Assembly: GCA_903960515.1 (NCBI GenBank)
Contig: CAJCBL010000359.1
Span: 1 to 64,000, forward strand
Length of the DNA: 64,000 nucleotides
Reading direction: 5' to 3'
Source: an uncultured Verrucomicrobiota bacterium
GTDB taxonomy: Bacteria > Verrucomicrobiota > Verrucomicrobiia > Opitutales > Opitutaceae
How positions within the stretch are numbered: the first letter of the stretch is position 1; every line of letters begins with the position of its first letter. The notes below the pieces were generated by a model, which made no database searches, had not been told where the DNA came from, and saw only the letters and a list, made by a program, of their open reading frames with translations. Position numbers and translations under genes: made by a program. This document shows, one piece after another, positions 1-64,000 of this stretch.

Positions 1-107
1 AAGCCCCGGCCTTCACCCTGAGGCTCACGCTCGTGAGAAACCCGAACATGCTCGCCAACAAACGCTACCCTCTCGGCGTATGGAGCATCGACTACACTAT
101 CAATTGA
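1..107 (+). CDS. 3' end of a type IV secretion protein, probably VirB8-like (partial)
   Basis: The frame starting at base 3 is open from the window edge and stops with TGA at 105-107, giving the last 34 residues of a protein that ends 'YPLGVWSIDYTIN'. VirB8/TrbF/TraE-type inner-membrane proteins often end in a similar 'NPLG-x-x-V/I-x-x-Y' strand, and VirB9-like and VirB10-like genes follow directly, so a VirB8-like subunit is the best guess. The tail overlaps the start of the next gene by 28 bases, as is usual in conjugation operons. Only the tail is visible, so the call rests mainly on context. Confidence 0.45.
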   Translation, partial: APAFTLRLTLVRNPNMLANKRYPLGVWSIDYTIN

Positions 108-955
108 TCGCCTCCGTACTGGCCTTCGCAGGCGTCGCCGCCCTGGCCGGTCCGGTCGCGCCGCCGGCTACCGCGATCAAGCAGTTCCCGCTGGATGAGC
201 GCACGGTCTACCATATCGCAATCGGCCGCGATGTACCCACGACCCTGATGTTCCCGTCGGCCCTAACCGCCATCGAAGGCGCAAACGTGTCCAGCAGCGC
301 CGAGGCTGTTGCCCCTGTGTTGCTAGCCTACACTCCGGGCCAGCACTTCTTCAGCGTGCGGGCGCTAGAAGCCGGCGCTCGGGGTGCGGTCAATGTTGTC
401 TGGAAGGGCCGCACGATTGTCATTCGCTTTCAGGACAGTACTGAACCGCTCGGCTCGGTCACCTTCATCGAGGAGGATTTCGCCGGCCGAACACGGGCCC
501 CCCAGCGGCGGCTCTCAACGGAAAACCTGCTGGGGCTTCTCGACCAGGCCAAGGGCTTTGCACTCGTGGCGCAGCAATATCCGGAGACGGTCCGACAAAT
601 CGAGCACGCCGCGCCTGGCAATGTGTGTTTCTACCGGGATTTTCAGGTAACAGTGGAGGAGGTCTTCCGTTTCGACCCCGAGGATACTCTGGTATTCCGG
701 GTGCGGCTTGAGAACCGTGCGGATACGGACCTCCACTACCTGCCGCAGCGCATCGCGGCCAGGGTAGGACTCAGCATCTACTATCCCGCAATCGTCGACG
801 CCTCCGGAGTGGTTCCGGCGAAAGCGACGACCACGGCCTACTTCGCGATCACCGGCACGCCTACCGGAGGCCGGGCGAATCTAAGCATAAAGAACACTTT
901 CAGCATCGTCGTCTCGCGGGTGGACCGTGACGCCAAACTCATCGTACCGGAGTAA
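80..955 (+). CDS. VirB9/TraK-like type IV secretion outer-membrane-complex protein
   Basis: 291 residues. An N-terminal hydrophobic stretch (about residues 9-24, ending near 'ALAGPV') looks like a signal peptide, so the protein is probably periplasmic. The segment 'VYHIAIGRDVPTTLMFP' (about residues 43-59) matches the VirB9/TrbG N-terminal strand pattern in which a short 'I-x-V-x-x-G-x-P-T-T-I-x-F-P' run is conserved. The C-terminal half is predicted beta-rich. In this family the protein forms the outer-membrane ring of the conjugation channel together with VirB7 and VirB10. It overlaps the VirB8-like tail upstream and is two bases from the VirB10-like gene downstream. Divergence from textbook VirB9 is large, so the exact subfamily is uncertain. 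Confidence 0.55.
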   Translation: MEHRLHYQLIASVLAFAGVAALAGPVAPPATAIKQFPLDERTVYHIAIGRDVPTTLMFPSALTAIEGANVSSSAEAVAPVLLAYTPGQHFFSVRALEAGARGAVNVVWKGRTIVIRFQDSTEPLGSVTFIEEDFAGRTRAPQRRLSTENLLGLLDQAKGFALVAQQYPETVRQIEHAAPGNVCFYRDFQVTVEEVFRFDPEDTLVFRVRLENRADTDLHYLPQRIAARVGLSIYYPAIVDASGVVPAKATTTAYFAITGTPTGGRANLSIKNTFSIVVSRVDRDAKLIVPE

Positions 956-957
956 CC

Positions 958-2025
958 ATGCATATGTTGCGTTCCCTCAAATCGCCGCTGGGGCACCTTG
1001 TTCTCCTCGCCGGCTTTGTGGCGGTGGGAGGCCTGCTTGTGTACGGCAGCCGCGTTCGGGCAAAGGCGCAGGGTGCGCAACTGACCAAGATCGAAACACA
1101 GGAACCGGCACCGATTCATGAATTGATGACCCGGGTTGGGCTGGCGTTCAAACCGCCGGGCACAGCGCCAGAGGCGAAGGCAGGAGAGGAACTGGCCGCA
1201 AACGGAAGACAACCACCGGCGCAGCGCGCGACAGCCGGACGCAGCAAGGGCGGCGATTCTGCGTCGCCGAAGCCGCGGCCCCTACCGCTGTCACTCATGG
1301 TGGCCTTGGCACCTGCGCCTGCCAAAGACGCGGACGCGCTCCCAATAACCTATGCGCCGTACGGCCGCCTGATTCCCTGCCAGACCGTCATCACCCTTGA
1401 ATCGTCCAAAATGGAGACACCGGTTATCGGGCTGGTGACCGACGACGTGTGGCACAACGGCCGACTCGTCATTCCGGCCGGGGCGGAAGTCCACGGGCGG
1501 GCCGCGCTGGACCGCTCGCGCGAGCGGATCGCGGCTTCGGGGCGGTGGGTCGTGGTCTGGCGTGACGGCACGGATATGAATGGCACCGAGCTGGTGCTCA
1601 ACGGCATCGCTCTGGACCGCTCGAAGGACGAGGCGACCGGGGAATTCGGGCTGCGGGACGGCTCTGCGGGCCTCGTCGGCGATCTCCTGCGCACCGACGA
1701 CTTGCAGGAAATCAGACTCTTCGCATCCACCTTCCTGGCCGGCGTGGCCAATGGTCTCCAGCAATTGCAGACTCAAACAACCGCCTACGGCGTGACCCAA
1801 ATGACGACTGGTTCGGCTCGAAACGCGGGCCTGCAAGGCACGGCTGATGTGCTCAACGCCTATGCACGCCAAATCCAGGATACGATTGCCCGCGACGGCT
1901 TCTACGTGCGCGTGCCCGCCGGCAAGCAGTTCTACCTCTACGTCACCCAGACCATCGATCAGGTGCAGGGCACTCGGGCCAACCGCCGGGTGGAAGACCT
2001 CTGGAACAAGCGCTATGAAAACTAA
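958..2025 (+). CDS. VirB10/TrbI-like type IV secretion scaffold protein
   Basis: 355 residues. One membrane segment lies at about residues 14-29, followed by a charged and proline-rich linker and a periplasmic C-terminal domain. That domain carries the VirB10 pattern: 'IPCQTVITLESS' (near residue 139), then 'VTDDVWHNGRLVIPAGAEVHG', the family's 'dV-x-d-x-x-G-x-x-L-I-P-x-G-s-x-x-x-G' motif shown here in two parts of 10 and 11 residues. A short hydrophobic stretch near 'LVGDLL...FLAGVANGL' falls where VirB10 has its outer-membrane antenna. VirB10 bridges both membranes and gates the channel. The start is two bases after the previous stop and the 3' end overlaps the lipoprotein gene by 11 bases. 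Confidence 0.65.
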   Translation: MHMLRSLKSPLGHLVLLAGFVAVGGLLVYGSRVRAKAQGAQLTKIETQEPAPIHELMTRVGLAFKPPGTAPEAKAGEELAANGRQPPAQRATAGRSKGGDSASPKPRPLPLSLMVALAPAPAKDADALPITYAPYGRLIPCQTVITLESSKMETPVIGLVTDDVWHNGRLVIPAGAEVHGRAALDRSRERIAASGRWVVVWRDGTDMNGTELVLNGIALDRSKDEATGEFGLRDGSAGLVGDLLRTDDLQEIRLFASTFLAGVANGLQQLQTQTTAYGVTQMTTGSARNAGLQGTADVLNAYARQIQDTIARDGFYVRVPAGKQFYLYVTQTIDQVQGTRANRRVEDLWNKRYEN

Positions 2026-2545
2026 AGCCATCGCTTTGTGCACTGTGCTCTTGCTCGCCGGCTGCGACACCGTCCCGCCTCCGAAGGCTTGCCCCGCGCC
2101 ACCGATTGGAATGCAGCCGCCACCGGTAGCAGAACCTCAACCTCCATTGGCCGGCACCCAGCTCGATCCCTACAACGTGGAGAAGGTGCGCGTGGGAGAG
2201 TCGCTCAAAGCGTACCCCGTCGGGCGTTACATCGATCCGACCGATCCGAATGTGCTGCACGAGGCGCACACGATCTATCGACGCGAGGCCGGGGCCGCGT
2301 GGAACCTCAATCCCAATGCACCCACTGTCGTGCCCCTCGGCCCGGTGCTGGCGGTGGCCGACCCGGCGCGGGTGCCCAATCCGCTGCCGGCCGAGCTCGA
2401 GCAGAAGATTGCTGAGCAAAACCAGCTCATGGCCGCGCTTATCGAACAAAACGAGGCGCTGGCCGGGGAGCTGGCGAAGCTGAACAAGGAAATCGCGGAG
2501 TTGCGGCCAAAGCCGGCGGCGCCGCCAAAGGAGGCCACACCATGA
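2015..2545 (+). CDS. conjugation-associated lipoprotein with C-terminal coiled coil
   Basis: 176 residues from the ATG inside the end of the VirB10-like gene. The first 20 residues are a clear lipoprotein signal with lipobox 'LLLAGC' (Cys 19 or so). A proline-rich linker and a middle domain follow ('YPVGRYIDPTDPNVLHEAHT', with 'YRREAGAAWNLNPN' after it). The last 50 residues form a heptad-like coiled coil ('LEQKIAEQNQLMAALIEQNE'). Its place after VirB10 suggests a VirB7- or TraV-like part of the outer-membrane complex, though it is longer than VirB7. The longer open frame upstream is a shadow of the VirB10-like gene. The ATGA at 2542-2545 couples it to the next gene. Confidence 0.6.
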   Translation: MKTKAIALCTVLLLAGCDTVPPPKACPAPPIGMQPPPVAEPQPPLAGTQLDPYNVEKVRVGESLKAYPVGRYIDPTDPNVLHEAHTIYRREAGAAWNLNPNAPTVVPLGPVLAVADPARVPNPLPAELEQKIAEQNQLMAALIEQNEALAGELAKLNKEIAELRPKPAAPPKEATP

Positions 2546-2799
2546 CACCGGAAACCACGGATACCGTAGACGAGCTTATCGGTGCGCTGCCCGCCCACCT
2601 GCGCGAGAACTTCGAGAGGGCCAACCGGGACATTCAGGAGAACTACAAGGTGAGCCCCGGCATCGCTGTATTAATACGCATGTGGCTGGCCTGCGGCCGG
2701 CCATCGCAAATCGCCAAGGAATTCGAGTACGCGGTCTTGGACATCAAGCGCCGCGAGGCAAACCCGGTGGAGGAGCACTGCGATGAAGATGTATTCTGA
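2542..2799 (+). CDS. small hypothetical protein of the conjugative element
   Basis: 85 residues, not recognised. It begins with the ATG of an ATGA overlap with the lipoprotein gene, so it is probably translationally coupled. The sequence is acidic at both ends (N-terminal 'MTPETTDTVDEL', C-terminal 'EEHCDEDVF') with a predicted helical middle, and has no signal peptide or membrane segment. The segment 'CGRPSQIAKEFEYAVLDI' could be a helix-turn-helix-like pair, but it is too short to call. It lies between secretion-channel genes and further small ORFs. Confidence 0.5.
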   Translation: MTPETTDTVDELIGALPAHLRENFERANRDIQENYKVSPGIAVLIRMWLACGRPSQIAKEFEYAVLDIKRREANPVEEHCDEDVF

Positions 2800-2902
2800 C
2801 TTTGGGCGAAGTACGCCCGAACAAGGTCCAATGCCGCTGGCGACCAGCCGCCTTGCACTCAAATGGCTGGGGAAAACAGGAGGCTTCCATGCCGCTCGCT
2901 AA
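2783..2902 (+). CDS. possible 39-residue ORF overlapping both neighbours
   Basis: The ATG at 2783 has a purine-rich GGAGGAG stretch about 8 bases upstream. The frame runs 39 codons to TAA at 2900-2902. It overlaps the end of the 85-residue ORF and the start of the 121-residue ORF in different frames. The product is basic ('LALKWLGKTGGFHAAR') with no recognisable domain. It may be a leader that couples translation between the flanking genes, or chance. Confidence 0.3.
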   Translation: MKMYSDFGRSTPEQGPMPLATSRLALKWLGKTGGFHAAR

Positions 2903-3254
2903 CAAGATCGCCGAAAAAAAGGCGCAGGAACAAGCGCCCCGGGTGAATCCGGGGATCGATGCCAAGCTCAACCAGTTCATCCAGGAGAACCCCGATCTCT
3001 ACGGGTACTATCAGCAGCTCCCGAAGGAGCATCTCATCCGGAAGCTGATGCTGGGGAAGATGCAGCGCAGTGAAACGACACAGCGCCGCAACCACGAGAT
3101 CGAGGAATGGGTGGAGCAGCACCCCGAGATCAAGACCAAGGTCGAGGAGCGGATTCGAAACGTACCCGAGGCCAATCGCCAACGGGCGTTCCTCAACGCC
3201 GCCCGCACCGAGGCCATGACTCAGGGCATGCATCCCCCTCGTATTCAGGCGTGA
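2889..3254 (+). CDS. small charged hypothetical protein, last gene of the conjugative element
   Basis: 121 residues. The ATG at 2889 was chosen over an in-frame upstream ATG at 2802 because a perfect AGGAGG sits 6 bases before it. The protein is highly charged and helical throughout ('NQFIQENPDLYGYYQQLPKE', later 'EIEEWVEQHPEIKTKVEERI'), with no membrane segment or signal. The pattern is that of a small cytoplasmic helical-bundle accessory protein of integrative elements. I do not recognise the family. A strong hairpin follows 7 bases after the stop, so this is probably the end of the transcript. Confidence 0.55.
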   Translation: MPLANKIAEKKAQEQAPRVNPGIDAKLNQFIQENPDLYGYYQQLPKEHLIRKLMLGKMQRSETTQRRNHEIEEWVEQHPEIKTKVEERIRNVPEANRQRAFLNAARTEAMTQGMHPPRIQA

Positions 3255-3260
3255 GTTCCC

Positions 3261-3304
3261 GGCTGCGGGCGGCCCGCGCCGCCCGCAGCCGTCCGGCCTT
3301 TTCC
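3261..3304 (+). terminator. strong hairpin at the end of the conjugation operon
   Basis: A perfect 12-bp stem (arms 3261-3272 and 3279-3290, 6-base loop) lies just after the last conjugation gene, with a short T-run at 3299-3302. The U-tract is weak and offset, so termination efficiency is uncertain. Confidence 0.6.
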
Positions 3305-3719
3305 AAGCGAAAGTGGCTCCACGACGTTCGCACAAGTCGTATTGCCAAAGCGGTTTTCGTCAGATTAGAGTCCAACATTTCGGTTACAGCGTGTTCAGCC
3401 TATGGTCATTCCGCGAATTCGATACATGTACTGCAATATATACACAGCATGGCCGAAAATAGTCACCAGTATTTGGGCTTTAACTCGGGTACGCCGGTGC
3501 GCTGGCGGGGCCATTTTTTCTGCGTGGTTAAATCGCGAATCCCAATTTCCGCTCGGGAAACGACGCGGCAATTGTAAAACCGAATTTGCCGTCATGTTGC
3601 CAAAACACTGGTTTTTGCTTCCATTCCCTGAGTTTTCCTGATTTTCTTTTCCAGTTCTAAGATACTAACAACTAACTAAGTCCACATTTTCTAGTGACTT
3701 AGCTTCAGTGGGGCGACTC
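3305..3719. other. gene-free end of the integrative element
   Basis: No convincing gene is visible. Base composition is clearly more AT-rich than the flanks, especially around 3400-3460 and 3600-3700. An inverted repeat (CTAAGTC at 3676-3682, GACTTAG at 3696-3702) lies 18 bases before the candidate attachment core and could be an integrase or excisionase arm site. No tmRNA tag-like reading frame was found, so this is not a complete ssrA. Confidence 0.5.
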
Positions 3720-3744
3720 GGTTCAAATCCCGCCACCTCCACCA
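3720..3744 (+). other. candidate attachment site: displaced 3' end of a tRNA or tmRNA gene
   Basis: 25 bases hold a T-loop (GGTTCAAATCC), the 3' acceptor strand CACCTCC and a terminal ACCA. The 5' arm of the T-stem (CTCGG) does not pair with the 3' arm (CCCGC), and no 5' half of a tRNA is present. The gene therefore appears cut within the T-arm, which is where many integrative elements recombine. The acceptor 3' strand has the U of a G3-U70 pair, found in tRNA-Ala and in tmRNA, so ssrA is a plausible target. Confidence 0.55.
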
Positions 3745-3748
3745 TTTT

Positions 3749-3824
3749 GGGGCTATAGCTCAGTTGGAAGAGCACCTGCTTTGCAAGCAGGGGGTCATCG
3801 GTTCGAACCCGTTTAGCTCCACCA
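3749..3824 (+). tRNA. tRNA-Ala(UGC)
   Basis: A 76-base cloverleaf with acceptor arms GGGGCTA and TAGCTCC including the G3-U70 alanine identity pair, D-arm GCTC...GAGC, anticodon loop TTTGCAA (anticodon UGC), T-loop TTCGAAC and encoded CCA. It begins four bases after the displaced tRNA-like 3' end and is followed by a hairpin. Confidence 0.95.
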
Positions 3825-3833
3825 TTCCCCGAC

Positions 3834-3863
3834 AAAACGCCGGCCCTCACGGGCCGGCGTTTT
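3834..3863 (+). terminator. rho-independent terminator after tRNA-Ala
   Basis: A 13-bp perfect stem (3834-3846 with 3851-3863, 4-base loop TCAC) whose 3' arm ends in TTTT. It lies 10 bases after the tRNA. The AAAA on the other arm means it could also act on the minus strand. Confidence 0.8.
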
Positions 3864-4222
3864 CGCGTTTCGAGGTCCCCTGCGAACTTGCCACTGCCGC
3901 GCTCTGCCCAGTTACCCGTGCCTGATCGGGAAATTCTCGAAGGCACGGCACGAAGCGCTGCCCGCTTCGAGGCCTATCGTTTCGCCATGACCCGGTTGTC
4001 CTCCGATATCGCACTGGCTCAACCCGCGGAATCGCGGGGTCGGGAGCCCCCGGAAAATGTCGGCCCAAAGGCCCCCGTGCCCCTAGCAATCTGGTGGTAT
4101 CTGGGGCTGGCCAACCAATCACGACACTCTGATTCAGCCCCCCAGCGAATTCGGGGTTGTCTACAAACAACCAGTCACCAGCTTCTGCGTCTCCAGTTTT
4201 CGCAACCCTGTTTCCAATCATA
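3864..4222. other. intergenic region upstream of the por operon
   Basis: About 360 bases with no convincing gene. It should hold the por operon promoter, but I cannot identify a sigma-70 box with confidence. Short open frames here lack a plausible ribosome binding site. Confidence 0.4.
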
Positions 4223-4816
4223 ATGGTTCGCCCCCAAGATCCTATTTCAGGTTACTTTGAAGTCCGCTGGCATGGCCGCGGCGGCCAAGGAGCCGTGACG
4301 GGAGCGAAATCCCTCGCCGAATGCGTCCAGGGCACCGGGCGCAATGTGGTGGCCTTCCCGGAGTACGGCCCCGAGCGCCGGGGCGCGCCCGTTAAGGCGT
4401 TCAATCGCTTCAGCGACAAGCATATCAGAATCCACACCCCGGTGACAACGCCCGATGTGGTGATCGTGGTCGACGCCACCCTGCTGCCCCTGCCGGCGAT
4501 CCGGGACGGCGCGCGGGAGCACACCATCTTCATCGTGAACATTGAGAAGACGCCCGATCAAGTACGCGAAATTCTGGGACTGGGGAACCGCGTCGTGACC
4601 GTGGCTGCCAACTGCATCTCCTACAAACTGTTCAAGCGCGAGATCCCCAATTCCACCATGCTGGGAGCCTTCGCCAAGGTGGTGCCCCATATCATCGGGA
4701 TCGACCAACTTCAGCACGAGGCCAAGCACGTTCTCTCCGGCTTGTTGGGCGCAGACCTCGTGGATCGCAATCTGCAGGCAGTCCGGCAGGGGCATGACCT
4801 CTGCCAAATCGGCTAA
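4223..4816 (+). CDS. porC: 2-oxoacid (probably pyruvate):ferredoxin oxidoreductase, gamma subunit
   Basis: 197 residues. Four-subunit oxidoreductases of this family oxidatively decarboxylate pyruvate (or a branched 2-oxoacid) to acyl-CoA and reduce ferredoxin. The gamma subunit carries the CoA-side domain. Hallmarks are 'VRWHGRGGQGAVTGAKSLAE' near the N-terminus and 'FPEYGPERRGAPV' at about residues 45-57. I chose the ATG at 4223 because conserved sequence begins a few residues later. A TTG at 4157 would add 22 unconserved residues. No strong Shine-Dalgarno is seen. The order gamma-delta-alpha-beta on one strand with tiny gaps is the classic por/vor operon. Substrate preference cannot be read from sequence alone. 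Confidence 0.92.
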   Translation: MVRPQDPISGYFEVRWHGRGGQGAVTGAKSLAECVQGTGRNVVAFPEYGPERRGAPVKAFNRFSDKHIRIHTPVTTPDVVIVVDATLLPLPAIRDGAREHTIFIVNIEKTPDQVREILGLGNRVVTVAANCISYKLFKREIPNSTMLGAFAKVVPHIIGIDQLQHEAKHVLSGLLGADLVDRNLQAVRQGHDLCQIG

Positions 4817-4825
4817 GGAAACGAC

Positions 4826-5155
4826 ATGAGCACTCTCAAGAATTGGCAGGAACTTCCCTACGGCGGAGTGATTTTGGAGGCGGGCAGCGCCGCCAAGTAC
4901 GAAACAGGAACGTGGCGTACATGGAAACCCGTCACCCATCGCGAGCATTGCACCCATTGCCTCGCGTGCTGGGAGTACTGCCCCGAAGACGCGATCATAC
5001 TGGAGGATGGCATCGACCCCGCCGGAGCGCCCCGCAAGTTCGTCAAGGAAGTGAATTACTTCCACTGCAAGGGCTGCGGCCTGTGCCTCCGTGAGTGCCC
5101 GGTCAACAAGGACGGCAAGGTGCTGGCCCTGGAATTTGTCCGAGACGAGGTTTGA
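4826..5155 (+). CDS. porD: 2-oxoacid:ferredoxin oxidoreductase, delta (ferredoxin-like) subunit
   Basis: 109 residues with two complete 4Fe-4S binding motifs, 'CTHCLACWEYCP' (about residues 46-57) and 'CKGCGLCLRECP' (about 84-95). The clusters pass electrons from the thiamine-bearing beta subunit to soluble ferredoxin. AAGGAAA lies just before the ATG, nine bases after the gamma stop. The length is that expected for the family. The stop is one base before the alpha start. Confidence 0.93.
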   Translation: MSTLKNWQELPYGGVILEAGSAAKYETGTWRTWKPVTHREHCTHCLACWEYCPEDAIILEDGIDPAGAPRKFVKEVNYFHCKGCGLCLRECPVNKDGKVLALEFVRDEV

Positions 5156-5156
5156 T

Positions 5157-6371
5157 ATGACGAACGTCACTACCGGAAAGCCCACCATTGTCCCTATCAC
5201 CGGCGCGGGCGCCTGCGCCCAAGCCATGCGCCAGATCAACCCGGATGTGGTTGCGGCGTTTCCAATCACCCCCTCCACACAGGTCGTGGAAGACTTCTCG
5301 ACCTTCGTGGCCAACGGCCAGGTGGACACCGAGTTTGTCACCGTTGAGTCGGAACACTCGGCCATGAGCGCCTGCATCGGGGCCAGCGCCGCCGGCGGAC
5401 GCGTGATGACGGCCACGAGCTCTGCGGGCATGGCCTACATGTGGGAACTGCTCTATGTAGCCGCCTCCATGCGTCAGCCCGTGCTGATGACACTGGTGAA
5501 CCGCGCGCTCACCGGCCCCATCAACATCCACTGCGACCACAGCGACTCGATGGGCGCCCGCGACTCGGGCTGGATCCAGCTCTACAGCGAAAACAACCAG
5601 GAGGCCTACGACAACCTAGTCATGGCCGCCCGCATCGCCGAGCATCCCGACGTCCGTCTCCCGATCATGGTGTGCCAAGACGGTTTCATAACCAGTCACT
5701 CCATCCAGACGATGCAACTGGAGGACGATACGGCCGTGCGAGCCTTCGTGGGGCCATTCAAGCCGTACCACAGCATTCTGGACACAGACCATCCCGTCAC
5801 CTGGGGCGCACTCGATCTGCAGGACTACTACATCGAGCACAAGCGCGGGCAGGAGCAGGCCATACGCAACGCCCTGCGGGTGATCCAGGAGGTCTCGGAC
5901 GACTTCGCCAAGACCTTTGGCCGCCAATACGGGCTGTTTGAGGACTACCGCCTGGGGGACGCCGACATCGTGCTGGTTGCCATCAACTCGGCGGCCGGTG
6001 AGATCAAGGAAGTAATCGACGAGATGCGCACCAAGGGTGAGAAGGTGGGGCTTCTCAAGATCCGCAGCTTCCGCCCGTTCCCCTACGCCGAGATCGGCAA
6101 GGCCTTGGGCAACGCAAAGATTGTCACCGTGCTGGATCGCAGCGCGAGTTTCGGCGCCCACGGCCCGCTCTTCACCGAGATCACGACCGCAGTGTACAAC
6201 TACTCCGCCAACCGCCCCCTGCTCCTGGCCCACACCTTCGGGCTGGGCGGACGCGAGCTCACCCTGCGCCACATCGAACACATCATCAGCGAGAGCCGCA
6301 TCTGCCTCGACAAGGGTGAGGTCGGTAACCGTCAGGGACTCTGGATCAACGTGCGGGGGGACAAGCTATGA
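5157..6371 (+). CDS. porA: 2-oxoacid:ferredoxin oxidoreductase, alpha subunit
   Basis: 404 residues. The start is the ATG one base after the delta stop, preceded by GAGG. 'AAFPITPSTQVVEDFS' is the family's pyrimidine-domain motif. 'TVESEHSAMSACIGASAAGG' carries the conserved Glu that activates thiamine diphosphate. Domain II and the C-terminal transketolase-like domain are complete ('VTVLDRSASFGAHGPLFTEI'). It pairs with the beta subunit to form the active site. Length is typical for a four-subunit enzyme, with no truncation. An ATGA overlap couples it to porB. Confidence 0.94.
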   Translation: MTNVTTGKPTIVPITGAGACAQAMRQINPDVVAAFPITPSTQVVEDFSTFVANGQVDTEFVTVESEHSAMSACIGASAAGGRVMTATSSAGMAYMWELLYVAASMRQPVLMTLVNRALTGPINIHCDHSDSMGARDSGWIQLYSENNQEAYDNLVMAARIAEHPDVRLPIMVCQDGFITSHSIQTMQLEDDTAVRAFVGPFKPYHSILDTDHPVTWGALDLQDYYIEHKRGQEQAIRNALRVIQEVSDDFAKTFGRQYGLFEDYRLGDADIVLVAINSAAGEIKEVIDEMRTKGEKVGLLKIRSFRPFPYAEIGKALGNAKIVTVLDRSASFGAHGPLFTEITTAVYNYSANRPLLLAHTFGLGGRELTLRHIEHIISESRICLDKGEVGNRQGLWINVRGDKL

Positions 6372-7324
6372 TCGAGAACACCGGCAAGCTCGCCGAACTA
6401 TCTCCAGAAACCAAGCTCATGTGCGAGCGCCCCGGGACATTCTCCGGCGGGCACCGCATGTGCGCCGGTTGCCCCACCGGCATCTTCACCAAGATGCTCA
6501 CACGAGTCTCGGATGACTATGAGATCGTGGCGGGCAACGCCACCGGCTGCCTGGAGGTAGCCAGCTCCATTTTCCCGTACACCAGCTGGCAGATCCCCTG
6601 GATCCACACCGCCTTCGAAAACGCCAGCGCGATGATGAGCGGCGTTGAGGCCTGCTACAAGTCGCTGGTACGGCAGGGCAAGATCCACAAAAAGCTCAAG
6701 TTTGTGGTGATGGGCGGCGACGGCGGCACCTACGACATCGGGCTCCAGTCGCTCTCCGGCGCGATGGAACGCGGACACGACCTCACCTACATCTGCTACG
6801 ACAACGGCGCCTACATGAACACCGGCGTGCAGCGCTCGTCGGCCACCCCGCTGGGTGCGGCCACCACCACCACGCCCGTGGGCAGCGAATCGTATGGCCG
6901 CAAGGGCAACCGCAAGAATCTCACCAAGATCATGCTGGCCCACAATGTTGGTTACGTTGCCCAGGCCAGCATCCACGACATCAGCGATCTGTTCCGCAAG
7001 ATGAAGAAGGCCATCGATCACGACGGGCCGTCGTTCATCAACCTGCTCAGCCCGTGCATCCCCGGCTGGAAGATCGACGCCGACATGGCCGTGGAGAGCG
7101 CGCGCCTGGGTGTGGACTGCCACTTCTGGCCGCTCTTCGAGGTAGAGCAGGGCAGGTTCACCATCAACTACCGTCCTGCCGTTGTGAAGCCGGCTGCGGA
7201 GTGGGTCTTGTCGCAAGGGCGTTTCAAGCACCTGAAGAAGCATCCGGAAGTCATCGCCGCCTTCCAAGCCGAGCTGGACAAGCAATGGTCCTGGCTGGAG
7301 ATGGAAGAAGCGCGTACCAAGTAG
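6368..7324 (+). CDS. porB: 2-oxoacid:ferredoxin oxidoreductase, beta subunit (TPP and 4Fe-4S)
   Basis: 318 residues. The N-terminal 'HRMCAGCPTG' CxxC, with later Cys in 'GNATGCLEV' and 'LLSPCIPGW', provides the 4Fe-4S ligands typical of the beta subunit. The thiamine diphosphate/Mg motif is 'GGDGGTYDIGLQSL' followed by 'YDNGAYMNTGVQ'. The ATG lies within the alpha stop (ATGA), so the two subunits are translationally coupled. The enzyme points to anaerobic or microaerobic acetyl-CoA formation, or its reverse for pyruvate synthesis. It is the last gene of the operon; the next gene is on the opposite strand. Confidence 0.94.
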   Translation: MIENTGKLAELSPETKLMCERPGTFSGGHRMCAGCPTGIFTKMLTRVSDDYEIVAGNATGCLEVASSIFPYTSWQIPWIHTAFENASAMMSGVEACYKSLVRQGKIHKKLKFVVMGGDGGTYDIGLQSLSGAMERGHDLTYICYDNGAYMNTGVQRSSATPLGAATTTTPVGSESYGRKGNRKNLTKIMLAHNVGYVAQASIHDISDLFRKMKKAIDHDGPSFINLLSPCIPGWKIDADMAVESARLGVDCHFWPLFEVEQGRFTINYRPAVVKPAAEWVLSQGRFKHLKKHPEVIAAFQAELDKQWSWLEMEEARTK

Positions 7325-7490
7325 CACGTCCGAACGCCTTCAACACGGATCACAGGCCCCGGGATTCGGGTTACGGTCTAGGTTGCGACTCCCCGCGCGC
7401 CAGCCAGCCTCCTCAACCGCCGGCTGGGGCAAACCACTGGCACCGTCTGCGCCCGAGGGGCACCCATCTAGCCCCCGCCGCTCGCAGTCC

Positions 7491-8609
7491 TCACACCAGC
7501 CGCCGAAGCTGCCGCCGCGCGAGCCACGGGTCGACAGTTGTCAGAAGAAACCGAGCCCAGGTCTCCCTCAACCGCTGCAGGAAGCCGCGCCGGTGGTGGC
7601 GCACCGGGACGGCATGCTGCCGGGCCGCGGCCAGCAGCACCCGCCCCTCGACCGCCAGGCGTCGGTCATCAAGGCGCACCATCACCTCGTAGTTGATCGC
7701 CAAGGATCGAGCGTCGAGATTGGCCGAGCCGACGAACACGACATCGTCCACAATCGCGAGCTTCGCATGCAGCACCTGCGGCTGGTACTCGTCGATCTCC
7801 ACCCCGGCCCGCAACAAGCCGCCGAAGAAAGCGCGGCCGGCCCACTGCACCAGTGCCACATCGGAGCGGCCGGCCAATAGCAACCGCACCGTGCCGCCGC
7901 GCCGCACCACCCGCCGCAGCGCCCGCCGCAACCCCAAGCCCGGCACAAAGTACGCCGCCACGATCTCCACGTGGCGCGCCCGCCCCAGATCCTGCAGCAG
8001 GCGCCGATGGAAAACATTGCGCCCCAACCCGGGTCCTGTGGCCAAAACCTGTTCGCGCTCGTGGCTGCGCAACGCCCGGCGCACCGCTGTGTGCCGCCAG
8101 CGGCCGAGCCTGGGATGCACAAAATCGTGATGCGCGAAAAGTACCGCAAACGAGGCGCCCAGCGCCGCCGCCGCCGGGCCATGCAGCTCCAGCCCAAAGT
8201 CGAACCAGCCGTGCGTCACCCCATCACCCAAGTACTCGGGGGCGATGTTAAATCCACCAACAAACGCCACCTGATCGTCGATCAGCAGCAGTTTGCGATG
8301 GTTGCGGATTACGAAGCGGCCCAACGACAAGGGATTGAATACACGCACCACGCCACCGGCTTCCCGCACCCGTCGCCAGTAGTCCTCCGCCAACGGCCGC
8401 GACCCGAAGCCGTCGACCAACACCTCGACCCGCAAATGCCGCGACGCCGCCGCAAGAAGCACCGCCCGAAAGAGATCGCCCGGCACCCCGGCCGCAAAGA
8501 TGTACATCTCCAGCCGCACCGACACTCGCGCCAAATCGATCGCCGCCAGCATGCGCTGGAAAGCGACCTCGGTATTGGGCAACCACTGCGACCGGAGACC
8601 GTTGTGCAT
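7491..8609 (-). CDS. cardiolipin synthase-like phospholipase D family protein
   Basis: 372 residues with two HKD half-sites, 'NHRKLLLIDD' near residue 100 and 'LHAKLAIVDD' near residue 285, each followed by the Gly-Gly/Ser-Asn pattern of the family ('FVGGFN', 'FVGSANLD'). These enzymes join two phosphatidylglycerols, or PG and PE, to form cardiolipin. No N-terminal membrane helices are visible, so it resembles the ClsB subtype rather than ClsA. It is convergent with porB and divergent from the DUF5069-like gene. Other PLD-type phosphotransferases cannot be excluded. Confidence 0.85.
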   Translation of the reverse strand: MHNGLRSQWLPNTEVAFQRMLAAIDLARVSVRLEMYIFAAGVPGDLFRAVLLAAASRHLRVEVLVDGFGSRPLAEDYWRRVREAGGVVRVFNPLSLGRFVIRNHRKLLLIDDQVAFVGGFNIAPEYLGDGVTHGWFDFGLELHGPAAAALGASFAVLFAHHDFVHPRLGRWRHTAVRRALRSHEREQVLATGPGLGRNVFHRRLLQDLGRARHVEIVAAYFVPGLGLRRALRRVVRRGGTVRLLLAGRSDVALVQWAGRAFFGGLLRAGVEIDEYQPQVLHAKLAIVDDVVFVGSANLDARSLAINYEVMVRLDDRRLAVEGRVLLAAARQHAVPVRHHRRGFLQRLRETWARFLLTTVDPWLARRQLRRLV

Positions 8610-8849
8610 CCGCGGCCAGTTTCAACGCCGTACCCGCGCCTGCAATCCTGCATACGCTTCGTATTGGCCCAGTGCCCCGCTCGGGCCTGCTACCCGCGCT
8701 TGCTCCTGTCCGTGCTCCCGCTCCTACTCCGGCATCGCACTACAGACGGCCCTCCGCCCGCGTCCGCTCTCCACTTTTCCCAGAGAAACTTCATACTTTC
8801 GCAACCTCCGTTCCTCCTTCTGCATTCTCCGATCCGCCTCATCTTTCCC

Positions 8850-9314
8850 ATGCCCTCCAGCCCAATTCCCGGCTCCACCGGAGAAGTACTCACCTGCCTG
8901 CCCTCGCCCTACTTGCCGCATCGCGCCACCGGCCTGCTCTATCTGCCGCGCTTCATTGCGAAAATCCGCTACGTGCAGGCGCACGGAAAGCTGCCTGCCA
9001 GCTACGCCAAGAACTTCAAACGCGGACTGGACCGTTTTCTCTGCCTGCACCTCGGAGTAGAGCCCGATGCCGTCGAGCAGGCAGTCCGCGAGGCCGGAGG
9101 CGACGATGCCGAGGTAGACCGCCGCCTGCTCGCCCTGTTGCCCGCCGACTGCCGCGTGGCGAAATGGAACCGCGAACTCGTCCAAAAAGGCATGACGCCT
9201 GCCGGCCGCGAGTTCCTGCTACAGGCGCTCACCGCCATGGGCTGCGCCGACCGAGCCGCCGAGATCCAGAGCGTGCCCGACCTGATCGACTTCGACGAAG
9301 GCCGGATCGGCTAG
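8850..9314 (+). CDS. DUF5069-like small protein
   Basis: 154 residues. The ATG at 8850 was chosen because conserved sequence begins soon after ('LLYLPRFIAKIRYVQAHGKL'). The long upstream extension of the open frame lies over the divergent cardiolipin synthase. The pattern of a short N-terminal 'PR-x-I-x-K-I' helix, 'LPASYAKNFKRGLDRFLCLH' and a C-terminal helical part fits small DUF5069 proteins that I associate with Verrucomicrobiota. Function is unknown. No signal or membrane segment is seen. The upstream 100 bases are pyrimidine-rich and lack a good Shine-Dalgarno. Confidence 0.6.
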   Translation: MPSSPIPGSTGEVLTCLPSPYLPHRATGLLYLPRFIAKIRYVQAHGKLPASYAKNFKRGLDRFLCLHLGVEPDAVEQAVREAGGDDAEVDRRLLALLPADCRVAKWNRELVQKGMTPAGREFLLQALTAMGCADRAAEIQSVPDLIDFDEGRIG

Positions 9315-9545
9315 CCGTGAGGGAACAGTCGCCTCCTATCCCCAGTGGGGGGCACTGCCATAAACCCCAATTCATTGCCGGCCCAGCTGCGGAGAACTGT
9401 CGCGAAATGCTGGACTCCAGCCAAATCTTGGCGGGTTCCAAATACTGGACCCGGTTGGAATATTTCATAAGCCGCTATCCACGAACGAGCTATGCTTTGA
9501 GCCTTTCTGAAACCGCCAGCCCGGCTCCGCGTCTCATGCTGGCGT

Positions 9546-10103
9546 ATGAAATATCTAACCTTTCTCCCTCTCGCCTGTGCGGCGAGTCTGGTAGTTGCAT
9601 TGCCCGCCCAGGCCCGGGACGATCTGGGACGCAACGTGATCATCGGCGGCATCGCGGGTGCGGTCATCGGTGAGAACAATCACCACCACGCGGCCGAGGG
9701 CGCCGTCATAGGCGCAACCGCCGGGCTGCTACTAACCGCCATCACCGACAACGGCGGTCACGACCGTCGCAGCGAGCGCCATTACTATTCCGCCCCAACT
9801 TGCCGAACCGAGGTGATCGTATCCCGCCCGTACTGCCCTCCCGCGCCCCGCATGGTCGTGATACAACCTGCCAACTACCGCCATTACTCACGCGAGGGCT
9901 CGGTGGGGACCTACGCACATGAGCGCTACGACAGACGCGATGCGAGGTATGACGACCGCCGCGGAGATCGCCGCAACGATCACCGCGAGGCTCGGCATGA
10001 CGACCGCCGCGACGATCGCCGGGGAGACCGCAGGGATTCGCACGAGGATCGCCGCGACAACCGGAGCGGCGACCACAATCGCGGCCATGAACGCGACCGC
10101 TAA
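9546..10103 (+). CDS. secreted glycine-zipper protein with Arg/Asp-rich tail
   Basis: 185 residues. A signal peptide (residues 1-23, cleavage after 'LPAQA') is followed by a glycine-zipper-like segment 'VIIGGIAGAVIGENNHHHAA' and 'GAVIGATAGLLLTAI', typical of small envelope proteins. From about residue 120 to the end the chain is almost only Asp, Arg, His and Gly in repeating units such as 'DDRRGDRRNDHRE'. The repeat is visible in the DNA as iterated gaccgccg/gatcgccg units, so it probably expands and contracts by slippage. A role in the envelope or metal and stress response is a guess. A good terminator follows. Confidence 0.7.
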   Translation: MKYLTFLPLACAASLVVALPAQARDDLGRNVIIGGIAGAVIGENNHHHAAEGAVIGATAGLLLTAITDNGGHDRRSERHYYSAPTCRTEVIVSRPYCPPAPRMVVIQPANYRHYSREGSVGTYAHERYDRRDARYDDRRGDRRNDHREARHDDRRDDRRGDRRDSHEDRRDNRSGDHNRGHERDR

Positions 10104-10131
10104 TCCTCGCGTTGAACACGGACAGTAGCAC

Positions 10132-10160
10132 AAGCCGCCCCCGCCCAGGGGCGGCTTTTT
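10132..10160 (+). terminator. rho-independent terminator of the secreted glycine-zipper gene
   Basis: A 10-bp perfect stem (10132-10141 with 10148-10157, 6-base loop) runs into TTTTT at 10156-10160, 28 bases after the stop. Confidence 0.88.
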
Positions 10161-10322
10161 CGCGGGCTTCAGAATACGCGATAATCAGTGTCCGCTCGCG
10201 GTAGGGGCTTTGCGCCTCCGATGATCGAGCGAATCAGGGCGCACCAGCGCTGGTGCCGAGGCAAGCCATCGAGCAAAGGTAAGCCGAGCGGCCTGCGCAG
10301 ATCGCCCACCCTAGTTTCCGGC

Positions 10323-10357
10323 AAAAAAAACGGCGCCACCGTTACCGGTGACGCCGT
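10323..10357 (-). terminator. rho-independent terminator of the sdh operon
   Basis: On the minus strand an 11-bp stem with one mismatch and a GTAA loop (10331-10356) is followed by eight T (10330 to 10323). It lies about 30 bases after the sdhB stop. Confidence 0.9.
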
Positions 10358-10386
10358 GAAGTGGAGACGCTCTCTTCGCGCTACGC

Positions 10387-11172
10387 TCAGGCGCCGCCGC
10401 CGGTCGTAACCGCGGGAGCCTGACTGAAGGTCGCGCGCACCGTGGCCATGAAGAAGTCGCGGTTGAGCTTCGCGATGAAGTCGTGGCTGATGAGCTTGGG
10501 GCACACGGCCGAGCACTCGTATTGATTGGTGCAGTTGCCGAAGCCGGCCTCGTCCATCGCGGCCACCATGCCGAGCACGCGGCGGTCCTTCTCAGGCTGG
10601 CCCTGCGGGAGCAGGTTGAGCTGGGAGGCCTTGGCGGCGACAAAGAGCATGGCGGAGGCGTTCTTGCAGGCCGCCACGCAGGCGCCGCAACCGATGCAGG
10701 ACGCTGCGTCCATCGCGAGGTCGGCGGTCTCCTTGGAGATCGGCAGGGCATTGGCGTCCTGCGGGCTGCCGGTGCGGATACTCACGAAGCCTCCGGCCTG
10801 CATGATCTTATCGAAGGCCTTACGGTCGACCATGAGATCCTTCAGGATCGGGAAGGGGGTGGCGCGCCACGGCTCTACGGTGATCTCGTCGCCGTCCTTG
10901 AAGGACCGCATGTAGGTCTGGCAGGTGGCCACGCCCTTGTGGGGGCCGTGGGGTTTGCCGTTGATGACCGACGAGCAGGTGCCGCAGATGCCCTCGCGGC
11001 AGTCGTGATCGAAAGCGATGGGATCCTCACCGGCGTTGGTGAGGTCCTCGTTGACCACGTCGAGCATTTCCAGGAACGACATGTTCGGATTCAGATCCGA
11101 GGTCTCGTAGTTCTTGAACTCGCCGGGCGTATCGGCGTTCTTCTGGCGCCAGACTTTGAGTTTAACTTTCAT
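10387..11172 (-). CDS. sdhB: succinate dehydrogenase/fumarate reductase iron-sulfur subunit
   Basis: 261 residues. The N-terminal plant-ferredoxin-like domain has the 2Fe-2S ligands in '[20 protein letters not shown]', with the fourth Cys further on in 'VATCQTY'. The C-terminal helical domain has '[16 protein letters not shown]' for the 4Fe-4S cluster and '[13 protein letters not shown]' for the 3Fe-4S/4Fe-4S part. It carries electrons between the flavin in SdhA and the quinone site in SdhC. It lies downstream of sdhC and sdhA on the same strand but is separated from sdhA by an ORF6N gene, which is unusual. A strong terminator follows. Confidence 0.95.
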
Positions 11173-11208
11173 GGGCGGGAGGAATAGGACGGAAAACGGG
11201 ATGTAAGA

Positions 11209-11757
11209 CTATTTCTTGGAAGGCTTGGCGGCGCCAGTGGCTAGGAAACCGATCTGGCGGCCGTGAGGGAGGACATCGTCGGACATGAGCGCGCGTATGG
11301 CGTCGAATACTACCTTGAACTGCTCGTCGTATTTGCGCTCGAGGGTGGCGAGCTTGCGGGCGAGCTCCACATGGGTGGAGAGCAACTGGCGCAGATGCAC
11401 AAAAGCCCGAACGATCGCTATGTTGACCTGAACCGCACTCGGGCTGCCGAGCACGCTGGCCAGCATCGCAACTCCCTGCTCGGTGAAAGCGTAGGGACAC
11501 TTCCGGACACCGCCATGGCCCAAACTTGAAGTACCAATTTGGTACTTCAAGTTTGTAAACTCCTGACGATCAATCTGAAACATGAAGTCGTCCGGAAAAC
11601 GTTCAAGGTTGCGCTGCACCGCGCGATTGAGCGTCTTTGTCTCCACTCCGTACAGCTCGGCCAGGTGGAAATCGAACATCACCTTCTCTCCGCGAAGGAG
11701 GAAGATGCGGTTCTCAATCCGCTCGGCCAATACCGTACTGGAGGGGGAGGCGCTCAT
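11209..11757 (-). CDS. ORF6N-domain protein inserted in the sdh operon
   Basis: 182 residues. Residues about 12-95 match the ORF6N domain: 'IENRIFLLRGEKVMFDFHLA', then 'LYGVETKTLNRAVQRN' and 'RFPDDFMFQ'. This domain is found in phage and mobile-element proteins and is thought to bind DNA. The second half is a long helix with coiled-coil character ('ELARKLATLERKYDEQFKVV'). It sits 24 bases after sdhA and 36 bases before sdhB on the same strand, so it should be co-transcribed with both. It looks like a morphon that inserted without breaking the operon. Whether it regulates anything is unknown. Confidence 0.85.
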   Translation of the reverse strand: MSASPSSTVLAERIENRIFLLRGEKVMFDFHLAELYGVETKTLNRAVQRNLERFPDDFMFQIDRQEFTNLKYQIGTSSLGHGGVRKCPYAFTEQGVAMLASVLGSPSAVQVNIAIVRAFVHLRQLLSTHVELARKLATLERKYDEQFKVVFDAIRALMSDDVLPHGRQIGFLATGAAKPSKK

Positions 11758-11781
11758 GCGCTCGATCCGGGATGGGCTGGC

Positions 11782-13764
<1,983 letters not shown>

Positions 13765-13783
13765 TTGGCGGACGGCAAAAGGG

Positions 13784-14578
13784 TTATTTGGATTCGTGGC
13801 AGCAGGGGGCGGAGGCGGTGGTCGCGGGCTGGCTGCAGCCGCCAACCTTCACCACCCCGGCAAGGATCGAGCCGGGGATGGCCAGGCTGCCCAGCAAATA
13901 GACTACAACGAAAACGCGGGTGACCCCGCGCAAGAAGCAGCCCCAGCGGCTGGTGCGCAGGCCAAGCGACTGGAAGGCGCTCTCGAAGCCGTGCAAGAGG
14001 TGGAAGCTGAGCAGGGAGACCGCCACCAGGTAAAAGATCGCCACCAGCGGCTTCTGGAAGCCCAGCACCATCATCTGGTGGACATCGTGCACCTTCGCAC
14101 CGGCACCGACGATCGTCAGGCCCATGAGGTGGAAGTCGTGGGTCATCGTATACTCGGCGAGGTTCGCCTTGAATGTATCGCTGCTGGCCGTACCAACCGT
14201 GAAGTGGAGGATATGGTAGATCAGGAAGGCCGCGATCACGCTGCCCGTGAAGATCATGTAGCGCGAGGCGAGCGACGCCTGGATGGTGTGATCCACCTCG
14301 TATCCGCGCGGGCGTGCCCGGCTATTCTCGAGCTTGAGCTGGATAGCCGACCAAATGTGCAGGGCGGCGATGGCCAGGAGGCTCAGCCGCACCACCCAAA
14401 GCATGGGCCCGAGGCCCTGCAGGAAGTGGGCATACCCGTTGATCTTGTCCGGATGGGCGAAGATCTGAAGGTTGCCGACGAGGTGACCGGTGGCGAAGCC
14501 CAGGAGGGCCAGGCCGGTCAGCGCCATGATGTATTTCTTCCCCAAGGAGGAGCAGAAGATATTACGGACGAGGCTCAT
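13784..14578 (-). CDS. sdhC: succinate dehydrogenase cytochrome b subunit (type B, five-helix)
   Basis: 264 residues from the ATG at 14578. Five hydrophobic segments are visible. Histidines placed to bind the two hemes occur in '[16 protein letters not shown]', 'ALHIWSAI', 'YHILHF', 'VHDVHQMM' and 'LLSFHLLHG'. A single large anchor with two b hemes and no SdhD is typical of menaquinone-linked enzymes. The C-terminus ends in a Cys-containing tail ('[19 protein letters not shown]'), which is uncommon. An in-frame start further upstream (14653) would add 25 residues without conserved features. It is the first gene of the sdh operon. Confidence 0.9.
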
Positions 14579-14855
14579 TGCGGGTGTGCGTTGGAATCGA
14601 CGGTAGGAGAGAAAACGAAGTGCCGACGCTAGAGCCGCGAAGGCATCCGGCAATTCCTTATTAGGAGAATTTGCGGTGCCGTCGCACAGGCATGCCCCCG
14701 GCTAAATACTGCCGGCTCCTTGAAAGCTTTTCATGATCCAGGGGCGGCGGCCCATAACCCGCCCCCCCAGTCCTCCAGTGATCCATCTCGCAATTTCACT
14801 CCGCCTTGCCTCCAGCAATCCCGGCGGGCGGGCAAGGAACGCGGGCAAAACATCC

Positions 14856-16130
14856 CTACAGCTTGGCGGTCGTGCCCAGCGGCTTGAGCAGGGCGAACTT
14901 TCCGCTGGCGGCGGGAGGCAGCAGCTTGCGGCGCGCGGTCGTCACACGGGCGCCATCGCCCAGCATAGCCGCCACCGCCTCGCCCACCTCGGGCCCGGCG
15001 CTGCGCTCGGCCACGTAGTCGAGTTTCCACGCAGTATCGCCGGTCTGGCTCAGGCAATAGTGCCAGCAGGCGAAGCTCTCCGGCAGCGCCCGGTCGATGT
15101 CGGTGGGCGAGACCAGAGCGCCGTCGCGCCGGAAATGCAGGTCGCGCTCGCGCCCGACAAGGCGGAAGCCGGAGGGGAAGCGCTGCACGATGTCGCCGGT
15201 CAGGTAGCGCAACAGCGGCATCGCCTCGCGCCTGCGGGTGGTCACCACAATTTGGAACATCTCCGGCAGGCCGCGGAAGGGTACCAGCTCAATGAACACG
15301 TTGGCGTCGATCGGCAGGGAGTTGTCGGCGAAGGCGTCTCCCACAAAGATGTAGCCCGCCTCGGTCGAGCCGTAGAGGTCCACCTGTGGGGCGGGGAAGG
15401 CCTCGGCGATGCGCCGGCCATGCTCGCGGCTGGCCTTGCCATAGGTGAGGATGACAACCTTCACGCTGGGCACGCGCACCTTGCGCTTGAGCAGCGCCCT
15501 GGCCAGCAGCGAGAGATAGATCGGCTCGCCCTCCAGCACCTCGGGCCGGGAGGCCTCCAGCTCGAGCACAATGCGATCCCACTCGCTCTCGAGGAACACG
15601 AACGGGTCGCTGTGCAGGTTAAGGTAGACCGTGTTCTCGATGAAGCGCTGCGGGAATTCGAAATCCTCGTACGGGCAGAGGTTGCTCGAGCAGCCCACCG
15701 GCGCCAGGATCGCCCTTCGCCCGGGCAGGGAGGCGTAGGGGGCCAGCAGCGGATGCGCAGCGTAGGCGCGGGCCGTCTGCTCCGGCCACCACGAACGCTC
15801 CATGATCACCGTCATGGGCCCCTGGGTGGTGCCGGAGGTGGATTCATATTCCCACTCCTTGCGCAGCACCTTCGCGTCGACCTCGGCGCAGTCTTGGAAA
15901 AACGCACAGTGGCCTCGCTCTACGATCTCGCGCTTGGTCAGCAGCGGCATCGCCAGGTAACCGCCCCAGTGCAGGCGACCGCCGTCGATGGCATGCCTCT
16001 TCCCGTACAGCGGGCTGCGGCCATAGATCGCGCGGATCTCGCTCTCGAGGGCCGTCGGCACAAAACCGTTCTGCGAAGCCCCGAGGGCTAGGGCAGGATT
16101 GGCAAAGGACGGGAACAGGACGGGGTTCAT
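14856..16130 (-). CDS. adenylate-forming enzyme, phenylacetate-CoA ligase-like
   Basis: 424 residues from the ATG at 16130. Motifs of the ANL superfamily in the PaaK-like arrangement are present: 'YESTSGTTQGPMTV' (phosphate loop), 'VDLYGSTEAGYIF' (adenine side) and 'LLRYLTGDIVQRF' with 'RERDL' (ribose and hinge region). Such enzymes activate a carboxylate as acyl-AMP and usually transfer it to CoA. The substrate cannot be read here and no aromatic catabolism genes are nearby. A TTG start at 16184 would overlap the upstream NUDIX gene by 17 bases. Neither start has a clear Shine-Dalgarno. The two genes are probably one transcript. Confidence 0.75.
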   Translation of the reverse strand: MNPVLFPSFANPALALGASQNGFVPTALESEIRAIYGRSPLYGKRHAIDGGRLHWGGYLAMPLLTKREIVERGHCAFFQDCAEVDAKVLRKEWEYESTSGTTQGPMTVIMERSWWPEQTARAYAAHPLLAPYASLPGRRAILAPVGCSSNLCPYEDFEFPQRFIENTVYLNLHSDPFVFLESEWDRIVLELEASRPEVLEGEPIYLSLLARALLKRKVRVPSVKVVILTYGKASREHGRRIAEAFPAPQVDLYGSTEAGYIFVGDAFADNSLPIDANVFIELVPFRGLPEMFQIVVTTRRREAMPLLRYLTGDIVQRFPSGFRLVGRERDLHFRRDGALVSPTDIDRALPESFACWHYCLSQTGDTAWKLDYVAERSAGPEVGEAVAAMLGDGARVTTARRKLLPPAASGKFALLKPLGTTAKL

Positions 16131-16167
16131 GAAGGAGGCGCCCAACAAAGGGTCACCCTCCGCCGTG

Positions 16168-16758
16168 TCAAACCGGCGGTCCAAGGCGCCCGGCGCGCCA
16201 AGCGCGCAGGAAAAACAGCGCGTCGATCACCAGCGAGTGCCTGATCAAACCCTGTTCGGCCGCCGCGAATACATCCTCCACCGGCCGCAGACTGAGCTCG
16301 ATCTCCTCGTTGGCGTCGAACTGCGTGTCGCCCACCCGCACGCATCCCTCTACCAGCACGAGATGGCAGGTATTGGCCTGGATCGCGGGGTTCGGGCGCA
16401 CCTGCGCAAGCAGCCGCGCCGAGCGGCCGGCGTAGCCGGTCTCCTCGCGCAGTTCGCGCACCCCGGCGGCCACCGGGTCCTCGCCGGTCTCGATCACCCC
16501 GCCGGGAATCTCTAGCGTGAAGTCATGGATACCAAAACGGAACTGCCGCACCAGAAGCATCCGGTCGTCGTCGGTGAGGGCGACCACATTCACCCAGTCG
16601 TTCGACTCGATCACGACAAACTCGCCCTCGCGCCGGTCGCGGGCGTGCCGATACCGGGTGCGGCGCACCCTGAACACTCGGAAGTGGTCGGTGGCGGCAT
16701 CGGCCAGCCGCTCCCACACGCTTGGGCGCTCGACAGGGGTATTCTCTTTTTCGCTCAT
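16168..16758 (-). CDS. NUDIX hydrolase, ADP-ribose pyrophosphatase-like
   Basis: 196 residues. The complete Nudix box is 'GGVIETGEDPVAAGVRELRE' continuing 'ETGY', matching G-x5-E-x7-R-E-x2-E-E-x-G. The arrangement before it ('LLVRQFRFGIHDFTLEIPGG') is that of the ADP-sugar pyrophosphatase group, which hydrolyses ADP-ribose to AMP and ribose phosphate. The ATG at 16758 is fixed by GGAGGT seven bases upstream. That Shine-Dalgarno is the 3' arm of the terminator hairpin behind the LysM gene, so initiation may depend on whether the hairpin is folded. Confidence 0.87.
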   Translation of the reverse strand: MSEKENTPVERPSVWERLADAATDHFRVFRVRRTRYRHARDRREGEFVVIESNDWVNVVALTDDDRMLLVRQFRFGIHDFTLEIPGGVIETGEDPVAAGVRELREETGYAGRSARLLAQVRPNPAIQANTCHLVLVEGCVRVGDTQFDANEEIELSLRPVEDVFAAAEQGLIRHSLVIDALFFLRAWRAGRLGPPV

Positions 16759-16795
16759 AAAAAAACCTCCCGGGCAACTGGCCACGGGAGGCGGG
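16759..16795 (-). terminator. terminator whose 3' stem arm is the Shine-Dalgarno of the NUDIX gene
   Basis: On the minus strand CCTCCC and GGGAGG pair (16786-16791 with 16666+100 to 16771, i.e. 16766-16771), with a further GGC/GCC inside, and seven T follow (16765 to 16759), leading directly into ATG at 16758. It ends the LysM transcript. The GGAGG of the arm is also the only good ribosome binding site for the next gene. Confidence 0.75.
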
Positions 16796-16812
16796 AAATC
16801 AAAACCCGATAA

Positions 16813-17361
16813 TCACTTCGGCAGGTTGATCTTCTGGCCAACCTTGAGCTTGCTAGAATCGACGCCGGGATTGGCGGCTTGCATCGCAGCCAAGGTAACA
16901 CCGTGAGCCTTGGCGATGCGGGCGAGTCCGTCGCCGGCCTTCACCGTGTAGTCGCCACCGGGACCAGCCTTCTCGGGGGCCGCGCCGTCCTTGACCGGGG
17001 CTGCGCCGTCCTTGCCCTCTTTCGGAGCTTTGGCGGGAGCAGCCTTGGGGGCAGTCGCCAGCTTATTGACATCGGTACGAAGATTGCCGATTTCGGCAGT
17101 CACGGCGTCGAAACCCCGCTGGGTCTGCGTCGCGAGATTATTGAGTGAGCTCGAGGCGCGGTCGGCCTTTTCAACAGCCTGACGAACGTCGCCGGCCATG
17201 CTCTCGACCCGGCTGTTGGCCGACTCGACGTCAGCCTTCAGCTTCTTGACCTCGGCGAGCTTGACCAGAGCAACGGCCGCCAAGACCAAGGCCAAGGCGC
17301 CGACGATAACTCCGGCGATGGGAAGAATGCTGGGACTGTTCTCGCGAGAAATGGTATCCAT
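16813..17361 (-). CDS. membrane-anchored coiled-coil LysM protein
   Basis: 182 residues from the ATG at 17361. A hydrophobic segment (about residues 12-35, 'ILPIAGVIVGALALVLAAVA') anchors the N-terminus. A coiled coil follows to about residue 95, then an Ala/Pro/Lys-rich linker with a repeated 'KDGAAP'. A C-terminal LysM domain is clear: 'YTVKAGDGLARIAKAHGVTL' and 'NPGVDSSKLKVGQKINLP'. LysM binds peptidoglycan, so the protein probably links the inner membrane to the wall. A longer frame to 17409 adds 16 unlikely residues. The gene is followed by the terminator that overlaps the NUDIX ribosome binding site. Confidence 0.8.
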   Translation of the reverse strand: MDTISRENSPSILPIAGVIVGALALVLAAVALVKLAEVKKLKADVESANSRVESMAGDVRQAVEKADRASSSLNNLATQTQRGFDAVTAEIGNLRTDVNKLATAPKAAPAKAPKEGKDGAAPVKDGAAPEKAGPGGDYTVKAGDGLARIAKAHGVTLAAMQAANPGVDSSKLKVGQKINLPK

Positions 17362-17531
17362 GGAATGAGAAATGTAGGGTGAAAGGCTTAGACGATACCT
17401 CGGGGGCAAAGCAAGCAGTTTACTGCACGGTTCTTAGGAGAACCCGTTGAGCGGGCCTGCCGACACCGATCGATGCACGGAAACATTGACACCGCCGGCC
17501 GTACCCCGAGGATCTGTCTTCCGCACGAAGA

Positions 17532-17608
17532 CCGGGGCGTAGCTTAGCCTGGTAGAGCGCCTGGTTTGGGACCAGGAGGTCGAGAGTTCGAATCTCTCCG
17601 CCCCGACC
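17532..17608 (+). tRNA. tRNA-Pro(UGG)
   Basis: A 77-base cloverleaf with acceptor arms CGGGGCG and CGCCCCG, D-loop AGCCTGGTA, anticodon loop TTTGGGA (anticodon UGG), T-loop TTCGAAT and encoded ACCA. The extra base and the C1-G72 pair are typical of bacterial tRNA-Pro. Confidence 0.95.
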
Positions 17609-17846
17609 ATCTTCGTATTCACGGCCCACCGCACAAATGGCGGCCTTGGTAACCGGGGTCCTTGGGGCTGCGTCAAGCCGCTCTCGCCTCATCTGGCAGG
17701 ATTCGCCACGATCATACCTGCGGCCCGCATGACGCGGCAGCCGGATTTGTGAATGGCTGTTCTCACCGGCATGGGCAGGAATCCGCGCCCCCTACACACG
17801 TCCCGCCTCCCGTTCCGCGGGCTGGCAGGCCCCCTCTCCCACAGCC

Positions 17847-19016
17847 ATGACCCGCCCTGCCTCCCTCACTTCGTTACGCTGCTCCTCACTGCTGCCGTTC
17901 GCCCTGCTCGGCCTCGGCGCCCTGTTCCTCGCGGGCTGCTCCGAGAATCGCACCCAGAAAACGGGCCCCTCGCCGGTACCAGTCCAGGTGGCCGCGGCCG
18001 AACGGCGCGCCCTGCCTCGCTCACTCAACGCCATCGGCACGGCCCAAGCACTACGCACGGTGGCAGTCAAGTCGCAGGTCGACGGGGTGATCGCCACTGT
18101 CCATTTCCGCGAAGGCGATGAGCTCAAGGCCGGCGATTTGCTCGTCACCCTCGACCAGCGGCCCTTCGAAAACTCCCTGCGCATGGCCCGAGCCGAGCTT
18201 GCCAACGCCGCCGCCGCCGCCGCCCAGGCCGCCAACGATGCCGACCGCTACAACAGCCCGGGCAAGCAGGACGTCATCTCCAAGGAGCAGTTCGACACTC
18301 TCCAGACCAAGGCGCAGACCACAAAATCGGAGCTGCAGGCCCGCGAGGCCGCCGTGGCCAACGCCGAGCTCCAGCTGGGCTACACCTCAATCCGCGCCCC
18401 CATCAACGGGCGCACCGGCCAGCTCAACCTCCACGAAGGGGCGCTGGTGAAGGCCAACGACGCCTCCTCCTCCCTCGTCACCATCAACCAACTCGCCCCC
18501 ATCGCCGTAGCCTTCGCAGTGCCCGAGCGAGTGCTCGACGAGGTGCGCGCCGCCCTCGCAGGCGACTGTATCGGAGTGCATGTGACCGGCCGGGACAACG
18601 CCACCGTGCAGGCCGATGGTGTCGTCGACTTCATCGACAACACCGTCGATCCCTCCACCGGCATGATCACCCTGAAGGCCCGCTTCGCCAACGCCGACCA
18701 CGCGCTGTGGCCGGGGCGCTTCGTCAACGTTGAGCTGCGCCTCGGCGCCGACGCCGACCGCATCGTCGTCCCCGCCCCTGCGGTACAGGCCGGGCAGAAG
18801 GGCCCCCAAATCTTCGTCATCAAACCCGACCGTACCGTGGAACTGCGCCCTGTGACGGTGGCGCGCACCACCGGGGATTTCGCTGTCCTCTCGGCCGGGG
18901 TCGCCGCCGGCGAGACAGTTGTCACCGATGGCCAACTGCGCCTGGTCCCCGGAGCCAAAGTCGAGATACGCACCCTCGAGGACTCCGCCCGCCCGGCACC
19001 CGCCGCCGGCAAATAA
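17847..19016 (+). CDS. RND efflux periplasmic adaptor (membrane fusion) lipoprotein, MdtA-like
   Basis: 389 residues. The signal has lipobox 'LFLAGC' (Cys near residue 31). The biotinyl-lipoyl-like halves 'VKSQVDGVIATVHFREGDEL' and 'LGYTSIRAPINGRTGQL' flank a helical hairpin, followed by beta-barrel and membrane-proximal domains ('LWPGRFVNVELRL', 'DGQLRLVPGAKV'). It links the inner-membrane RND pump encoded 19 bases downstream to an outer-membrane channel. No TolC-like gene is in the window, so the channel must be elsewhere. A run of repeated GCC codons gives a polyalanine stretch in the helical hairpin. Confidence 0.92.
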   Translation: MTRPASLTSLRCSSLLPFALLGLGALFLAGCSENRTQKTGPSPVPVQVAAAERRALPRSLNAIGTAQALRTVAVKSQVDGVIATVHFREGDELKAGDLLVTLDQRPFENSLRMARAELANAAAAAAQAANDADRYNSPGKQDVISKEQFDTLQTKAQTTKSELQAREAAVANAELQLGYTSIRAPINGRTGQLNLHEGALVKANDASSSLVTINQLAPIAVAFAVPERVLDEVRAALAGDCIGVHVTGRDNATVQADGVVDFIDNTVDPSTGMITLKARFANADHALWPGRFVNVELRLGADADRIVVPAPAVQAGQKGPQIFVIKPDRTVELRPVTVARTTGDFAVLSAGVAAGETVVTDGQLRLVPGAKVEIRTLEDSARPAPAAGK

Positions 19017-19035
19017 GCCTCTGAGCGCAAGCCCC

Positions 19036-22000
19036 ATGAACGTCCCCGCCCTTTGCATCCGCCGGCCGGTGATGACTACGCTGCTCACTGCAGCGCTGTG
19101 CGTCTTCGGAGTAATGTCCTTCCGGCTACTACCGGTCAACGACCTGCCCAACGTCGACTTCCCCACCATCCAGGTGAGCGCCAGCCTGCCCGGCGCCACC
19201 CCGGAGACCATGGCCTCAGCTGTCGCGACCCCGCTGGAGCAGCAGTTCGCCACCATCGCCGGTATCGATTCGATGGTTTCTTCAAGCGCGCTGGGCAGCA
19301 CGCAGATCACCCTCACCTTCGCACTCGAACGCAACATCGACGCCGCCGCCCAGGACGTGCAGGCCGCCATCGCCGCCGTGCAACGCCGCCTGCCCACCGA
19401 CATGCCGGCGCCGCCCTCCCTGCAAAAGACCAACCCGGCCGACGAGCCCGTCCTCCGCCTGGCGTTCAGCTCGTCCACCCTTCCGCTCTCCACCGTCAAC
19501 GAATACGCCGAAACCCTCGTCGCCCAGCGCATCTCGATGGTCGACGGCGTCGCCCAGGTGCAGGTGTACGGATCCCAAAAATACGCACTGCGCGTCCGCC
19601 TCGACCCTGAGGCCCTCGCATCCCGAGGCATCGCACTCGAGGAAGTGCGCACCGCGCTCAGCACCCACAACGTCAACCTGCCAACCGGCATGCTCGACGG
19701 CAACCGCCAGTCCATGCAGGTCGTCGCCACCGGCCAGCTCGACTCCGCCGCAGACTTCCGCGACCTCGTGGTCGCCTACCGCAACAGCGCACCCGTGCGC
19801 CTGGGCGAGATCGCCGAGGTGGTCGACAGCGTCCAAAACCGCCGCATAGCGAGCTGGTTCTACAAGAACGGCAAGGGCAGCCGCGCCATCGTACTGGCGA
19901 TCCAACGCCAGCCCGGCACCAATACCGTGGAGGTGGTCGACCGCGTGCGGGCCCTGCTTCCCCTGTTCCGCCAGCAACTGCCGCCCTCGGTCGAACTGGA
20001 CATCTTGCGCGACAGCTCGGTGGCCATCCGCGAGTCCGTCCACGATGTGGAGTTCACCCTCGTGCTCTCCATCGCACTGGTGGTGCTGGTGATCTTCCTC
20101 TTCCTGCGCACGCTGCGCGCCACCGTCATCCCCGCCTTGGCCATCCCTATGGCGCTGCTGGGCACGTTCGTGGCGATGTACTTCCTGGGATACACCCTGG
20201 ACAACTTCTCCCTGCTGGCGCTCACCCTCTCGGTGGGCTTCGTGGTCGACGACGCCATCGTGATGCTCGAGAACATCGTGCGCTACACCGAGGGGGGGAT
20301 GCCGGTGCGCGAGGCGGCCTTCAAGGGCTCCGGCGAGATCGGCTTCACCATCCTGTCGATGACCCTCTCGTTGGTCGCCGTATTCATTCCGATCCTCTTC
20401 ATGGGCGGCATCCTCGGCCGGTTGCTCCACGAATTCGCCGTCACCATCACCGCCTCCATCCTCGTGTCGGGCGTGGTGTCGCTCACGCTCACCCCGATGC
20501 TTTGCAGCCGTTTCCTGCTGCCCCACGATGTGGAGGCCAAGCGCGGGCACGGCGTGTTCTTCCGTACGACCGAGCGCCTCCACGAAGGCATGCACTCCTT
20601 CTACGCACGCACGCTCCAGGCGAGCCTGCGCCACCGTAAAACAACCACAATCATCGCGGGCCTGATGGTACTGCTCACCGCGCTGCTGGCCTGGCGGTTG
20701 CCTCAGGGGTTCATCCCCAGCGACGACAACGGCCAGATCCGCGCCCCCACCGAGGCCGCCCAGAGCATCTCCTTCGACGAGATGATCCGCCACCAGGAGG
20801 CCGCTGCCGCGGTGGTTGCGCGCAACCCCGACGTGGAGGCCTTCATGTCTTCAGTCTCCGGGGGCGGCGGCTCCAGCGCCGTCAACGCAGGCAGCCTGTT
20901 CATGCGCCTCAGGGACCGCGACCAGCGCAAACCCGTGGGCGAGGTCATCAAGGATCTGCGCCGCGAACTCGCCGCCATCCCCGGCCTGCGCGTGTACCCA
21001 CAGCAGCCTCCGCCCATCCGCATCGGCGGCCAGCAAAGCCGCGCGCTCTACCAGTTCACGGTCTTTGGAAACGACCTCAAACAGCTCTACGCCAGCGCGG
21101 CCGACATGGAGACGCGCATCCGGGTACTGGACTCGGTGGTGGACGTCAACAGCGACCTCCAAATCACCAGCCCGCAAGCGCGCGTGGTGATCGACCGCGA
21201 CCGCGCAGCCACCCTCGGGCTCACTCCGCAGCAGATCGAGGAGACCCTCTACAGCGCCTACGGTTCGCGCCAAGTGTCCACCATCTACACACCGGCAAAC
21301 CAGTACTACGTGGTCATGGAGGTGGCGCCCGAGTTCCAGCGCGACGCCGACGATCTCTCCTCGCTCTATCTGCGGGCCCGCAACGGCAAGCTGGTGCCCG
21401 TAGATGCCGTGGCCCGCATCGAACGCACCGTGGGCCCGCTCACGGTGAACCACCTCGGCCAGGTGCCGGCTGTCACCATTTCCTTCAACCTCAAGCCGGG
21501 CGCCTCCCTGGGCGACGCCACCAAAGCGATCACACAACTGGCCCAGCAAAACCTGCCGGCCACCGTCAGCTACGCCTTCCAAGGCAGCGCCCAGGCGTTC
21601 GCCTCGTCGCTCAAGGGCCTCACCCTTTTGCTCATCCTCGCCGTTCTGGTGATCTACATCGTGCTCGGTATCCTCTATGAGGATTTCATCCACCCGCTCA
21701 CGATCCTCTCCGGCCTGCCGGCAGCGAGCTTCGGGGCTCTGTTCACCCTGTGGCTCTTCGGCGAAGAGCTCAACATCATGGGCTACGTGGGCATCATCCT
21801 GCTCATCGGCATCGTGAAGAAAAACGCGATCATGATGATCGACTTCGCGCTGGCCTCCCGCGCCGCCGGCGAACCCTCCGACGAGAAGGCCATCGTAGAG
21901 GCCTGCCTGGTACGCTTCCGGCCGATCATGATGACAAGCTTCGCCGCCCTCGCCAGCGCGCTGCCCATCGCCCTGGGCCTCGGGGCAGGGGCGGAATCGC

Positions 22001-22158
22001 GCCGCCCGCTGGGCTTGGCTGTGGTAGGAGGTCTGGTCGTTTCGCAATTGCTCACCCTCTACATCACACCGGTCGTCTACCTCTATTTCAGCCGAGTGGT
22101 GGAGCGCCTGCGTCGCCGCCGGCTGGCGACCACCGGTGCCGCCCAGGCGAAGGCGTAA
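19036..22158 (+). CDS. RND multidrug efflux permease, MdtB/MdtC-like
   Basis: 1040 residues, the expected length. 'MNVPALCIRRPVMTTLLTAA' is the typical RND N-terminus. The proton-relay residues are in 'GFVVDDAIVMLENIVRY' (helix 4) and 'IGIVKKNAIMMIDFAL' (helix 10). Two large periplasmic loops and twelve membrane segments are present. The pump takes substrates from the periplasm or membrane and drives them out using the proton gradient. The start was set at 19036, because an earlier in-frame codon falls inside the adaptor gene. Substrate range (drugs, bile salts, metabolites) cannot be inferred. Confidence 0.94.
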   Translation: MNVPALCIRRPVMTTLLTAALCVFGVMSFRLLPVNDLPNVDFPTIQVSASLPGATPETMASAVATPLEQQFATIAGIDSMVSSSALGSTQITLTFALERNIDAAAQDVQAAIAAVQRRLPTDMPAPPSLQKTNPADEPVLRLAFSSSTLPLSTVNEYAETLVAQRISMVDGVAQVQVYGSQKYALRVRLDPEALASRGIALEEVRTALSTHNVNLPTGMLDGNRQSMQVVATGQLDSAADFRDLVVAYRNSAPVRLGEIAEVVDSVQNRRIASWFYKNGKGSRAIVLAIQRQPGTNTVEVVDRVRALLPLFRQQLPPSVELDILRDSSVAIRESVHDVEFTLVLSIALVVLVIFLFLRTLRATVIPALAIPMALLGTFVAMYFLGYTLDNFSLLALTLSVGFVVDDAIVMLENIVRYTEGGMPVREAAFKGSGEIGFTILSMTLSLVAVFIPILFMGGILGRLLHEFAVTITASILVSGVVSLTLTPMLCSRFLLPHDVEAKRGHGVFFRTTERLHEGMHSFYARTLQASLRHRKTTTIIAGLMVLLTALLAWRLPQGFIPSDDNGQIRAPTEAAQSISFDEMIRHQEAAAAVVARNPDVEAFMSSVSGGGGSSAVNAGSLFMRLRDRDQRKPVGEVIKDLRRELAAIPGLRVYPQQPPPIRIGGQQSRALYQFTVFGNDLKQLYASAADMETRIRVLDSVVDVNSDLQITSPQARVVIDRDRAATLGLTPQQIEETLYSAYGSRQVSTIYTPANQYYVVMEVAPEFQRDADDLSSLYLRARNGKLVPVDAVARIERTVGPLTVNHLGQVPAVTISFNLKPGASLGDATKAITQLAQQNLPATVSYAFQGSAQAFASSLKGLTLLLILAVLVIYIVLGILYEDFIHPLTILSGLPAASFGALFTLWLFGEELNIMGYVGIILLIGIVKKNAIMMIDFALASRAAGEPSDEKAIVEACLVRFRPIMMTSFAALASALPIALGLGAGAESRRPLGLAVVGGLVVSQLLTLYITPVVYLYFSRVVERLRRRRLATTGAAQAKA

Positions 22159-22307
22159 CCATGTAGTTGAGGAGCCGCGCGGGCACCCGGTTCACGGCTG
22201 CGAACCAGTGCCCGCGCCCGCCTTTCCAACCGGGCTGCAGACAGAGCGGGCCGAGTGCGGCCGGTGCGGGCGCACAGCCACCGGCCGGGCCCGCCCCTAG
22301 TGGGGAC

Positions 22308-22343
22308 AAAAAAAGACGCGCGCCGGAATGCGGCGCGCGTCTT
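22308..22343 (-). terminator. rho-independent terminator of the TPR membrane protein gene
   Basis: On the minus strand an 11-bp perfect stem (22331-22341 with 22315-22325, 5-base loop) is followed by seven T (22314 to 22308). It lies 28 bases after the stop at 22369. Confidence 0.9.
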
Positions 22344-22368
22344 GGGAAAACGGAAAACCTGTAGTCGC

Positions 22369-23124
22369 TTACTTCTTGCCCGGCAGGTTCAGCTTGATCT
22401 CGGTCGCCGGCGCAACAGCCGGGGCCGCAGCAGCCACAACCGCCTCGGCCGGGAGGCTGGAGCGCAGGGCCATCGCCCGCTGGCTCCATGCACCGGATTC
22501 GTCGCCCTGCTGCACCTCGTCGAGCGCCTTGCGGGCCTCGTCAACCCTGCCGGCCTCGACGGCGAGCAGAGCCAAGTGATAACGCGCCTCGGTGCGGGTG
22601 GCCGCAGCCTGCTTCTCATCGGCCGCGATCTTCTTGAACAAGGACTCGGCCTTGGTCTTGTCGCCACCGAGCCCGATGCTGAATGCCTGTCCGATCAATG
22701 CGCGTCCGGCGAAGGCAGTACCGGCCACCAGGGGCTCGGCCTTGTCGTAGGCGGAGGCGGCGTCGGCATACTTGGCTGCCTTGAAGGCGTCGTCACCGAT
22801 GCTCAACCACGCCAGCCCGGCCAGCTTGTGGCCTGAGTTCTCGTTGGCGAAGGCGCGCAGCTTCTCAGGGTTGGTCTCGGCCGCGGCGAAGGCGGTGCCG
22901 ATGGCCCGCTCGCGCTGGTCGAGGTAGTAAAGCACGCCCTCCTTGGCCACCAGGATCACGAATACCAGCGCGCAGGTGAGCAGGATGGTCTTCTTGTTCT
23001 CGAACCAGAACAACTGCACGCGCTCCTCAAAGGAGACCTGGGGCAAGTCGGTGCTGGCCGCGACGACAGGGCGATCGTCGCCGGGGAGAGGGGAATTGGG
23101 TTTCGGGGCTTGCGGGCTGCTCAT
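22369..23124 (-). CDS. inner-membrane tetratricopeptide protein, YfgM-like
   Basis: 251 residues: a proline-rich cytoplasmic head, one membrane segment at about residues 46-62 ('ILLTCALVFVILVAKEGVLY'), then a helical periplasmic part with TPR-like repeats ('LAGLAWLSIGDDAFKAAKYA', 'ARYHLALLAVEAGRVDEARK'), and an Ala/Pro tail ending 'LNLPGKK'. This layout resembles YfgM/TPR_21 proteins that work near the Sec translocon and chaperones. The match is by architecture only. It stands alone on the minus strand with its own terminator. Confidence 0.7.
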   Translation of the reverse strand: MSSPQAPKPNSPLPGDDRPVVAASTDLPQVSFEERVQLFWFENKKTILLTCALVFVILVAKEGVLYYLDQRERAIGTAFAAAETNPEKLRAFANENSGHKLAGLAWLSIGDDAFKAAKYADAASAYDKAEPLVAGTAFAGRALIGQAFSIGLGGDKTKAESLFKKIAADEKQAAATRTEARYHLALLAVEAGRVDEARKALDEVQQGDESGAWSQRAMALRSSLPAEAVVAAAAPAVAPATEIKLNLPGKK

Positions 23125-23813
23125 GGGAACGGGATTTGCGACTGAAAAAGGGGTGCAGGGTTAACAGAGCCCCCGGGCTCCGTCCAGCCTCTTCCCTGAA
23201 AGGTTCCGGGAATGGCCACATCGGCGGATGTGAAGGATTGCAGGCATATCCGGAATTTGCCGTAGCGGAGGCGATTCGCTCCCGCGCGAACGCCCGCTGG
23301 CCAAAACCCTTTCCGCTACGTTGCAAAGGTGGGGTTTCCGGGATCGTTCGGGAAAATGGGATGCGCCCGTGGACCGCATTCGCCGCCGTAGAGCGGCAAC
23401 TGGGAGAGCTTCAGCTCCGGTTGCCAGCGGCGAGCGGCACGACTACGGCGGCGGGGTTGACTCCACTTGGTCGTATCCTCAACTTCCGCCCACCTCCGCG
23501 CGAAATCACAGACTTCCAAGCAGCAAATGGCCAATACGGCGGAGGCGGCGGGTGCAAAGCGCCAGACAGGTCTTCCACCCTCGAAGCCCGTCACTGGACC
23601 CGCGGCACCTGCCCATGCGCTATCCGGATTCAACGATCTCCCCGCCTCAGCCCATCGGTATCCATACTTCGGCCGCCAACTCTCCACCTTCACCCGCCCC
23701 CCTGTGCCATTTCCATTCCCAGTGCTTCAGCTTGGCACAATCATCGTTCGGCCGATCCGAGCCACCTGTCGGCTACGCCACGGCCTGAGCCCCCAACCCG
23801 GGCGTTTTGTCCG
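23125..23813. other. long intergenic region between divergent TPR and RDD genes
   Basis: About 690 bases. An open frame reads through it into the RDD gene, but its predicted sequence is low-complexity and unlike a protein, so I treat it as non-coding. Near 23264-23330 there is a 'GTAGC...GGAGGCGATTCGCTCC' hairpin and an oppositely oriented 'GCTACG', similar in layout to the REP-like palindromes at the right end of the window. Confidence 0.4.
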
Positions 23814-24503
23814 ATGACCACGGAGGCGCAGACCACCGCCTGCATACGGCGCCGCGTTGGGTTCGGCAGACGGCTTGGGGCTGTGCTGCTGGATACCCTC
23901 ATCGTCCTGGCCGTGGGCCTGCTGGCTGGATATTTCCTTGGCGAACTGTGGCTGCAGCCCAAGTACGTTGCCCAGGCGGCGGAGGTGGGTCTCAAGCAGG
24001 GAATACACGCCGGGGCGCAGGCGGGAGCCCAGGAGTCCCAAGACGACCCCGACCCCAATGCGCCCCCGGAAGCAGTGATGCAAGCGGTGGGCGGGGCGAC
24101 GATGGGCGTCTTTGGCGTCATTTTGGGAGCCGCTTGCGGCGCTGCGTTTGGTTTGGTTGTCGGCCTCCTACTTGGCGTCGCGATCCTCGGGTTGGCCAAC
24201 GCTCTGGTGGAGGGGCTGACTGGAGCGACGGCGGGGAAACGCATCATGGGCATCAGGATCGTGGATTCCGCTGGAGGCAGGGCCACGCTGGTCGCTCTGC
24301 TGACCCGTTGCGCGCTGAAATACATCAACTTGATACTGTTCCTGGCTGCGGTGTTGCTGGGCAGCAGCCCGCTGTTCCTCCTCGGCCAGTTGGGCGGCCT
24401 CGTAATCCTGATCGGATGTTTCTTTGTGCTCGGTCGAAGGCACCAAGCCCTTCACGACCTGCTGGCAAATACTGCGGTCGTGAAGCTCGCTGACGTTCGC
24501 TAG
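23814..24503 (+). CDS. RDD family membrane protein
   Basis: 229 residues from the ATG at 23814. The RDD hallmark is seen in 'GFGRRLGAVLLDTLIVLAVG' (Arg-x-x-Asp) in the first membrane segment. Three or four further hydrophobic segments and 'TAGKRIMGIRIVDSAGGRAT', the typical loop before the next helix, follow. Residues about 55-80 form an inserted acidic loop ('ESQDDPDPNAPPEAVMQ'). Function is unknown for most of the family; some members are ion or proton antiporter-like. The upstream open frame is not convincing as protein, so the shorter start was chosen. Confidence 0.82.
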   Translation: MTTEAQTTACIRRRVGFGRRLGAVLLDTLIVLAVGLLAGYFLGELWLQPKYVAQAAEVGLKQGIHAGAQAGAQESQDDPDPNAPPEAVMQAVGGATMGVFGVILGAACGAAFGLVVGLLLGVAILGLANALVEGLTGATAGKRIMGIRIVDSAGGRATLVALLTRCALKYINLILFLAAVLLGSSPLFLLGQLGGLVILIGCFFVLGRRHQALHDLLANTAVVKLADVR

Positions 24504-24939
24504 TTTCCCTGCGCAGGCCGCAAGAAACCGCGCCCGCCCGGTCCGCGCCATTCCTCCTGAGTATCCGTCGGATAGAAGCGGCGTTCGCAGCCCATGGAGG
24601 CAGTCGCCGATATTTCGTTACCGCACGGCGGGCCCGTCTGCAGAAGCGGGGTTCCACATCTCACCGACAATAGAAACCAGCGGATGGGGACCCTCCCGCC
24701 CCACTCTGGACGGCGCCGGCGCGAGCACCCACCAGATGGCCTGCATCCCAAACGCCCCCACGTGGGCGGGGAAATCGGCTTGCCTCCCCACTGCCCACGA
24801 TGAGAGGAAGCCGTCCGCAGGTTGTCAGTTTCCACAACTGGATAGTCGTCAGGTGAGCGCGAGTTCAGTGATGATTTGAAACCCGGCCCTCGGGCACAGA
24901 GAGGAAAACAACCGGCACAATGTCAGAGTCGGATCATCC
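24504..24939. other. intergenic region upstream of the RNA-binding protein gene
   Basis: About 435 bases without a convincing gene. It probably contains the promoter and a long 5' leader of the downstream RRM gene. TTGTCA at about 24823 could be a -35 box, but no good -10 partner was found at standard spacing. Confidence 0.35.
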
Positions 24940-25350
24940 ATGAGCACCAAACTGTACGTCGGGAACGTCCCGTTCTCCACGACTTCCCAGGATCTCCAAA
25001 ATCTGTTCGGCCAACACGGCACCGTCGAGTCTGCGGAACTCATCGTGGACAAGATGACCGGCCGGTCCCGCGGCTTCGCCTTCGTCGCCATGTCGACGCC
25101 TGCGGAAGCCCAGAAGGCCATCGAAGCCCTCAACGGCTTCAGCATCGATGGCCGCGCCCTCACCGTGACCGAAGCCCGCCCGAAAGAAGACCGGCCCCAG
25201 CGTAGTGGCGGTGGCGGTGGTGGCCGCGGCTTTGGCGGTGGTGGTGGCGGTCGCGGCTTTGGCGGCGGTGATCGCGGTGGTGATCGCGGCGGCTACGGCG
25301 GCGGTGATCGTGGCGAACGCGGTGGCGAGCGCCGCGACCGCCGTTACTGA
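24940..25350 (+). CDS. RRM-RGG RNA-binding protein
   Basis: 136 residues. One RNA recognition motif spans residues 1-80 with RNP2 'LYVGNV' (5-10) and RNP1 'RGFAFVAM' (about 45-52). The remaining 55 residues are a Gly/Arg tail of 'GGGRGFGGG' and 'GGDRGG' units. Small RRM-Gly proteins bind RNA with low specificity and in cyanobacteria respond to cold. Regulation here is not visible beyond a long leader. The Gly tract is coded by repetitive ggcggtggt units, which make strong shadow frames on both strands. A terminator follows 24 bases after the stop. Confidence 0.93.
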
Positions 25351-25374
25351 TCCACACAACCAGCACAGTTTTTC

Positions 25375-25400
25375 GGCCGGGCCTCGCGCCCGGCCTTTTT
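25375..25400 (+). terminator. rho-independent terminator of the RRM gene
   Basis: An 8-bp GC stem (25375-25382 with 25388-25395, 5-base loop) is followed by TTTTT. Confidence 0.9.
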
Positions 25401-25446
25401 GTTGTCTGGATCGCAACAAGCGATACGCCGAAAAGAATTCTCCTTG

Positions 25447-25480
25447 CACGGAAACCCAAAACCCGTTTTGGGTTTCCGTG
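25447..25480. promoter_or_regulatory. perfect 16-bp palindrome just before the tetR start; candidate operator
   Basis: Arms CACGGAAACCCAAAAC (25447-25462) and GTTTTGGGTTTCCGTG (25465-25480) are exact reverse complements with a 2-base centre. The tetR ATG begins 5 bases later. The symmetry and position fit an operator for the TetR protein. As RNA it would also form a long hairpin next to the start codon and hide the translation start. Either would give autoregulation. Confidence 0.6.
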
Positions 25481-25484
25481 GTTT

Positions 25485-26153
25485 ATGGCCGCAAAACGTC
25501 ACTCCGCCGCGCCCGTGTCCTCGCCGGCTCCCCTCGCCCCACCCGCCGCCACGGCTTTCGCCCGCATCGCCGACGCCGCCCGGCGGCATTTCAGCGCGCT
25601 TGGCTTCAGCCGTATCACCATGGACGATCTCGCCGGCGAGCTCGGCATGAGCAAAAAGACCCTCTACGCGCATTTTCCGGGGAAAGAGGCGCTCATCTCC
25701 CATATGATGGAGTCCAGGATCGCGCATATCCGCACAAACATGCGGGCGATCGTCGACGACGAGTCCGTGCCAGTAGTGGAGCGCGCCCACCGGATGATGG
25801 CCTTCATCGTACGCCAGATGAGCGAGGTGTCTCCGGCGTTCCTGCGCGATCTGGAGCGCCACCACCCCGCCCTCTACGCCCGCATGGAGAGCGTTCGCGC
25901 CGAACTCCTCCCCCAAGTCTGGGGCAAATTGCTTACCGACGGCGTCGCCGCCGGTTTGGTACGGCCGGAGCTCGACCCTGCCTTCGTCTCCGAAATGATC
26001 CTCACAGCAGTCCAAGGCCTGCTGCGACCTGCCGTGCTCGACCGGCTCCAGCTCCCCCCTCACGAGGTCATCGACCGCGTACTCACCATCCTCTTCGCCG
26101 GCATCCTCACCCCCGCCGGCCGCAAAGCCTATGAAAACGGACCGTCCCGCTGA
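25485..26153 (+). CDS. TetR-family transcriptional regulator
   Basis: 222 residues. The N-terminal helix-turn-helix is clear: 'AARRHFSALGFSRITMDDLA' then 'ELGMSKKTLYAHFPGKEAL' at about residues 30-70. The rest is the helical ligand domain. It is the first gene of a six-gene exporter operon and overlaps the adaptor gene by 23 bases, so it probably represses that operon and itself. The perfect palindrome just upstream is the likely operator. The ligand is unknown. Confidence 0.9.
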   Translation: MAAKRHSAAPVSSPAPLAPPAATAFARIADAARRHFSALGFSRITMDDLAGELGMSKKTLYAHFPGKEALISHMMESRIAHIRTNMRAIVDDESVPVVERAHRMMAFIVRQMSEVSPAFLRDLERHHPALYARMESVRAELLPQVWGKLLTDGVAAGLVRPELDPAFVSEMILTAVQGLLRPAVLDRLQLPPHEVIDRVLTILFAGILTPAGRKAYENGPSR

Positions 26154-27144
26154 GCCCGCCCGCCGGGCCTCCCGCTCCATGAGCGCACCGCGCGCTGTGC
26201 TGCCGTTGCTCGCACTGCTGCTCGTGGGTGGCTGTACCCGCCACGACTCCGCCCCGGCCGAGATCCGCGTATCCGGCAACATCGAGGCCGTCGATGCCCA
26301 GCTCGGGTTCAAAATCCCGGGGCGCGTTGCCGAGAGGCTTGCCTCGGAAGGGCAGTCGGTCACCGCCGGCCAGTTGATTGCCCGGCTCGACGACACCGAC
26401 CAGCAGGACCAGCTCGCCCTTCGGCGCACCGAATTGGCCGCCGCAGAGGCGGTGCTGGCCGAACTCGCGGCGGGCTCGCGCCCCCAGGAGATCGCCGCCG
26501 CCCGCGCCACGTTGCGCAGCGCCGCCGCCGAGCAAGAACGCGCCGGGCTTGAACTCGCGCGCCAAAAGGAACTCCGCACCCAGGAAGTGAGCACGATGCG
26601 CGACTTCGAGGCCGCTGCGGCCGCCAGCGCGGTGGCCCAGGCCCGCGCAGCCGAGGCCGCTGAGCGGCTCAAACTCGTGGAGGAGGGCCCGCGGCAGGAG
26701 ACCATCGCCCAGGCCCGCGCCCGCGTGGCCCAGGCGGGGGCCGCCATCGCCATCGCCCAAACCCAGATTTCCAACACTCGCCTTACCGCCCCCTTCGCCG
26801 GGGTTGTCCTCTCCCACAACATCGAGCCGGGCGAATTCGTCTCCGCCGGCACCCCCGTGGTCACCGTCGCCGACCTGTCCAAAGTCTGGTTGCGCGCCTA
26901 CGTCCACCAGACCGAGCTCGGCCGGGTAAAGCATGGGCAGAAAGCCGAGGTGTGCACCGACACCTTTCCCGGCAAAGTCTACACCGGCACCGTGGGCTTC
27001 ATCTCCTCGGAGGCGGAGTTCACCCCCAAGACCGTCCAGACGACCAAGGAGCGGGTGAAGCTCGTCTTCCGTATCAAGATCGACCTTGCCAACGCCTCCG
27101 ACGAGTTGAAGCCCGGCATGCCCGCCGACGCCGTCCTGCGCTGA
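26131..27144 (+). CDS. HlyD/YbhG-like membrane fusion lipoprotein of an ABC exporter
   Basis: 337 residues. '[10 protein letters not shown]' is a lipobox. If translation starts at the second ATG (26179) the signal peptide has a normal length; the ATG at 26131 gives the overlap with tetR. Lipoyl-like halves 'EAVDAQLGFKIPGRVAERLA' and 'ISNTRLTAPFAGVVLSHNIE' flank a long Ala/Gln/Glu helical hairpin. A barrel follows, with 'LSKVWLRAYVHQTELGRVKH'. YbhG-type adaptors couple an ABC-2 exporter to TolC. The three following gene types match the ybhGFSR operon. Its stop is 184 bases before the first ATPase. Confidence 0.88.
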   Translation: MKTDRPAEPARRASRSMSAPRAVLPLLALLLVGGCTRHDSAPAEIRVSGNIEAVDAQLGFKIPGRVAERLASEGQSVTAGQLIARLDDTDQQDQLALRRTELAAAEAVLAELAAGSRPQEIAAARATLRSAAAEQERAGLELARQKELRTQEVSTMRDFEAAAAASAVAQARAAEAAERLKLVEEGPRQETIAQARARVAQAGAAIAIAQTQISNTRLTAPFAGVVLSHNIEPGEFVSAGTPVVTVADLSKVWLRAYVHQTELGRVKHGQKAEVCTDTFPGKVYTGTVGFISSEAEFTPKTVQTTKERVKLVFRIKIDLANASDELKPGMPADAVLR

Positions 27145-27227
27145 AGCCCCCACGCGCCAGCCCGTCCCGCCTCGCTCGACGCTCCGCCCTCGCCCCTCGC
27201 GTTCTGCCTCCCCCTGCTGCCCGCCTC

Positions 27228-27313
27228 CATTCTGCCTTCTTCATTCGGCCCGCTTCCGTCTTCCTTCTGCCCTCCGCTTCAGCCTTCAGTTTTCAGTCCT
27301 TCAGCCTTCGGCC
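27228..27313 (+). repeat. pyrimidine-rich 'ttcagcc' intergenic repeat
   Basis: Between the adaptor and ATPase genes, units such as CTTCAGCCTTCAG, TTTTCAGTCCTTCAGCC and TTCTGCCTTCTTCATTC occur in series. The same units occur, in either orientation, near 32733, 38701, 58280, 60800 and 62400-62700. Confidence 0.6.
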
Positions 27314-27328
27314 CCGCCTTCTACGCCC

Positions 27329-28279
27329 ATGCCCGCCATCCGCACCACGCAGCTACGCCGCACCTTCGGCGATCTCGTGGCGGTCGACTCGCTCGACCTC
27401 ACCATCCCCGAGGGCGAGATCTTCGGCCTCGTAGGCCCCGATGGTGCCGGCAAAACCACGACGATGCGCATGCTCACCGGCGTGCTGCCCCCGTCCTCCG
27501 GCACCGCCGAGGTGGCGGGCCACGACGTAGTGCGCGCGGCCGGCCCGCTCAAGGAGCACATCGGCTACATGAGCCAGCGCTTCGGACTGTATCCCGACCT
27601 CACCGTCATCGAGAACCTCGACTTCTATGCCGACATCTACGGAGTGCCCTCCCGTGGCCGCGCGGCGCGCACTGAGCAGCTTCTCGGCTTCAGCCACCTC
27701 ACCGCCTTCCAGCACCGCCTCGCCGGCAACCTCTCCGGCGGCATGAAACAGAAGCTCGGTCTGGCGTGCGCGCTCATCCACACCCCTCGAGTCCTCTTCC
27801 TCGACGAACCCACCAACGGCGTCGACCCCGTCTCACGCCGCGACTTCTGGCGCATCCTCTACCAGCTCGTGCGCGAGGGCGTCACCCTCTTCGTATCCAC
27901 CGCCTACCTCGACGAGGCCGAGCGCTGCAACCGCCTCGCCCTCCTCCACCAGGGCAGGCTCGTGGGCCTGGGCACCCCCGCAGAGGTCAAGCGCCTGCTC
28001 CCCGGCGCCCTGCTGGAGGTGCGCACCTCCGCCCCGCGCCTCACCGCCCAACTCCTGCGCGAGCGCCTCGCCGGCGCCACCGTGGGGCTCTTCGGCGACT
28101 GCGTGCACGTGGTCGCCCGCGACACCACCGCCGCAGATACTCAGATACGCCGCCATGTGGCCGACGCCGGGTTCGACCTCCTCTCGCTGCGCCCCATCGA
28201 GCCCTCGCTGGAGGATGTCTTTGTCTCCGTAATCGCGGCGCCCAAGGAGGCCGCCGCCGGCATGTCACCGCTTCCGTGA
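27329..28279 (+). CDS. ABC transporter ATPase, YbhF N-half type
   Basis: 316 residues. Walker A is 'GLVGPDGAGKTTTMRML', with Asp in place of the usual Asn as in the first half of YbhF. The Q-loop is in 'IGYMSQRFGLYPDLTV', the signature is 'LSGGMKQKL' and Walker B is 'VLFLDEPTNGVDP'. A C-terminal 90-residue extension ends 'SLEDVFVSVI', typical of ABC-2 exporters. In E. coli the two ATPases are fused as YbhF; here they are separate genes. It drives export through the two permeases downstream. A weak start context follows the pyrimidine repeat. Confidence 0.92.
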   Translation: MPAIRTTQLRRTFGDLVAVDSLDLTIPEGEIFGLVGPDGAGKTTTMRMLTGVLPPSSGTAEVAGHDVVRAAGPLKEHIGYMSQRFGLYPDLTVIENLDFYADIYGVPSRGRAARTEQLLGFSHLTAFQHRLAGNLSGGMKQKLGLACALIHTPRVLFLDEPTNGVDPVSRRDFWRILYQLVREGVTLFVSTAYLDEAERCNRLALLHQGRLVGLGTPAEVKRLLPGALLEVRTSAPRLTAQLLRERLAGATVGLFGDCVHVVARDTTAADTQIRRHVADAGFDLLSLRPIEPSLEDVFVSVIAAPKEAAAGMSPLP

Positions 28280-28302
28280 CACTTCGCCCGCCCGCTCCCC
28301 TC

Positions 28303-29283
28303 ATGCGTACCGAGCCCACCACCACAAAGGCGATCGTCGAGGTCCAGAACCTTGAGAAACGCTTCGGGGCGTTCACGGCCGTAGCCGGCATCTCGTTCGC
28401 GGTGCAGCCCGGCGAGATCTTCGGCTTCCTGGGGCCCAACGGTGCGGGTAAGTCCACCACCATCCGCATGCTCTGCGGCCTGCTCACGCCCACCTCCGGC
28501 ACGGGCCGCGTAGCCGGGTTCGACATCGTGCGCGAGAGCGAGCGCATCAAGACCCGCATCGGCTACATGAGCCAGAAGTTCTCCCTCTACGACGAGCTCA
28601 CCGTCGAGGAGAACATCGACTTTTACAGCGGCATCTACCGCCTGCCTCGCGCCAAGAAGGCCGAGCGCAAGGCCTGGGTGCTGGAGATGGCCGGCCTCGC
28701 CGACCACCGCCGCTCGCGCACCTCCGAACTGTCCGGCGGCTGGAAACAACGCCTCGCGCTGGGCTGCGCGGTGCTCCACGAACCGCCCATCCTCTTCCTC
28801 GACGAACCCACCTCCGGCGTCGACCCCAACAGCCGTCGCCAGTTCTGGGATCTCATCTACCACCTCGCCGGCCAGGGGGTGACCGTCTTTGTCACCACCC
28901 ACTACATGGAAGAGTCCGAATACTGCGACCGCCTGGGCATCGTCTACCGCGGCGAGCTCATCGCCCTCGGCACCCCGCGCGAATTGAAAACCCGCCACAT
29001 GACAGAGGCCGTGCTCGAGGTGGATTGCGACCGGCCCAACGACGCCATGGTGGCTATCGAGCGCCTGCCCTCGATGAAGGAGGTCGCTCTCTTCGGCAAG
29101 GGCCTGCACGTAGTCGCGCCCGACGCCGAAGCCGCCGCCGCTGCCATCCGCGGGGCGCTCGCCGCCGCCCAGATCCGGCCGGCCCGTGTCGAGCGCATCG
29201 TACCAACCCTTGAAGACGTATTCGTCTCGCTCATCGAGGCGCGCGACTCGGCCGCCGGCGCCCAGCAGGAGGTGCGTCGATGA
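28303..29283 (+). CDS. ABC transporter ATPase, YbhF C-half type
   Basis: 326 residues from the ATG at 28303. Walker A is 'GFLGPNGAGKSTTIRML', the Q-loop region 'IGYMSQKFSLYDELTV', the signature 'LSGGWKQRLAL' and Walker B 'ILFLDEPTSGVDP', with the same C-terminal extension ('TLEDVFVSLIEA'). It pairs with the previous ATPase as the split equivalent of fused YbhF. The upstream extension of this frame lies over the previous gene and is ignored. An ATGA overlap with the next gene shows coupling with its permease. Confidence 0.93.
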   Translation: MRTEPTTTKAIVEVQNLEKRFGAFTAVAGISFAVQPGEIFGFLGPNGAGKSTTIRMLCGLLTPTSGTGRVAGFDIVRESERIKTRIGYMSQKFSLYDELTVEENIDFYSGIYRLPRAKKAERKAWVLEMAGLADHRRSRTSELSGGWKQRLALGCAVLHEPPILFLDEPTSGVDPNSRRQFWDLIYHLAGQGVTVFVTTHYMEESEYCDRLGIVYRGELIALGTPRELKTRHMTEAVLEVDCDRPNDAMVAIERLPSMKEVALFGKGLHVVAPDAEAAAAAIRGALAAAQIRPARVERIVPTLEDVFVSLIEARDSAAGAQQEVRR

Positions 29284-30413
29284 ACCTGCGCCGCCTCTGG
29301 GCCGTGGCCCGCAAGGAGATTCTCCATATCCGGCGCGACCCGCGCAGCCTCGGGCTGGCCATCGGTATCCCCATGCTGATGCTGATCATGTTCGGCTACG
29401 CGCTCACCCTCGACGTGGACCGCGTGCCCTTCGTGGTCTGGGATCAGGGCAACTCGGTGGAGAGCCGCGCACTCATCGCGCGCTTCACCGCCACGCCCTA
29501 CTTCGACCTGCGCGGCTCCGTGAGCAGCTACGCCGAGCTCGAGCGAGAGATCGACTCGCGCGACGCCTGGCTGGCGCTCGTGCTGCCTCCGAATTTCGCC
29601 ACCCACCTCGGCGCCGGGCGCACCGTGCCCGTACAGGCGATTGTCGACGGGGCCGACTCCAACACCGCGTCCATAGTCCTCGGCTACGCGCAATCGATCA
29701 CAGCCAGCTACGGCCAGCAGATCATGCTCGAACAGGTACAACGCGCCACAGGCGCCGCGCCCGCGCCGGTGCTCGATCTGCGCACACGCATCTGGTTCAA
29801 CCCCGATCTTGAGAGCAAGAACTTCATCATTCCCGGCATCATGGCGGTGGTCATGGGCCTGATCGCCGCCCTGCTCACCTCGCTCACCCTCGCCCGCGAA
29901 TGGGAGCGCGGCACCATGGAGCAGCTCATCTCCACCCCGGTGCGACCGGCCGAGCTGGTCCTGGGCAAGCTCCTGCCCTACTCGGTCATCGGCCTGGCCA
30001 ACATGGTCATCGCCGTGCTCATGGCGGTATTCGTCTTTCATGTGCCGCTGCGCGGGAGCGTGCCGCTGCTCTTCGGCATAGGCGCTCTGTTCATCGTGGC
30101 CACGCTCGCCCAGGGCATCCTCATCAGCGCGATCGCTCGCCACCAGCTCCTGGCCAGCCAGCTCGCGATGATCTCCACCTTCCTGCCGGCGTTTCTGCTC
30201 TCCGGCTTCGCCTTCCCCATCGCCAACATGCCGGCGGTCATCCGCGGCCTCACCCACATCATCCCGGCTCGCTACTTTGTGACCGTGGTGAAGGGCATCT
30301 TCCTGCGGGGCGTGGGGCTGGAGGTGCTTTGGCCGGAGGCGCTGTTCCTCCTCGCCTTCGCCGTCCTCGTCCTAGCCGTAGCCATCCGCCGAACCCCCAA
30401 ACGACTGGCATGA
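29280..30413 (+). CDS. ABC-2 type permease, YbhS-like
   Basis: 377 residues. The first membrane segment 'LGLAIGIPMLMLIMFGYALT' is followed by a large extracytoplasmic loop with 'VDGADSNTASIVLGYAQSI', then five membrane helices. 'EWERGTMEQLISTPVRPAEL' is the conserved cytoplasmic loop of ABC-2 permeases that contacts the ATPase. It probably forms a heterodimer with the next permease. It starts with ATGA inside the ATPase stop. A 200-base spacer without a gene follows. Confidence 0.92.
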   Translation: MNLRRLWAVARKEILHIRRDPRSLGLAIGIPMLMLIMFGYALTLDVDRVPFVVWDQGNSVESRALIARFTATPYFDLRGSVSSYAELEREIDSRDAWLALVLPPNFATHLGAGRTVPVQAIVDGADSNTASIVLGYAQSITASYGQQIMLEQVQRATGAAPAPVLDLRTRIWFNPDLESKNFIIPGIMAVVMGLIAALLTSLTLAREWERGTMEQLISTPVRPAELVLGKLLPYSVIGLANMVIAVLMAVFVFHVPLRGSVPLLFGIGALFIVATLAQGILISAIARHQLLASQLAMISTFLPAFLLSGFAFPIANMPAVIRGLTHIIPARYFVTVVKGIFLRGVGLEVLWPEALFLLAFAVLVLAVAIRRTPKRLA

Positions 30414-30613
30414 AAGCGGCCCCATCAACCACCAACGCGAGCACGCCTGCGCTAGGGTCGCCGCCTCGCATCCTTCGCGGCGAAGCACGCTGGTACGGCG
30501 AACCGCCTCAGCCCCGGCCGCGACCGCCCTGCCGCCGCCAATACTCGACACCGTCGGACACCGACCGACCGGCACGGACACAAGGTCCGGCCCTACAGGG
30601 AGACTAACCAGCC

Positions 30614-31744
30614 ATGTGGGAACGTATCCTCACTATCCTGCGCAAGGAGTTCCGCTCTGTGCTGCGCGACCCGCGAATGCGGATGGTCATCATCGGCTTC
30701 CCCGTCTTTCAGACCCTGATCTTTGGGTACGCCGTGTCGCTCGACGTCCGCCATGTGGGCCTGGCCGTGGTCGACCGCGACAACACCCCCGCCAGCCGCG
30801 AGCTGGTCGCTCGCTTCACCGGCTCGGCCTACTTCGACGCCGTAGCCTTCACCTTCGACGACGCCGAGGCCCGCCGCCTCATCGATACCTCCGAGGCCTC
30901 CGCCATCCTGGAAATCAACGCCGGCTACGAGCAGAACCTCCACGGCGGGCGCACCACCCCGGTGCAGCTCATCGTCGACGGCTCCGACTCCAACACCGCT
31001 CGTTTTGTGGCCAACTACGGCACCGCCATCGCCGCCGCGGCCAACACCGAGTTCGTCCTCGACCGCACCCTACGCCAGACCGGCCGCACCGTGCGCTCCG
31101 GCGCCGTGGATCTGCGCCCCCGAGCCTGGTTCAACGCCGACCTGGAGAGCCGCAACTACTATGTGCCCGGCATCATCGCGATGCTGGTCATGCTCATCGC
31201 GCTCATGCTCACCAGCATGTCGATCGTTCGCGAGAAGGAGGCCGGCACCATCGAGCAGATCATGGTCACGCCGATCCGCCCGGTGGAGTTCATCCTCGGC
31301 AAGTGCGCGCCGTTTGCGGTGATAGGCTTCCTCAACGTGGGCATGGTTTCGGCCGTAGGGCTATTCTGGTTCGGCATCCCCTTCCGCGGCAGTTTTCCGC
31401 TGCTGCTGCTGGGCACCTCGCTATTTCTGCTCAGCACGCTCGGCATCGGGCTGTTCATCTCTACGGTGAGCCAGACCCAGCAGCAGGCGATGATGACGAC
31501 CTTCTTCTTCTTTTTCCCGGCGATGCTCTTTTCTGGGTTCATCTTCCCGATCGCGAACATGCCACCGGTGATTCAATACCTCAGTCTGCTCGATCCGCTG
31601 CGCTTCATGCTCGTGATCGTGCGCGGCATCTTCCTGAAGGGCATCGGGCTCGACGTACTCTCGCCGCAGTTCGCCGCGCTGCTCGCCCTCGGACTGGCCG
31701 TGATGGGTTTCGTCGTGAGCCGCTTCCACAAAACCCTGGCGTAG
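30614..31744 (+). CDS. ABC-2 type permease, YbhR-like
   Basis: 376 residues and the same fold as the preceding permease, with 'MRMVIIGFPVFQTLIFGYAV', 'VDGSDSNTARFVANYG' and the loop 'EKEAGTIEQIMVTPIRPVEF'. AGGGAGA lies about 10 bases before the ATG. It is the last gene of the tetR-MFP-ATPase-ATPase-permease-permease cluster. The family exports drugs or lipophilic compounds, and in E. coli YbhFSR affects antibiotic and alkali-cation tolerance. The substrate here is unknown. Confidence 0.92.
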   Translation: MWERILTILRKEFRSVLRDPRMRMVIIGFPVFQTLIFGYAVSLDVRHVGLAVVDRDNTPASRELVARFTGSAYFDAVAFTFDDAEARRLIDTSEASAILEINAGYEQNLHGGRTTPVQLIVDGSDSNTARFVANYGTAIAAAANTEFVLDRTLRQTGRTVRSGAVDLRPRAWFNADLESRNYYVPGIIAMLVMLIALMLTSMSIVREKEAGTIEQIMVTPIRPVEFILGKCAPFAVIGFLNVGMVSAVGLFWFGIPFRGSFPLLLLGTSLFLLSTLGIGLFISTVSQTQQQAMMTTFFFFFPAMLFSGFIFPIANMPPVIQYLSLLDPLRFMLVIVRGIFLKGIGLDVLSPQFAALLALGLAVMGFVVSRFHKTLA

Positions 31745-31769
31745 GCCGGGAGGGGGAAACTCCCTCGCT

Positions 31770-32328
31770 TCACCGCCGGCGTCGCCGAACCCCCGGGATA
31801 AGGAAAGGCGTGCGCTGACGGTAGGCCAAGTACTCCGACCCGAACCGCCGCTCCAACTCCACCTCCTCAACCCGGCGGTGGAACAGCGAACCGACGAGCA
31901 ACCCCAGTGCGAGGCAGACCAACCCATGGATCAACGATCCGAAACAAGCCCCCACGCCGAAATAGTACAGCACCGCCCCAAGCTCGATCGGGGTTGCGAC
32001 AGAGTGCGTACGGTCCTGTGGTCACAAGGTGCCGAGTAGGCGCCGTTTGCGTCGGCGTGCCGTGGCCCACAGACCATTGCTCCAACGCAGCCCACGCCAC
32101 CAGGCTCAGACCGGTGGCGGCGAACATTGCGGTTACGACGAGCTCCGCGCTTCGCGGAAGCGCGCCCCCGCCCCCCGAAGGGATCACCGATCGTGCTACG
32201 AAGAAGATTACCGCTGGAAGAACCACGAGAAACACCAGCGAACCCGCCGCAAGGGAGGCGAGCTTGACGGCTGTGGTCCGCTCCTTGGCGGCGAGCGCTA
32301 CGAGGAAAGCGGAAGGACTAAGGCGCAT
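31770..32328 (-). pseudogene. isoprenylcysteine methyltransferase-like membrane protein, frameshifted
   Basis: The N-terminal part (from ATG at 32328) reads three membrane helices and 'APTRHLVTTGPYALCRNP', the family's SAM-binding signature start. The expected continuation, 'IELGAVLYYFGVGACFGSLI' to 'RRFGSEYLAYRQRTPF', is in another frame (31973 down to 31770). Removing one base from the CCCC run (GGGG on the plus strand near 31990-31994) restores a single frame. Families of this type methylate protein or small-molecule carboxylates or phospholipids. It may be a real pseudogene, a phase-variable tract or a sequencing error. Confidence 0.7.
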
Positions 32329-32503
32329 GGTGGATACTGCTTGGGGATTGGCGTCGGCCTGGTGCGCCATAGCCGTCGGCTCCAAGTACGCAGCACAACA
32401 ACCGCTGGCGATTGCGGCAAGCTCGGCGCCTACCGCTGCGTCCATCGCATCCACGAATCCGGACGGTACACTCCAAGATCCGGATCACGCGATGCCATCG
32501 TAA

Positions 32504-32671
32504 CTACCCGAAGAAGCGCCGGTTCACCGCCCAGCCCGCCCAGCAGCCTATCATGCCGCCAACCCCGCTGATAAAAAAAGAGGTGAAGAAATCGCACCCC
32601 AGTGCGTCTGCCGCCATCCCGGTTGCCGTACTGAGCACGAACATACCAACAAAGATGCATAGCTTGTTCAT
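32504..32671 (-). CDS. 55-residue two-helix membrane protein
   Basis: The ATG at 32671 opens a 55-codon frame ending in TAG. The product has an N-terminal hydrophobic helix ('LCIFVGMFVLSTATGMAAD') and a Gly-rich second helix ('ISGVGGMIGCWAGWAV') ending 'NRRFFG'. The regular layout, with an acidic break between helices and a basic C-terminus, looks like a real small inner-membrane protein. The ribosome binding site is weak. It lies downstream of the YajQ-family gene on the same strand. Confidence 0.5.
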   Translation of the reverse strand: MNKLCIFVGMFVLSTATGMAADALGCDFFTSFFISGVGGMIGCWAGWAVNRRFFG

Positions 32672-32989
32672 GGGTGGGATTGAAAACAGGTTTCATGCCG
32701 CACTCGACGGCCGAATCACCTCGCGCTCCAGTTCCAAGGCGGAGGGCCTAAGGCAGAAGGAGGAATGCAGAGCTCGGAAAGCGGCAGATGAAAACGGAAG
32801 GAGGGGGAGCGGGAACGAAGGACCGGAGAGTTTCGCTACACCGGCGGCGGCAAGCGGGTCCAAGTAGGCACGCAGCAGAGGGCTGTTCCCCGCCAAATCG
32901 CTAATCGGCAGTCAGAAACCGAAAACCGCATGGCTAGCGGACTGTTCGTTTTGCACTCCGCACTCCACAATCCGGATTCAGCACTTGTC
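32672..32989. repeat. intergenic stretch with inverted copy of the pyrimidine-rich repeat
   Basis: About 320 bases without a gene. From 32733 to 32820 the plus strand is purine-rich (GGCGGAGGGCCTAAGGCAGA, then AGGAGGAATGCAGAG), the reverse complement of the pyrimidine-rich repeat family. The same 'cctaaggcaga' phrase occurs at 60800. Confidence 0.5.
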
Positions 32990-33475
32990 TCACTCCCGGA
33001 AATTGCCGAAGCCAACCGAGATGGTGAGGTCGAGCCCGCGCACATGGGCGATGGCGGCCTGAAGGTCGTCGCGCTTCTTTCCGGACACGCGCACCTTGCC
33101 GTGCTCGATCGCCGCCTGCACCTTCAGCTCGCTCTGGCGAAGCGACACCGCGATCTCCTTGGCCACCTCCGCGGGGATGGAGTCGCGCAATGTGAGCACC
33201 TGCCGCGCACGCCCGGTGGCGGAGGTCTCGATCTTGCCGACCTCGACATTCTTCTGGCTCACGCCGCGGCGGGCTAGCCGGTCGCGCAGCACTTCGAGGA
33301 TGGCCTCCATCTTGTATTCGGACTCCGCAGAGAGGGTGATGAGGTTCTTCTCCTCGATCATCTCCCAGACCACGCCGCGGAAATCGAAACGGGTCTGCAG
33401 TTCCTTGCGCACCATATTGGTGGCGTTTTTGACCTCGGTAAGGTCGACCTCGCAGGTGATGTCGAAAGAAGGCAT
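32990..33475 (-). CDS. YajQ-family nucleotide-binding protein
   Basis: 161 residues from the ATG at 33475, the usual length. 'MPSFDITCEVDLTEVKNAT' is the diagnostic YajQ start. 'TRFDFRGVVWEMIEEKNLIT' and the C-terminal 'DDLQAAIAHVRGLDLTISVG' plus 'FGNFRE' are also characteristic. The family has two RNP-like folds and binds RNA or cyclic di-GMP in some species. An upstream in-frame codon (33499) adds 8 unconserved residues. It is probably transcribed with the methyltransferase gene upstream on the same strand. Confidence 0.9.
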   Translation of the reverse strand: MPSFDITCEVDLTEVKNATNMVRKELQTRFDFRGVVWEMIEEKNLITLSAESEYKMEAILEVLRDRLARRGVSQKNVEVGKIETSATGRARQVLTLRDSIPAEVAKEIAVSLRQSELKVQAAIEHGKVRVSGKKRDDLQAAIAHVRGLDLTISVGFGNFRE

Positions 33476-33526
33476 CCGGCGATCAAGGCGATCCCGCACG
33501 CGGCCGCCAACGGCAAAGTCGGCGTT

Positions 33527-34237
33527 TCAGCCTCGGGCCTCAGCGCCGCTCCCACCGGGCTTGCAGTAAACATAGACCCGATGCCGGCTGGAATGCCGGC
33601 TTACCACGACAGATCGCCGGAGCCGCAACCCGACCTCCTCCACACTTCTGTGTGCCCGGCGCGGTGTATACGACAAGCTATTGAATACCAAAACGCCGCC
33701 GGGGCGCAGATGCCTGTAGAGGTCCCTGAGCTGGGCCCGGTACACCTTGAAGTGGAACACAAACAGCGCCACGCACGCATCGAATTCCGTTCGGGCAAAT
33801 TCCGCCGGCACCGCGCGGGTGTAGTTGACCACGCCCGCCCCGACATAGCCGCGGGCACCTGCCCGCAATTGCACCCCTCCGGCGGGGGCCCTGATGTCGG
33901 AGCCGTAGAGGTCGCATCTCGGCGCCACATCTGCATGACGCTTCATCCAGTCGCCGAACTGCCCCTCCCCGCATCCGAAGTCCAGGACCCGCACTCGTCT
34001 GCCGCCAGCGGCCTCCCGAAGTAGTGAATGGGCGGATGCATACACCCGGGCGTTGTATCTCTTGTCCACAAACCCCGCCAGTTCGCCCGCCCGCCTCTCG
34101 TTCAACCTCACCACCTCCGCCTTGGTCAGGCAGGAAAGCGACTGGCACAGAACCTCCCTGTCGAGAAACACCACACCTGGGGACTTCACCGCACGCTTCC
34201 CAACCCCGGCAAAGCGCTCCCTAGCCCCGGTCGACAT
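33527..34237 (-). CDS. class I SAM-dependent methyltransferase
   Basis: 236 residues from the ATG at 34237. Motif I is 'VRVLDFGCGEGQFGDWMKRH', followed by an acidic ribose-binding position in 'DLYGSDI'. 'YRHLRPGGVLVFNSLSYTPR' is the post-I strand region. The substrate is not evident. A helical N-terminal segment ('AEVVRLNERRAGELAGFVDK') precedes the Rossmann domain. It is 11 bases from the stop of the upstream membrane-protein gene. A longer open frame upstream has no conserved sequence. Confidence 0.8.
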   Translation of the reverse strand: MSTGARERFAGVGKRAVKSPGVVFLDREVLCQSLSCLTKAEVVRLNERRAGELAGFVDKRYNARVYASAHSLLREAAGGRRVRVLDFGCGEGQFGDWMKRHADVAPRCDLYGSDIRAPAGGVQLRAGARGYVGAGVVNYTRAVPAEFARTEFDACVALFVFHFKVYRAQLRDLYRHLRPGGVLVFNSLSYTPRRAHRSVEEVGLRLRRSVVVSRHSSRHRVYVYCKPGGSGAEARG

Positions 34238-34248
34238 TGGCAAAGCGG

Positions 34249-34803
34249 TCACTTGAGTACCCAGATCGCGAAGATGCCGGCCCCTGCGAGAACGAAGAGC
34301 ATAGAGTAGTTGTAGACTGGGACCAGTTTGGTCGTGCGATACTCCGGATCGCCCCACCGCTCCCACCGTGGCGGGTAGGGGAATCCGTCGACGATGTACT
34401 CGCCCGCCTTGAACAGCCCCAGTGCCCGGGAAGCCTTGGCGACGACAATCGCATTGTCGTTGATCGCGACCAGGCGCCGTTTGAGCCCATAGGCAGAGAG
34501 CGAGGCGACCACAAAGAGCAGCGCCGACCAACCGACCCGGATCGGGAAATGCCACCCGGGGCTGTTCTTCCAGGCCTCCGTAGTGGCCAGCCCCAGGTAG
34601 GATCCGGTCAACGCGAGGATGATGGTCAACGCCCAGTTGTATTCGGACCCCAGGTAGTTTTCGTGGTGCTGGACCTCGGACCGATGGATTTCGATCAGCA
34701 GTCGGAGGTTGTCGTTCCGCTCGGACGAACGCTCGGGAGCGCCTTCAGCCGGGCTGGGATCGCTATTGTTTGTGTCGTTCATGCTTGAAGGGCAGTCGGA
34801 CAT
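34249..34803 (-). CDS. three-helix membrane protein of unknown function
   Basis: 184 residues from the ATG at 34803; a second ATG at 34782 is equally possible. The soluble head 'NDNLRLLIEIHRSEVQHHEN' is followed by hydrophobic segments ('WALTIILALTGSYLGLAT', 'VGWSALLFVVASLSAYGL') and a third at the C-terminus ('YSMLFVLAGAGIFAIWVL'). I recognise no family. The layout (charged helix, two helices, loop, helix) resembles small membrane effectors or RipA-like helper proteins, but there is no further support. It precedes the methyltransferase gene with a short gap. The longer frame upstream runs into direct repeats. Confidence 0.55.
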   Translation of the reverse strand: MSDCPSSMNDTNNSDPSPAEGAPERSSERNDNLRLLIEIHRSEVQHHENYLGSEYNWALTIILALTGSYLGLATTEAWKNSPGWHFPIRVGWSALLFVVASLSAYGLKRRLVAINDNAIVVAKASRALGLFKAGEYIVDGFPYPPRWERWGDPEYRTTKLVPVYNYSMLFVLAGAGIFAIWVLK

Positions 34804-34829
34804 TTCGGGGTTTGTATCACCTGGCCGCG

Positions 34830-35045
34830 GCCAGTGTGCACAGGATACGTTTGTTTTCGAATTCGAAGTGCTGTTTCGGTGACCGTCGGCCTGTCTCGTA
34901 TGTCCGCTCAGCCTTCTGGCATCCCTGGCAACAACTCCATTGCAGCCGATGCCTGCGACCGCCAATCCCAGCGCGACAGAATTGACCTGTCCCTATTAGG
35001 CATTCGGACTGCCTAGGTACATCCAATCGGTGGTGTCGCCTAACC
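34830..35045. repeat. direct repeat, copy A (about 215 bp)
   Basis: It shares nearly all of its length with copy B at 35148-35363, about nine bases in ten by eye. Shared blocks include GTGACCGTCGGCCTGTCTCG, TATGTCCGCTCAGCCTTCTG and GAATTGACCTGTCCCTATT. No long frame is conserved between the copies, so it is probably non-coding. Confidence 0.85.
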
Positions 35046-35147
35046 TGTAAGCGGCGGGCATGAAGTGTTCGGTTTCTGGCGGGCAGGAAGTCACCTCTTC
35101 TTGCGCGCCAGAATTGACCTGTCCCTATTGGGCATTCCTGGCCGGGT

Positions 35148-35363
35148 GCCAGTACGCTCAGGATACGGTTGTTTCCGAATTCCAAGTGCTATTTCGGTGA
35201 CCGTCGGCCTGTCTCGTATGTCCGCTCAGCCTTCTGGCAACCCGGCAACAACTCCATTGCAGCCGATGCCTGCGCCCGCCAATCCCAGCACGACAGAATT
35301 GACCTGTCCCTATTGGGCATTCGCACTGCCTAGGTACATCCAAACGGTGGTTTCGCCCTACCC
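35148..35363. repeat. direct repeat, copy B (about 215 bp)
   Basis: Second copy of the same sequence, same orientation. A third, partial copy of the internal motif GAATTGACCTGTCCCTATTG lies between them at 35111-35130. The unit ends 12 bases before the MFS gene stop. Confidence 0.85.
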
Positions 35364-35375
35364 GGCCGCACCGCA

Positions 35376-36656
35376 TCAATCCAGCACCGCTTCCGAACCG
35401 GGAAACACTCGCTCCTTGTCCGGGCCAACGCTGGTTTCAGCAACCCGCAGTCGGGCCGCGAGCACCAGCGACACCAGCACGAGCACTACGGATACCCAGC
35501 CGAGCATTCCGTAGTGCAGGATATGCCCGGCGGCGTCCTGGTCTACGATCCCTGCGGCCACCGTCACGGAAAGCCCGCCGGCGAGCTGTTGAAGGGCGGA
35601 GTTGAGGCTCATGAAGCCGCCCCGCTGCCGCGGCACCACGCAGGCGGTAACCATCGCCATCGCAGGCACGTAGCGCATCGAGTTCATCGTCATGAACAAG
35701 GCGGTGCTCACCAGCACCAGCGCCACCGGCCATACCGGCAGATGGGTCACCAGCAGCACTGTAAAAGTAGATACGATGGCGGCGGCGCGAAAGACGCGCA
35801 ACCGGCCATGCCGGTCGGCCAGCCAGCCCGCAGCGTTCATCGCCACCACCGAGGCGATTCCGCCACACACATACACCCAGGGCAGCAGGTGCTCGGGGTA
35901 TCCGCAGTTGGCCACCAGCGACGGGCTCAGGTAGGGAAACACGATGTAGGCCCCCAGAGCCATGGCCACGCTCAGTGCAAAGGCGCGCAGGTGATTGGGA
36001 TGCACCGCAATCTCCCGTGCCCGATGCAGCGACGCGCGCAAACCGCCCGGCTCGGGATGCGGCGCCACCGCGGGGAGCACTCGCGCCATCACCCCAAAGA
36101 TCAGCGCCGACAGCGCCGCGATGGCGATGAAGGGCCGGTGCCAATCCGCATGGCCCGCCAGCCAAAGACCGGCCGGGATGCCCGCAATCGATGCTACGGA
36201 GAAACCGGACATGACCATCCCGATGGCGGCCCCGCGACGCTCAAGCGGCACAAGGTCCCCGACCATCGCCAGGATGATGGAGGCCGTCACCCCTCCGAAC
36301 GCCCCGGCCAAGACGCGAGCGCCGAGCAGGAGCGGATACGTGGGCGCGAGTCCGCAGGAAAGCGTGGCGAATCCGAAGCCGGCGAAGACCCACAGCAGCG
36401 CGCGCTTCCGGTCGAAGCGATCGAGGGCAAAGGTGGCGAACAGCCCCGCGAAACCCGCACTGAAATTGTACACGGATACAAGCGAACCAAACTGCCCCGC
36501 TGAGATTGCGAAGGCCCGCATGAGCTGCGGGCCCAGCGGCATCATGATCATGAAATCCAGGGTGTGGGCGAACTGCGCCGCAGTAAGCAGCAGCAGCACC
36601 CAGCGCTCTCTACGGCGGTCCGAGATTTCGTGGTTCATGGAAACTGTGACCATCAT
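35376..36656 (-). CDS. MFS transporter, DHA1-type
   Basis: 426 residues with twelve predicted helices. 'ALDRFDRKRALLWVFAGFG' is the loop 2-3 MFS signature and 'LGARVLAGAFGGVTASIILA' is the antiporter-type helix-5 region. Such carriers are usually proton-driven exporters of drugs or sugars. The N-terminus has clustered Met codons (residues 1, 2 and 7), so the exact start is uncertain. It ends 12 bases after direct repeat B on the plus strand and stands alone. Confidence 0.87.
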   Translation of the reverse strand: MMVTVSMNHEISDRRRERWVLLLLTAAQFAHTLDFMIMMPLGPQLMRAFAISAGQFGSLVSVYNFSAGFAGLFATFALDRFDRKRALLWVFAGFGFATLSCGLAPTYPLLLGARVLAGAFGGVTASIILAMVGDLVPLERRGAAIGMVMSGFSVASIAGIPAGLWLAGHADWHRPFIAIAALSALIFGVMARVLPAVAPHPEPGGLRASLHRAREIAVHPNHLRAFALSVAMALGAYIVFPYLSPSLVANCGYPEHLLPWVYVCGGIASVVAMNAAGWLADRHGRLRVFRAAAIVSTFTVLLVTHLPVWPVALVLVSTALFMTMNSMRYVPAMAMVTACVVPRQRGGFMSLNSALQQLAGGLSVTVAAGIVDQDAAGHILHYGMLGWVSVVLVLVSLVLAARLRVAETSVGPDKERVFPGSEAVLD

Positions 36657-37161
36657 GCCCAGCCGGTGGGATGATCAATGGCAAACCCGATGGCGGCCCG
36701 GTTCCCGCAGACGAACTCTCGAAGCACCCGATATCCCGATACTGCTCCGGGCGTCCCGGGTTCTCTCCACCTGCGGGTAAACACCGCCCCTCATGTCCGT
36801 AGGATTCACCCACCGCACGCAATGCTGTTGGCGCCCCCCCCGAATCCATCTTCCAATGCGCAGCGCCGCGCCCCCCAACCAAGCAATTCCGCAGCGCGCC
36901 CGCTCCGATCTGTCCCCGAAGGAGGCAGGCCCGTCGCGGCGCTTCGCTGACGCAGAGCGCCGAATGCTGAACGCAGACAGAAGTAGCGGGCAGCGGGTAG
37001 CCTGTCTGCGTGCGGCCACGCACCGGCAGGCCCGGAGGTGAAAATCGCGTTCCGCACTCTGGCGTCTGCTCTCTTCATTCCCCGTTCAATCCGCCGCAGC
37101 CGCTCTCGCCCAGAAGGTGCGGACGCACGGTCCCAACCCGGTTGAACTGCGTGAACACGGC
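36657..37161. other. intergenic region between two MFS genes
   Basis: About 505 bases with no convincing gene on either strand. A 9-bp inverted repeat (CGCAGACAG at 36972-36980, CTGTCTGCG at 37002-37010) is present. Fragments such as 'GCGCTTCGCTGACGCAGAGC' resemble the spacer sequences near other repeats in this window. Confidence 0.4.
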
Positions 37162-38376
37162 TCACGTTATCCGGTTGAGGCGCGCGACCACCAGGCAAAG
37201 GCACACGGTGCCGGCGACCACGAACCAGGCGATGATTGCAGGCGAGAGCTGCGAGGCCACCCAACCGGCAGCGGCCGTCAGAAACGCCCCTCCGATGTAC
37301 GAGGCAAAGGTCTGGCGCCCGACCACCTTGCGCACCGCCTCCGGAGCGAAACGCTTGGGCACCTCATGCATCATGCAAGGATAGACCGGAGCAAACCCCA
37401 GCCCCAAGGCCACCAGCGCCGCCAGCGCCAGCCAGGGGGTGTTTGCCTGCGTGAAGAGCACGGCAGCAAACACGCCGAGCACGAGCCCCAACCTCACCAT
37501 CCGTCGGTTACCCCAGCGATTGGCGACCAAGCCGGCGAGGAGGCGGCCCCCGGTGATCGATCCGTAGTACGCCGCAGTGCAAATGCCGGCAGTGGCCAGC
37601 GACATCCCTCGCGACTCTACAAGAATCGTCGCAGCCCAGAGCCCGGCGGTGGCCTCGGTGCCTACATAGAGCGCAAACACCGCGGTGGAGAGCCACCCCG
37701 CCTCGGAATTCGCCGGCATGGAAGGCGAGCCGGCATGGTTATCGCCCACGGGGGCATCCGGCCCGCCACAGCGTGCCTCTGGCTGCGTGTCCCAAAGCCG
37801 GAGGGTGAGCAGGAAGAGCAGTGACAGGCCGAACTGCACCAAGGCGATGATCCCATAGCCGAGGCGCCAACCGGGGTCGGTTCGGAGCGAACAGGTCATG
37901 ATCAGCGGCCCGGCGGTAGCCCCGATGCCCCAGCAGGCGTGAAGCCAGTTCATGTGCCGGCTGCTGTAGTGACGGGCAACATAGCCGTTGAGCCCGGCAT
38001 CCACCGCTCCAGCGCCAAAGCCGAGCGGCACGGCCGCGAGCAGCATCCAGGCGAGGCTATGTGCCTGCGAGACCAGCAGCAATCCGGTGCCGGTGAGCGC
38101 GCAACTCACGAACACCACCGGGCCGGTACCGTAGCGGGACAGGATCGCCCCACTAAAGAATGCCGAACAGGCGGCCAGGAGCGTGACCACAAGGGCGAGA
38201 GTGCCGGCCAAGCCCACCGGCAGGACGAGCGCTCCATGCATCTGCGGCCACGCTACGCCGAGGGTGCCATCGGGCAGCCCCAGGCTGATATAGCCCAGGT
38301 AGATGATCGGCAGGAGAAACAGGGAGACGCGTCGCACCACGTGCTCGAAAATCGAGAATAACTGGAGCGGGGGCAA
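37162..38376 (-). CDS. MFS transporter, sugar-permease-like
   Basis: 404 residues with twelve hydrophobic segments. The N-terminal half has 'IIYLGYISLGLPDGTLGVAW', the motif of FucP/YfkF-type carriers that begin 'G-x-x-x-x-x-x-G-x-x-x-x-x-W'. 'GAGAVDAGLNGYVARHYSSR' and 'MNWLHACWGIGATAGP' are typical of the same subgroup. A soluble loop between helices 6 and 7 is Gly/Pro-rich. The substrate is unknown, and the family includes sugar importers and drug exporters. It is monocistronic. Confidence 0.85.
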   Translation of the reverse strand: MPPLQLFSIFEHVVRRVSLFLLPIIYLGYISLGLPDGTLGVAWPQMHGALVLPVGLAGTLALVVTLLAACSAFFSGAILSRYGTGPVVFVSCALTGTGLLLVSQAHSLAWMLLAAVPLGFGAGAVDAGLNGYVARHYSSRHMNWLHACWGIGATAGPLIMTCSLRTDPGWRLGYGIIALVQFGLSLLFLLTLRLWDTQPEARCGGPDAPVGDNHAGSPSMPANSEAGWLSTAVFALYVGTEATAGLWAATILVESRGMSLATAGICTAAYYGSITGGRLLAGLVANRWGNRRMVRLGLVLGVFAAVLFTQANTPWLALAALVALGLGFAPVYPCMMHEVPKRFAPEAVRKVVGRQTFASYIGGAFLTAAAGWVASQLSPAIIAWFVVAGTVCLCLVVARLNRIT

Positions 38377-38879
38377 TGCCGCAGTTGCTCGCAGCGCTCT
38401 TCATGGCGCCCCAATACAGCCGCAGTTGCCCATATCCAATCCGTTTCCATGCAGCGCCGTTATCGCTCTCCCCAATTTCCCACCGAAGGCGGCAGTGCTG
38501 TCGCCTGCAGGGACACCGCCGATTTGACAAAGGTAGCGCCTCCAGAGCCAACCTACGACCCGACTGAACGATTGCGGCTGCGGTTTTCGACTGCCCCCTT
38601 GGGCGGGCACGCGGAGCTTGCTCGGCAAGAGACCGGATTTTCGACCCTATCCCTTTGGAACACATCCGATCTTTGTTCCCTTTGATTGTCACGACGAGCA
38701 GGGAGCGAAGGCTGAACGACTGAAGGCTGAACCGCTTTGCGCACTCCATTTGGCTGCGTGCTTGGGTGCTCGGACGGCCCCACTATATTTCGGTTCGCGA
38801 CCAAGATGAGGCCCTATCGCGTGCAAGCACGCTCCTGCTATTTACACGTACTCGGCATTAGTCCCATCTTGAACGGGAC
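38377..38879. other. intergenic region with scattered repeats
   Basis: About 500 bases without a supported gene. At 38701-38745 the plus strand carries GGCTGAACGACTGAAGGCTG, the inverse of the 'ttcagcc' repeat. At 38816-38836 the phrase ATCGCGTGCAAGCACGCTCC occurs, which recurs at 38974-38993 and in part at 39212-39224. Confidence 0.5.
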
Positions 38880-39016
38880 TTAGCCGTGACCATGCAGTCG
38901 TGGCGCTTTGCGCTTCGGCAGTGCACGAACGTGCCCGCCGACGGCGCGTGCTTGCACGCGATCTGCGCTCTGAATCGCGTGCAAGCACGCTCCTTCGACT
39001 GCATGGTTACGGCTTA
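38880..39016. repeat. nested inverted-repeat element, about 137 bp
   Basis: Outer arms 38880-38900 and 38996-39016 pair at 19 of 21 positions. Inner arms GCGTGCTTGCACGCGAT (38946-38962) and ATCGCGTGCAAGCACGC (38974-38990) pair perfectly with an 11-base loop. The whole could fold as one long hairpin. The structure is that of a MITE or a paired REP unit. No transposase lies nearby. Confidence 0.75.
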
Positions 39017-39149
39017 GAATAGGCGCATCGCTGTGCTCTCTTACCGGCCGCTGTGAGCGGACAGAAATGCCGTTTCCAGGATCAACAGTGCGTCGAGGGG
39101 CAGGGCCCCCCGCGCACCGCCCGCTTCCGAACGAAAGCTATGTGGTTAA

Positions 39150-39183
39150 ATAAAAAGCCCCCGGCGATGAGCCGGGGGCTTTG
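39150..39183 (-). terminator. rho-independent terminator of the rpoBC operon
   Basis: On the minus strand a 12-bp perfect stem with a 5-base loop (39172-39183 with 39155-39166) is followed by TTTTTAT-like sequence. It lies about 57 bases after the rpoC stop. Confidence 0.92.
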
Positions 39184-39239
39184 AAACTATTTGGGAAATA
39201 TGCGGGCGTCACGTGCAAGCACGCCCTGCATATCGAGGC

Positions 39240-43352
<4,113 letters not shown>

Positions 43353-43396
43353 TATCGGAATAGGCTCTGAATTATTGGCAGGTGTTGGGGGGCCGC

Positions 43397-46300
43397 TCAG
43401 ATCGCGGTCTTCTTGGACAGCCGGACATCAAGGCCCAGGCTCTGCATTTCCTTCACGAGAACGTTGAACGATTCCGGTGTGCCGGCTTGGAGCGTATTAT
43501 CGCCCTTCACCAGCGACTCGTAGATCTTGGTGCGGCCGTTGACGTCGTCGGACTTCACCGTGAGAAGTTCCTGCAACGTGAAGGCGGCGCCGTAGGCCTC
43601 GAGGGCCCAGACTTCCATTTCGCCGAAGCGCTGGCCACCGTATTGCGCCTTGCCGCCCAGCGGTTGCTGGGTGACGAGCGAGTACGGACCCACCGCACGA
43701 GCATGGATCTTGTGCGACACGAGATGGTTCAGCTTCATCATATAGATGTAGCCGACGACGACCTCCTGATCGAGTTTCTCACCGGTGCGGCCGTCGAACA
43801 GAGTGGCCTTGCCGTGGACTCCCACGTTCGGGGCCTTCCAGGTGTCGCCACGCTTTGCGGCGGACTCCTTCTCATTGTCGGAAACGACCTTGAGATATTC
43901 GCGGATCTTCTTCTCGGGGATGCCGTCGAAGACCGGGGTGGCGACCTTGATGCCGAGCTTTTTGCAAGCCCAGCCCAAATGGGTCTCGAGCACCTGCCCG
44001 ACGTTCATACGCGATGGCACGCCCAGCGGGTTGAGGCAGATTTCGATCGGAGTGCCATCCGGCAAGAAAGGCATGTCCTCCTGGGGCACGATCTTGGCGA
44101 CCACACCCTTGTTGCCGTGGCGGCCGGCCATCTTATCGCCGACCTCCAGCTTCTGCTTGGTGGCAACATAGACCTTCACCTGCTTGATCACGCCGGACGA
44201 AATATCGTCGCCGGCCTCGATGGAACCCACCTTGCGTTCGCGGTCTCCCTCGAGCTCATCGAACTTGGTCTGATACGAGCCGATGATCTCCATGATCTTG
44301 ATGCGCACGGGCGACGGATCGATCTCGATATGCTTCGAGACGGCCGCGAGCTTGCGCAGGAGGGTCTTGGTGATCTTGCGATTGGCGGGGATGATGATTT
44401 CGCCGGTGTCGCCATTGATGACGTCGAGCGGAATCTTTTCTCCGAGGAGAATATTGGAGAGCGATTCGGTAAGACCCTCGCGGAGCTTGTCGATCTGCGT
44501 CTTATATTCCTCGTTGATCTGCTTGGACTGGCGGCGACGGTCGGAGGGGCTGAGCTTCTCCTTCTCGAAGTCGATGCGGCTGGAGACCTTCACGTCCATG
44601 ATGATGCCATAGACGCCGGAGGGGACGACCAGCGAGGTGTCCTTCACATCGGCAGCCTTTTCACCGAAGATGGCGCGGAGGAGTTTCTCCTCGGGCGCGA
44701 GCTCGGTCTCGGACTTCGGGGTGATCTTGCCGACGAGGATGTCGCCGGGCTTCACCTCGGCACCGATACGGATGATGCCGTTATGGTCGAGGTTCTTGAG
44801 CGCTTCTTCGCCAACATTGGGGATATCGCGCGTGATTTCCTCCGGCCCGAGCTTGGTGTCGCGGGCGGTGACCTCGAATTCCTGAATATGGATCGAGGTG
44901 AAAATGTCCTCCTTCAGGACCTTCTCGGAAATAAGGATGGCGTCCTCGAAGTTATACCCGTTCCAAGGCATGAACGCCACGAGGATATTGCGACCCAGAG
45001 CGATCTCGCCCTTGTCGGTCGAGGGACCGTCGGCGATGATCTCACCGGCTTTTACCTTCTGGCCCTTCTTGACGATAGGCCGCTGGTTGAAGCAGGTACC
45101 GGCGTTGGAGCGCATGAACTTGCGCATCTCGTACACCCATACATGGGTCTTCTCGTCGGTAATCGGGTTGCGGTCGAAGTTGCGCGGGAGTTCGCCGTCC
45201 TTTGTGAGGACGATGCGCTTGGCGTCGACAGAAGCCACGACGCCATTTTCGATGGCGACGAGCACGGTCTTGGAATCGCGGGCGACGCGCTCTTCGATAC
45301 CGGTGCCCACCACGGGGGCATCGGCCTGGAGCAGCGGCACACCTTGGCGTTGCATGTTCGAACCCATGAGCGCGCGATTGGCATCGTCGTGCTCAAGGAA
45401 GGGGATCATACCGGCGGCCACCGAAACGAGCTGTTTCGGTGAAACGTCCATGAGGTGTACTTCCTTCGAATCTACTTCGAGGAAGTTGCCACGGTCACGA
45501 ACGGTAACCTTGCCGATAAAAGTACCCTTCTCGTCGACTTCGGAGTTGGCCTGGGCGATAACCTTGCCCTCCTCCTGGTCGGCGGTGAAATACTCGATCT
45601 TGTCGGTAACGCGGCCGTCTTTGCAGACGCGGTAAGGCGTCTCAATAAAGCCGAATTCGTTGACGCGTGAATAGAGCGAGAGGGAATTGATTAGACCGAT
45701 ATTCGGACCTTCAGGGGTCTCGATTGGGCAGATGCGGCCGTAGTGCGAGGGATGCACGTCGCGCACCTCGAAACCGGCGCGGTCGCGGTTAAGACCACCC
45801 GGCCCGAGTGCAGAGAGACGACGCTTGTGCGTGAGCTCCGCCAACGGGTTGATCTGGTCCATGAACTGCGAGAGCTGACTGCGCGCGAAGAAATCGCGGA
45901 TCACCGTCGTCAGAGCCTTCGGATTGATAAGCTTCTGCGGGGTGATCGAGTCCACGCTCTGGTCATAAAGGGTCATGCGCTCGCGCACCAAGCGTTCGGT
46001 ACGGGAGAGACCCACGCGGCACTGGTTGGCGAGCAGTTCGCCCACGGTACGCACGCGACGGGAACCGAGATGATCGATATCGTCTACGATACCCTCACCG
46101 CGGCGGAGTTTAACCAGGTACTTGGTGGACTCTACAATGTCCTCGGAGTTGAGGATGCGGGTATCCAGGCTGGTCTTGAGGCCGAGCTTCTGGTTGACCT
46201 TATAGCGGCCCACGCGGCCGAGATCATAGCGCTTCGGATCGAAAAATAGACGCTTGAGGAGGGCCTTGGCGTTGGCGGTCGTCGGCGGCTCGCCGGGGCG

Positions 46301-47224
46301 CAGACGCTTATAGATTTCCTTGAGTGCCTCTTCCTCGTTGCGGGTGGGATCCTTCTTGAGGGAACGGATGATCACGCCCTCGTCGCCAGCGGTATCGATC
46401 ACGCGCATGGTCGTGATCTCGTGCTTCTCGAAGGTACGAACGATGGCCTTGGTGAGCGGCTCGAAGGCGCGGGCGAGAACCACGCCCTGCTGCGCGTCGA
46501 TTACGTCCTCAACCAGGACGAGGGTGGAGACGTTATCGATGTCGAGGGCCTTGGAGACCTTGAGGTCCTTGATCTCGTAGAAAAGATTGAGGATGTCGAT
46601 GTCGCTCGAGTAGCCGATCGCGCGAAGCATCGTCGTGATGAGGAACTTGCGGCGACGGCGACGGCGGTCGAGATAGACATAGAGGAGGTCGTTATTGTCG
46701 AACTGGACCTCCAGCCAAGTGCCGCGATCGGGAATGATGCGGAAAGAGTGCAGCAGCTTGCCGTTGGGGTGGGTGGCCACCTCGAAGCACAAGCCGGGCG
46801 AACGATGGAGCTGGGAGACCACGACGCGCTCGGCGCCGTTGATGATGAAGGAGCCGCGCTCGGTCACCATGGGGATCTCGCCCATGTAGATCTCCTCGTC
46901 CTTGATATAGTCGCCTTCGCGCAGGCGCAACTTCACATACAGAGGCACCGAATAGGTGATGCCTTCGCGCAAGCACTCGATCTCGGAGTTCTTGGAATCT
47001 CCGAGGGTGTAGGATACATACTCGAGGACGAGCCGCTCGTCGTAGGAGTTGATCGGGAAGACTTCGCGGAAGACCGCCTCCAAGCCCTGCGCCTTGCGTT
47101 GGCTCTGGGAAATCTCTTTCTGCAGATACTCCATATAGGAGTTGATCTGAATCTCGATGAGATTCGGAGGCTGGATGACTTCTCGCAGCTTACCGAAATT
47201 TAGGCGTTCTTGTGTGGCGGCCAT
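43397..47224 (-). CDS. rpoB: RNA polymerase beta subunit
   Basis: 1275 residues. The rifampicin-pocket region is present and looks wild type ('[20 protein letters not shown]' then 'RLSALGPGG'), including the Asp, His and Ser that commonly mutate in resistance. The conserved 'GRHGNKGVV' and C-terminal '[20 protein letters not shown]' are present. No large lineage insert disrupts it. A strong hairpin separates it from rplL upstream. Length is near that of other bacteria with compact beta subunits. Confidence 0.98.
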
Positions 47225-47338
47225 TGTGATTCCCGAGTGTTAGATATACGAGCTGGCGTGGTTTCGCCGAGCCCTCACGTCTGCGCACCGTATGGCGCTG
47301 CGCAGGCGTGAGGGGACGGACAATGCGGAAAAGCGGAA

Positions 47339-47367
47339 GGACAGGCCGGGGCGAACCCGGCCTGTCC
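47339..47367 (-). promoter_or_regulatory. hairpin between rplL and rpoB, possible attenuator or processing site
   Basis: A 12-bp perfect stem (47339-47350 with 47356-47367, 5-base loop) lies in the rplL-rpoB gap. No long U-tract follows on the minus strand, so partial termination or RNase III processing, both known at this place in other bacteria, is more likely than full termination. Confidence 0.55.
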
Positions 47368-47405
47368 GAAAGCAGACACGTTGTAGGAAATGACGTCCGA
47401 CAACT

Positions 47406-47789
<384 letters not shown>

Positions 47790-47938
47790 GGTATCAGAGA
47801 AGCGGCTAGCACCCGAGCGGTTGTGCCGGGCATTTAAGGGACGTATCCCCTAGCCTACTTACAGTTGACGGTTGCTGTTGCGGATTCCCGCAGACCGAAG
47901 CCTGCGGGAAAATTGTTATAAGGCAGCGAGCTCGCCGA

Positions 47939-48451
47939 TTAGGCGGCGGCGCGAACCTTGGCTTGGAGGACGTTGACCAGCGACTGCGGCACACCATTGA
48001 GCACCCGCACGAGGCTGGTGGCCGGGGTGTTGAGCAGGCTGAGGAACTGAGCGCGCAGCACCTCGATCGGCGGCAGCTCGGAGAGGCGCACGACTTCGGC
48101 GGGATTGAAAACCTTGCCGCCGACAACGCCGCCCTTGATATCGAGCTTCTTGGTGTCGTCGAAGAATTTCTTGACGATCTTGGCGGCGCCGGAGGCATTG
48201 CGGCCACCCACGATGATCGCCGTCTGGCCGGAGAGCATGCTCTCGAACTCAGGGAGACCGGCCGCCTTGGCGGCGACGCGAAGGGAGCTGTTCTTTACGA
48301 CATGAAACTCGGCCTGTTCAGGGGCGAGCTTCGTGCGCAGCGCCGCTACATCGGCGACGGTCACCTTCTGATAATTGGTGATGAGAAGGTAGTCCGACTT
48401 CTTCAGATGCCGGGAGACTTCCTCAATGAGATACTTTTTCTCGGAACGCAT
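47939..48451 (-). CDS. rplJ: ribosomal protein uL10
   Basis: 170 residues. 'MRSEKKYLIEEVSRHLKKSD' begins the rRNA-binding domain. 'FHVVKNSSLRVAAKAAGLPE' and 'LSGQTAIIVG' are typical. The C-terminal helix binds L7/L12 dimers. In many bacteria L10 with L12 represses its own mRNA; no leader structure was identified here. It lies 12 bases from rplA. Confidence 0.96.
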   Translation of the reverse strand: MRSEKKYLIEEVSRHLKKSDYLLITNYQKVTVADVAALRTKLAPEQAEFHVVKNSSLRVAAKAAGLPEFESMLSGQTAIIVGGRNASGAAKIVKKFFDDTKKLDIKGGVVGGKVFNPAEVVRLSELPPIEVLRAQFLSLLNTPATSLVRVLNGVPQSLVNVLQAKVRAAA

Positions 48452-48463
48452 GGCGGAGCGGCG

Positions 48464-49156
48464 TTAGAATTTGGAATATTCGCTGGTGGCGAGGGCGATG
48501 CCAGGGCTCATCGAAGCCGAGAGCGTGGCACTCAGGATGAAGCGACCCTTGAGCGTGGCCGGCTTCGACTTGCCTACGGCATTGATAACCGCGGCGACGT
48601 TCTCGAGAATCTGCTCGGGGGTGAAGGAGCGCTTGCCCACGGGAATCCCGAGGTTGGCGGCCTTGTCCATCTTGAACTCCACGCGGCCGGCTTTCACTTC
48701 CTTGATCGCCTGGGCGATATTGTCGGTGACGGTGCCGGACTTCGGATTGGGCATGAGGCCCTTGGGTCCGAGCACGCGGGCTACGGCGCGAACTTCCTTC
48801 ATCGCGGCCGTGGTGGACACAGCGATATCGAAATCCACCCAACCGGTGAGGATCTTTTCGATAACCTCTTTAAGTCCGGCTACATCGGCGCCGGCAGCCA
48901 AGGCGGCTGCGGGATCGTCGGTGAAGACGAGAACGCGCACCTTCTTGCCGCTGCCGTTGGGCAGGGGGGTGGTGCCGCGCACCATCTGGTCGCCCTGGGT
49001 CGGGTCGACGCCCAGGCGGAACGCGAGTTCGACGGTCTCGTCGAACTTGGCCTTGGGGAAACGGGCGAGAGTGTCGACCGCCTCCTTGAGGGCGAATTCT
49101 TTAGTGAGGTCCGCAACTTTCAGCGCGTTGCGGAACCGTTTGCTTTGCTTGGCCAT
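48464..49156 (-). CDS. rplA: ribosomal protein uL1
   Basis: 230 residues, the normal length. 'FDETVELAFRLGVDPTQGDQ', 'GTTPLPNGSGKKVRVLVF' and 'GPKGLMPNPKSGTVT' are uL1 signatures. The protein forms the L1 stalk and represses the L11 operon by binding its leader in other bacteria. It lies 68 bases after rplK and before rplJ. Confidence 0.97.
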   Translation of the reverse strand: MAKQSKRFRNALKVADLTKEFALKEAVDTLARFPKAKFDETVELAFRLGVDPTQGDQMVRGTTPLPNGSGKKVRVLVFTDDPAAALAAGADVAGLKEVIEKILTGWVDFDIAVSTTAAMKEVRAVARVLGPKGLMPNPKSGTVTDNIAQAIKEVKAGRVEFKMDKAANLGIPVGKRSFTPEQILENVAAVINAVGKSKPATLKGRFILSATLSASMSPGIALATSEYSKF

Positions 49157-49224
49157 GGTGGTTGGGTTTGCGGTTCAAACGTCTCGCGCTGCGAGACTCC
49201 CGCGATTATATGGAGGAGAGGGAA

Positions 49225-49650
49225 TCAGTCGATGACGTCGATGCCCATGCTGCGGGCCGTGCCGGCGATCACTTTGATGGCTGCATCGTCGCTCTTGGAA
49301 TTGAGATCGGCCTTCTTGAGCTTGGCGATCTCGAGCAATTGCTTCTTGGTGACCTTGCCGACCTTGTCCTTGTTGGGCTTGGCGGAGCCGGAGGCCACAT
49401 TGCAGGCCTTCTTGAGAAGGACAGAAGCCGGCGGCGACTTGAGGATATAGGTGAACGACTTGTCGGTATAGACCGTGATAACCACGGGCAGGATCATGCC
49501 GTTCTGATCCTTGGTCTTGGCGTTGAAGTCCTTGCAGAACGCCATGATGTTGACGCCTTGGGCGCCAAGCGCGGGGCCGACCGGGGGCGCGGGATTCGCG
49601 GCGCCGGCAGGCAGTTGGAGACGGATGATGCCGTGAACTTTCTTGGCCAT
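49225..49650 (-). CDS. rplK: ribosomal protein uL11
   Basis: 141 residues. '[20 protein letters not shown]' is the N-terminal thiostrepton/RelA-responsive region. '[19 protein letters not shown]' and the C-terminal '[15 protein letters not shown]' are the rRNA-binding parts. It sits at the GTPase centre. The gene follows nusG by 29 bases. Confidence 0.97.
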
Positions 49651-49679
49651 GGGAAAAAGCAGTTAGCGGGGGAGACGGG

Positions 49680-50258
49680 TTAGCTGGCGATGCGTTCGAT
49701 CTGCCAGTATTCGAGCTCGACCGGGGTGAAACGGCCGAAGATGGAAACAGAAATCTTGAGCTTGCCGCGCTCGGGATCGATCTCGTCGATGCGGCCGGTA
49801 AGGTTGAGGAAGGGGCCGTCGTTGATCTTGACCTCTTCGCCCACCTCGTAACTGACCTTGGGTACTTCCTTGCCGGAGGCCGCTTCCACACGGGTGCGGA
49901 TATCCTCGATCTCGGCAGGGCGCAGGGGCGACGGGCGGTCGCCGCCAACAAAGCCGATCACGCCCGGGGCTTCCCGGACGAAATACCACGGCTTGTTCAT
50001 GACCATCCCATTTTCGTCGTACAGTTTCATCTGCACGAAGACATATCCGGGGATGAGCTTGCGCTCCTTGGTGGTCTTCTTGCCACGCTTTACCTCGACG
50101 ACCTGTTCCGTGGGGAGCAAGACCTCGAAGATATGATCGTCGAGCTCTTCCACTTTACGGAAGCGCTCTATATATAGCTTCACCTTGCCCTCTTGGCCGG
50201 AGAGCGTGTGCACGGCAAACCACTGCGTGCCTTGGGGAACGGTCATATCGGCGGGCAT
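49680..50258 (-). CDS. nusG: transcription termination/antitermination protein NusG
   Basis: 192 residues from the ATG at 50258; an ATG four codons later (50246) is possible. The NGN domain spans 'WFAVHTLSGQEGKVKLYIER' to 'GVIGFVGGDRPSPL'. The KOW domain is 'YEVGEEVKINDGPFLNLTGR'. It couples RNA polymerase to ribosomes or Rho. A longer open frame upstream covers secE and is not coding in this frame. It is 14 bases from secE. Confidence 0.96.
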   Translation of the reverse strand: MPADMTVPQGTQWFAVHTLSGQEGKVKLYIERFRKVEELDDHIFEVLLPTEQVVEVKRGKKTTKERKLIPGYVFVQMKLYDENGMVMNKPWYFVREAPGVIGFVGGDRPSPLRPAEIEDIRTRVEAASGKEVPKVSYEVGEEVKINDGPFLNLTGRIDEIDPERGKLKISVSIFGRFTPVELEYWQIERIAS

Positions 50259-50272
50259 AGGGATGGAGTTTG

Positions 50273-50476
50273 TCAGCTCACCCAGGAGGTGAACAGATCG
50301 ACGACTTGATACAGCGAGAAATCCGAGAGGCTGGTGAACAGCCCCAAGAGCACGGATGCCACGATGACAAGCAAGGTGGACTCGCGGAGCTCCGGGAATG
50401 CCGGCCAGGAAGCCTTCTTGAGCTCGGCGATCATCTCGCCGAAGAAGACTCGGATGCTGCGGAACGGGTTTTTCAT
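50273..50476 (-). CDS. secE: preprotein translocase subunit SecE
   Basis: 67 residues, the short form with a single C-terminal membrane helix ('LLVIVASVLLGLFTSL'). The amphipathic helix and hinge 'FFGEMIAELKKASWPAFPEL' is diagnostic. It stabilises SecY. A start further upstream (50515) would run into tRNA-Trp. It is in the universal tuf-tRNA-Trp-secE-nusG order. Confidence 0.95.
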   Translation of the reverse strand: MKNPFRSIRVFFGEMIAELKKASWPAFPELRESTLLVIVASVLLGLFTSLSDFSLYQVVDLFTSWVS

Positions 50477-50485
50477 GTACGAAGG

Positions 50486-50561
50486 TGGCAGGGCAGGAGG
50501 GAATCGAACCCCCAACCAACGGTTTTGGAGACCGCTACTCTACCAATTGAGCTACTGCCCT
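50486..50561 (-). tRNA. tRNA-Trp(CCA)
   Basis: A 76-base cloverleaf. Acceptor arms are AGGGCAG and CTGCCCT, the D-arm AGCTC...GAGT, the anticodon loop CTCCAAA (anticodon CCA), the T-loop TTCGATT, and CCA is encoded. Its place between tuf and secE is conserved in bacteria. Confidence 0.96.
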
Positions 50562-50585
50562 GTGTGTAAACGGTTTCTTGAGACA

Positions 50586-50621
50586 GTACGGCCGAGGCCC
50601 CTACTCGAGACCTCGGCGTAC
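50586..50621 (-). promoter_or_regulatory. hairpin between tuf and tRNA-Trp
   Basis: The arms GTACGCCGAGG and CCTCGGCCGTAC pair with one bulged C (50621 to 50611 with 50597 to 50586). No T-tract follows, so it may be a processing signal that frees the tRNA from the tuf transcript. Confidence 0.5.
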
Positions 50622-50646
50622 GAAGTGAACCGTTTGCGGAACAAAC

Positions 50647-51837
50647 TTATTCGGTGATCTCAGTGATACGACCGGCACCGATGGTGCGGCCACCTTCGCG
50701 GATTGCGAAGCGCTGGAATTTCTCCATCGCGATCGGGGTCTGGAGTTCGAGATCCAGGCTGATGTTGTCGCCAGGCATGACCATCTCGACGCCCGTGGGC
50801 AGCTTGATGGAACCGGTGACGTCAGTCGTGCGGAAGTAGAACTGGGGACGGTATCCGTCGAAGAACGGCGTATGGCGGCCACCCTCGTCCTTGGTCAGCA
50901 CGTAGATCTCGGCCTTGCCCTTGCGGTGGGGCTTGATGCTCTTCGGGTGGGCGATAACCTGGCCGCGCTCGATGCCGTCCTTGTCGACGCCACGGAGCAG
51001 GATGCCGACGTTGTCGCCAGCCTGACCCTGATCGAGCAGCTTGCGGAACATTTCGATACCGGTAACCACGGTCTGGACGGTGTCCTTGAGGCCGACGATC
51101 TCGACGGCTTCGTTGACCTTGACGATACCGCGCTCGATACGACCGGTGGCCACGGTGCCGCGGCCGGTGATCGAGAAGACGTCCTCGACGGACATCAGGA
51201 AGGGCTTGTCCATCTCGCGCACGGGCTCTTCGATCTCGGAGTCGATGGCTTCCATGAGCTCCTGGATGGCCTTGAGGCCTTCCGGCTTGCCTTCGAGGGC
51301 GGCGGTGGCCGAACCACGGATGATCTTGGCGGTATCGCCACCGAACTGGTACTTGGTGAGCAGTTCGCGAACTTCCATCTCGACGAGGTCGAGCAGTTCG
51401 GAGTCGTCGATCAGATCGACCTTATTGAGGAAAACAACGAGCTTCGGCACACCGACCTGACGGGCGAGCAGGATGTGCTCACGGGTCTGGGGCATCGGGC
51501 CGTCGGCCGCACTGACCACCAAGATGCCGCCGTCCATCTGCGCGGCGCCGGTGATCATGTTCTTCACGAAGTCGGCATGGCCGGGGCAGTCGACGTGGGC
51601 GTAGTGGCGCTTCTCGCTCTCGTACTCGACGTGAGCAACCGCGATGGTGACGACCTTGGTCGCATCGCGCACGGTGCCACCCTTGGCGATGTCGGCGTAG
51701 GACTTGATTTCAGCCAAGCCCTTCCTGGCCTGAACGGCGAGGATGGAGGTCGTGAGGGTGGTCTTGCCGTGGTCAACGTGGCCAATCGTGCCGACGTTCA
51801 CGTGCGGTTTCTTGCGTTCGAATGTAGCTTTAGCCAT
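50647..51837 (-). CDS. tuf: elongation factor Tu
   Basis: 396 residues. The G motifs are complete: 'GHVDHGKTT' (G1), '[20 protein letters not shown]' (switch I; the usual 'G-I-T-I' wording is altered to 'VVTIAVAHV'), '[12 protein letters not shown]' (G3), 'NKVD' (G4) and 'SAT' (G5). Domains II and III are full length to '[10 protein letters not shown]'. It delivers aminoacyl-tRNA to the ribosome. Only one tuf is in the window. Confidence 0.98.
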
Positions 51838-51915
51838 GTGACGTTGTTTTTTGGAAGCGGGGGGAGTGAATGGACGGCCGCGGATTAACGTCGTGCAACC
51901 TACCGACGTTTATCC

Positions 51916-51991
51916 TGGAGCCCTCGACCGGATTCGAACCGGTGACCTCGTCCTTACCAAGGACGTGCTCTGCCAACTGAGCTACAAGGGC
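51916..51991 (-). tRNA. tRNA-Thr(GGU)
   Basis: A 76-base cloverleaf with acceptor arms GCCCTTG and CGAGGGC, anticodon loop TTGGTAA (anticodon GGU), T-loop TTCGAAT and encoded TCCA. It lies upstream of tuf and is probably co-transcribed with it. Confidence 0.95.
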
Positions 51992-52077
51992 GAACCAAGA
52001 CAAAACACCTAACCGAAAAAGAGGGCCAAAATTGGGAAACCATTTCCCGCCCGTCAACTGCATTCTCGCAAAATTGT

Positions 52078-52824
52078 TCACCGGCCGACGCCCACCCGGT
52101 AGAAACCAGGCCTAAGTCGTTCTCCCAGGCGAAATTGCCGTACGAGGTATTCCCCAAAAAATGCGTCGATCTCCTCCACCCCGGAGCCCACCGCCAGCGA
52201 TGCCACCCCCACCAACCCTCCCGGTTCCACCGCCACGGAGAACTCCAGCGGGGCCCAATCGTGCTCCCGCACCAGTGCCGGCAGCTCGGCCAACGCCGCC
52301 TCCAGCACCACCTCGCCACCGGCGAAACTGCGCACCTCCACTCCGGCATCACGCACCGCCAGAGCGTGCACCGGGCGGTCCAGCCGCCCCAGGGCGCCCC
52401 ACCCGCCCGCCATCGGGCCCAGCACCCGCAACCCCGCCCGGGAATCCTGCGGGGCGGCGCTCCGCGGAGCGAATACGGGCTCCAGCCGCTCCGCCGCGAA
52501 GGCCAGCCTGGGCTCATACAGCCCGAACACCTCGCCGGGCTGCCGCTGCAGGGTGGCCGGCAGCGCATCCGCCCCGGCATTCCACGCCGTGGGCATCGAG
52601 AGCGGCTGCTGGTCGAAGAGCTCGATCTGCTCCCTCACCAGCGGCCCGGCACCGGCGGCGCTAGAGGAGACCACCGTCACCCGGGGCCTGCTGGCCGCAG
52701 GCGGAGCCGGCACCGCAGGGTCGCCCCGCCACAGGAAGATGAACGCCACGCGAGTCGCCACCGCGACCCCCGCCAGCGCCCAAACCCAGGGCGCCCAATG
52801 CCTTTGTGCCCGAAGATTCATCAC
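52078..52824 (-). CDS. membrane-anchored protein in the exbBD operon, candidate divergent TonB
   Basis: 248 residues. One N-terminal membrane segment (about residues 11-32, 'WVWALAGVAVATRVAFIFLW') is followed by a Pro/Ala-rich stretch, a poorly conserved middle and a C-terminal domain. That domain runs 'EFSVAVEPGGLVGVASLAVG', then 'SGVEEIDAFFGEYLVRQFRL' and 'RPGFYRVGVG'. This resembles the TonB C-terminal order of strand with 'G-x-V', 'SG-x-x-x-x-D' helix, and a closing strand. It is directly downstream of exbD (4 bases), where tonB is often found. The similarity is by pattern only. No typical TonB long Pro-Lys/Pro-Glu spacer is seen. Confidence 0.5.
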   Translation of the reverse strand: MMNLRAQRHWAPWVWALAGVAVATRVAFIFLWRGDPAVPAPPAASRPRVTVVSSSAAGAGPLVREQIELFDQQPLSMPTAWNAGADALPATLQRQPGEVFGLYEPRLAFAAERLEPVFAPRSAAPQDSRAGLRVLGPMAGGWGALGRLDRPVHALAVRDAGVEVRSFAGGEVVLEAALAELPALVREHDWAPLEFSVAVEPGGLVGVASLAVGSGVEEIDAFFGEYLVRQFRLGERLRPGFYRVGVGR

Positions 52825-52828
52825 GTAT

Positions 52829-53251
52829 TCAATGTGCGCCCGCAGGCGCCTCGGCGGCGATCTGCACCTCGCAGCCCGCCGCAGTGGCCACCGCCGTGAA
52901 GGTGATCAGTGCCTGCGCCGAGGTCTGCCTGTCGGCGCGCAGCAGCAGCCGGGAGGCGCCCTTCTCCCTGACCACCTCGGCGAGGCGCTGGCGAAATCCG
53001 TCCATCGAATACCTTCCGCCCTCGAAAAGGATGAGGTTGTCGCGCTGCAGGTTCACCACCAGTCCGGTGGTCATGGCCGAGCCGCCCTCCAACTGCGGCA
53101 CCGAGATCGTCTCCCCCGGGGCCAGCACGAACTTCGAGGTGAACAGCGTCAGGAAAAGCCCCAGCACCGCCACGTTCACAAAAAAGAACACGTCGAAACT
53201 GCGCGGTGGCGGCCGCAGGTGGGCCGCCAGATCCAGCGGCTGGGTGATCAC
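52829..53251 (-). CDS. exbD: ExbD/TolR-family biopolymer transport protein
   Basis: 140 residues from GTG at 53251, which overlaps the exbB stop (GTGA). One membrane helix lies at about residues 18-38 ('SFDVFFFVNVAVLGLFLTLF'). In ExbD/TolR the helix normally carries a membrane-facing Asp; here the Asp of 'RSFDVFF' is at the start of the helix. The periplasmic domain includes 'LILFEGGRYSMDGFRQRLAE' and 'GASRLLLRADRQTSAQALIT', typical of the family. With ExbB it forms the proton-driven motor. An in-frame ATG far upstream lies inside exbB. Confidence 0.85.
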   Translation of the reverse strand: MITQPLDLAAHLRPPPRSFDVFFFVNVAVLGLFLTLFTSKFVLAPGETISVPQLEGGSAMTTGLVVNLQRDNLILFEGGRYSMDGFRQRLAEVVREKGASRLLLRADRQTSAQALITFTAVATAAGCEVQIAAEAPAGAH

Positions 53252-54036
53252 GGCTTGCCCTTCCCCGGCGCAGCGGCGCCAGCGGCAGTCGCAGCAGCGC
53301 CAGGCTGGGCCGCGTCCGCCGGCTGCGTCACCTTCGCCGGCGCTAGCGCGGCCACCCCCGAAGCGGCCACCGCAGCGGGCGCGCCCAGTGTGCCGTTGCC
53401 GGCCGCACCGGCGGTACGCAGATCGTGGAGCACAAAGCGGATCATCTCGTTGGCCGTCCACTCCATGTCGTGCACCAGCGCCCGCACCCTACCCCGCAGA
53501 AAATGGAACGCCAGATGCGCCGGCACCGCGACAGCCAGTCCTGCCGCGCTGGCTACGAGCGCCTCCCACATCCCGCCGGCCAGCGCCGCCGGGGTGGCGT
53601 AGTTGCCCCCCAGATTGAAGGAGTGGAAGGCCCTGATCATCCCCAGCACCGTGCCGAGCAGCCCCAGCAGGGGCGCCACCTGCGCGATGGCCGCCAGCGC
53701 GCCCATGCGCCGCTCCAGGATCGGCAGCTCCACCAGCGCCGCCTCCTGCACGGCCAGCCGCAGCGCCGACTCGTCGGCCTCATGGTGGAGCAGCGCCGCC
53801 TTCACGATCACCGCCACCGGACCGGCCGTCTCCTCACACACGGTTACGGCCTCCATCAGGCGCCGTTTGAGAAGGATGTTTTTGATACCCGCCAAAAACT
53901 CCGTGGAGCGGATCTGCCCCCGGTGCAGGCTCAGCGCGCGCTCGGCGAACACCGCCAGGCCCACAAGTGCCAGCACCAGCAGCACCCACATCACGGGGCC
54001 GCCCTTGGAAAGAAGATTGGGATCGAGCGCGCTCAT
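53248..54036 (-). CDS. exbB: ExbB/TolQ/MotA-family proton channel protein
   Basis: 262 residues with three membrane helices. The conserved part is 'LERRMGALAAIAQVAPLLGL' and 'LGTVLGMIRAFHSF' followed by 'GGMWEALVASAAGLAVAVPA', the pore-forming helices of ExbB. An Ala/Pro-rich C-terminal tail of about 50 residues is longer than usual. It lies 57 bases after the TPR gene and overlaps exbD by four bases. Confidence 0.92.
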   Translation of the reverse strand: MSALDPNLLSKGGPVMWVLLVLALVGLAVFAERALSLHRGQIRSTEFLAGIKNILLKRRLMEAVTVCEETAGPVAVIVKAALLHHEADESALRLAVQEAALVELPILERRMGALAAIAQVAPLLGLLGTVLGMIRAFHSFNLGGNYATPAALAGGMWEALVASAAGLAVAVPAHLAFHFLRGRVRALVHDMEWTANEMIRFVLHDLRTAGAAGNGTLGAPAAVAASGVAALAPAKVTQPADAAQPGAAATAAGAAAPGKGKP

Positions 54037-54093
54037 GCTTTTTGAGTGTTCAGGTTAATTGGTCGGTTTTCCGGAAGGCAAACGGCGAAACGC

Positions 54094-56733
54094 TCAGCGC
54101 TCGCCCGCCCCTGTATTCAGCCGGGCCAGCGCGGCCTTGGCCGTGTTCTCGCCCCACACCCCGCTGCGCAACGTGAGCTCGTAGGCCTCGCGCGCCTCCT
54201 GCCCCGCCTTCGCCTTCTCGCAGAGGTCGGCATACACCAGCAGCGTACGCCCCAGCCAATACCGGCCCTTCTCGCCCAAAGGCGCGCGCACCGTCGGGTC
54301 GACCAGGAAGCGGTCCGCCACCAGCCACAGGGCGCGCCTCGCCTCGGCGCTGTTGCCCCGCATCGCCAAGGCATAGCCCTCCTTGAAACCGGCCTCGATG
54401 CGCACCTCGGCCGGGGCGCTGGGCAGATCGAACAGCCGCTCGTAGCGCGCCAGCGCGCTGCCCAGCCGCGACGAGTCGGCGGTCACCTGGGCAAACAGCG
54501 TGTCGGCCAGCGCCAGCTCGGCCAGGGCCACGTCGCGGTGGGCCGGGAAACGGTTGACGATCGCTTCGTACATCACCTGGGCAGGCCCCAGCTGGTTGAG
54601 CTTTCGCAGCAGGTCGCCCTGGCGCAACTGGGCATAGAATACGAGGTCGTTGCCCGGGAACTTCTCCACCAGATCGTGCAGGATGCGGAACGCCTCCTCG
54701 CTGTGCCGGTCCTCCCCGCGGCGCTCGGCATTGCCGGCAGCCTCGTAGAGTGCATACGCCGCGTACGGGCTGCTCGCATGCTCGTTGGCGAGCTGGATGA
54801 GCAACTGCTGGGCCTCCACCGTCTGGCCCAGAGCGGAGAGGTACTTTGCCTGGATGATGAAGGAGTACACCGCCGGGTCGCTGCCGGGAAACACCCGCCG
54901 CAGCTCCGCCAGCTCGGCCAGGCCATCGTCCTCGCGGCGCAACTCCAGCAGCGCCTGCGCCCTCAACAGCCGCGCCGTGCCCGCAGTCTCCTGGCGCAGA
55001 GCCGCCGGCACCGCCGTGTTGGCCTCGCCCGCAGGGCCTTCCAGCAGCTTGGCCACCAGGTCCAGCGTCGCCGCCGGCTTCCCGGCCTCCAGCGAGAGCT
55101 TGGCCTGCAACCACGCCAGCCGCAGCCGCAGCTCCGCCGGCGCGGCCCCGAATGTCTCCGCACCCAGCACACGGTTGAGGCGCTCGTAGGCGCGGGCCGT
55201 CTGCCCGCGCACCTGCAAAGTCTTCACCGTATTCCATTCCGCCTGCCAGCGGTTGGCCGCATCGAACTCGGGCTCGCCGGCCAGCCGGTCGAGCACCTGC
55301 AACGCCTCATCGGTCTGCGCCGGCCGGTCGGCCAGCAGCAGCGCAAGCACCTGCTGGAACATCAGTGTGCCCCGCGTCACCCCCGCCGGCAGCGTTCTCT
55401 CCTGCAGCGCCAAGGCGTAGGCGCCGGCGGCGTTGCGATAGTCCTGTGCCCTAAAATAGGATTCCGCCAGCAGCACTGCGAACGGTCCGCGCAGCGGCTC
55501 GGGCCCCAGCTCGCCCTGCAGTTGCGTGATCGCCTCGGCCGCAGTGCGGTAGCGCCGCAGCTCCCACGCCACCGATACCAGCACGTTGAAGGCCGGCTTG
55601 CGGTCGGGCGAACCCGGGAAATCGGCCAGCAACGTCCGCGCGTCGGCCTCGGCCCGGTCGTAGTCCTGCCGCGCCAACGCCAGCCTCGCACGGTACAGCA
55701 GCAGGTCGTCGAGAATCTTGGGCGCCGGCTTGAGGGCGATCTGCACATCGAGCTCGCGGCGGAGCCCGGCGCCCACGTCCGGGTCGCCCGCAGCATTGGC
55801 CAGCAGTTGCAAGGCGATGCGCTGCATCTCCGGTTGCACCGCACCGGCGAAGAGCTGGCGCAGGGCGTTGAGCCCCACCGCACTGCCCGGCCCCGAGATC
55901 AACGCCTGCAACAAGCGCAGCCGGTCCGCGGCCTCGCGGTCGCCCGCCGTCACCATCGCCAACTGACGCTGCAGCACCGCCTGCGCCTCGGCCTTGCGCC
56001 CGAGCTGGTCGAGCACCACCGCCTGCTGGCCCGCCGCCGTAAACCCCACCGGCCGGCCCTGAAACTGGTCCATCTGGCGCTGCAACATCGGCACCTGCTC
56101 GGCCGTGGCCTGACCGAAGAGCAGCCGCGCCCGCTCCCGCGCCAGCAACATCTGGGCACGCGCCAGCTCCGCCACCGCCCGCGACTCCGCCTGCCCGTAG
56201 GCCAGCTGGGCGCGGTCGTACTGCCCACGTGAATCCGCCAGCATCCCCTGGGCCACATACACCCAGCTCGCCTCCTCCACCGGCACCTCCTCGGGGCGAA
56301 GCGTTTCCACCAGCGAGGCCGCCGAGGCATCCTTGCGCAGCAAAGCGATCAACCCGCGGCGCAACCGAGTCTGGGCCGACACCAGATCCGCCCCTCGGCC
56401 CAGCGCCGCCTCCGCCTCGTCGAGCCGGCCGGAGGCGATCTCCACCACGGCCAGCCCTTGCGCAGCCCGGTTGCGAGCGTCCGCCGGCAAGTCGGTCCGC
56501 CCCAGCACCCGCTCATACGAAGCCCGGGCCGCCGTGGAGAAGCCCAACTCCGCCGCGCGCTGCGCCGCCTCCAACTCGAGGAGCGCCTCGCCCGAGCCCA
56601 GCCCGGCGAGCTCCTTGGGCGCAAGCAGCGGCGCCGGCGCCACCGCCGGAATCTGCGCGAGTGCCCACGGCGCGGAGACCACGGCGGCGAGCAAAGGCAG
56701 GACCAGTCGAGCAAGAGTTGGCGACGCAATCAT
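54094..56733 (-). CDS. large periplasmic tetratricopeptide protein upstream of exbBD
   Basis: 879 residues from the ATG at 56733 (56745 and 56802 are alternatives). A signal peptide precedes 'ALAQIPAV'. The mature chain is a series of TPR-like helix pairs throughout, for example 'ALLELEAAQRAAELGFSTAA', 'AQLAYGQAESRAVAELARAQ' and, near the end, 'LYEAAGNAERRGEDRHSEEA'. No enzyme motif is seen. Position and coupling with exbB/exbD suggest a periplasmic partner of the motor, comparable to TPR proteins described with ExbBD in some TonB systems and to CpoB in Tol-Pal. This role is inferred from context. Confidence 0.75.
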   Translation of the reverse strand: MIASPTLARLVLPLLAAVVSAPWALAQIPAVAPAPLLAPKELAGLGSGEALLELEAAQRAAELGFSTAARASYERVLGRTDLPADARNRAAQGLAVVEIASGRLDEAEAALGRGADLVSAQTRLRRGLIALLRKDASAASLVETLRPEEVPVEEASWVYVAQGMLADSRGQYDRAQLAYGQAESRAVAELARAQMLLARERARLLFGQATAEQVPMLQRQMDQFQGRPVGFTAAGQQAVVLDQLGRKAEAQAVLQRQLAMVTAGDREAADRLRLLQALISGPGSAVGLNALRQLFAGAVQPEMQRIALQLLANAAGDPDVGAGLRRELDVQIALKPAPKILDDLLLYRARLALARQDYDRAEADARTLLADFPGSPDRKPAFNVLVSVAWELRRYRTAAEAITQLQGELGPEPLRGPFAVLLAESYFRAQDYRNAAGAYALALQERTLPAGVTRGTLMFQQVLALLLADRPAQTDEALQVLDRLAGEPEFDAANRWQAEWNTVKTLQVRGQTARAYERLNRVLGAETFGAAPAELRLRLAWLQAKLSLEAGKPAATLDLVAKLLEGPAGEANTAVPAALRQETAGTARLLRAQALLELRREDDGLAELAELRRVFPGSDPAVYSFIIQAKYLSALGQTVEAQQLLIQLANEHASSPYAAYALYEAAGNAERRGEDRHSEEAFRILHDLVEKFPGNDLVFYAQLRQGDLLRKLNQLGPAQVMYEAIVNRFPAHRDVALAELALADTLFAQVTADSSRLGSALARYERLFDLPSAPAEVRIEAGFKEGYALAMRGNSAEARRALWLVADRFLVDPTVRAPLGEKGRYWLGRTLLVYADLCEKAKAGQEAREAYELTLRSGVWGENTAKAALARLNTGAGER

Positions 56734-56907
56734 CGCCGCGACCATGCGGGCCGCCCATGGCGCTGGCAAGAGCCCGAGAGGCCAATCCCCGCCCCCGGCC
56801 AAGGAGAGGCCCCCGCCCTGCCGCCCCCAGCTACCGCTTACGCTGTCTCCTAATACCAGCCTATCGCTCCCTTCCCTTTGGAATGCCGCTTGGGTGACAA
56901 GGCACCG

Positions 56908-58044
56908 TCACCGGCCGGCTACGACAACCTCGCCACGTTTCGCCCCAACCCGGCCCGTGCGGCGACCCTCCTCGCGCTCCAACCTGCGGCGCCCATCGAT
57001 CTCGATCATGAGCCCACGAAACTCCGGTTCGTCGGGCTTGATACGAAGGGCCCGCGCGAGGTGATGGCGCGCCTCGTCGAGGCGACCGGCGGCAAACTCC
57101 TCTCGCGCGACAGCAGACAGGTAATACGGGTTGTGTTCGCGATAGCGCAAAGACCGCCGTTCGAGGCGCTCAGCTTCATCAACCCGGCCCGCCGTGCGCT
57201 GAAGGTGCGCGAGCCCGCTCAGGGCCGCCATCGTGTCCGGGGCTGCAACCAACGCGCGCTCGTAACACAGGCTGGCGCATTCCGCCTCGCCAGCCAGCGC
57301 GCGTGCCCCGCCCAGATTCGACCACGCGAAGGCGGCAGATGGATCGGTAAGCGTGGCCAGTTCAAACAGACGCAGCGCGCCAACCCTATCGCCGGCGGCA
57401 AGCCGATAGACCCCGGCGTTGCTAAACATCCCCGCGAAAGCCCGCACATCATCGACAACCATTGTCGTGATACGCGCCTCGCGCCGGTTCTCCGAGCCCT
57501 TGAGGTCGATTTCATAGGTGCCGTCGGCAAGCTCGACGCGCACGTTGAGGTGCCTGCTTTCGAGCACTATCCCGCCGGCTCGGTCCCAAAGGGGGCGCAT
57601 CGCCACCTCGTTGAAGCTCGCCGGTATCCTGAATTCGCGGGCCACGGCAACCACGAGCAGGGCATAGGTTACGCAGTTGCCCCGGCGGCGGCGGAACGCC
57701 TCGCGCACATCGTAGACTCCGCCGGTTTCGTAGCGGAAATGCAGGCCGTGTTCACCGAGGATGGCGGCCGCGATTTCATCGATTCGGGCTTCGCGCGAGC
57801 CCTTGCGATGAACGCGTGCTGCGAAGAAGGCCCGCATCTCGTCGTCCAGGCGCAGCAGTTCCTGGGGATTCTCGGGCAGGCGGTATTCGGCAGCAGCTGT
57901 ACGACTGGGGCAAGCTGCCGAGCCCGCTGCCGCGGCAAGTGCCATGGGCGCGGCAAGCGCCAGCAACGCCACGGCGGCCGCAAGTAGTAGTCTGGGCGCA
58001 GACCGGCCGAAACTGCGCAAACAGGTCGTAGATATCGGAGTCAT
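56908..58044 (-). CDS. secreted transglutaminase-like protein with TPR repeats
   Basis: 378 residues. A signal peptide (about residues 17-38) is followed by a transglutaminase-like domain with the probable triad Cys in 'RRRGNCVTYALLVVAVAREF', His in 'ESRHLNVRVEL' and Asp in 'TYEIDLKGSE'. The C-terminal third has TPR motifs ('AFAWSNLGGARALAGEAECA', 'ARHHLARALRIKPDEPEF'). The order (Cys-His-Asp, then TPR) resembles SirB1-like proteins. GAGGACAT lies before the ATG. It lies upstream of the TPR-exbBD operon on the same strand, with a gap of about 175 bases. Activity could be protease or cross-linking; neither is shown. Confidence 0.75.
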   Translation of the reverse strand: MTPISTTCLRSFGRSAPRLLLAAAVALLALAAPMALAAAAGSAACPSRTAAAEYRLPENPQELLRLDDEMRAFFAARVHRKGSREARIDEIAAAILGEHGLHFRYETGGVYDVREAFRRRRGNCVTYALLVVAVAREFRIPASFNEVAMRPLWDRAGGIVLESRHLNVRVELADGTYEIDLKGSENRREARITTMVVDDVRAFAGMFSNAGVYRLAAGDRVGALRLFELATLTDPSAAFAWSNLGGARALAGEAECASLCYERALVAAPDTMAALSGLAHLQRTAGRVDEAERLERRSLRYREHNPYYLSAVAREEFAAGRLDEARHHLARALRIKPDEPEFRGLMIEIDGRRRLEREEGRRTGRVGAKRGEVVVAGR

Positions 58045-58182
58045 GGGGATGTCCTCTGCCGGTCTCGGGCGGGCGACGGCGTAGTGCCGTCGAGGGGCCG
58101 CTTGTGGCCGGCAAGAAGGATAACCCCGCCCCGGCGAGAATTCCCGCCCCCCTTCAGCCCTTTCGGCCTACCCACTCCGACC

Positions 58183-58209
58183 GTAGCTGAACGACGGAGT
58201 CGTTGAGCC
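58183..58209 (+). repeat. REP-like palindrome, copy 1
   Basis: GTAGCTGAACGAC, centre GGA, then GTCGTTGAGCC. The two halves of the stem pair except at one position. It belongs to a family also found at 58255, 61720, 62391, 62461, 62566 and 63035. Confidence 0.75.
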
Positions 58210-58254
58210 TCCGTCAGCCTATCAGCCTTCAGTACTTTCCCCGGCCCGCCGAAT

Positions 58255-58281
58255 GTAGCTAGACGGCGGAGTCGTTCAGCC
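58255..58281 (+). repeat. REP-like palindrome, copy 2
   Basis: GTAGCTAGACGGC, centre GGA, then GTCGTTCAGCC, followed by 'ttcagctcttcag' units. The start and end words match the other copies; the stem is imperfect. Confidence 0.7.
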
Positions 58282-58954
58282 TCCGTCCCTCCGTCTTCAG
58301 CTCTTCAGTCGTTCAGCCTTCTCCAATCGCCGCTCGTAAGGAGCCTCTGGGTCCACCCGGGGCGGCGCGAGCCGCAGCGCAACCGGGGACGAGGTGGAGC
58401 GTAGGCCCGGCGGCGTCTGCGCAGGCCGTTGACCTGTGCAACCGGTGCCCGCGCACAACAAACGGCCGGAGCTGGCGACGGCCGAGTGAGCGGGCACCGC
58501 GAGCGCCGGGCCTCACGGACCCGGCCGAAGGGAGCGCAGCGACCGCAGCCGCTGGGCGAAGCGAAGCGAGCGGGCGCGCGACCCGGCCCCGCCTGGCCGA
58601 GCTCGCGAGGCCCGGACGGGGCCGGTTGAGCAAGCCCGGCACCCAGCCGGGCGCGGGGCCCCGCCGGTCTGGATCGGCGGACGCCGACGAGGCGCAACGT
58701 AGCGTTAGCGAAGTGGAGACACGACGGCGACGGCGCGGGTGTCCCAGGAGCGCCGCCTCAGCGCGGCATTCCTGCCGCGCGTGCCGCCGCCGGCGGGGAT
58801 GGTGCTCAGCGGACGGAGCGCAAGCGGAGGAGCAAGCAGACGGCGTGACAGCTCGGAGGCTCGGCGGAGGGCTGGCGCGAGACGTGCCGTTTGTTTCTTA
58901 TATTGTGTTCGTGAGCGCGAGCGAACGGCTGGCACTCACGAGCCCCCGCGAGCA

Positions 58955-59824
58955 TCAGGCTTTGGGCGTTTTCTTGCGCGCCACGAACACCACACCGGCC
59001 GCGAGTATTATTAGACCAACGAGCCACCAAGCGGGATTTGTTTTCGCGGCAGGCGCTGGCTCCGTCGCCGCCGTCGGGATCGACGCCGCCACGGATGATT
59101 TAATCGGCTCCGGCGTGGGTTCAGGCGGCGGCGCAACGCCTGCGGGTGGTTCGGGCGCCGCAGGCAATAGCTCAAGGTTTTCTGAAGGATTATTTGTGGA
59201 TTCGAATGGGGCGACTAGATCGTATTTTTCGCTATCAAAATACTTGGCGTTAAGCCGCCACCATGCCCGAAGTTCTTGTATGGACGCATTCATTTTATCG
59301 ATTTGACGCGTGCTGCCCAGTTTAACTTTCGCCCACTGTTGGACTGAGGCAGGCATTTCGGGGCTCGTGCTCAACAAGTATAATACTAAGGCGTGGGTGT
59401 TGCCTGCGGGACCAAAATTCACACTTTCGCCCAAAGTGACCAACTGCGCAGGCGGTGCGTCCATGAATAATGGCATCACATGTGGAATAATCCAAGGAGA
59501 GCGCGAGGAAAGCAAAGCTCTGTATGCTTGCGATGCCATTCCGCCTTCTGCGGCATAAGCATTAATGTATTTACTGATCGTGGCCACGTCCCTAAGTCGG
59601 ATTATCGCCGATGTATGGCGACCCGGGGATTTCTCATCTAATTTCCTCAGGGAGGCGACCACTTCATCCAAAGCGTAGCCTTCTGCGGACGGCGGAAGGT
59701 TTTCGGATGTTAGTTTATCACTCTCGGCTAATAGTGTTGAGAGGTAGTTGGCGCTAACCTCGCGCGCACTAAGCGAATGAACGGCTCCCCCTACAAAAAT
59801 CATCAATAAAATAATGTTTTTCAT
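58955..59824 (-). CDS. secreted protein with C-terminal membrane anchor, partner of a metallopeptidase
   Basis: 289 residues, not recognised. A signal peptide (residues 1-20, 'MKNIILLMIFVGG...SLSA') is followed by an alpha-helical domain to about residue 205 ('LLAESDKLTSENLPPSAEGY', 'LRDVATISKYINAYAAEGGM'), a Pro/Ala/Glu linker and a C-terminal anchor 'WWLVGLIILAAGVVFVARK' with positive residues after it. It would sit outside the inner membrane, held at its C-terminus. Its ATG overlaps the stop of the metallopeptidase gene by four bases, so they are translationally coupled. GC is lower than in the neighbours, suggesting transfer. Confidence 0.7.
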   Translation of the reverse strand: MKNIILLMIFVGGAVHSLSAREVSANYLSTLLAESDKLTSENLPPSAEGYALDEVVASLRKLDEKSPGRHTSAIIRLRDVATISKYINAYAAEGGMASQAYRALLSSRSPWIIPHVMPLFMDAPPAQLVTLGESVNFGPAGNTHALVLYLLSTSPEMPASVQQWAKVKLGSTRQIDKMNASIQELRAWWRLNAKYFDSEKYDLVAPFESTNNPSENLELLPAAPEPPAGVAPPPEPTPEPIKSSVAASIPTAATEPAPAAKTNPAWWLVGLIILAAGVVFVARKKTPKA

Positions 59825-60792
59825 TGTTTAATCCTCAATGCCTCCTCGTTCGCCATCTTCCAATCCTCGTGCTTCATCCATCTGCCATGTGTCCAAGGCA
59901 TTTTACCATCAATGGGCCATCCGCTTTGCATCAAGGCCTTATTGGGATGAGGCAGGAAGTCGCTTCCCATAGAAGGCGGGGGCGCTCCGTTCGGGAGGTC
60001 CGTTTCAACCGCCAACGCATACGGCGGGTCATCGTGACCAGAGCCAGGAAATGTGCTATCCGGATTCACGGTCAATCCTAACTTGTGCCCTACTTCATGG
60101 GCAATCGCAGTGTCCATGTAGCCCACTGTTTCTCTCGCAAATAGCATTATGTCCCTAAACGGAAACGAGGGATTGGAGCCTGTTATCCTTAAATGTGGAT
60201 AATTCAAAGCCGGATTTATGCTGCAATAAGGCCTGCCACTGTTCTTCAGGATGAATATCTGTATGTCGGCCGCATACTTGGCGTCGCCAAAAGGTAAATT
60301 ATTTTGATATTCCGTTTGAGACAACTGCCCATCCTGCCCAAGCTCGACGACCTCGCTGGTTTCCCCGCCGTTTTGAATGAGTCGATGCGTGTCATATGGT
60401 TCGGGATAAACTCTCGAATTGGCGCTTACTACAAAAGACACCCCGGCTTGCTTAAATGTATCGTTCAGAACATCTCGAATCGCGGTGAAGTTCGGCAACG
60501 GAATCGAAGGTGATGACGCGAATTGTGTTCCGTTTGATGTGTTATCTTCAATAACAAAATAGCCGACACTTAACGGAGCGCGCTGAGGCAGGACAAAAAT
60601 CTTAAGGGTCAAAATTGCCGGTCCAGCGCTGCCGCTTGAAACGAGTGTGATGGTAGGCGCGGGGGCGTCCAGGTTGCTAACCAAGCCCGTGATCGTAAGC
60701 TTGGTCGTGGCGCTGGTAAACGTCTTGGGCGATATATCAATGCGCGTGGTATCAGCGGCGGCGACGATCAGGGCTGGGCGAAGGAGGCGCAT
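59821..60792 (-). CDS. HExxH metallopeptidase-like protein, possibly 5'-truncated
   Basis: 323 residues. The zinc motif 'IAHEVGHKLGLTVNP' is near residue 230. HExxH is complete, but the position where metzincins have the third His is occupied by Val, so the third ligand must lie elsewhere. The first 90 residues are beta-rich ('KLTITGLVSNLDAPAPTITL'), like an Ig or bacterial repeat domain. There is no normal signal peptide; the first codons run straight into an intergenic repeat at 60793, so the original N-terminus may be lost. C-terminal sequence ends 'DWKMANEEALRIKQ'. GC is near 50 percent. It is coupled to the anchored protein downstream. Confidence 0.65.
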   Translation of the reverse strand: MRLLRPALIVAAADTTRIDISPKTFTSATTKLTITGLVSNLDAPAPTITLVSSGSAGPAILTLKIFVLPQRAPLSVGYFVIEDNTSNGTQFASSPSIPLPNFTAIRDVLNDTFKQAGVSFVVSANSRVYPEPYDTHRLIQNGGETSEVVELGQDGQLSQTEYQNNLPFGDAKYAADIQIFILKNSGRPYCSINPALNYPHLRITGSNPSFPFRDIMLFARETVGYMDTAIAHEVGHKLGLTVNPDSTFPGSGHDDPPYALAVETDLPNGAPPPSMGSDFLPHPNKALMQSGWPIDGKMPWTHGRWMKHEDWKMANEEALRIKQ

Positions 60793-61235
60793 TGGGCGGA
60801 GGACCTAAGGCAGATCGAAGAATGAAGAAGGCGGAACGGGGAAGAAGAAGGCGGAACGGCTGAAATGCTGAAGGCTGAAGCGCTTCGCGCCCCAGCTACG
60901 ATATAGAGGTTGTAGGCGGAAAGGCTGGAGGACCGAAGCGTTCGGAAACGCGACGAAGACAGAAGGGAGAACGGTGTCGAGTAGCAACGTAGGGATGAAT
61001 TCGATAAGGCCCGATTTGGCGAGATAGGCCGGAGGGGCCGCGTTCTCGATCTCCTCCGGCCGTCGCCTCGCCTAATAGCACCGCGGAACGCCCTCGCGAA
61101 GGAACGGTCCCCTCATGGCCAAATCAGGCCCTGCCCACAACCCGGCATTCTCAACGCAATCCCGCCCGCCAGTGATCCTCGCCAGCGCACGCCCCCCACA
61201 TTGACGGAGATCCGGTTCGCCATGAAACCATACTC
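60793..61235. repeat. intergenic region with inverted 'ttcagcc' repeat and a nested inverted repeat
   Basis: From 60793 to 60905 the plus strand is purine-rich with GGCTGAAATGCTGAAGGCTG and 'ccccagctac', the inverse of the palindrome-plus-pyrimidine unit. At 61008-61020 and 61118-61130 is a 13-bp inverted repeat with one mismatch (GGCCCGATTTGGC); inside it GGCCGGAGG (61027-61035) pairs with CCTCCGGCC (61053-61061). No gene is supported. Confidence 0.55.
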
Positions 61236-61397
61236 ATGAATACCACGCTGAATCTCCCCGAGGACGTCGCCCAAGTGCTGCGACTGGAATCCGCACGGCG
61301 TGGAGGGCGAAACGCGGCCTCTCTCACCTCCCTGGTGGTCCATGCCGTGCGCCGGATTTACGGCGTCCCGCCGTCAGGAAACCGCACATCGATCTGA
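61236..61397 (+). pseudogene. VapB-like antitoxin, probably shortened by frameshift
   Basis: 53 residues: 'MNTTLNLPEDVAQVLRLESA' then 'RRGGRNAASLTSLVVHAVRR', a ribbon-helix-helix-like N-terminus of VapB type. It stops early after 'VPPSGNRTSI'. In the next frame the sequence continues with 'IDLTPGRVVI' and 'ADAPAH', which looks like the expected antitoxin tail, so a frameshift near 61380 is likely. It precedes a vapC remnant. Confidence 0.6.
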
Positions 61398-61418
61398 CCC
61401 CGGGGCGAGTGGTGATCG

Positions 61419-61709
61419 GTGCCGCCGCCGATGCGCCTGCTCATAAATCCCAAGGTGCTGGGTTCGGGCGCGCTCACCGCCGCTGCGGCCTTGACGGCGG
61501 TGGAAACGGAACTGGGCGGTCCCCATCCCGGTGTTGTGGTAATCACGCCCAAGCGCCCAGCCCGGGCGATGCTGGAGAACGCCACAGGCCATCGCCAGAT
61601 CATGGACACTTAGCTGGTGCACATCGCCCGCGACACCGGCCACATGCTCGCCACCCACGACTCCGGCACGCTCGCCCAATGGCCCTCGCACGCCCTTAGC
61701 GTGGCGTAG
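61419..61709 (+). pseudogene. VapC-like PIN-domain toxin remnant
   Basis: Reads 'LLINPKVLGSGALTAAAALT' to 'ATGHRQIMDT', then TAG at 61611-61613, then 'LVHIARDTGHMLATHDSGTL' to the end. This corresponds to the C-terminal half of a PIN ribonuclease ('TGHRQ-x-x-D-x-Y-L-x-x-L-A' then 'LATFD'). The N-terminal half with its acidic residues is missing. The TAG replaces the Tyr of 'DTYL'. It is not expected to be active. Confidence 0.65.
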
Positions 61710-61719
61710 CTCTCCGACC

Positions 61720-61746
61720 GTAGCCGGGCGACGGAGTCGTTCATCC
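61720..61746 (+). repeat. REP-like palindrome, copy 3
   Basis: GTAGCCGGGCGAC, centre GGA, GTCGTTCATCC, followed by 'ttttcagccctcagttgttcagcc'-type units to about 61795 (given in part: TTTTCAGCCCTCAG). The stem is imperfect. Confidence 0.65.
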
Positions 61747-61882
61747 CGCGTCCATTCGCCTCCGCCTTTTCAGCCCTCAGTTGTTCAGCCTCCCCGCCAG
61801 GGGATGGAGGCGAGCATCGATCTCGACACAGAGTCAAAAGCCAAAACTTGCGACCACCCGGGAAACGCGTTTCCATCCAGCC

Positions 61883-62143
61883 ATGTTCGCCGAGTATATT
61901 GCCAAAGCCGTGGAGAAGGCCGCGTACGAGAAAATGGAGAACGGCCGCTTCTTCGCGACCCTGCCCGGATTCAAGGGCCTGTGGGCCGAAGGCAAAACCG
62001 TCGAGGCCGCCCGTCGCGAACTGATCTCCTCCTTGGAAGATTGGCTGCTGTTGGCCATCCGCTCCAGCGATGATGTGCCGGTGCTCGGAGGCATCGATTT
62101 GAACAAGATCGGTCGCCATGCCAAAGCCCGTCAGTCGGCGTGA
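61883..62143 (+). CDS. hicB: HicB-family antitoxin
   Basis: 86 residues from the ATG at 61883. 'EKMENGRFFATLPGFKGLWA' followed by 'GKTVEAARRELISSLEDWLL' is the degenerate RNase-H-like fold of HicB. The tail 'GGIDLNKIGRHAKARQSA' is short, without an obvious added DNA-binding domain. It overlaps hicA by 26 bases in the order antitoxin-toxin, the reverse of the commonest hicAB order. Together they should form a type II toxin-antitoxin module. Confidence 0.82.
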   Translation: MFAEYIAKAVEKAAYEKMENGRFFATLPGFKGLWAEGKTVEAARRELISSLEDWLLLAIRSSDDVPVLGGIDLNKIGRHAKARQSA

Positions 62144-62342
62144 ATTCATCCGCCGCCTCCGCGCCATAGGCTGGGAAGGCCCGTTCCACGGCGGTCGCCA
62201 CACCGCCATGCGCCATCCGCTCACCGGAGTGAAGTTGCCGATCCCCAATCCGCATCGTGGTGACGTAGATTGGTCGCTCACCAAGCGCATCCTTGAGCAA
62301 GCCGGCATCGAGCCCGGGGCATGGGAACAAGTCGCCCGCTGA
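62118..62342 (+). CDS. hicA: HicA-family toxin (mRNA interferase)
   Basis: 74 residues. 'MPKPVSRREFIRRLRAIGWE' and 'GGRHTAMRHP' contain the family's helix and the probable catalytic His in 'GGRH'. 'LPIPNPHRGDVDWSLTKRIL' is the conserved second part. HicA cleaves mRNA and is neutralised by HicB. The frame looks intact. Confidence 0.85.
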   Translation: MPKPVSRREFIRRLRAIGWEGPFHGGRHTAMRHPLTGVKLPIPNPHRGDVDWSLTKRILEQAGIEPGAWEQVAR

Positions 62343-62390
62343 GCACCCCGAACTTCGTCGTGAATAGCATGACAAGTCGGCCCCTCCGTC

Positions 62391-62417
62391 GTAGCTGAGC
62401 GGCGGAGTCGTCCAGTC
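62391..62417 (+). repeat. REP-like palindrome, copy 4
   Basis: GTAGCTGAGCGGC, centre GGA, GTCGTCCAGTC, a degenerate stem. It starts a run of repeats behind hicBA. Confidence 0.65.
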
Positions 62418-62460
62418 TCCGCGCCTCCGTATTCCGCCTTCAGCCGTTCAGCCTTCCCTT

Positions 62461-62487
62461 GTAGCTGAACGACGGAGTCGTTCAGCC
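62461..62487 (+). repeat. REP-like palindrome, copy 5 (best match)
   Basis: GTAGCTGAACGAC, centre GGA, GTCGTTCAGCC. The CTGAACGAC and GTCGTTCAG arms are exact reverse complements, giving a 9-bp stem with a 3-base loop. Confidence 0.8.
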
Positions 62488-62565
62488 CGGCGGCGCGTTC
62501 GGGTTCTGTGTTCAGCGGTCGAGGATTCAGCCTTCAGTCCTTCAGCCTTTCAGCATTCCCGTGCC

Positions 62566-62592
62566 GTAGCTGGACGACGGAGTCGTTCAGCC
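62566..62592 (+). repeat. REP-like palindrome, copy 6
   Basis: GTAGCTGGACGAC, centre GGA, GTCGTTCAGCC. One stem mismatch. It is flanked on both sides by 'cttcagtccttcagcc' units (62527-62555 and 62602-62695). Confidence 0.75.
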
Positions 62593-62732
62593 CTCCTCGC
62601 ATCCGTCTTCAGCTCTTCAGCCTTCAGTTCTTCAGTCCTTCCAAGCGCCTCCGTTTTCAGCCGTTCAGCCTTCAGTCATTCAGCCTTCTCCTGCGGCCTC
62701 CGCCAAATCAATCCTGACCTCCGGATGGTAGG

Positions 62733-62939
62733 TCAGAGGCATCCGAAGCGCTTCTTGAGCAGATCAAAGAAGTCGTCGTGCGACAGCGGTTGCACGCGCC
62801 CGGAATCGAGCTCGGCGGCCCGCCGCGCCGCCTCGTCGAAAGCCCACGACTCCTCGCGCCGCGCGACCTCCACCGATACCCTCTCCAAATCGGAGCCCGA
62901 CATGCGCTGGATTTCCGCAATGCCCTGTTCGATGGACAT
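62733..62939 (-). CDS. small antitoxin-like (addiction module) protein without visible toxin
   Basis: 68 residues. GAGGTG lies 6 bases before the ATG. 'AARRAAELDSGRVQPLSHDD' followed by 'FFDLLKKRFGCL' fits the C-terminal layout of putative addiction-module components, which often end in a helix after 'E-L-x-S-G'. The N-terminus 'MSIEQGIAEIQRMSGSDLER' is a helix. No toxin gene is next to it on the same strand. The call is tentative. Confidence 0.5.
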   Translation of the reverse strand: MSIEQGIAEIQRMSGSDLERVSVEVARREESWAFDEAARRAAELDSGRVQPLSHDDFFDLLKKRFGCL

Positions 62940-63307
62940 GCCGGCACCTCAGCACCGGGCCTCCGCCCGGCAAGTCTAGCATTCCCCCTCCACGCTCCCG
63001 TAGCCGCGTTCGCCAAGAACGCGGTACGCCGTGCGTAGCTGGACGACGAAGTCGTTCAGCCGCGTCATTCAGTTCCCGCCTTCCTCCCTCCGGTCTTTCG
63101 CCATTAGTCATTAGCCACTTCGGTCGCGGCCCCCCTCCCTGCGCCCTCGCCGCCGCCTTCAACGCCCCCGGATCGAAGAGAGTGAACGCACCCAGGATGT
63201 GGGTGCGTTCGGCTTTGCTCCTTCGTAGAGGCCGGCTGCGCGGGCGCGTAAATGCCGCGTCGCCGGACTCTACCGGAGTCACTCCATTGGTGCGCACCGC
63301 AGCCGGG
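62940..63307. other. intergenic region with a palindrome and a hairpin
   Basis: About 370 bases. It contains REP-like palindrome copy 7 and a 10-bp perfect stem (GAACGCACCC 63184-63193, GGGTGCGTTC 63201-63210) that could weakly terminate the membrane-protein gene read on the minus strand. Long frames here are compositionally unlike proteins. Confidence 0.45.
63035..63061 (+). repeat. REP-like palindrome, copy 7
   Basis: GTAGCTGGACGAC, centre GAA, GTCGTTCAGCC. The loop differs from the GGA of the other copies. Confidence 0.7.
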
Positions 63308-63811
63308 TCAGCCAGGGCTATGCCGGACCCACTCCCACAGCCAACGCAGGGCGGAGACACCGCCGAAACACAGGGCCGCCCAATAGGCGTTGCCGATCAG
63401 CCAGCTCAGCAGGAAATGACGCCAATCCCGCGCTGTTAGCGCACCATAACGTCCGTGCCGCAGATACACAGTGACGATGAACGGATCGAACTTGATCGAG
63501 AGCAGCACACAGGCCACCGGGTCGCTGCGGCGCAGCACCCAGCCCATCCAGCGCGCCGCACGTCGCGGCCCGGTATAGTCGCGCAGTTCCTTGATCGTCT
63601 CGATTCCCAGCCAATCGCGTTTCGACCAGTCGTAGAACTTGAGCGTCAGCCAGCAGACCAGCAGCGACAGCAGCGCCATCGTCACAAATCCCCAGCCGAG
63701 CCCCTGCCAGTAGATCGCCGCCGGGTAGAGCCCGAAGTCGAATCCGTAGACCATCATCTGGTTCACGGTGTAGCCGAGTGCCAGCTCGGCGAAACGCTCC
63801 TTCGAGATCAT
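63308..63811 (-). CDS. multi-helix membrane protein of unknown function
   Basis: 167 residues from the ATG at 63811, preceded by AAGGAGG at good spacing. 'WGFVTMALLSLLVCWLTLKF' is one clear helix; others lie near the N-terminus ('TVNQMMVYGFDFGLYPAAIY') and C-terminus ('WLIGNAYWAALCFGGVSALR'). A cytoplasmic part includes 'LRDYTGPRRAARWMGWVLRR'. No family recognised. The ATG overlaps the stop of the SET-domain gene (ATGA), so they are coupled. Confidence 0.7.
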   Translation of the reverse strand: MISKERFAELALGYTVNQMMVYGFDFGLYPAAIYWQGLGWGFVTMALLSLLVCWLTLKFYDWSKRDWLGIETIKELRDYTGPRRAARWMGWVLRRSDPVACVLLSIKFDPFIVTVYLRHGRYGALTARDWRHFLLSWLIGNAYWAALCFGGVSALRWLWEWVRHSPG

Positions 63812-64000
63812 CGGGGCCCCTCCTTCCGCGTCCGAGAATGCCGCCTCTGCCGCTCGATCTTCTCCTGCAGAAACCATTGGAAATAGCCGTCGTAGCGGCG
63901 TTGCAGGTCGGGGCGCTTCCAATCGTCTTCCGTGATCACGCCTCGGCACCCTTTCGCCCCGCAGGCGCACGGCATCTCGTACCGGGCTGCGCCATCAATC
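63808..64000 (-). CDS. C-terminus of a SET-domain protein (partial)
   Basis: The last 63 residues run from the window edge to TGA at 63808-63810. 'YEMPCACGAKGCRGVITEDD' followed by 'WKRPDLQRRY' is the cysteine-bearing post-SET region (C-x-C-x4-C-R-G) seen in bacterial SET-domain lysine methyltransferases. A basic tail 'EKIERQRRHSRTRKEGPR' follows. The catalytic part is outside the window, so activity cannot be judged. Confidence 0.65.
   Translation of the reverse strand, partial: IDGAARYEMPCACGAKGCRGVITEDDWKRPDLQRRYDGYFQWFLQEKIERQRRHSRTRKEGPR

Follow-up and report, generated by a model that had tools for sequence, protein, structure and literature searches.

Four genes in the Opitutaceae DNA analyzed here raise the question of whether an ExbB–ExbD complex whose ExbD lacks the proton-binding aspartate can still be a proton-driven motor. 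The window (the whole stretch of DNA under analysis, 64,000 nucleotides long) carries these genes on its minus strand in the order TPR protein, ExbB, ExbD, and a protein with a single membrane helix, as read from the open reading frames and their translations (Table 1). A sequence-only reading of this DNA had described a tightly packed operon that could be a distinct energised envelope system, its last product being a candidate divergent TonB. The open reading frames lie where that reading placed them; the ExbB and ExbD genes overlap by 4 nt, and the gene for the one-helix protein begins 4 nt downstream of the ExbD gene.

Table 1. Features of the operon and its surroundings, with positions numbered along the window
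Feature	Position	Strand	Basis
Secreted TPR protein, first operon gene	54094..56733	-	879 aa, N-terminal signal-like segment, TPR_6 match
ExbB/TolQ-type pentamer subunit	53248..54036	-	PF01618, 101 bits
ExbB first pore Thr, T129	53650..53652	-	Aligned by motif
ExbB second pore hydroxyl, S163	53548..53550	-	Aligned by motif
ExbB His174, candidate alternative proton group	53515..53517	-	Enriched in Asn clade
ExbD/TolR-type subunit without membrane Asp	52829..53251	-	PF02472, 34.5 bits; alignment
ExbD Asn26 at proton-binding Asp position (E. coli D25)	53174..53176	-	Alignment; same column as paralog Asp
TonB/TolA-like one-helix protein (tether)	52078..52824	-	248 aa; AlphaFold2 models and fold comparison
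Predicted transmembrane helix of tether, residues 11-32	52729..52794	-	AlphaFold2 model
Tether Arg25 at TonB/TolA motor-contact His position	52750..52752	-	His-column comparison across order loci
Candidate "motor box" of tether, residues 71-82 after helix, consensus DPTPLFLPTxWN	52579..52614	-	Family alignment
Predicted C-terminal TonB/TolA-like domain of tether, residues 155-248	52081..52362	-	AlphaFold2 models and fold matches
tRNA-Thr, context and not part of operon	51916..51991	-	Between operon and tuf

Gene neighborhood and the one-helix protein

Both ExbB and ExbD score above their Pfam cut-offs (22.9 bits for MotA_ExbB and 25.4 bits for PF02472), as does the TPR protein for TPR_6 (E 1.8e-7). 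The one-helix protein is present in 234 of 250 genomes of the Opitutaceae family, and its neighbors recur with it: across 39 other loci, an ExbD gene stands before it in all 39, ExbB and TPR genes accompany it in 37, and tuf (EF-Tu) follows it in 35. Among the exceptions, L039 stops at the contig edge, L064 and L071 have no EF-Tu in the fetched stretch, L077 has no EF-Tu, ExbB, or TPR match, and L069 has no adjacent ExbB and no TPR match; the TPR gene of L064 lies ≈2 kb away from the module. Because ExbD, ExbB, TPR, and EF-Tu genes recur around the one-helix gene in this way, the four-gene arrangement is not a product of chance, but is conserved and distinct, and the synteny search that the sequence-only reading proposed recovers it. 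That reading had also drawn in a nearby transglutaminase-TPR gene. The gene exists (56908-58044, with a Pfam Transglut_core match), but it is not a conserved neighbor: we found no relative in the other 39 stretches and therefore rule it out as a component of the module.

The one-helix protein itself has no Pfam or NCBIfam match. At an E limit of 1, none of the 40 members of its family matches a TonB or TolA family in Pfam, a profile of the 40 members reaches TonB (9ddz) among PDB sequences only at E 0.49 and amid unrelated entries, and hhalign gave no match to three TonB domains of the same genome, in a weak test whose pattern recovered 3 of 8. Because this sequence-profile evidence was not found, the argument for kinship with TonB uses the fold and the membrane helix instead. 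AlphaFold2 predicts a single membrane helix near the N terminus and a folded domain at the C terminus, with a pLDDT for the domain of ≈97 in the full model and 92.9 when modeled alone. With either model, TonB or TolA C-terminal domains take all five leading places among the VIA-align matches (Z in the two models: 6sly, 5.1 and 5.2; 9dc4, 4.9 and 5.0; 1lr0, 4.9 and 4.8; 9ddz, 4.9 and 4.7; 6s3w, 4.0 and 4.1), and the next entries fall to 3.2 and 3.3. At Z 4–5, the likeness of the modeled domain is modest. Foldseek alone returned no match with E below 0.1 for either model; TonB 9dc4 ranked sixth in its list for one model and was absent among the 50 matches listed for the other, and the fluorescent proteins that filled the list (E above 0.1, TM-score ≈0.1) were taken as noise.

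Relatives of the protein carry a histidine in the membrane helix where TonB and TolA have the histidine that contacts the motor. The conserved segment after the helix, our candidate motor box, forms no strand in the AlphaFold2 model; P74, L75, P78, and T79 are each kept at 90% or more in the 40 family sequences, and a loose form of the motif occurs in 51 of 64 third proteins of the class. The models support kinship with TonB and TolA, both in the topology of the protein and in its C-terminal fold. The sequence-only reading described the TonB-like pattern at the C terminus correctly and was also right that a long Pro-rich spacer is missing, and the structure comparison that it suggested finds its best matches among TonB and TolA domains; fold and context thus support its candidate for a divergent TonB, although Pfam does not.

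Motor residues across the order and the class

According to the available text of three sources (PMC9389320, PMC12204202, PMC11658791), the membrane aspartate of MotB, ExbD, and TolR is essential or conserved. Excerpts of the last name E. coli ExbD(D25N) and TonB(H20A) as inactive mutants, and those of the first call MotB D22N protonation-mimetic. In the window, ExbD has Asn26 in the column where canonical paralogs have Asp, as in the inactive ExbD(D25N), and the tether has no motor-contact histidine (SHLS motif), Arg25 standing in its place; both residues speak against the claim of an energised system. Assembly error as the source of the Asn is ruled out by 87 loci in many genomes. The missing Asp, which we consider the most important feature of the locus, had been overlooked in the sequence-only reading.

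Across the order, Asn or Ser occupies the ExbD position in 89 of 115 readable loci, 6 of the 121 in the census having been left out as not readable at both residues; L133, with a frameshifted ExbD, was unreadable in the census but shows Asn in the other frame. Strains of the Asn type include Geminisphaera colitermitum TAV2 and Cephaloticoccus primus. A 58-row ExbB tree, built with a single Asn row for each genus and without four long-branch rows, explains the Asn clade of the order by one change (support 95/85, 96% of 200 bootstraps), and a quick tree on 113 rows gives the same single change with support 83. In the class, the Asp is absent from 54 of 67 readable orthologous loci, with eight kinds of replacement (N, A, G, T, C, S, L, and V); states were first read by eye and then by alignment, and 4 of 71 loci without an ExbD match were left out. 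The best tree of 97 rows, which keeps only part of the Asn rows, calls for at least 11 changes in the class, and at least 5 are forced by well-supported branches. Paralogous ExbDs keep the Asp in 62 of 62 sampled cases, namely 60 fetched of 130 matches plus two from the window's genome, whose other two ExbDs keep the Asp as well.

The tether histidine is found in none of the 89 Asp-less loci of the order versus 19 of 26 Asp-bearing ones, a pattern that suggested strict co-loss of Asp and His. The class data rule this out as a general law. Because 27 of 52 Asp-less loci of the class keep the histidine and a paired-lineage test of Asp loss against His loss is not significant, the co-loss belongs to the Opitutaceae clade, where it was probably a single event, and is no general rule. 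Two of 67 third proteins remained unaligned in the class reading (L319, His by eye; L339, none found), and L313 has Ala in the alignment with a His one column away; the His states of L313 and L319 on the 97-row tree were assigned by eye.

The window ExbB retains both pore hydroxyl residues, T129 and S163, which we take from motif alignment to be the equivalents of E. coli T148 and T181. Since 89 of 90 Asp-less loci of the order (and 23 of 23 Asp-bearing ones) and 50 of 54 Asp-less loci of the class keep the first pore Thr, the pore has not been wholly abandoned. The second Thr or Ser is present in 58 of 89 Asp-less loci of the order (lost in 31) versus 23 of 23 Asp-bearing loci, and in 31 of 54 versus 13 of 13 in the class; it decays in parallel with the loss of the ExbD Asp.

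Candidate roles for the complex

We consider it somewhat probable that the module is a repurposed envelope complex of the TonB/Tol type that is uncoupled from the proton motive force (PMF). An ExbB pentamer would surround an ExbD dimer in a trans-envelope complex, the tether would exit the inner membrane by its one helix and end in the TonB/TolA-like domain, and the secreted TPR protein would probably act as a partner in the periplasm. A force transducer driven by protons is the probable ancestor, because the Asp-bearing relatives with the tether histidine are canonical. In the lineage of the window, the ExbD Asp gave way to Asn, the tether lost its His, and the second pore Thr became relaxed. 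From these changes, we infer that proton flow no longer drives the complex, which may be kept as a docked structural or signaling assembly between the inner membrane and the periplasm or outer membrane.

Among the alternatives, an ion-driven complex in which another group, such as ExbB His174, has replaced the ExbD Asp seems unlikely to us. It would fit the distribution of His174 in the order (81 of 89 Asn/Ser loci versus 4 of 23 Asp-bearing loci), that of Gln119 (90 of 90 versus 6 of 23), and the retained first pore Thr, but His174 is rare in the Asp-less loci of the class (7 of 54) and present in two Asp-bearing family loci (L055 and L125), the second pore Thr decays, and no acidic residue has been gained in the ExbD helix. 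A shifted acid at ExbD position 20 was rejected as the replacement, as it also occurs in Asp-bearing relatives, is older, and is missing in 10 of 89 loci. We likewise think it improbable that another locus supplies one ExbD carrying the Asp, which then pairs with the Asp-less one in the pentamer. Partners would be at hand, as further ExbDs are encoded in the window's genome and in each of the 20 genomes searched, and the Asp-less genomes searched all have Asp-bearing ones, and paired unlike tolR genes appear in PVC clusters in the available text of PMC12204202; however, the loci examined have a single ExbD per operon, and a relaxed second pore Thr is unexpected for an active hybrid.

An ordinary TonB or Tol system, driven by the PMF and serving uptake or envelope constriction, which is how we take the sequence-only reading, is very unlikely despite the fold, the operon layout, and the Asp- and His-bearing relatives, given that Asp and His are both missing in the window. 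None of the 7 Plug matches in the genome lies on this contig, so the Plug search gives no sign of the supposed association with TonB-dependent receptors; TolB_N has no match in the genome, although a divergent TolB may be present; and the genome has canonical TolQ/TolR/TolA-like and TonB loci apart from this one. The repeated loss of motor residues could also mark a decaying relic of a motor with no present function, which we regard as highly improbable in view of its presence in 234 of 250 family genomes, a mean column identity of 55% for ExbB over 37 sequences, and within-genus dN/dS values of 0.17–0.27 for ExbB, ExbD, and the tether (≈0.17–0.24 for ExbB alone), which indicate that the module genes are under purifying selection.

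Beyond the window, we hold to be evenly balanced the wider proposal that a class-wide Verrucomicrobiota ExbB–ExbD–tether family has repeatedly given up the proton residue and survives as a non-motor machine, which would make its members the first natural "pseudo-motors" of the superfamily. The available parts of the open-licence PMC literature yielded no report of a natural Asp-less ExbD. A conserved operon with many natural replacements of the Asp, beside Asp-keeping paralogs in the same cell, makes it possible to tell the motor roles of ExbBD from the scaffold roles. It also cautions that an annotation as a proton-driven TonB or Tol system may be mistaken for genes of this kind.

Comparison with known systems

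The module shares with ExbB–ExbD–TonB the same Pfam inner-membrane pair, a one-helix tether, and a TonB-like C-terminal fold. It differs in having Asn for the ExbD Asp, no tether His, no long Pro-rich spacer, no TonB_C profile match, a TPR gene in the operon, and no receptor nearby. Likeness to TolQ–TolR–TolA is seen in the best NCBIfam model for ExbB (tolQ, 81 bits, below its cut-off), in TolA domain III among the top fold matches of the tether, and in a tol_pal_ybgF-like stretch of the TPR protein (NCBIfam score below cut-off), whereas the genome lacks TolB_N, holds a separate TolQ/TolR/TolA-like locus, and has no Asp in this ExbD.

Excerpts of PMC12204202 describe PVC clusters of a TPR gene, a tolQ-like gene, two unlike tolR-like genes, and a vWA transducer as PMF-driven systems. 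As far as that text goes, they share with the window a TPR gene and motor genes followed by a one-helix transducer, but the window has a single ExbD, a TonB/TolA-like rather than a vWA domain, and no proton residue. The Vibrio TonB2 operon with TtpD2 likewise encodes, together with a TonB system, a TPR protein that is essential in that setting according to the available text of PMC6957404; unlike the operon of the window, it is described there as comprising six genes, including those for TtpC and TtpB, with the TPR gene last and a role in iron uptake.

Conserved operon and TonB/TolA-related tether

The module lies in a ribosomal neighborhood, with a tRNA-Thr gene and open reading frames named by eye as EF-Tu, NusG, and L11 downstream. 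Its named relatives belong to Opitutaceae/Opitutales (Verrucomicrobiota), and by this kinship we infer the same order for the window. The sequence-only reading had singled out a TPR-exbB-exbD-small gene arrangement, and this order is conserved: ExbD immediately precedes the gene for the one-helix protein, which we term the tether, at 39/39 loci, ExbB and TPR genes accompany it at 37/39, and an EF-Tu gene follows it at 35/39. In 27 of 37 relatives, the ExbB and ExbD genes share a 4-nt overlap. A nearby transglutaminase-TPR gene, included in the same proposal, has no relative among 39 other loci and does not belong to the conserved neighborhood.

Features of the module and its surroundings in the window
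Feature	Position	Strand	Description
Operon (TPR protein, ExbB, ExbD, tether)	52078-56733	minus	four packed genes
TPR protein	within 52078-56733	minus	879 aa, secreted
Tether (one-helix protein)	within 52078-56733	minus	248 aa
ExbB His174	53515-53517		
Transglutaminase-like protein with TPR repeats	56908-58044		upstream of operon
Open reading frame	59821-60792		AHEVGHKLGL (HExxHxxG-type motif, spotted by eye); possible metzincin-like protease

A single-sequence query detected the tether in 41/57 relatives, and an alignment of 40 sequences detected it in 234/250 Opitutaceae genomes (161/165 good genomes). Among 288 genomes sampled across the phylum, 43 gave matches: 25 in the family, 17 in other families of the order Opitutales, and 1 outside, a weak match of 40 residues. 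A third gene, for a one-helix protein, follows ExbB/ExbD at nearly all loci examined in the class Verrucomicrobiia; because only 6/67 of these have a recognizable TPR-protein relative and 11/67 match the tether model at E < 0.01, it is in the order that the evidence for all four genes together is best. One genome (G081) carries two module copies, each of the Asn type described below.

The full-length AlphaFold2 model of the tether contains a membrane helix (residues 11-32), a poorly ordered middle region, and a C-terminal domain with pLDDT of about 97; modeled alone (113 sequences), this domain scored 92.9 with a pTM of 0.82. In both VIA-align runs TonB and TolA domains took the top five places with Z of 4.0-5.2, whereas unrelated entries scored 3.2-3.3. 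The former values are modest, and the program warns that Z < 8 can reflect a common arrangement; the TonB relative HasB ranked eighth in the second run. Independent support for TonB/TolA kinship comes from the sequences of relatives, in which a His occupies the motor-contact position and context of the membrane helix at 19/26 Asp-bearing order loci and 37 of 65 aligned class third proteins (Gln in 12, other residues in 16). The proposal of a divergent TonB is supported by fold and context; since no sequence profile recognizes the protein, we describe it as related to TonB/TolA without classing it as a TonB.

Missing aspartate in the order

The window ExbD has Asn26 at the position of the essential proton-binding Asp. 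The alignment is ungapped there, and one column holds this Asn, the Asp of another locus (L055), and the Asp of two canonical paralogs from the same genome. In E. coli, ExbD(D25N) and TonB(H20A) are named as inactive mutants (PMC11658791).

Both the ExbD position and the tether His were readable at 115 of 121 order loci examined, where ExbD has Asn in 87, Ser in 2, and Asp in 26; the His occurs at 0/89 Asp-less versus 19/26 Asp-bearing loci. The Asp-less loci span 38 genera, all within Opitutaceae, and the seven Asp-bearing genomes of that family (6 genera) all retain the His. A second, overlapping set of 80 named loci gave Asn 72, Ser 1, Asp 6, and one unread, with the His at 0/73 Asp-less and 4/4 readable Asp-bearing loci. 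Ser replaces Asn at three loci (L053, L130, and L214). On a careful 58-row ExbB tree the Asp-less group requires one change (support 95/85; a single change in 96% of 200 bootstrap trees), so Asp and His were probably lost together in a single event, and their absence was then maintained across the family.

Recurrence across the class and controls

The ExbB alignment matched in 113/113 class genomes searched, most having one match well above the next paralog, and we treated the best match per genome as the ortholog. ExbD was found at 67 of 71 loci read (70 outside the order and L325 inside it), with Asn in 22, Asp in 13, Ala, Gly, and Thr in 7 each, Cys in 6, Ser in 3, and Leu and Val in 1 each. 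On a quick 97-row tree, presence or absence of the Asp must have switched at least 11 times, with well-supported branches forcing 5 of these switches, and residue identity needs 27 changes, indicating that Asp loss is recurrent in the class. The tether His is retained at 27/52 Asp-less class loci, and a lineage-paired test of Asp against His loss in the class was not significant. In one genome from another family of the order (G054; L325 and L091), ExbB/ExbD and tether lie on separate contigs, with Leu at the ExbD position; this module looks split.

Paralogous ExbDs in 10 Asp-less family genomes and 10 Asp-less class genomes have the Asp in 30/30 cases each, these 60 loci being mostly the high-scoring part of 130 matches (73 + 57, each count including the Asp-less locus itself). 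The window's own genome has it in two further paralogs besides the two anchor ExbDs. The first ExbB pore Thr is present at 89/90 Asp-less versus 23/23 Asp-bearing order loci and 50/54 versus 13/13 class loci, and the second (Thr/Ser) at 58/89 versus 23/23 and 31/54 versus 13/13, counts that are non-independent because the loci are related. ExbB Gln119 occurs at 90/90 Asn-clade versus 6/23 Asp-bearing order loci. Comparisons inside the genus of the window give dN/dS values of about 0.17-0.24 (ExbB), 0.17-0.23 (ExbD), and 0.19-0.27 (tether), with 0.14 for EF-Tu, so the three module genes are under purifying selection.

Proposed mechanism and comparison with known systems

The data show the parts of the complex, the resemblance in fold, the residue losses, and their recurrence; we infer that the ancestral module would have been a proton-driven transducer and that the present one would be uncoupled from proton drive. 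In MotB, an Asn substituted for the Asp imitates protonation (PMC9389320), so by analogy a frozen motor is plausible. A rewired motor could instead use ExbB His174 as a substitute group, and this residue is indeed found at 81/89 Asn-clade versus 4/23 Asp-bearing order loci; we nonetheless consider such rewiring unlikely. It seems similarly improbable that an Asp-bearing ExbD from another locus joins the Asp-less one in a hybrid motor.

Retention of a conserved tether segment together with the first pore Thr fits a complex that still assembles. This segment, C-terminal to the helix and DPSLFALP-like in 51/64 class third proteins (loose pattern), could be the "motor box", a term used in PMC12204202, binding the ExbD dimer. 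By operon logic, the TPR protein is likely a periplasmic partner.

Elsewhere, the window's genome encodes a separate TolQ-TolR-TolA-like locus (L079, contig C339), where ExbD has the canonical Asp and the tether carries a TonB_C-like domain; TolB_N had no match across the whole genome. A tandem ExbD pair, both with Asp, precedes a classic TonB gene on contig C295 (L081 and L082). We found no mention of natural ExbDs without the Asp in passages of PMC12204202, PMC6957404, PMC9389320, PMC11658791, PMC12505986, and PMC13274419. Among known systems, PVC clusters combine a TPR gene, a tolQ-like gene, and a pair of tolR-like genes with a vWA transducer and are described as PMF-driven (PMC12204202), and in a Vibrio TonB2 operon the TPR protein is essential (PMC6957404).
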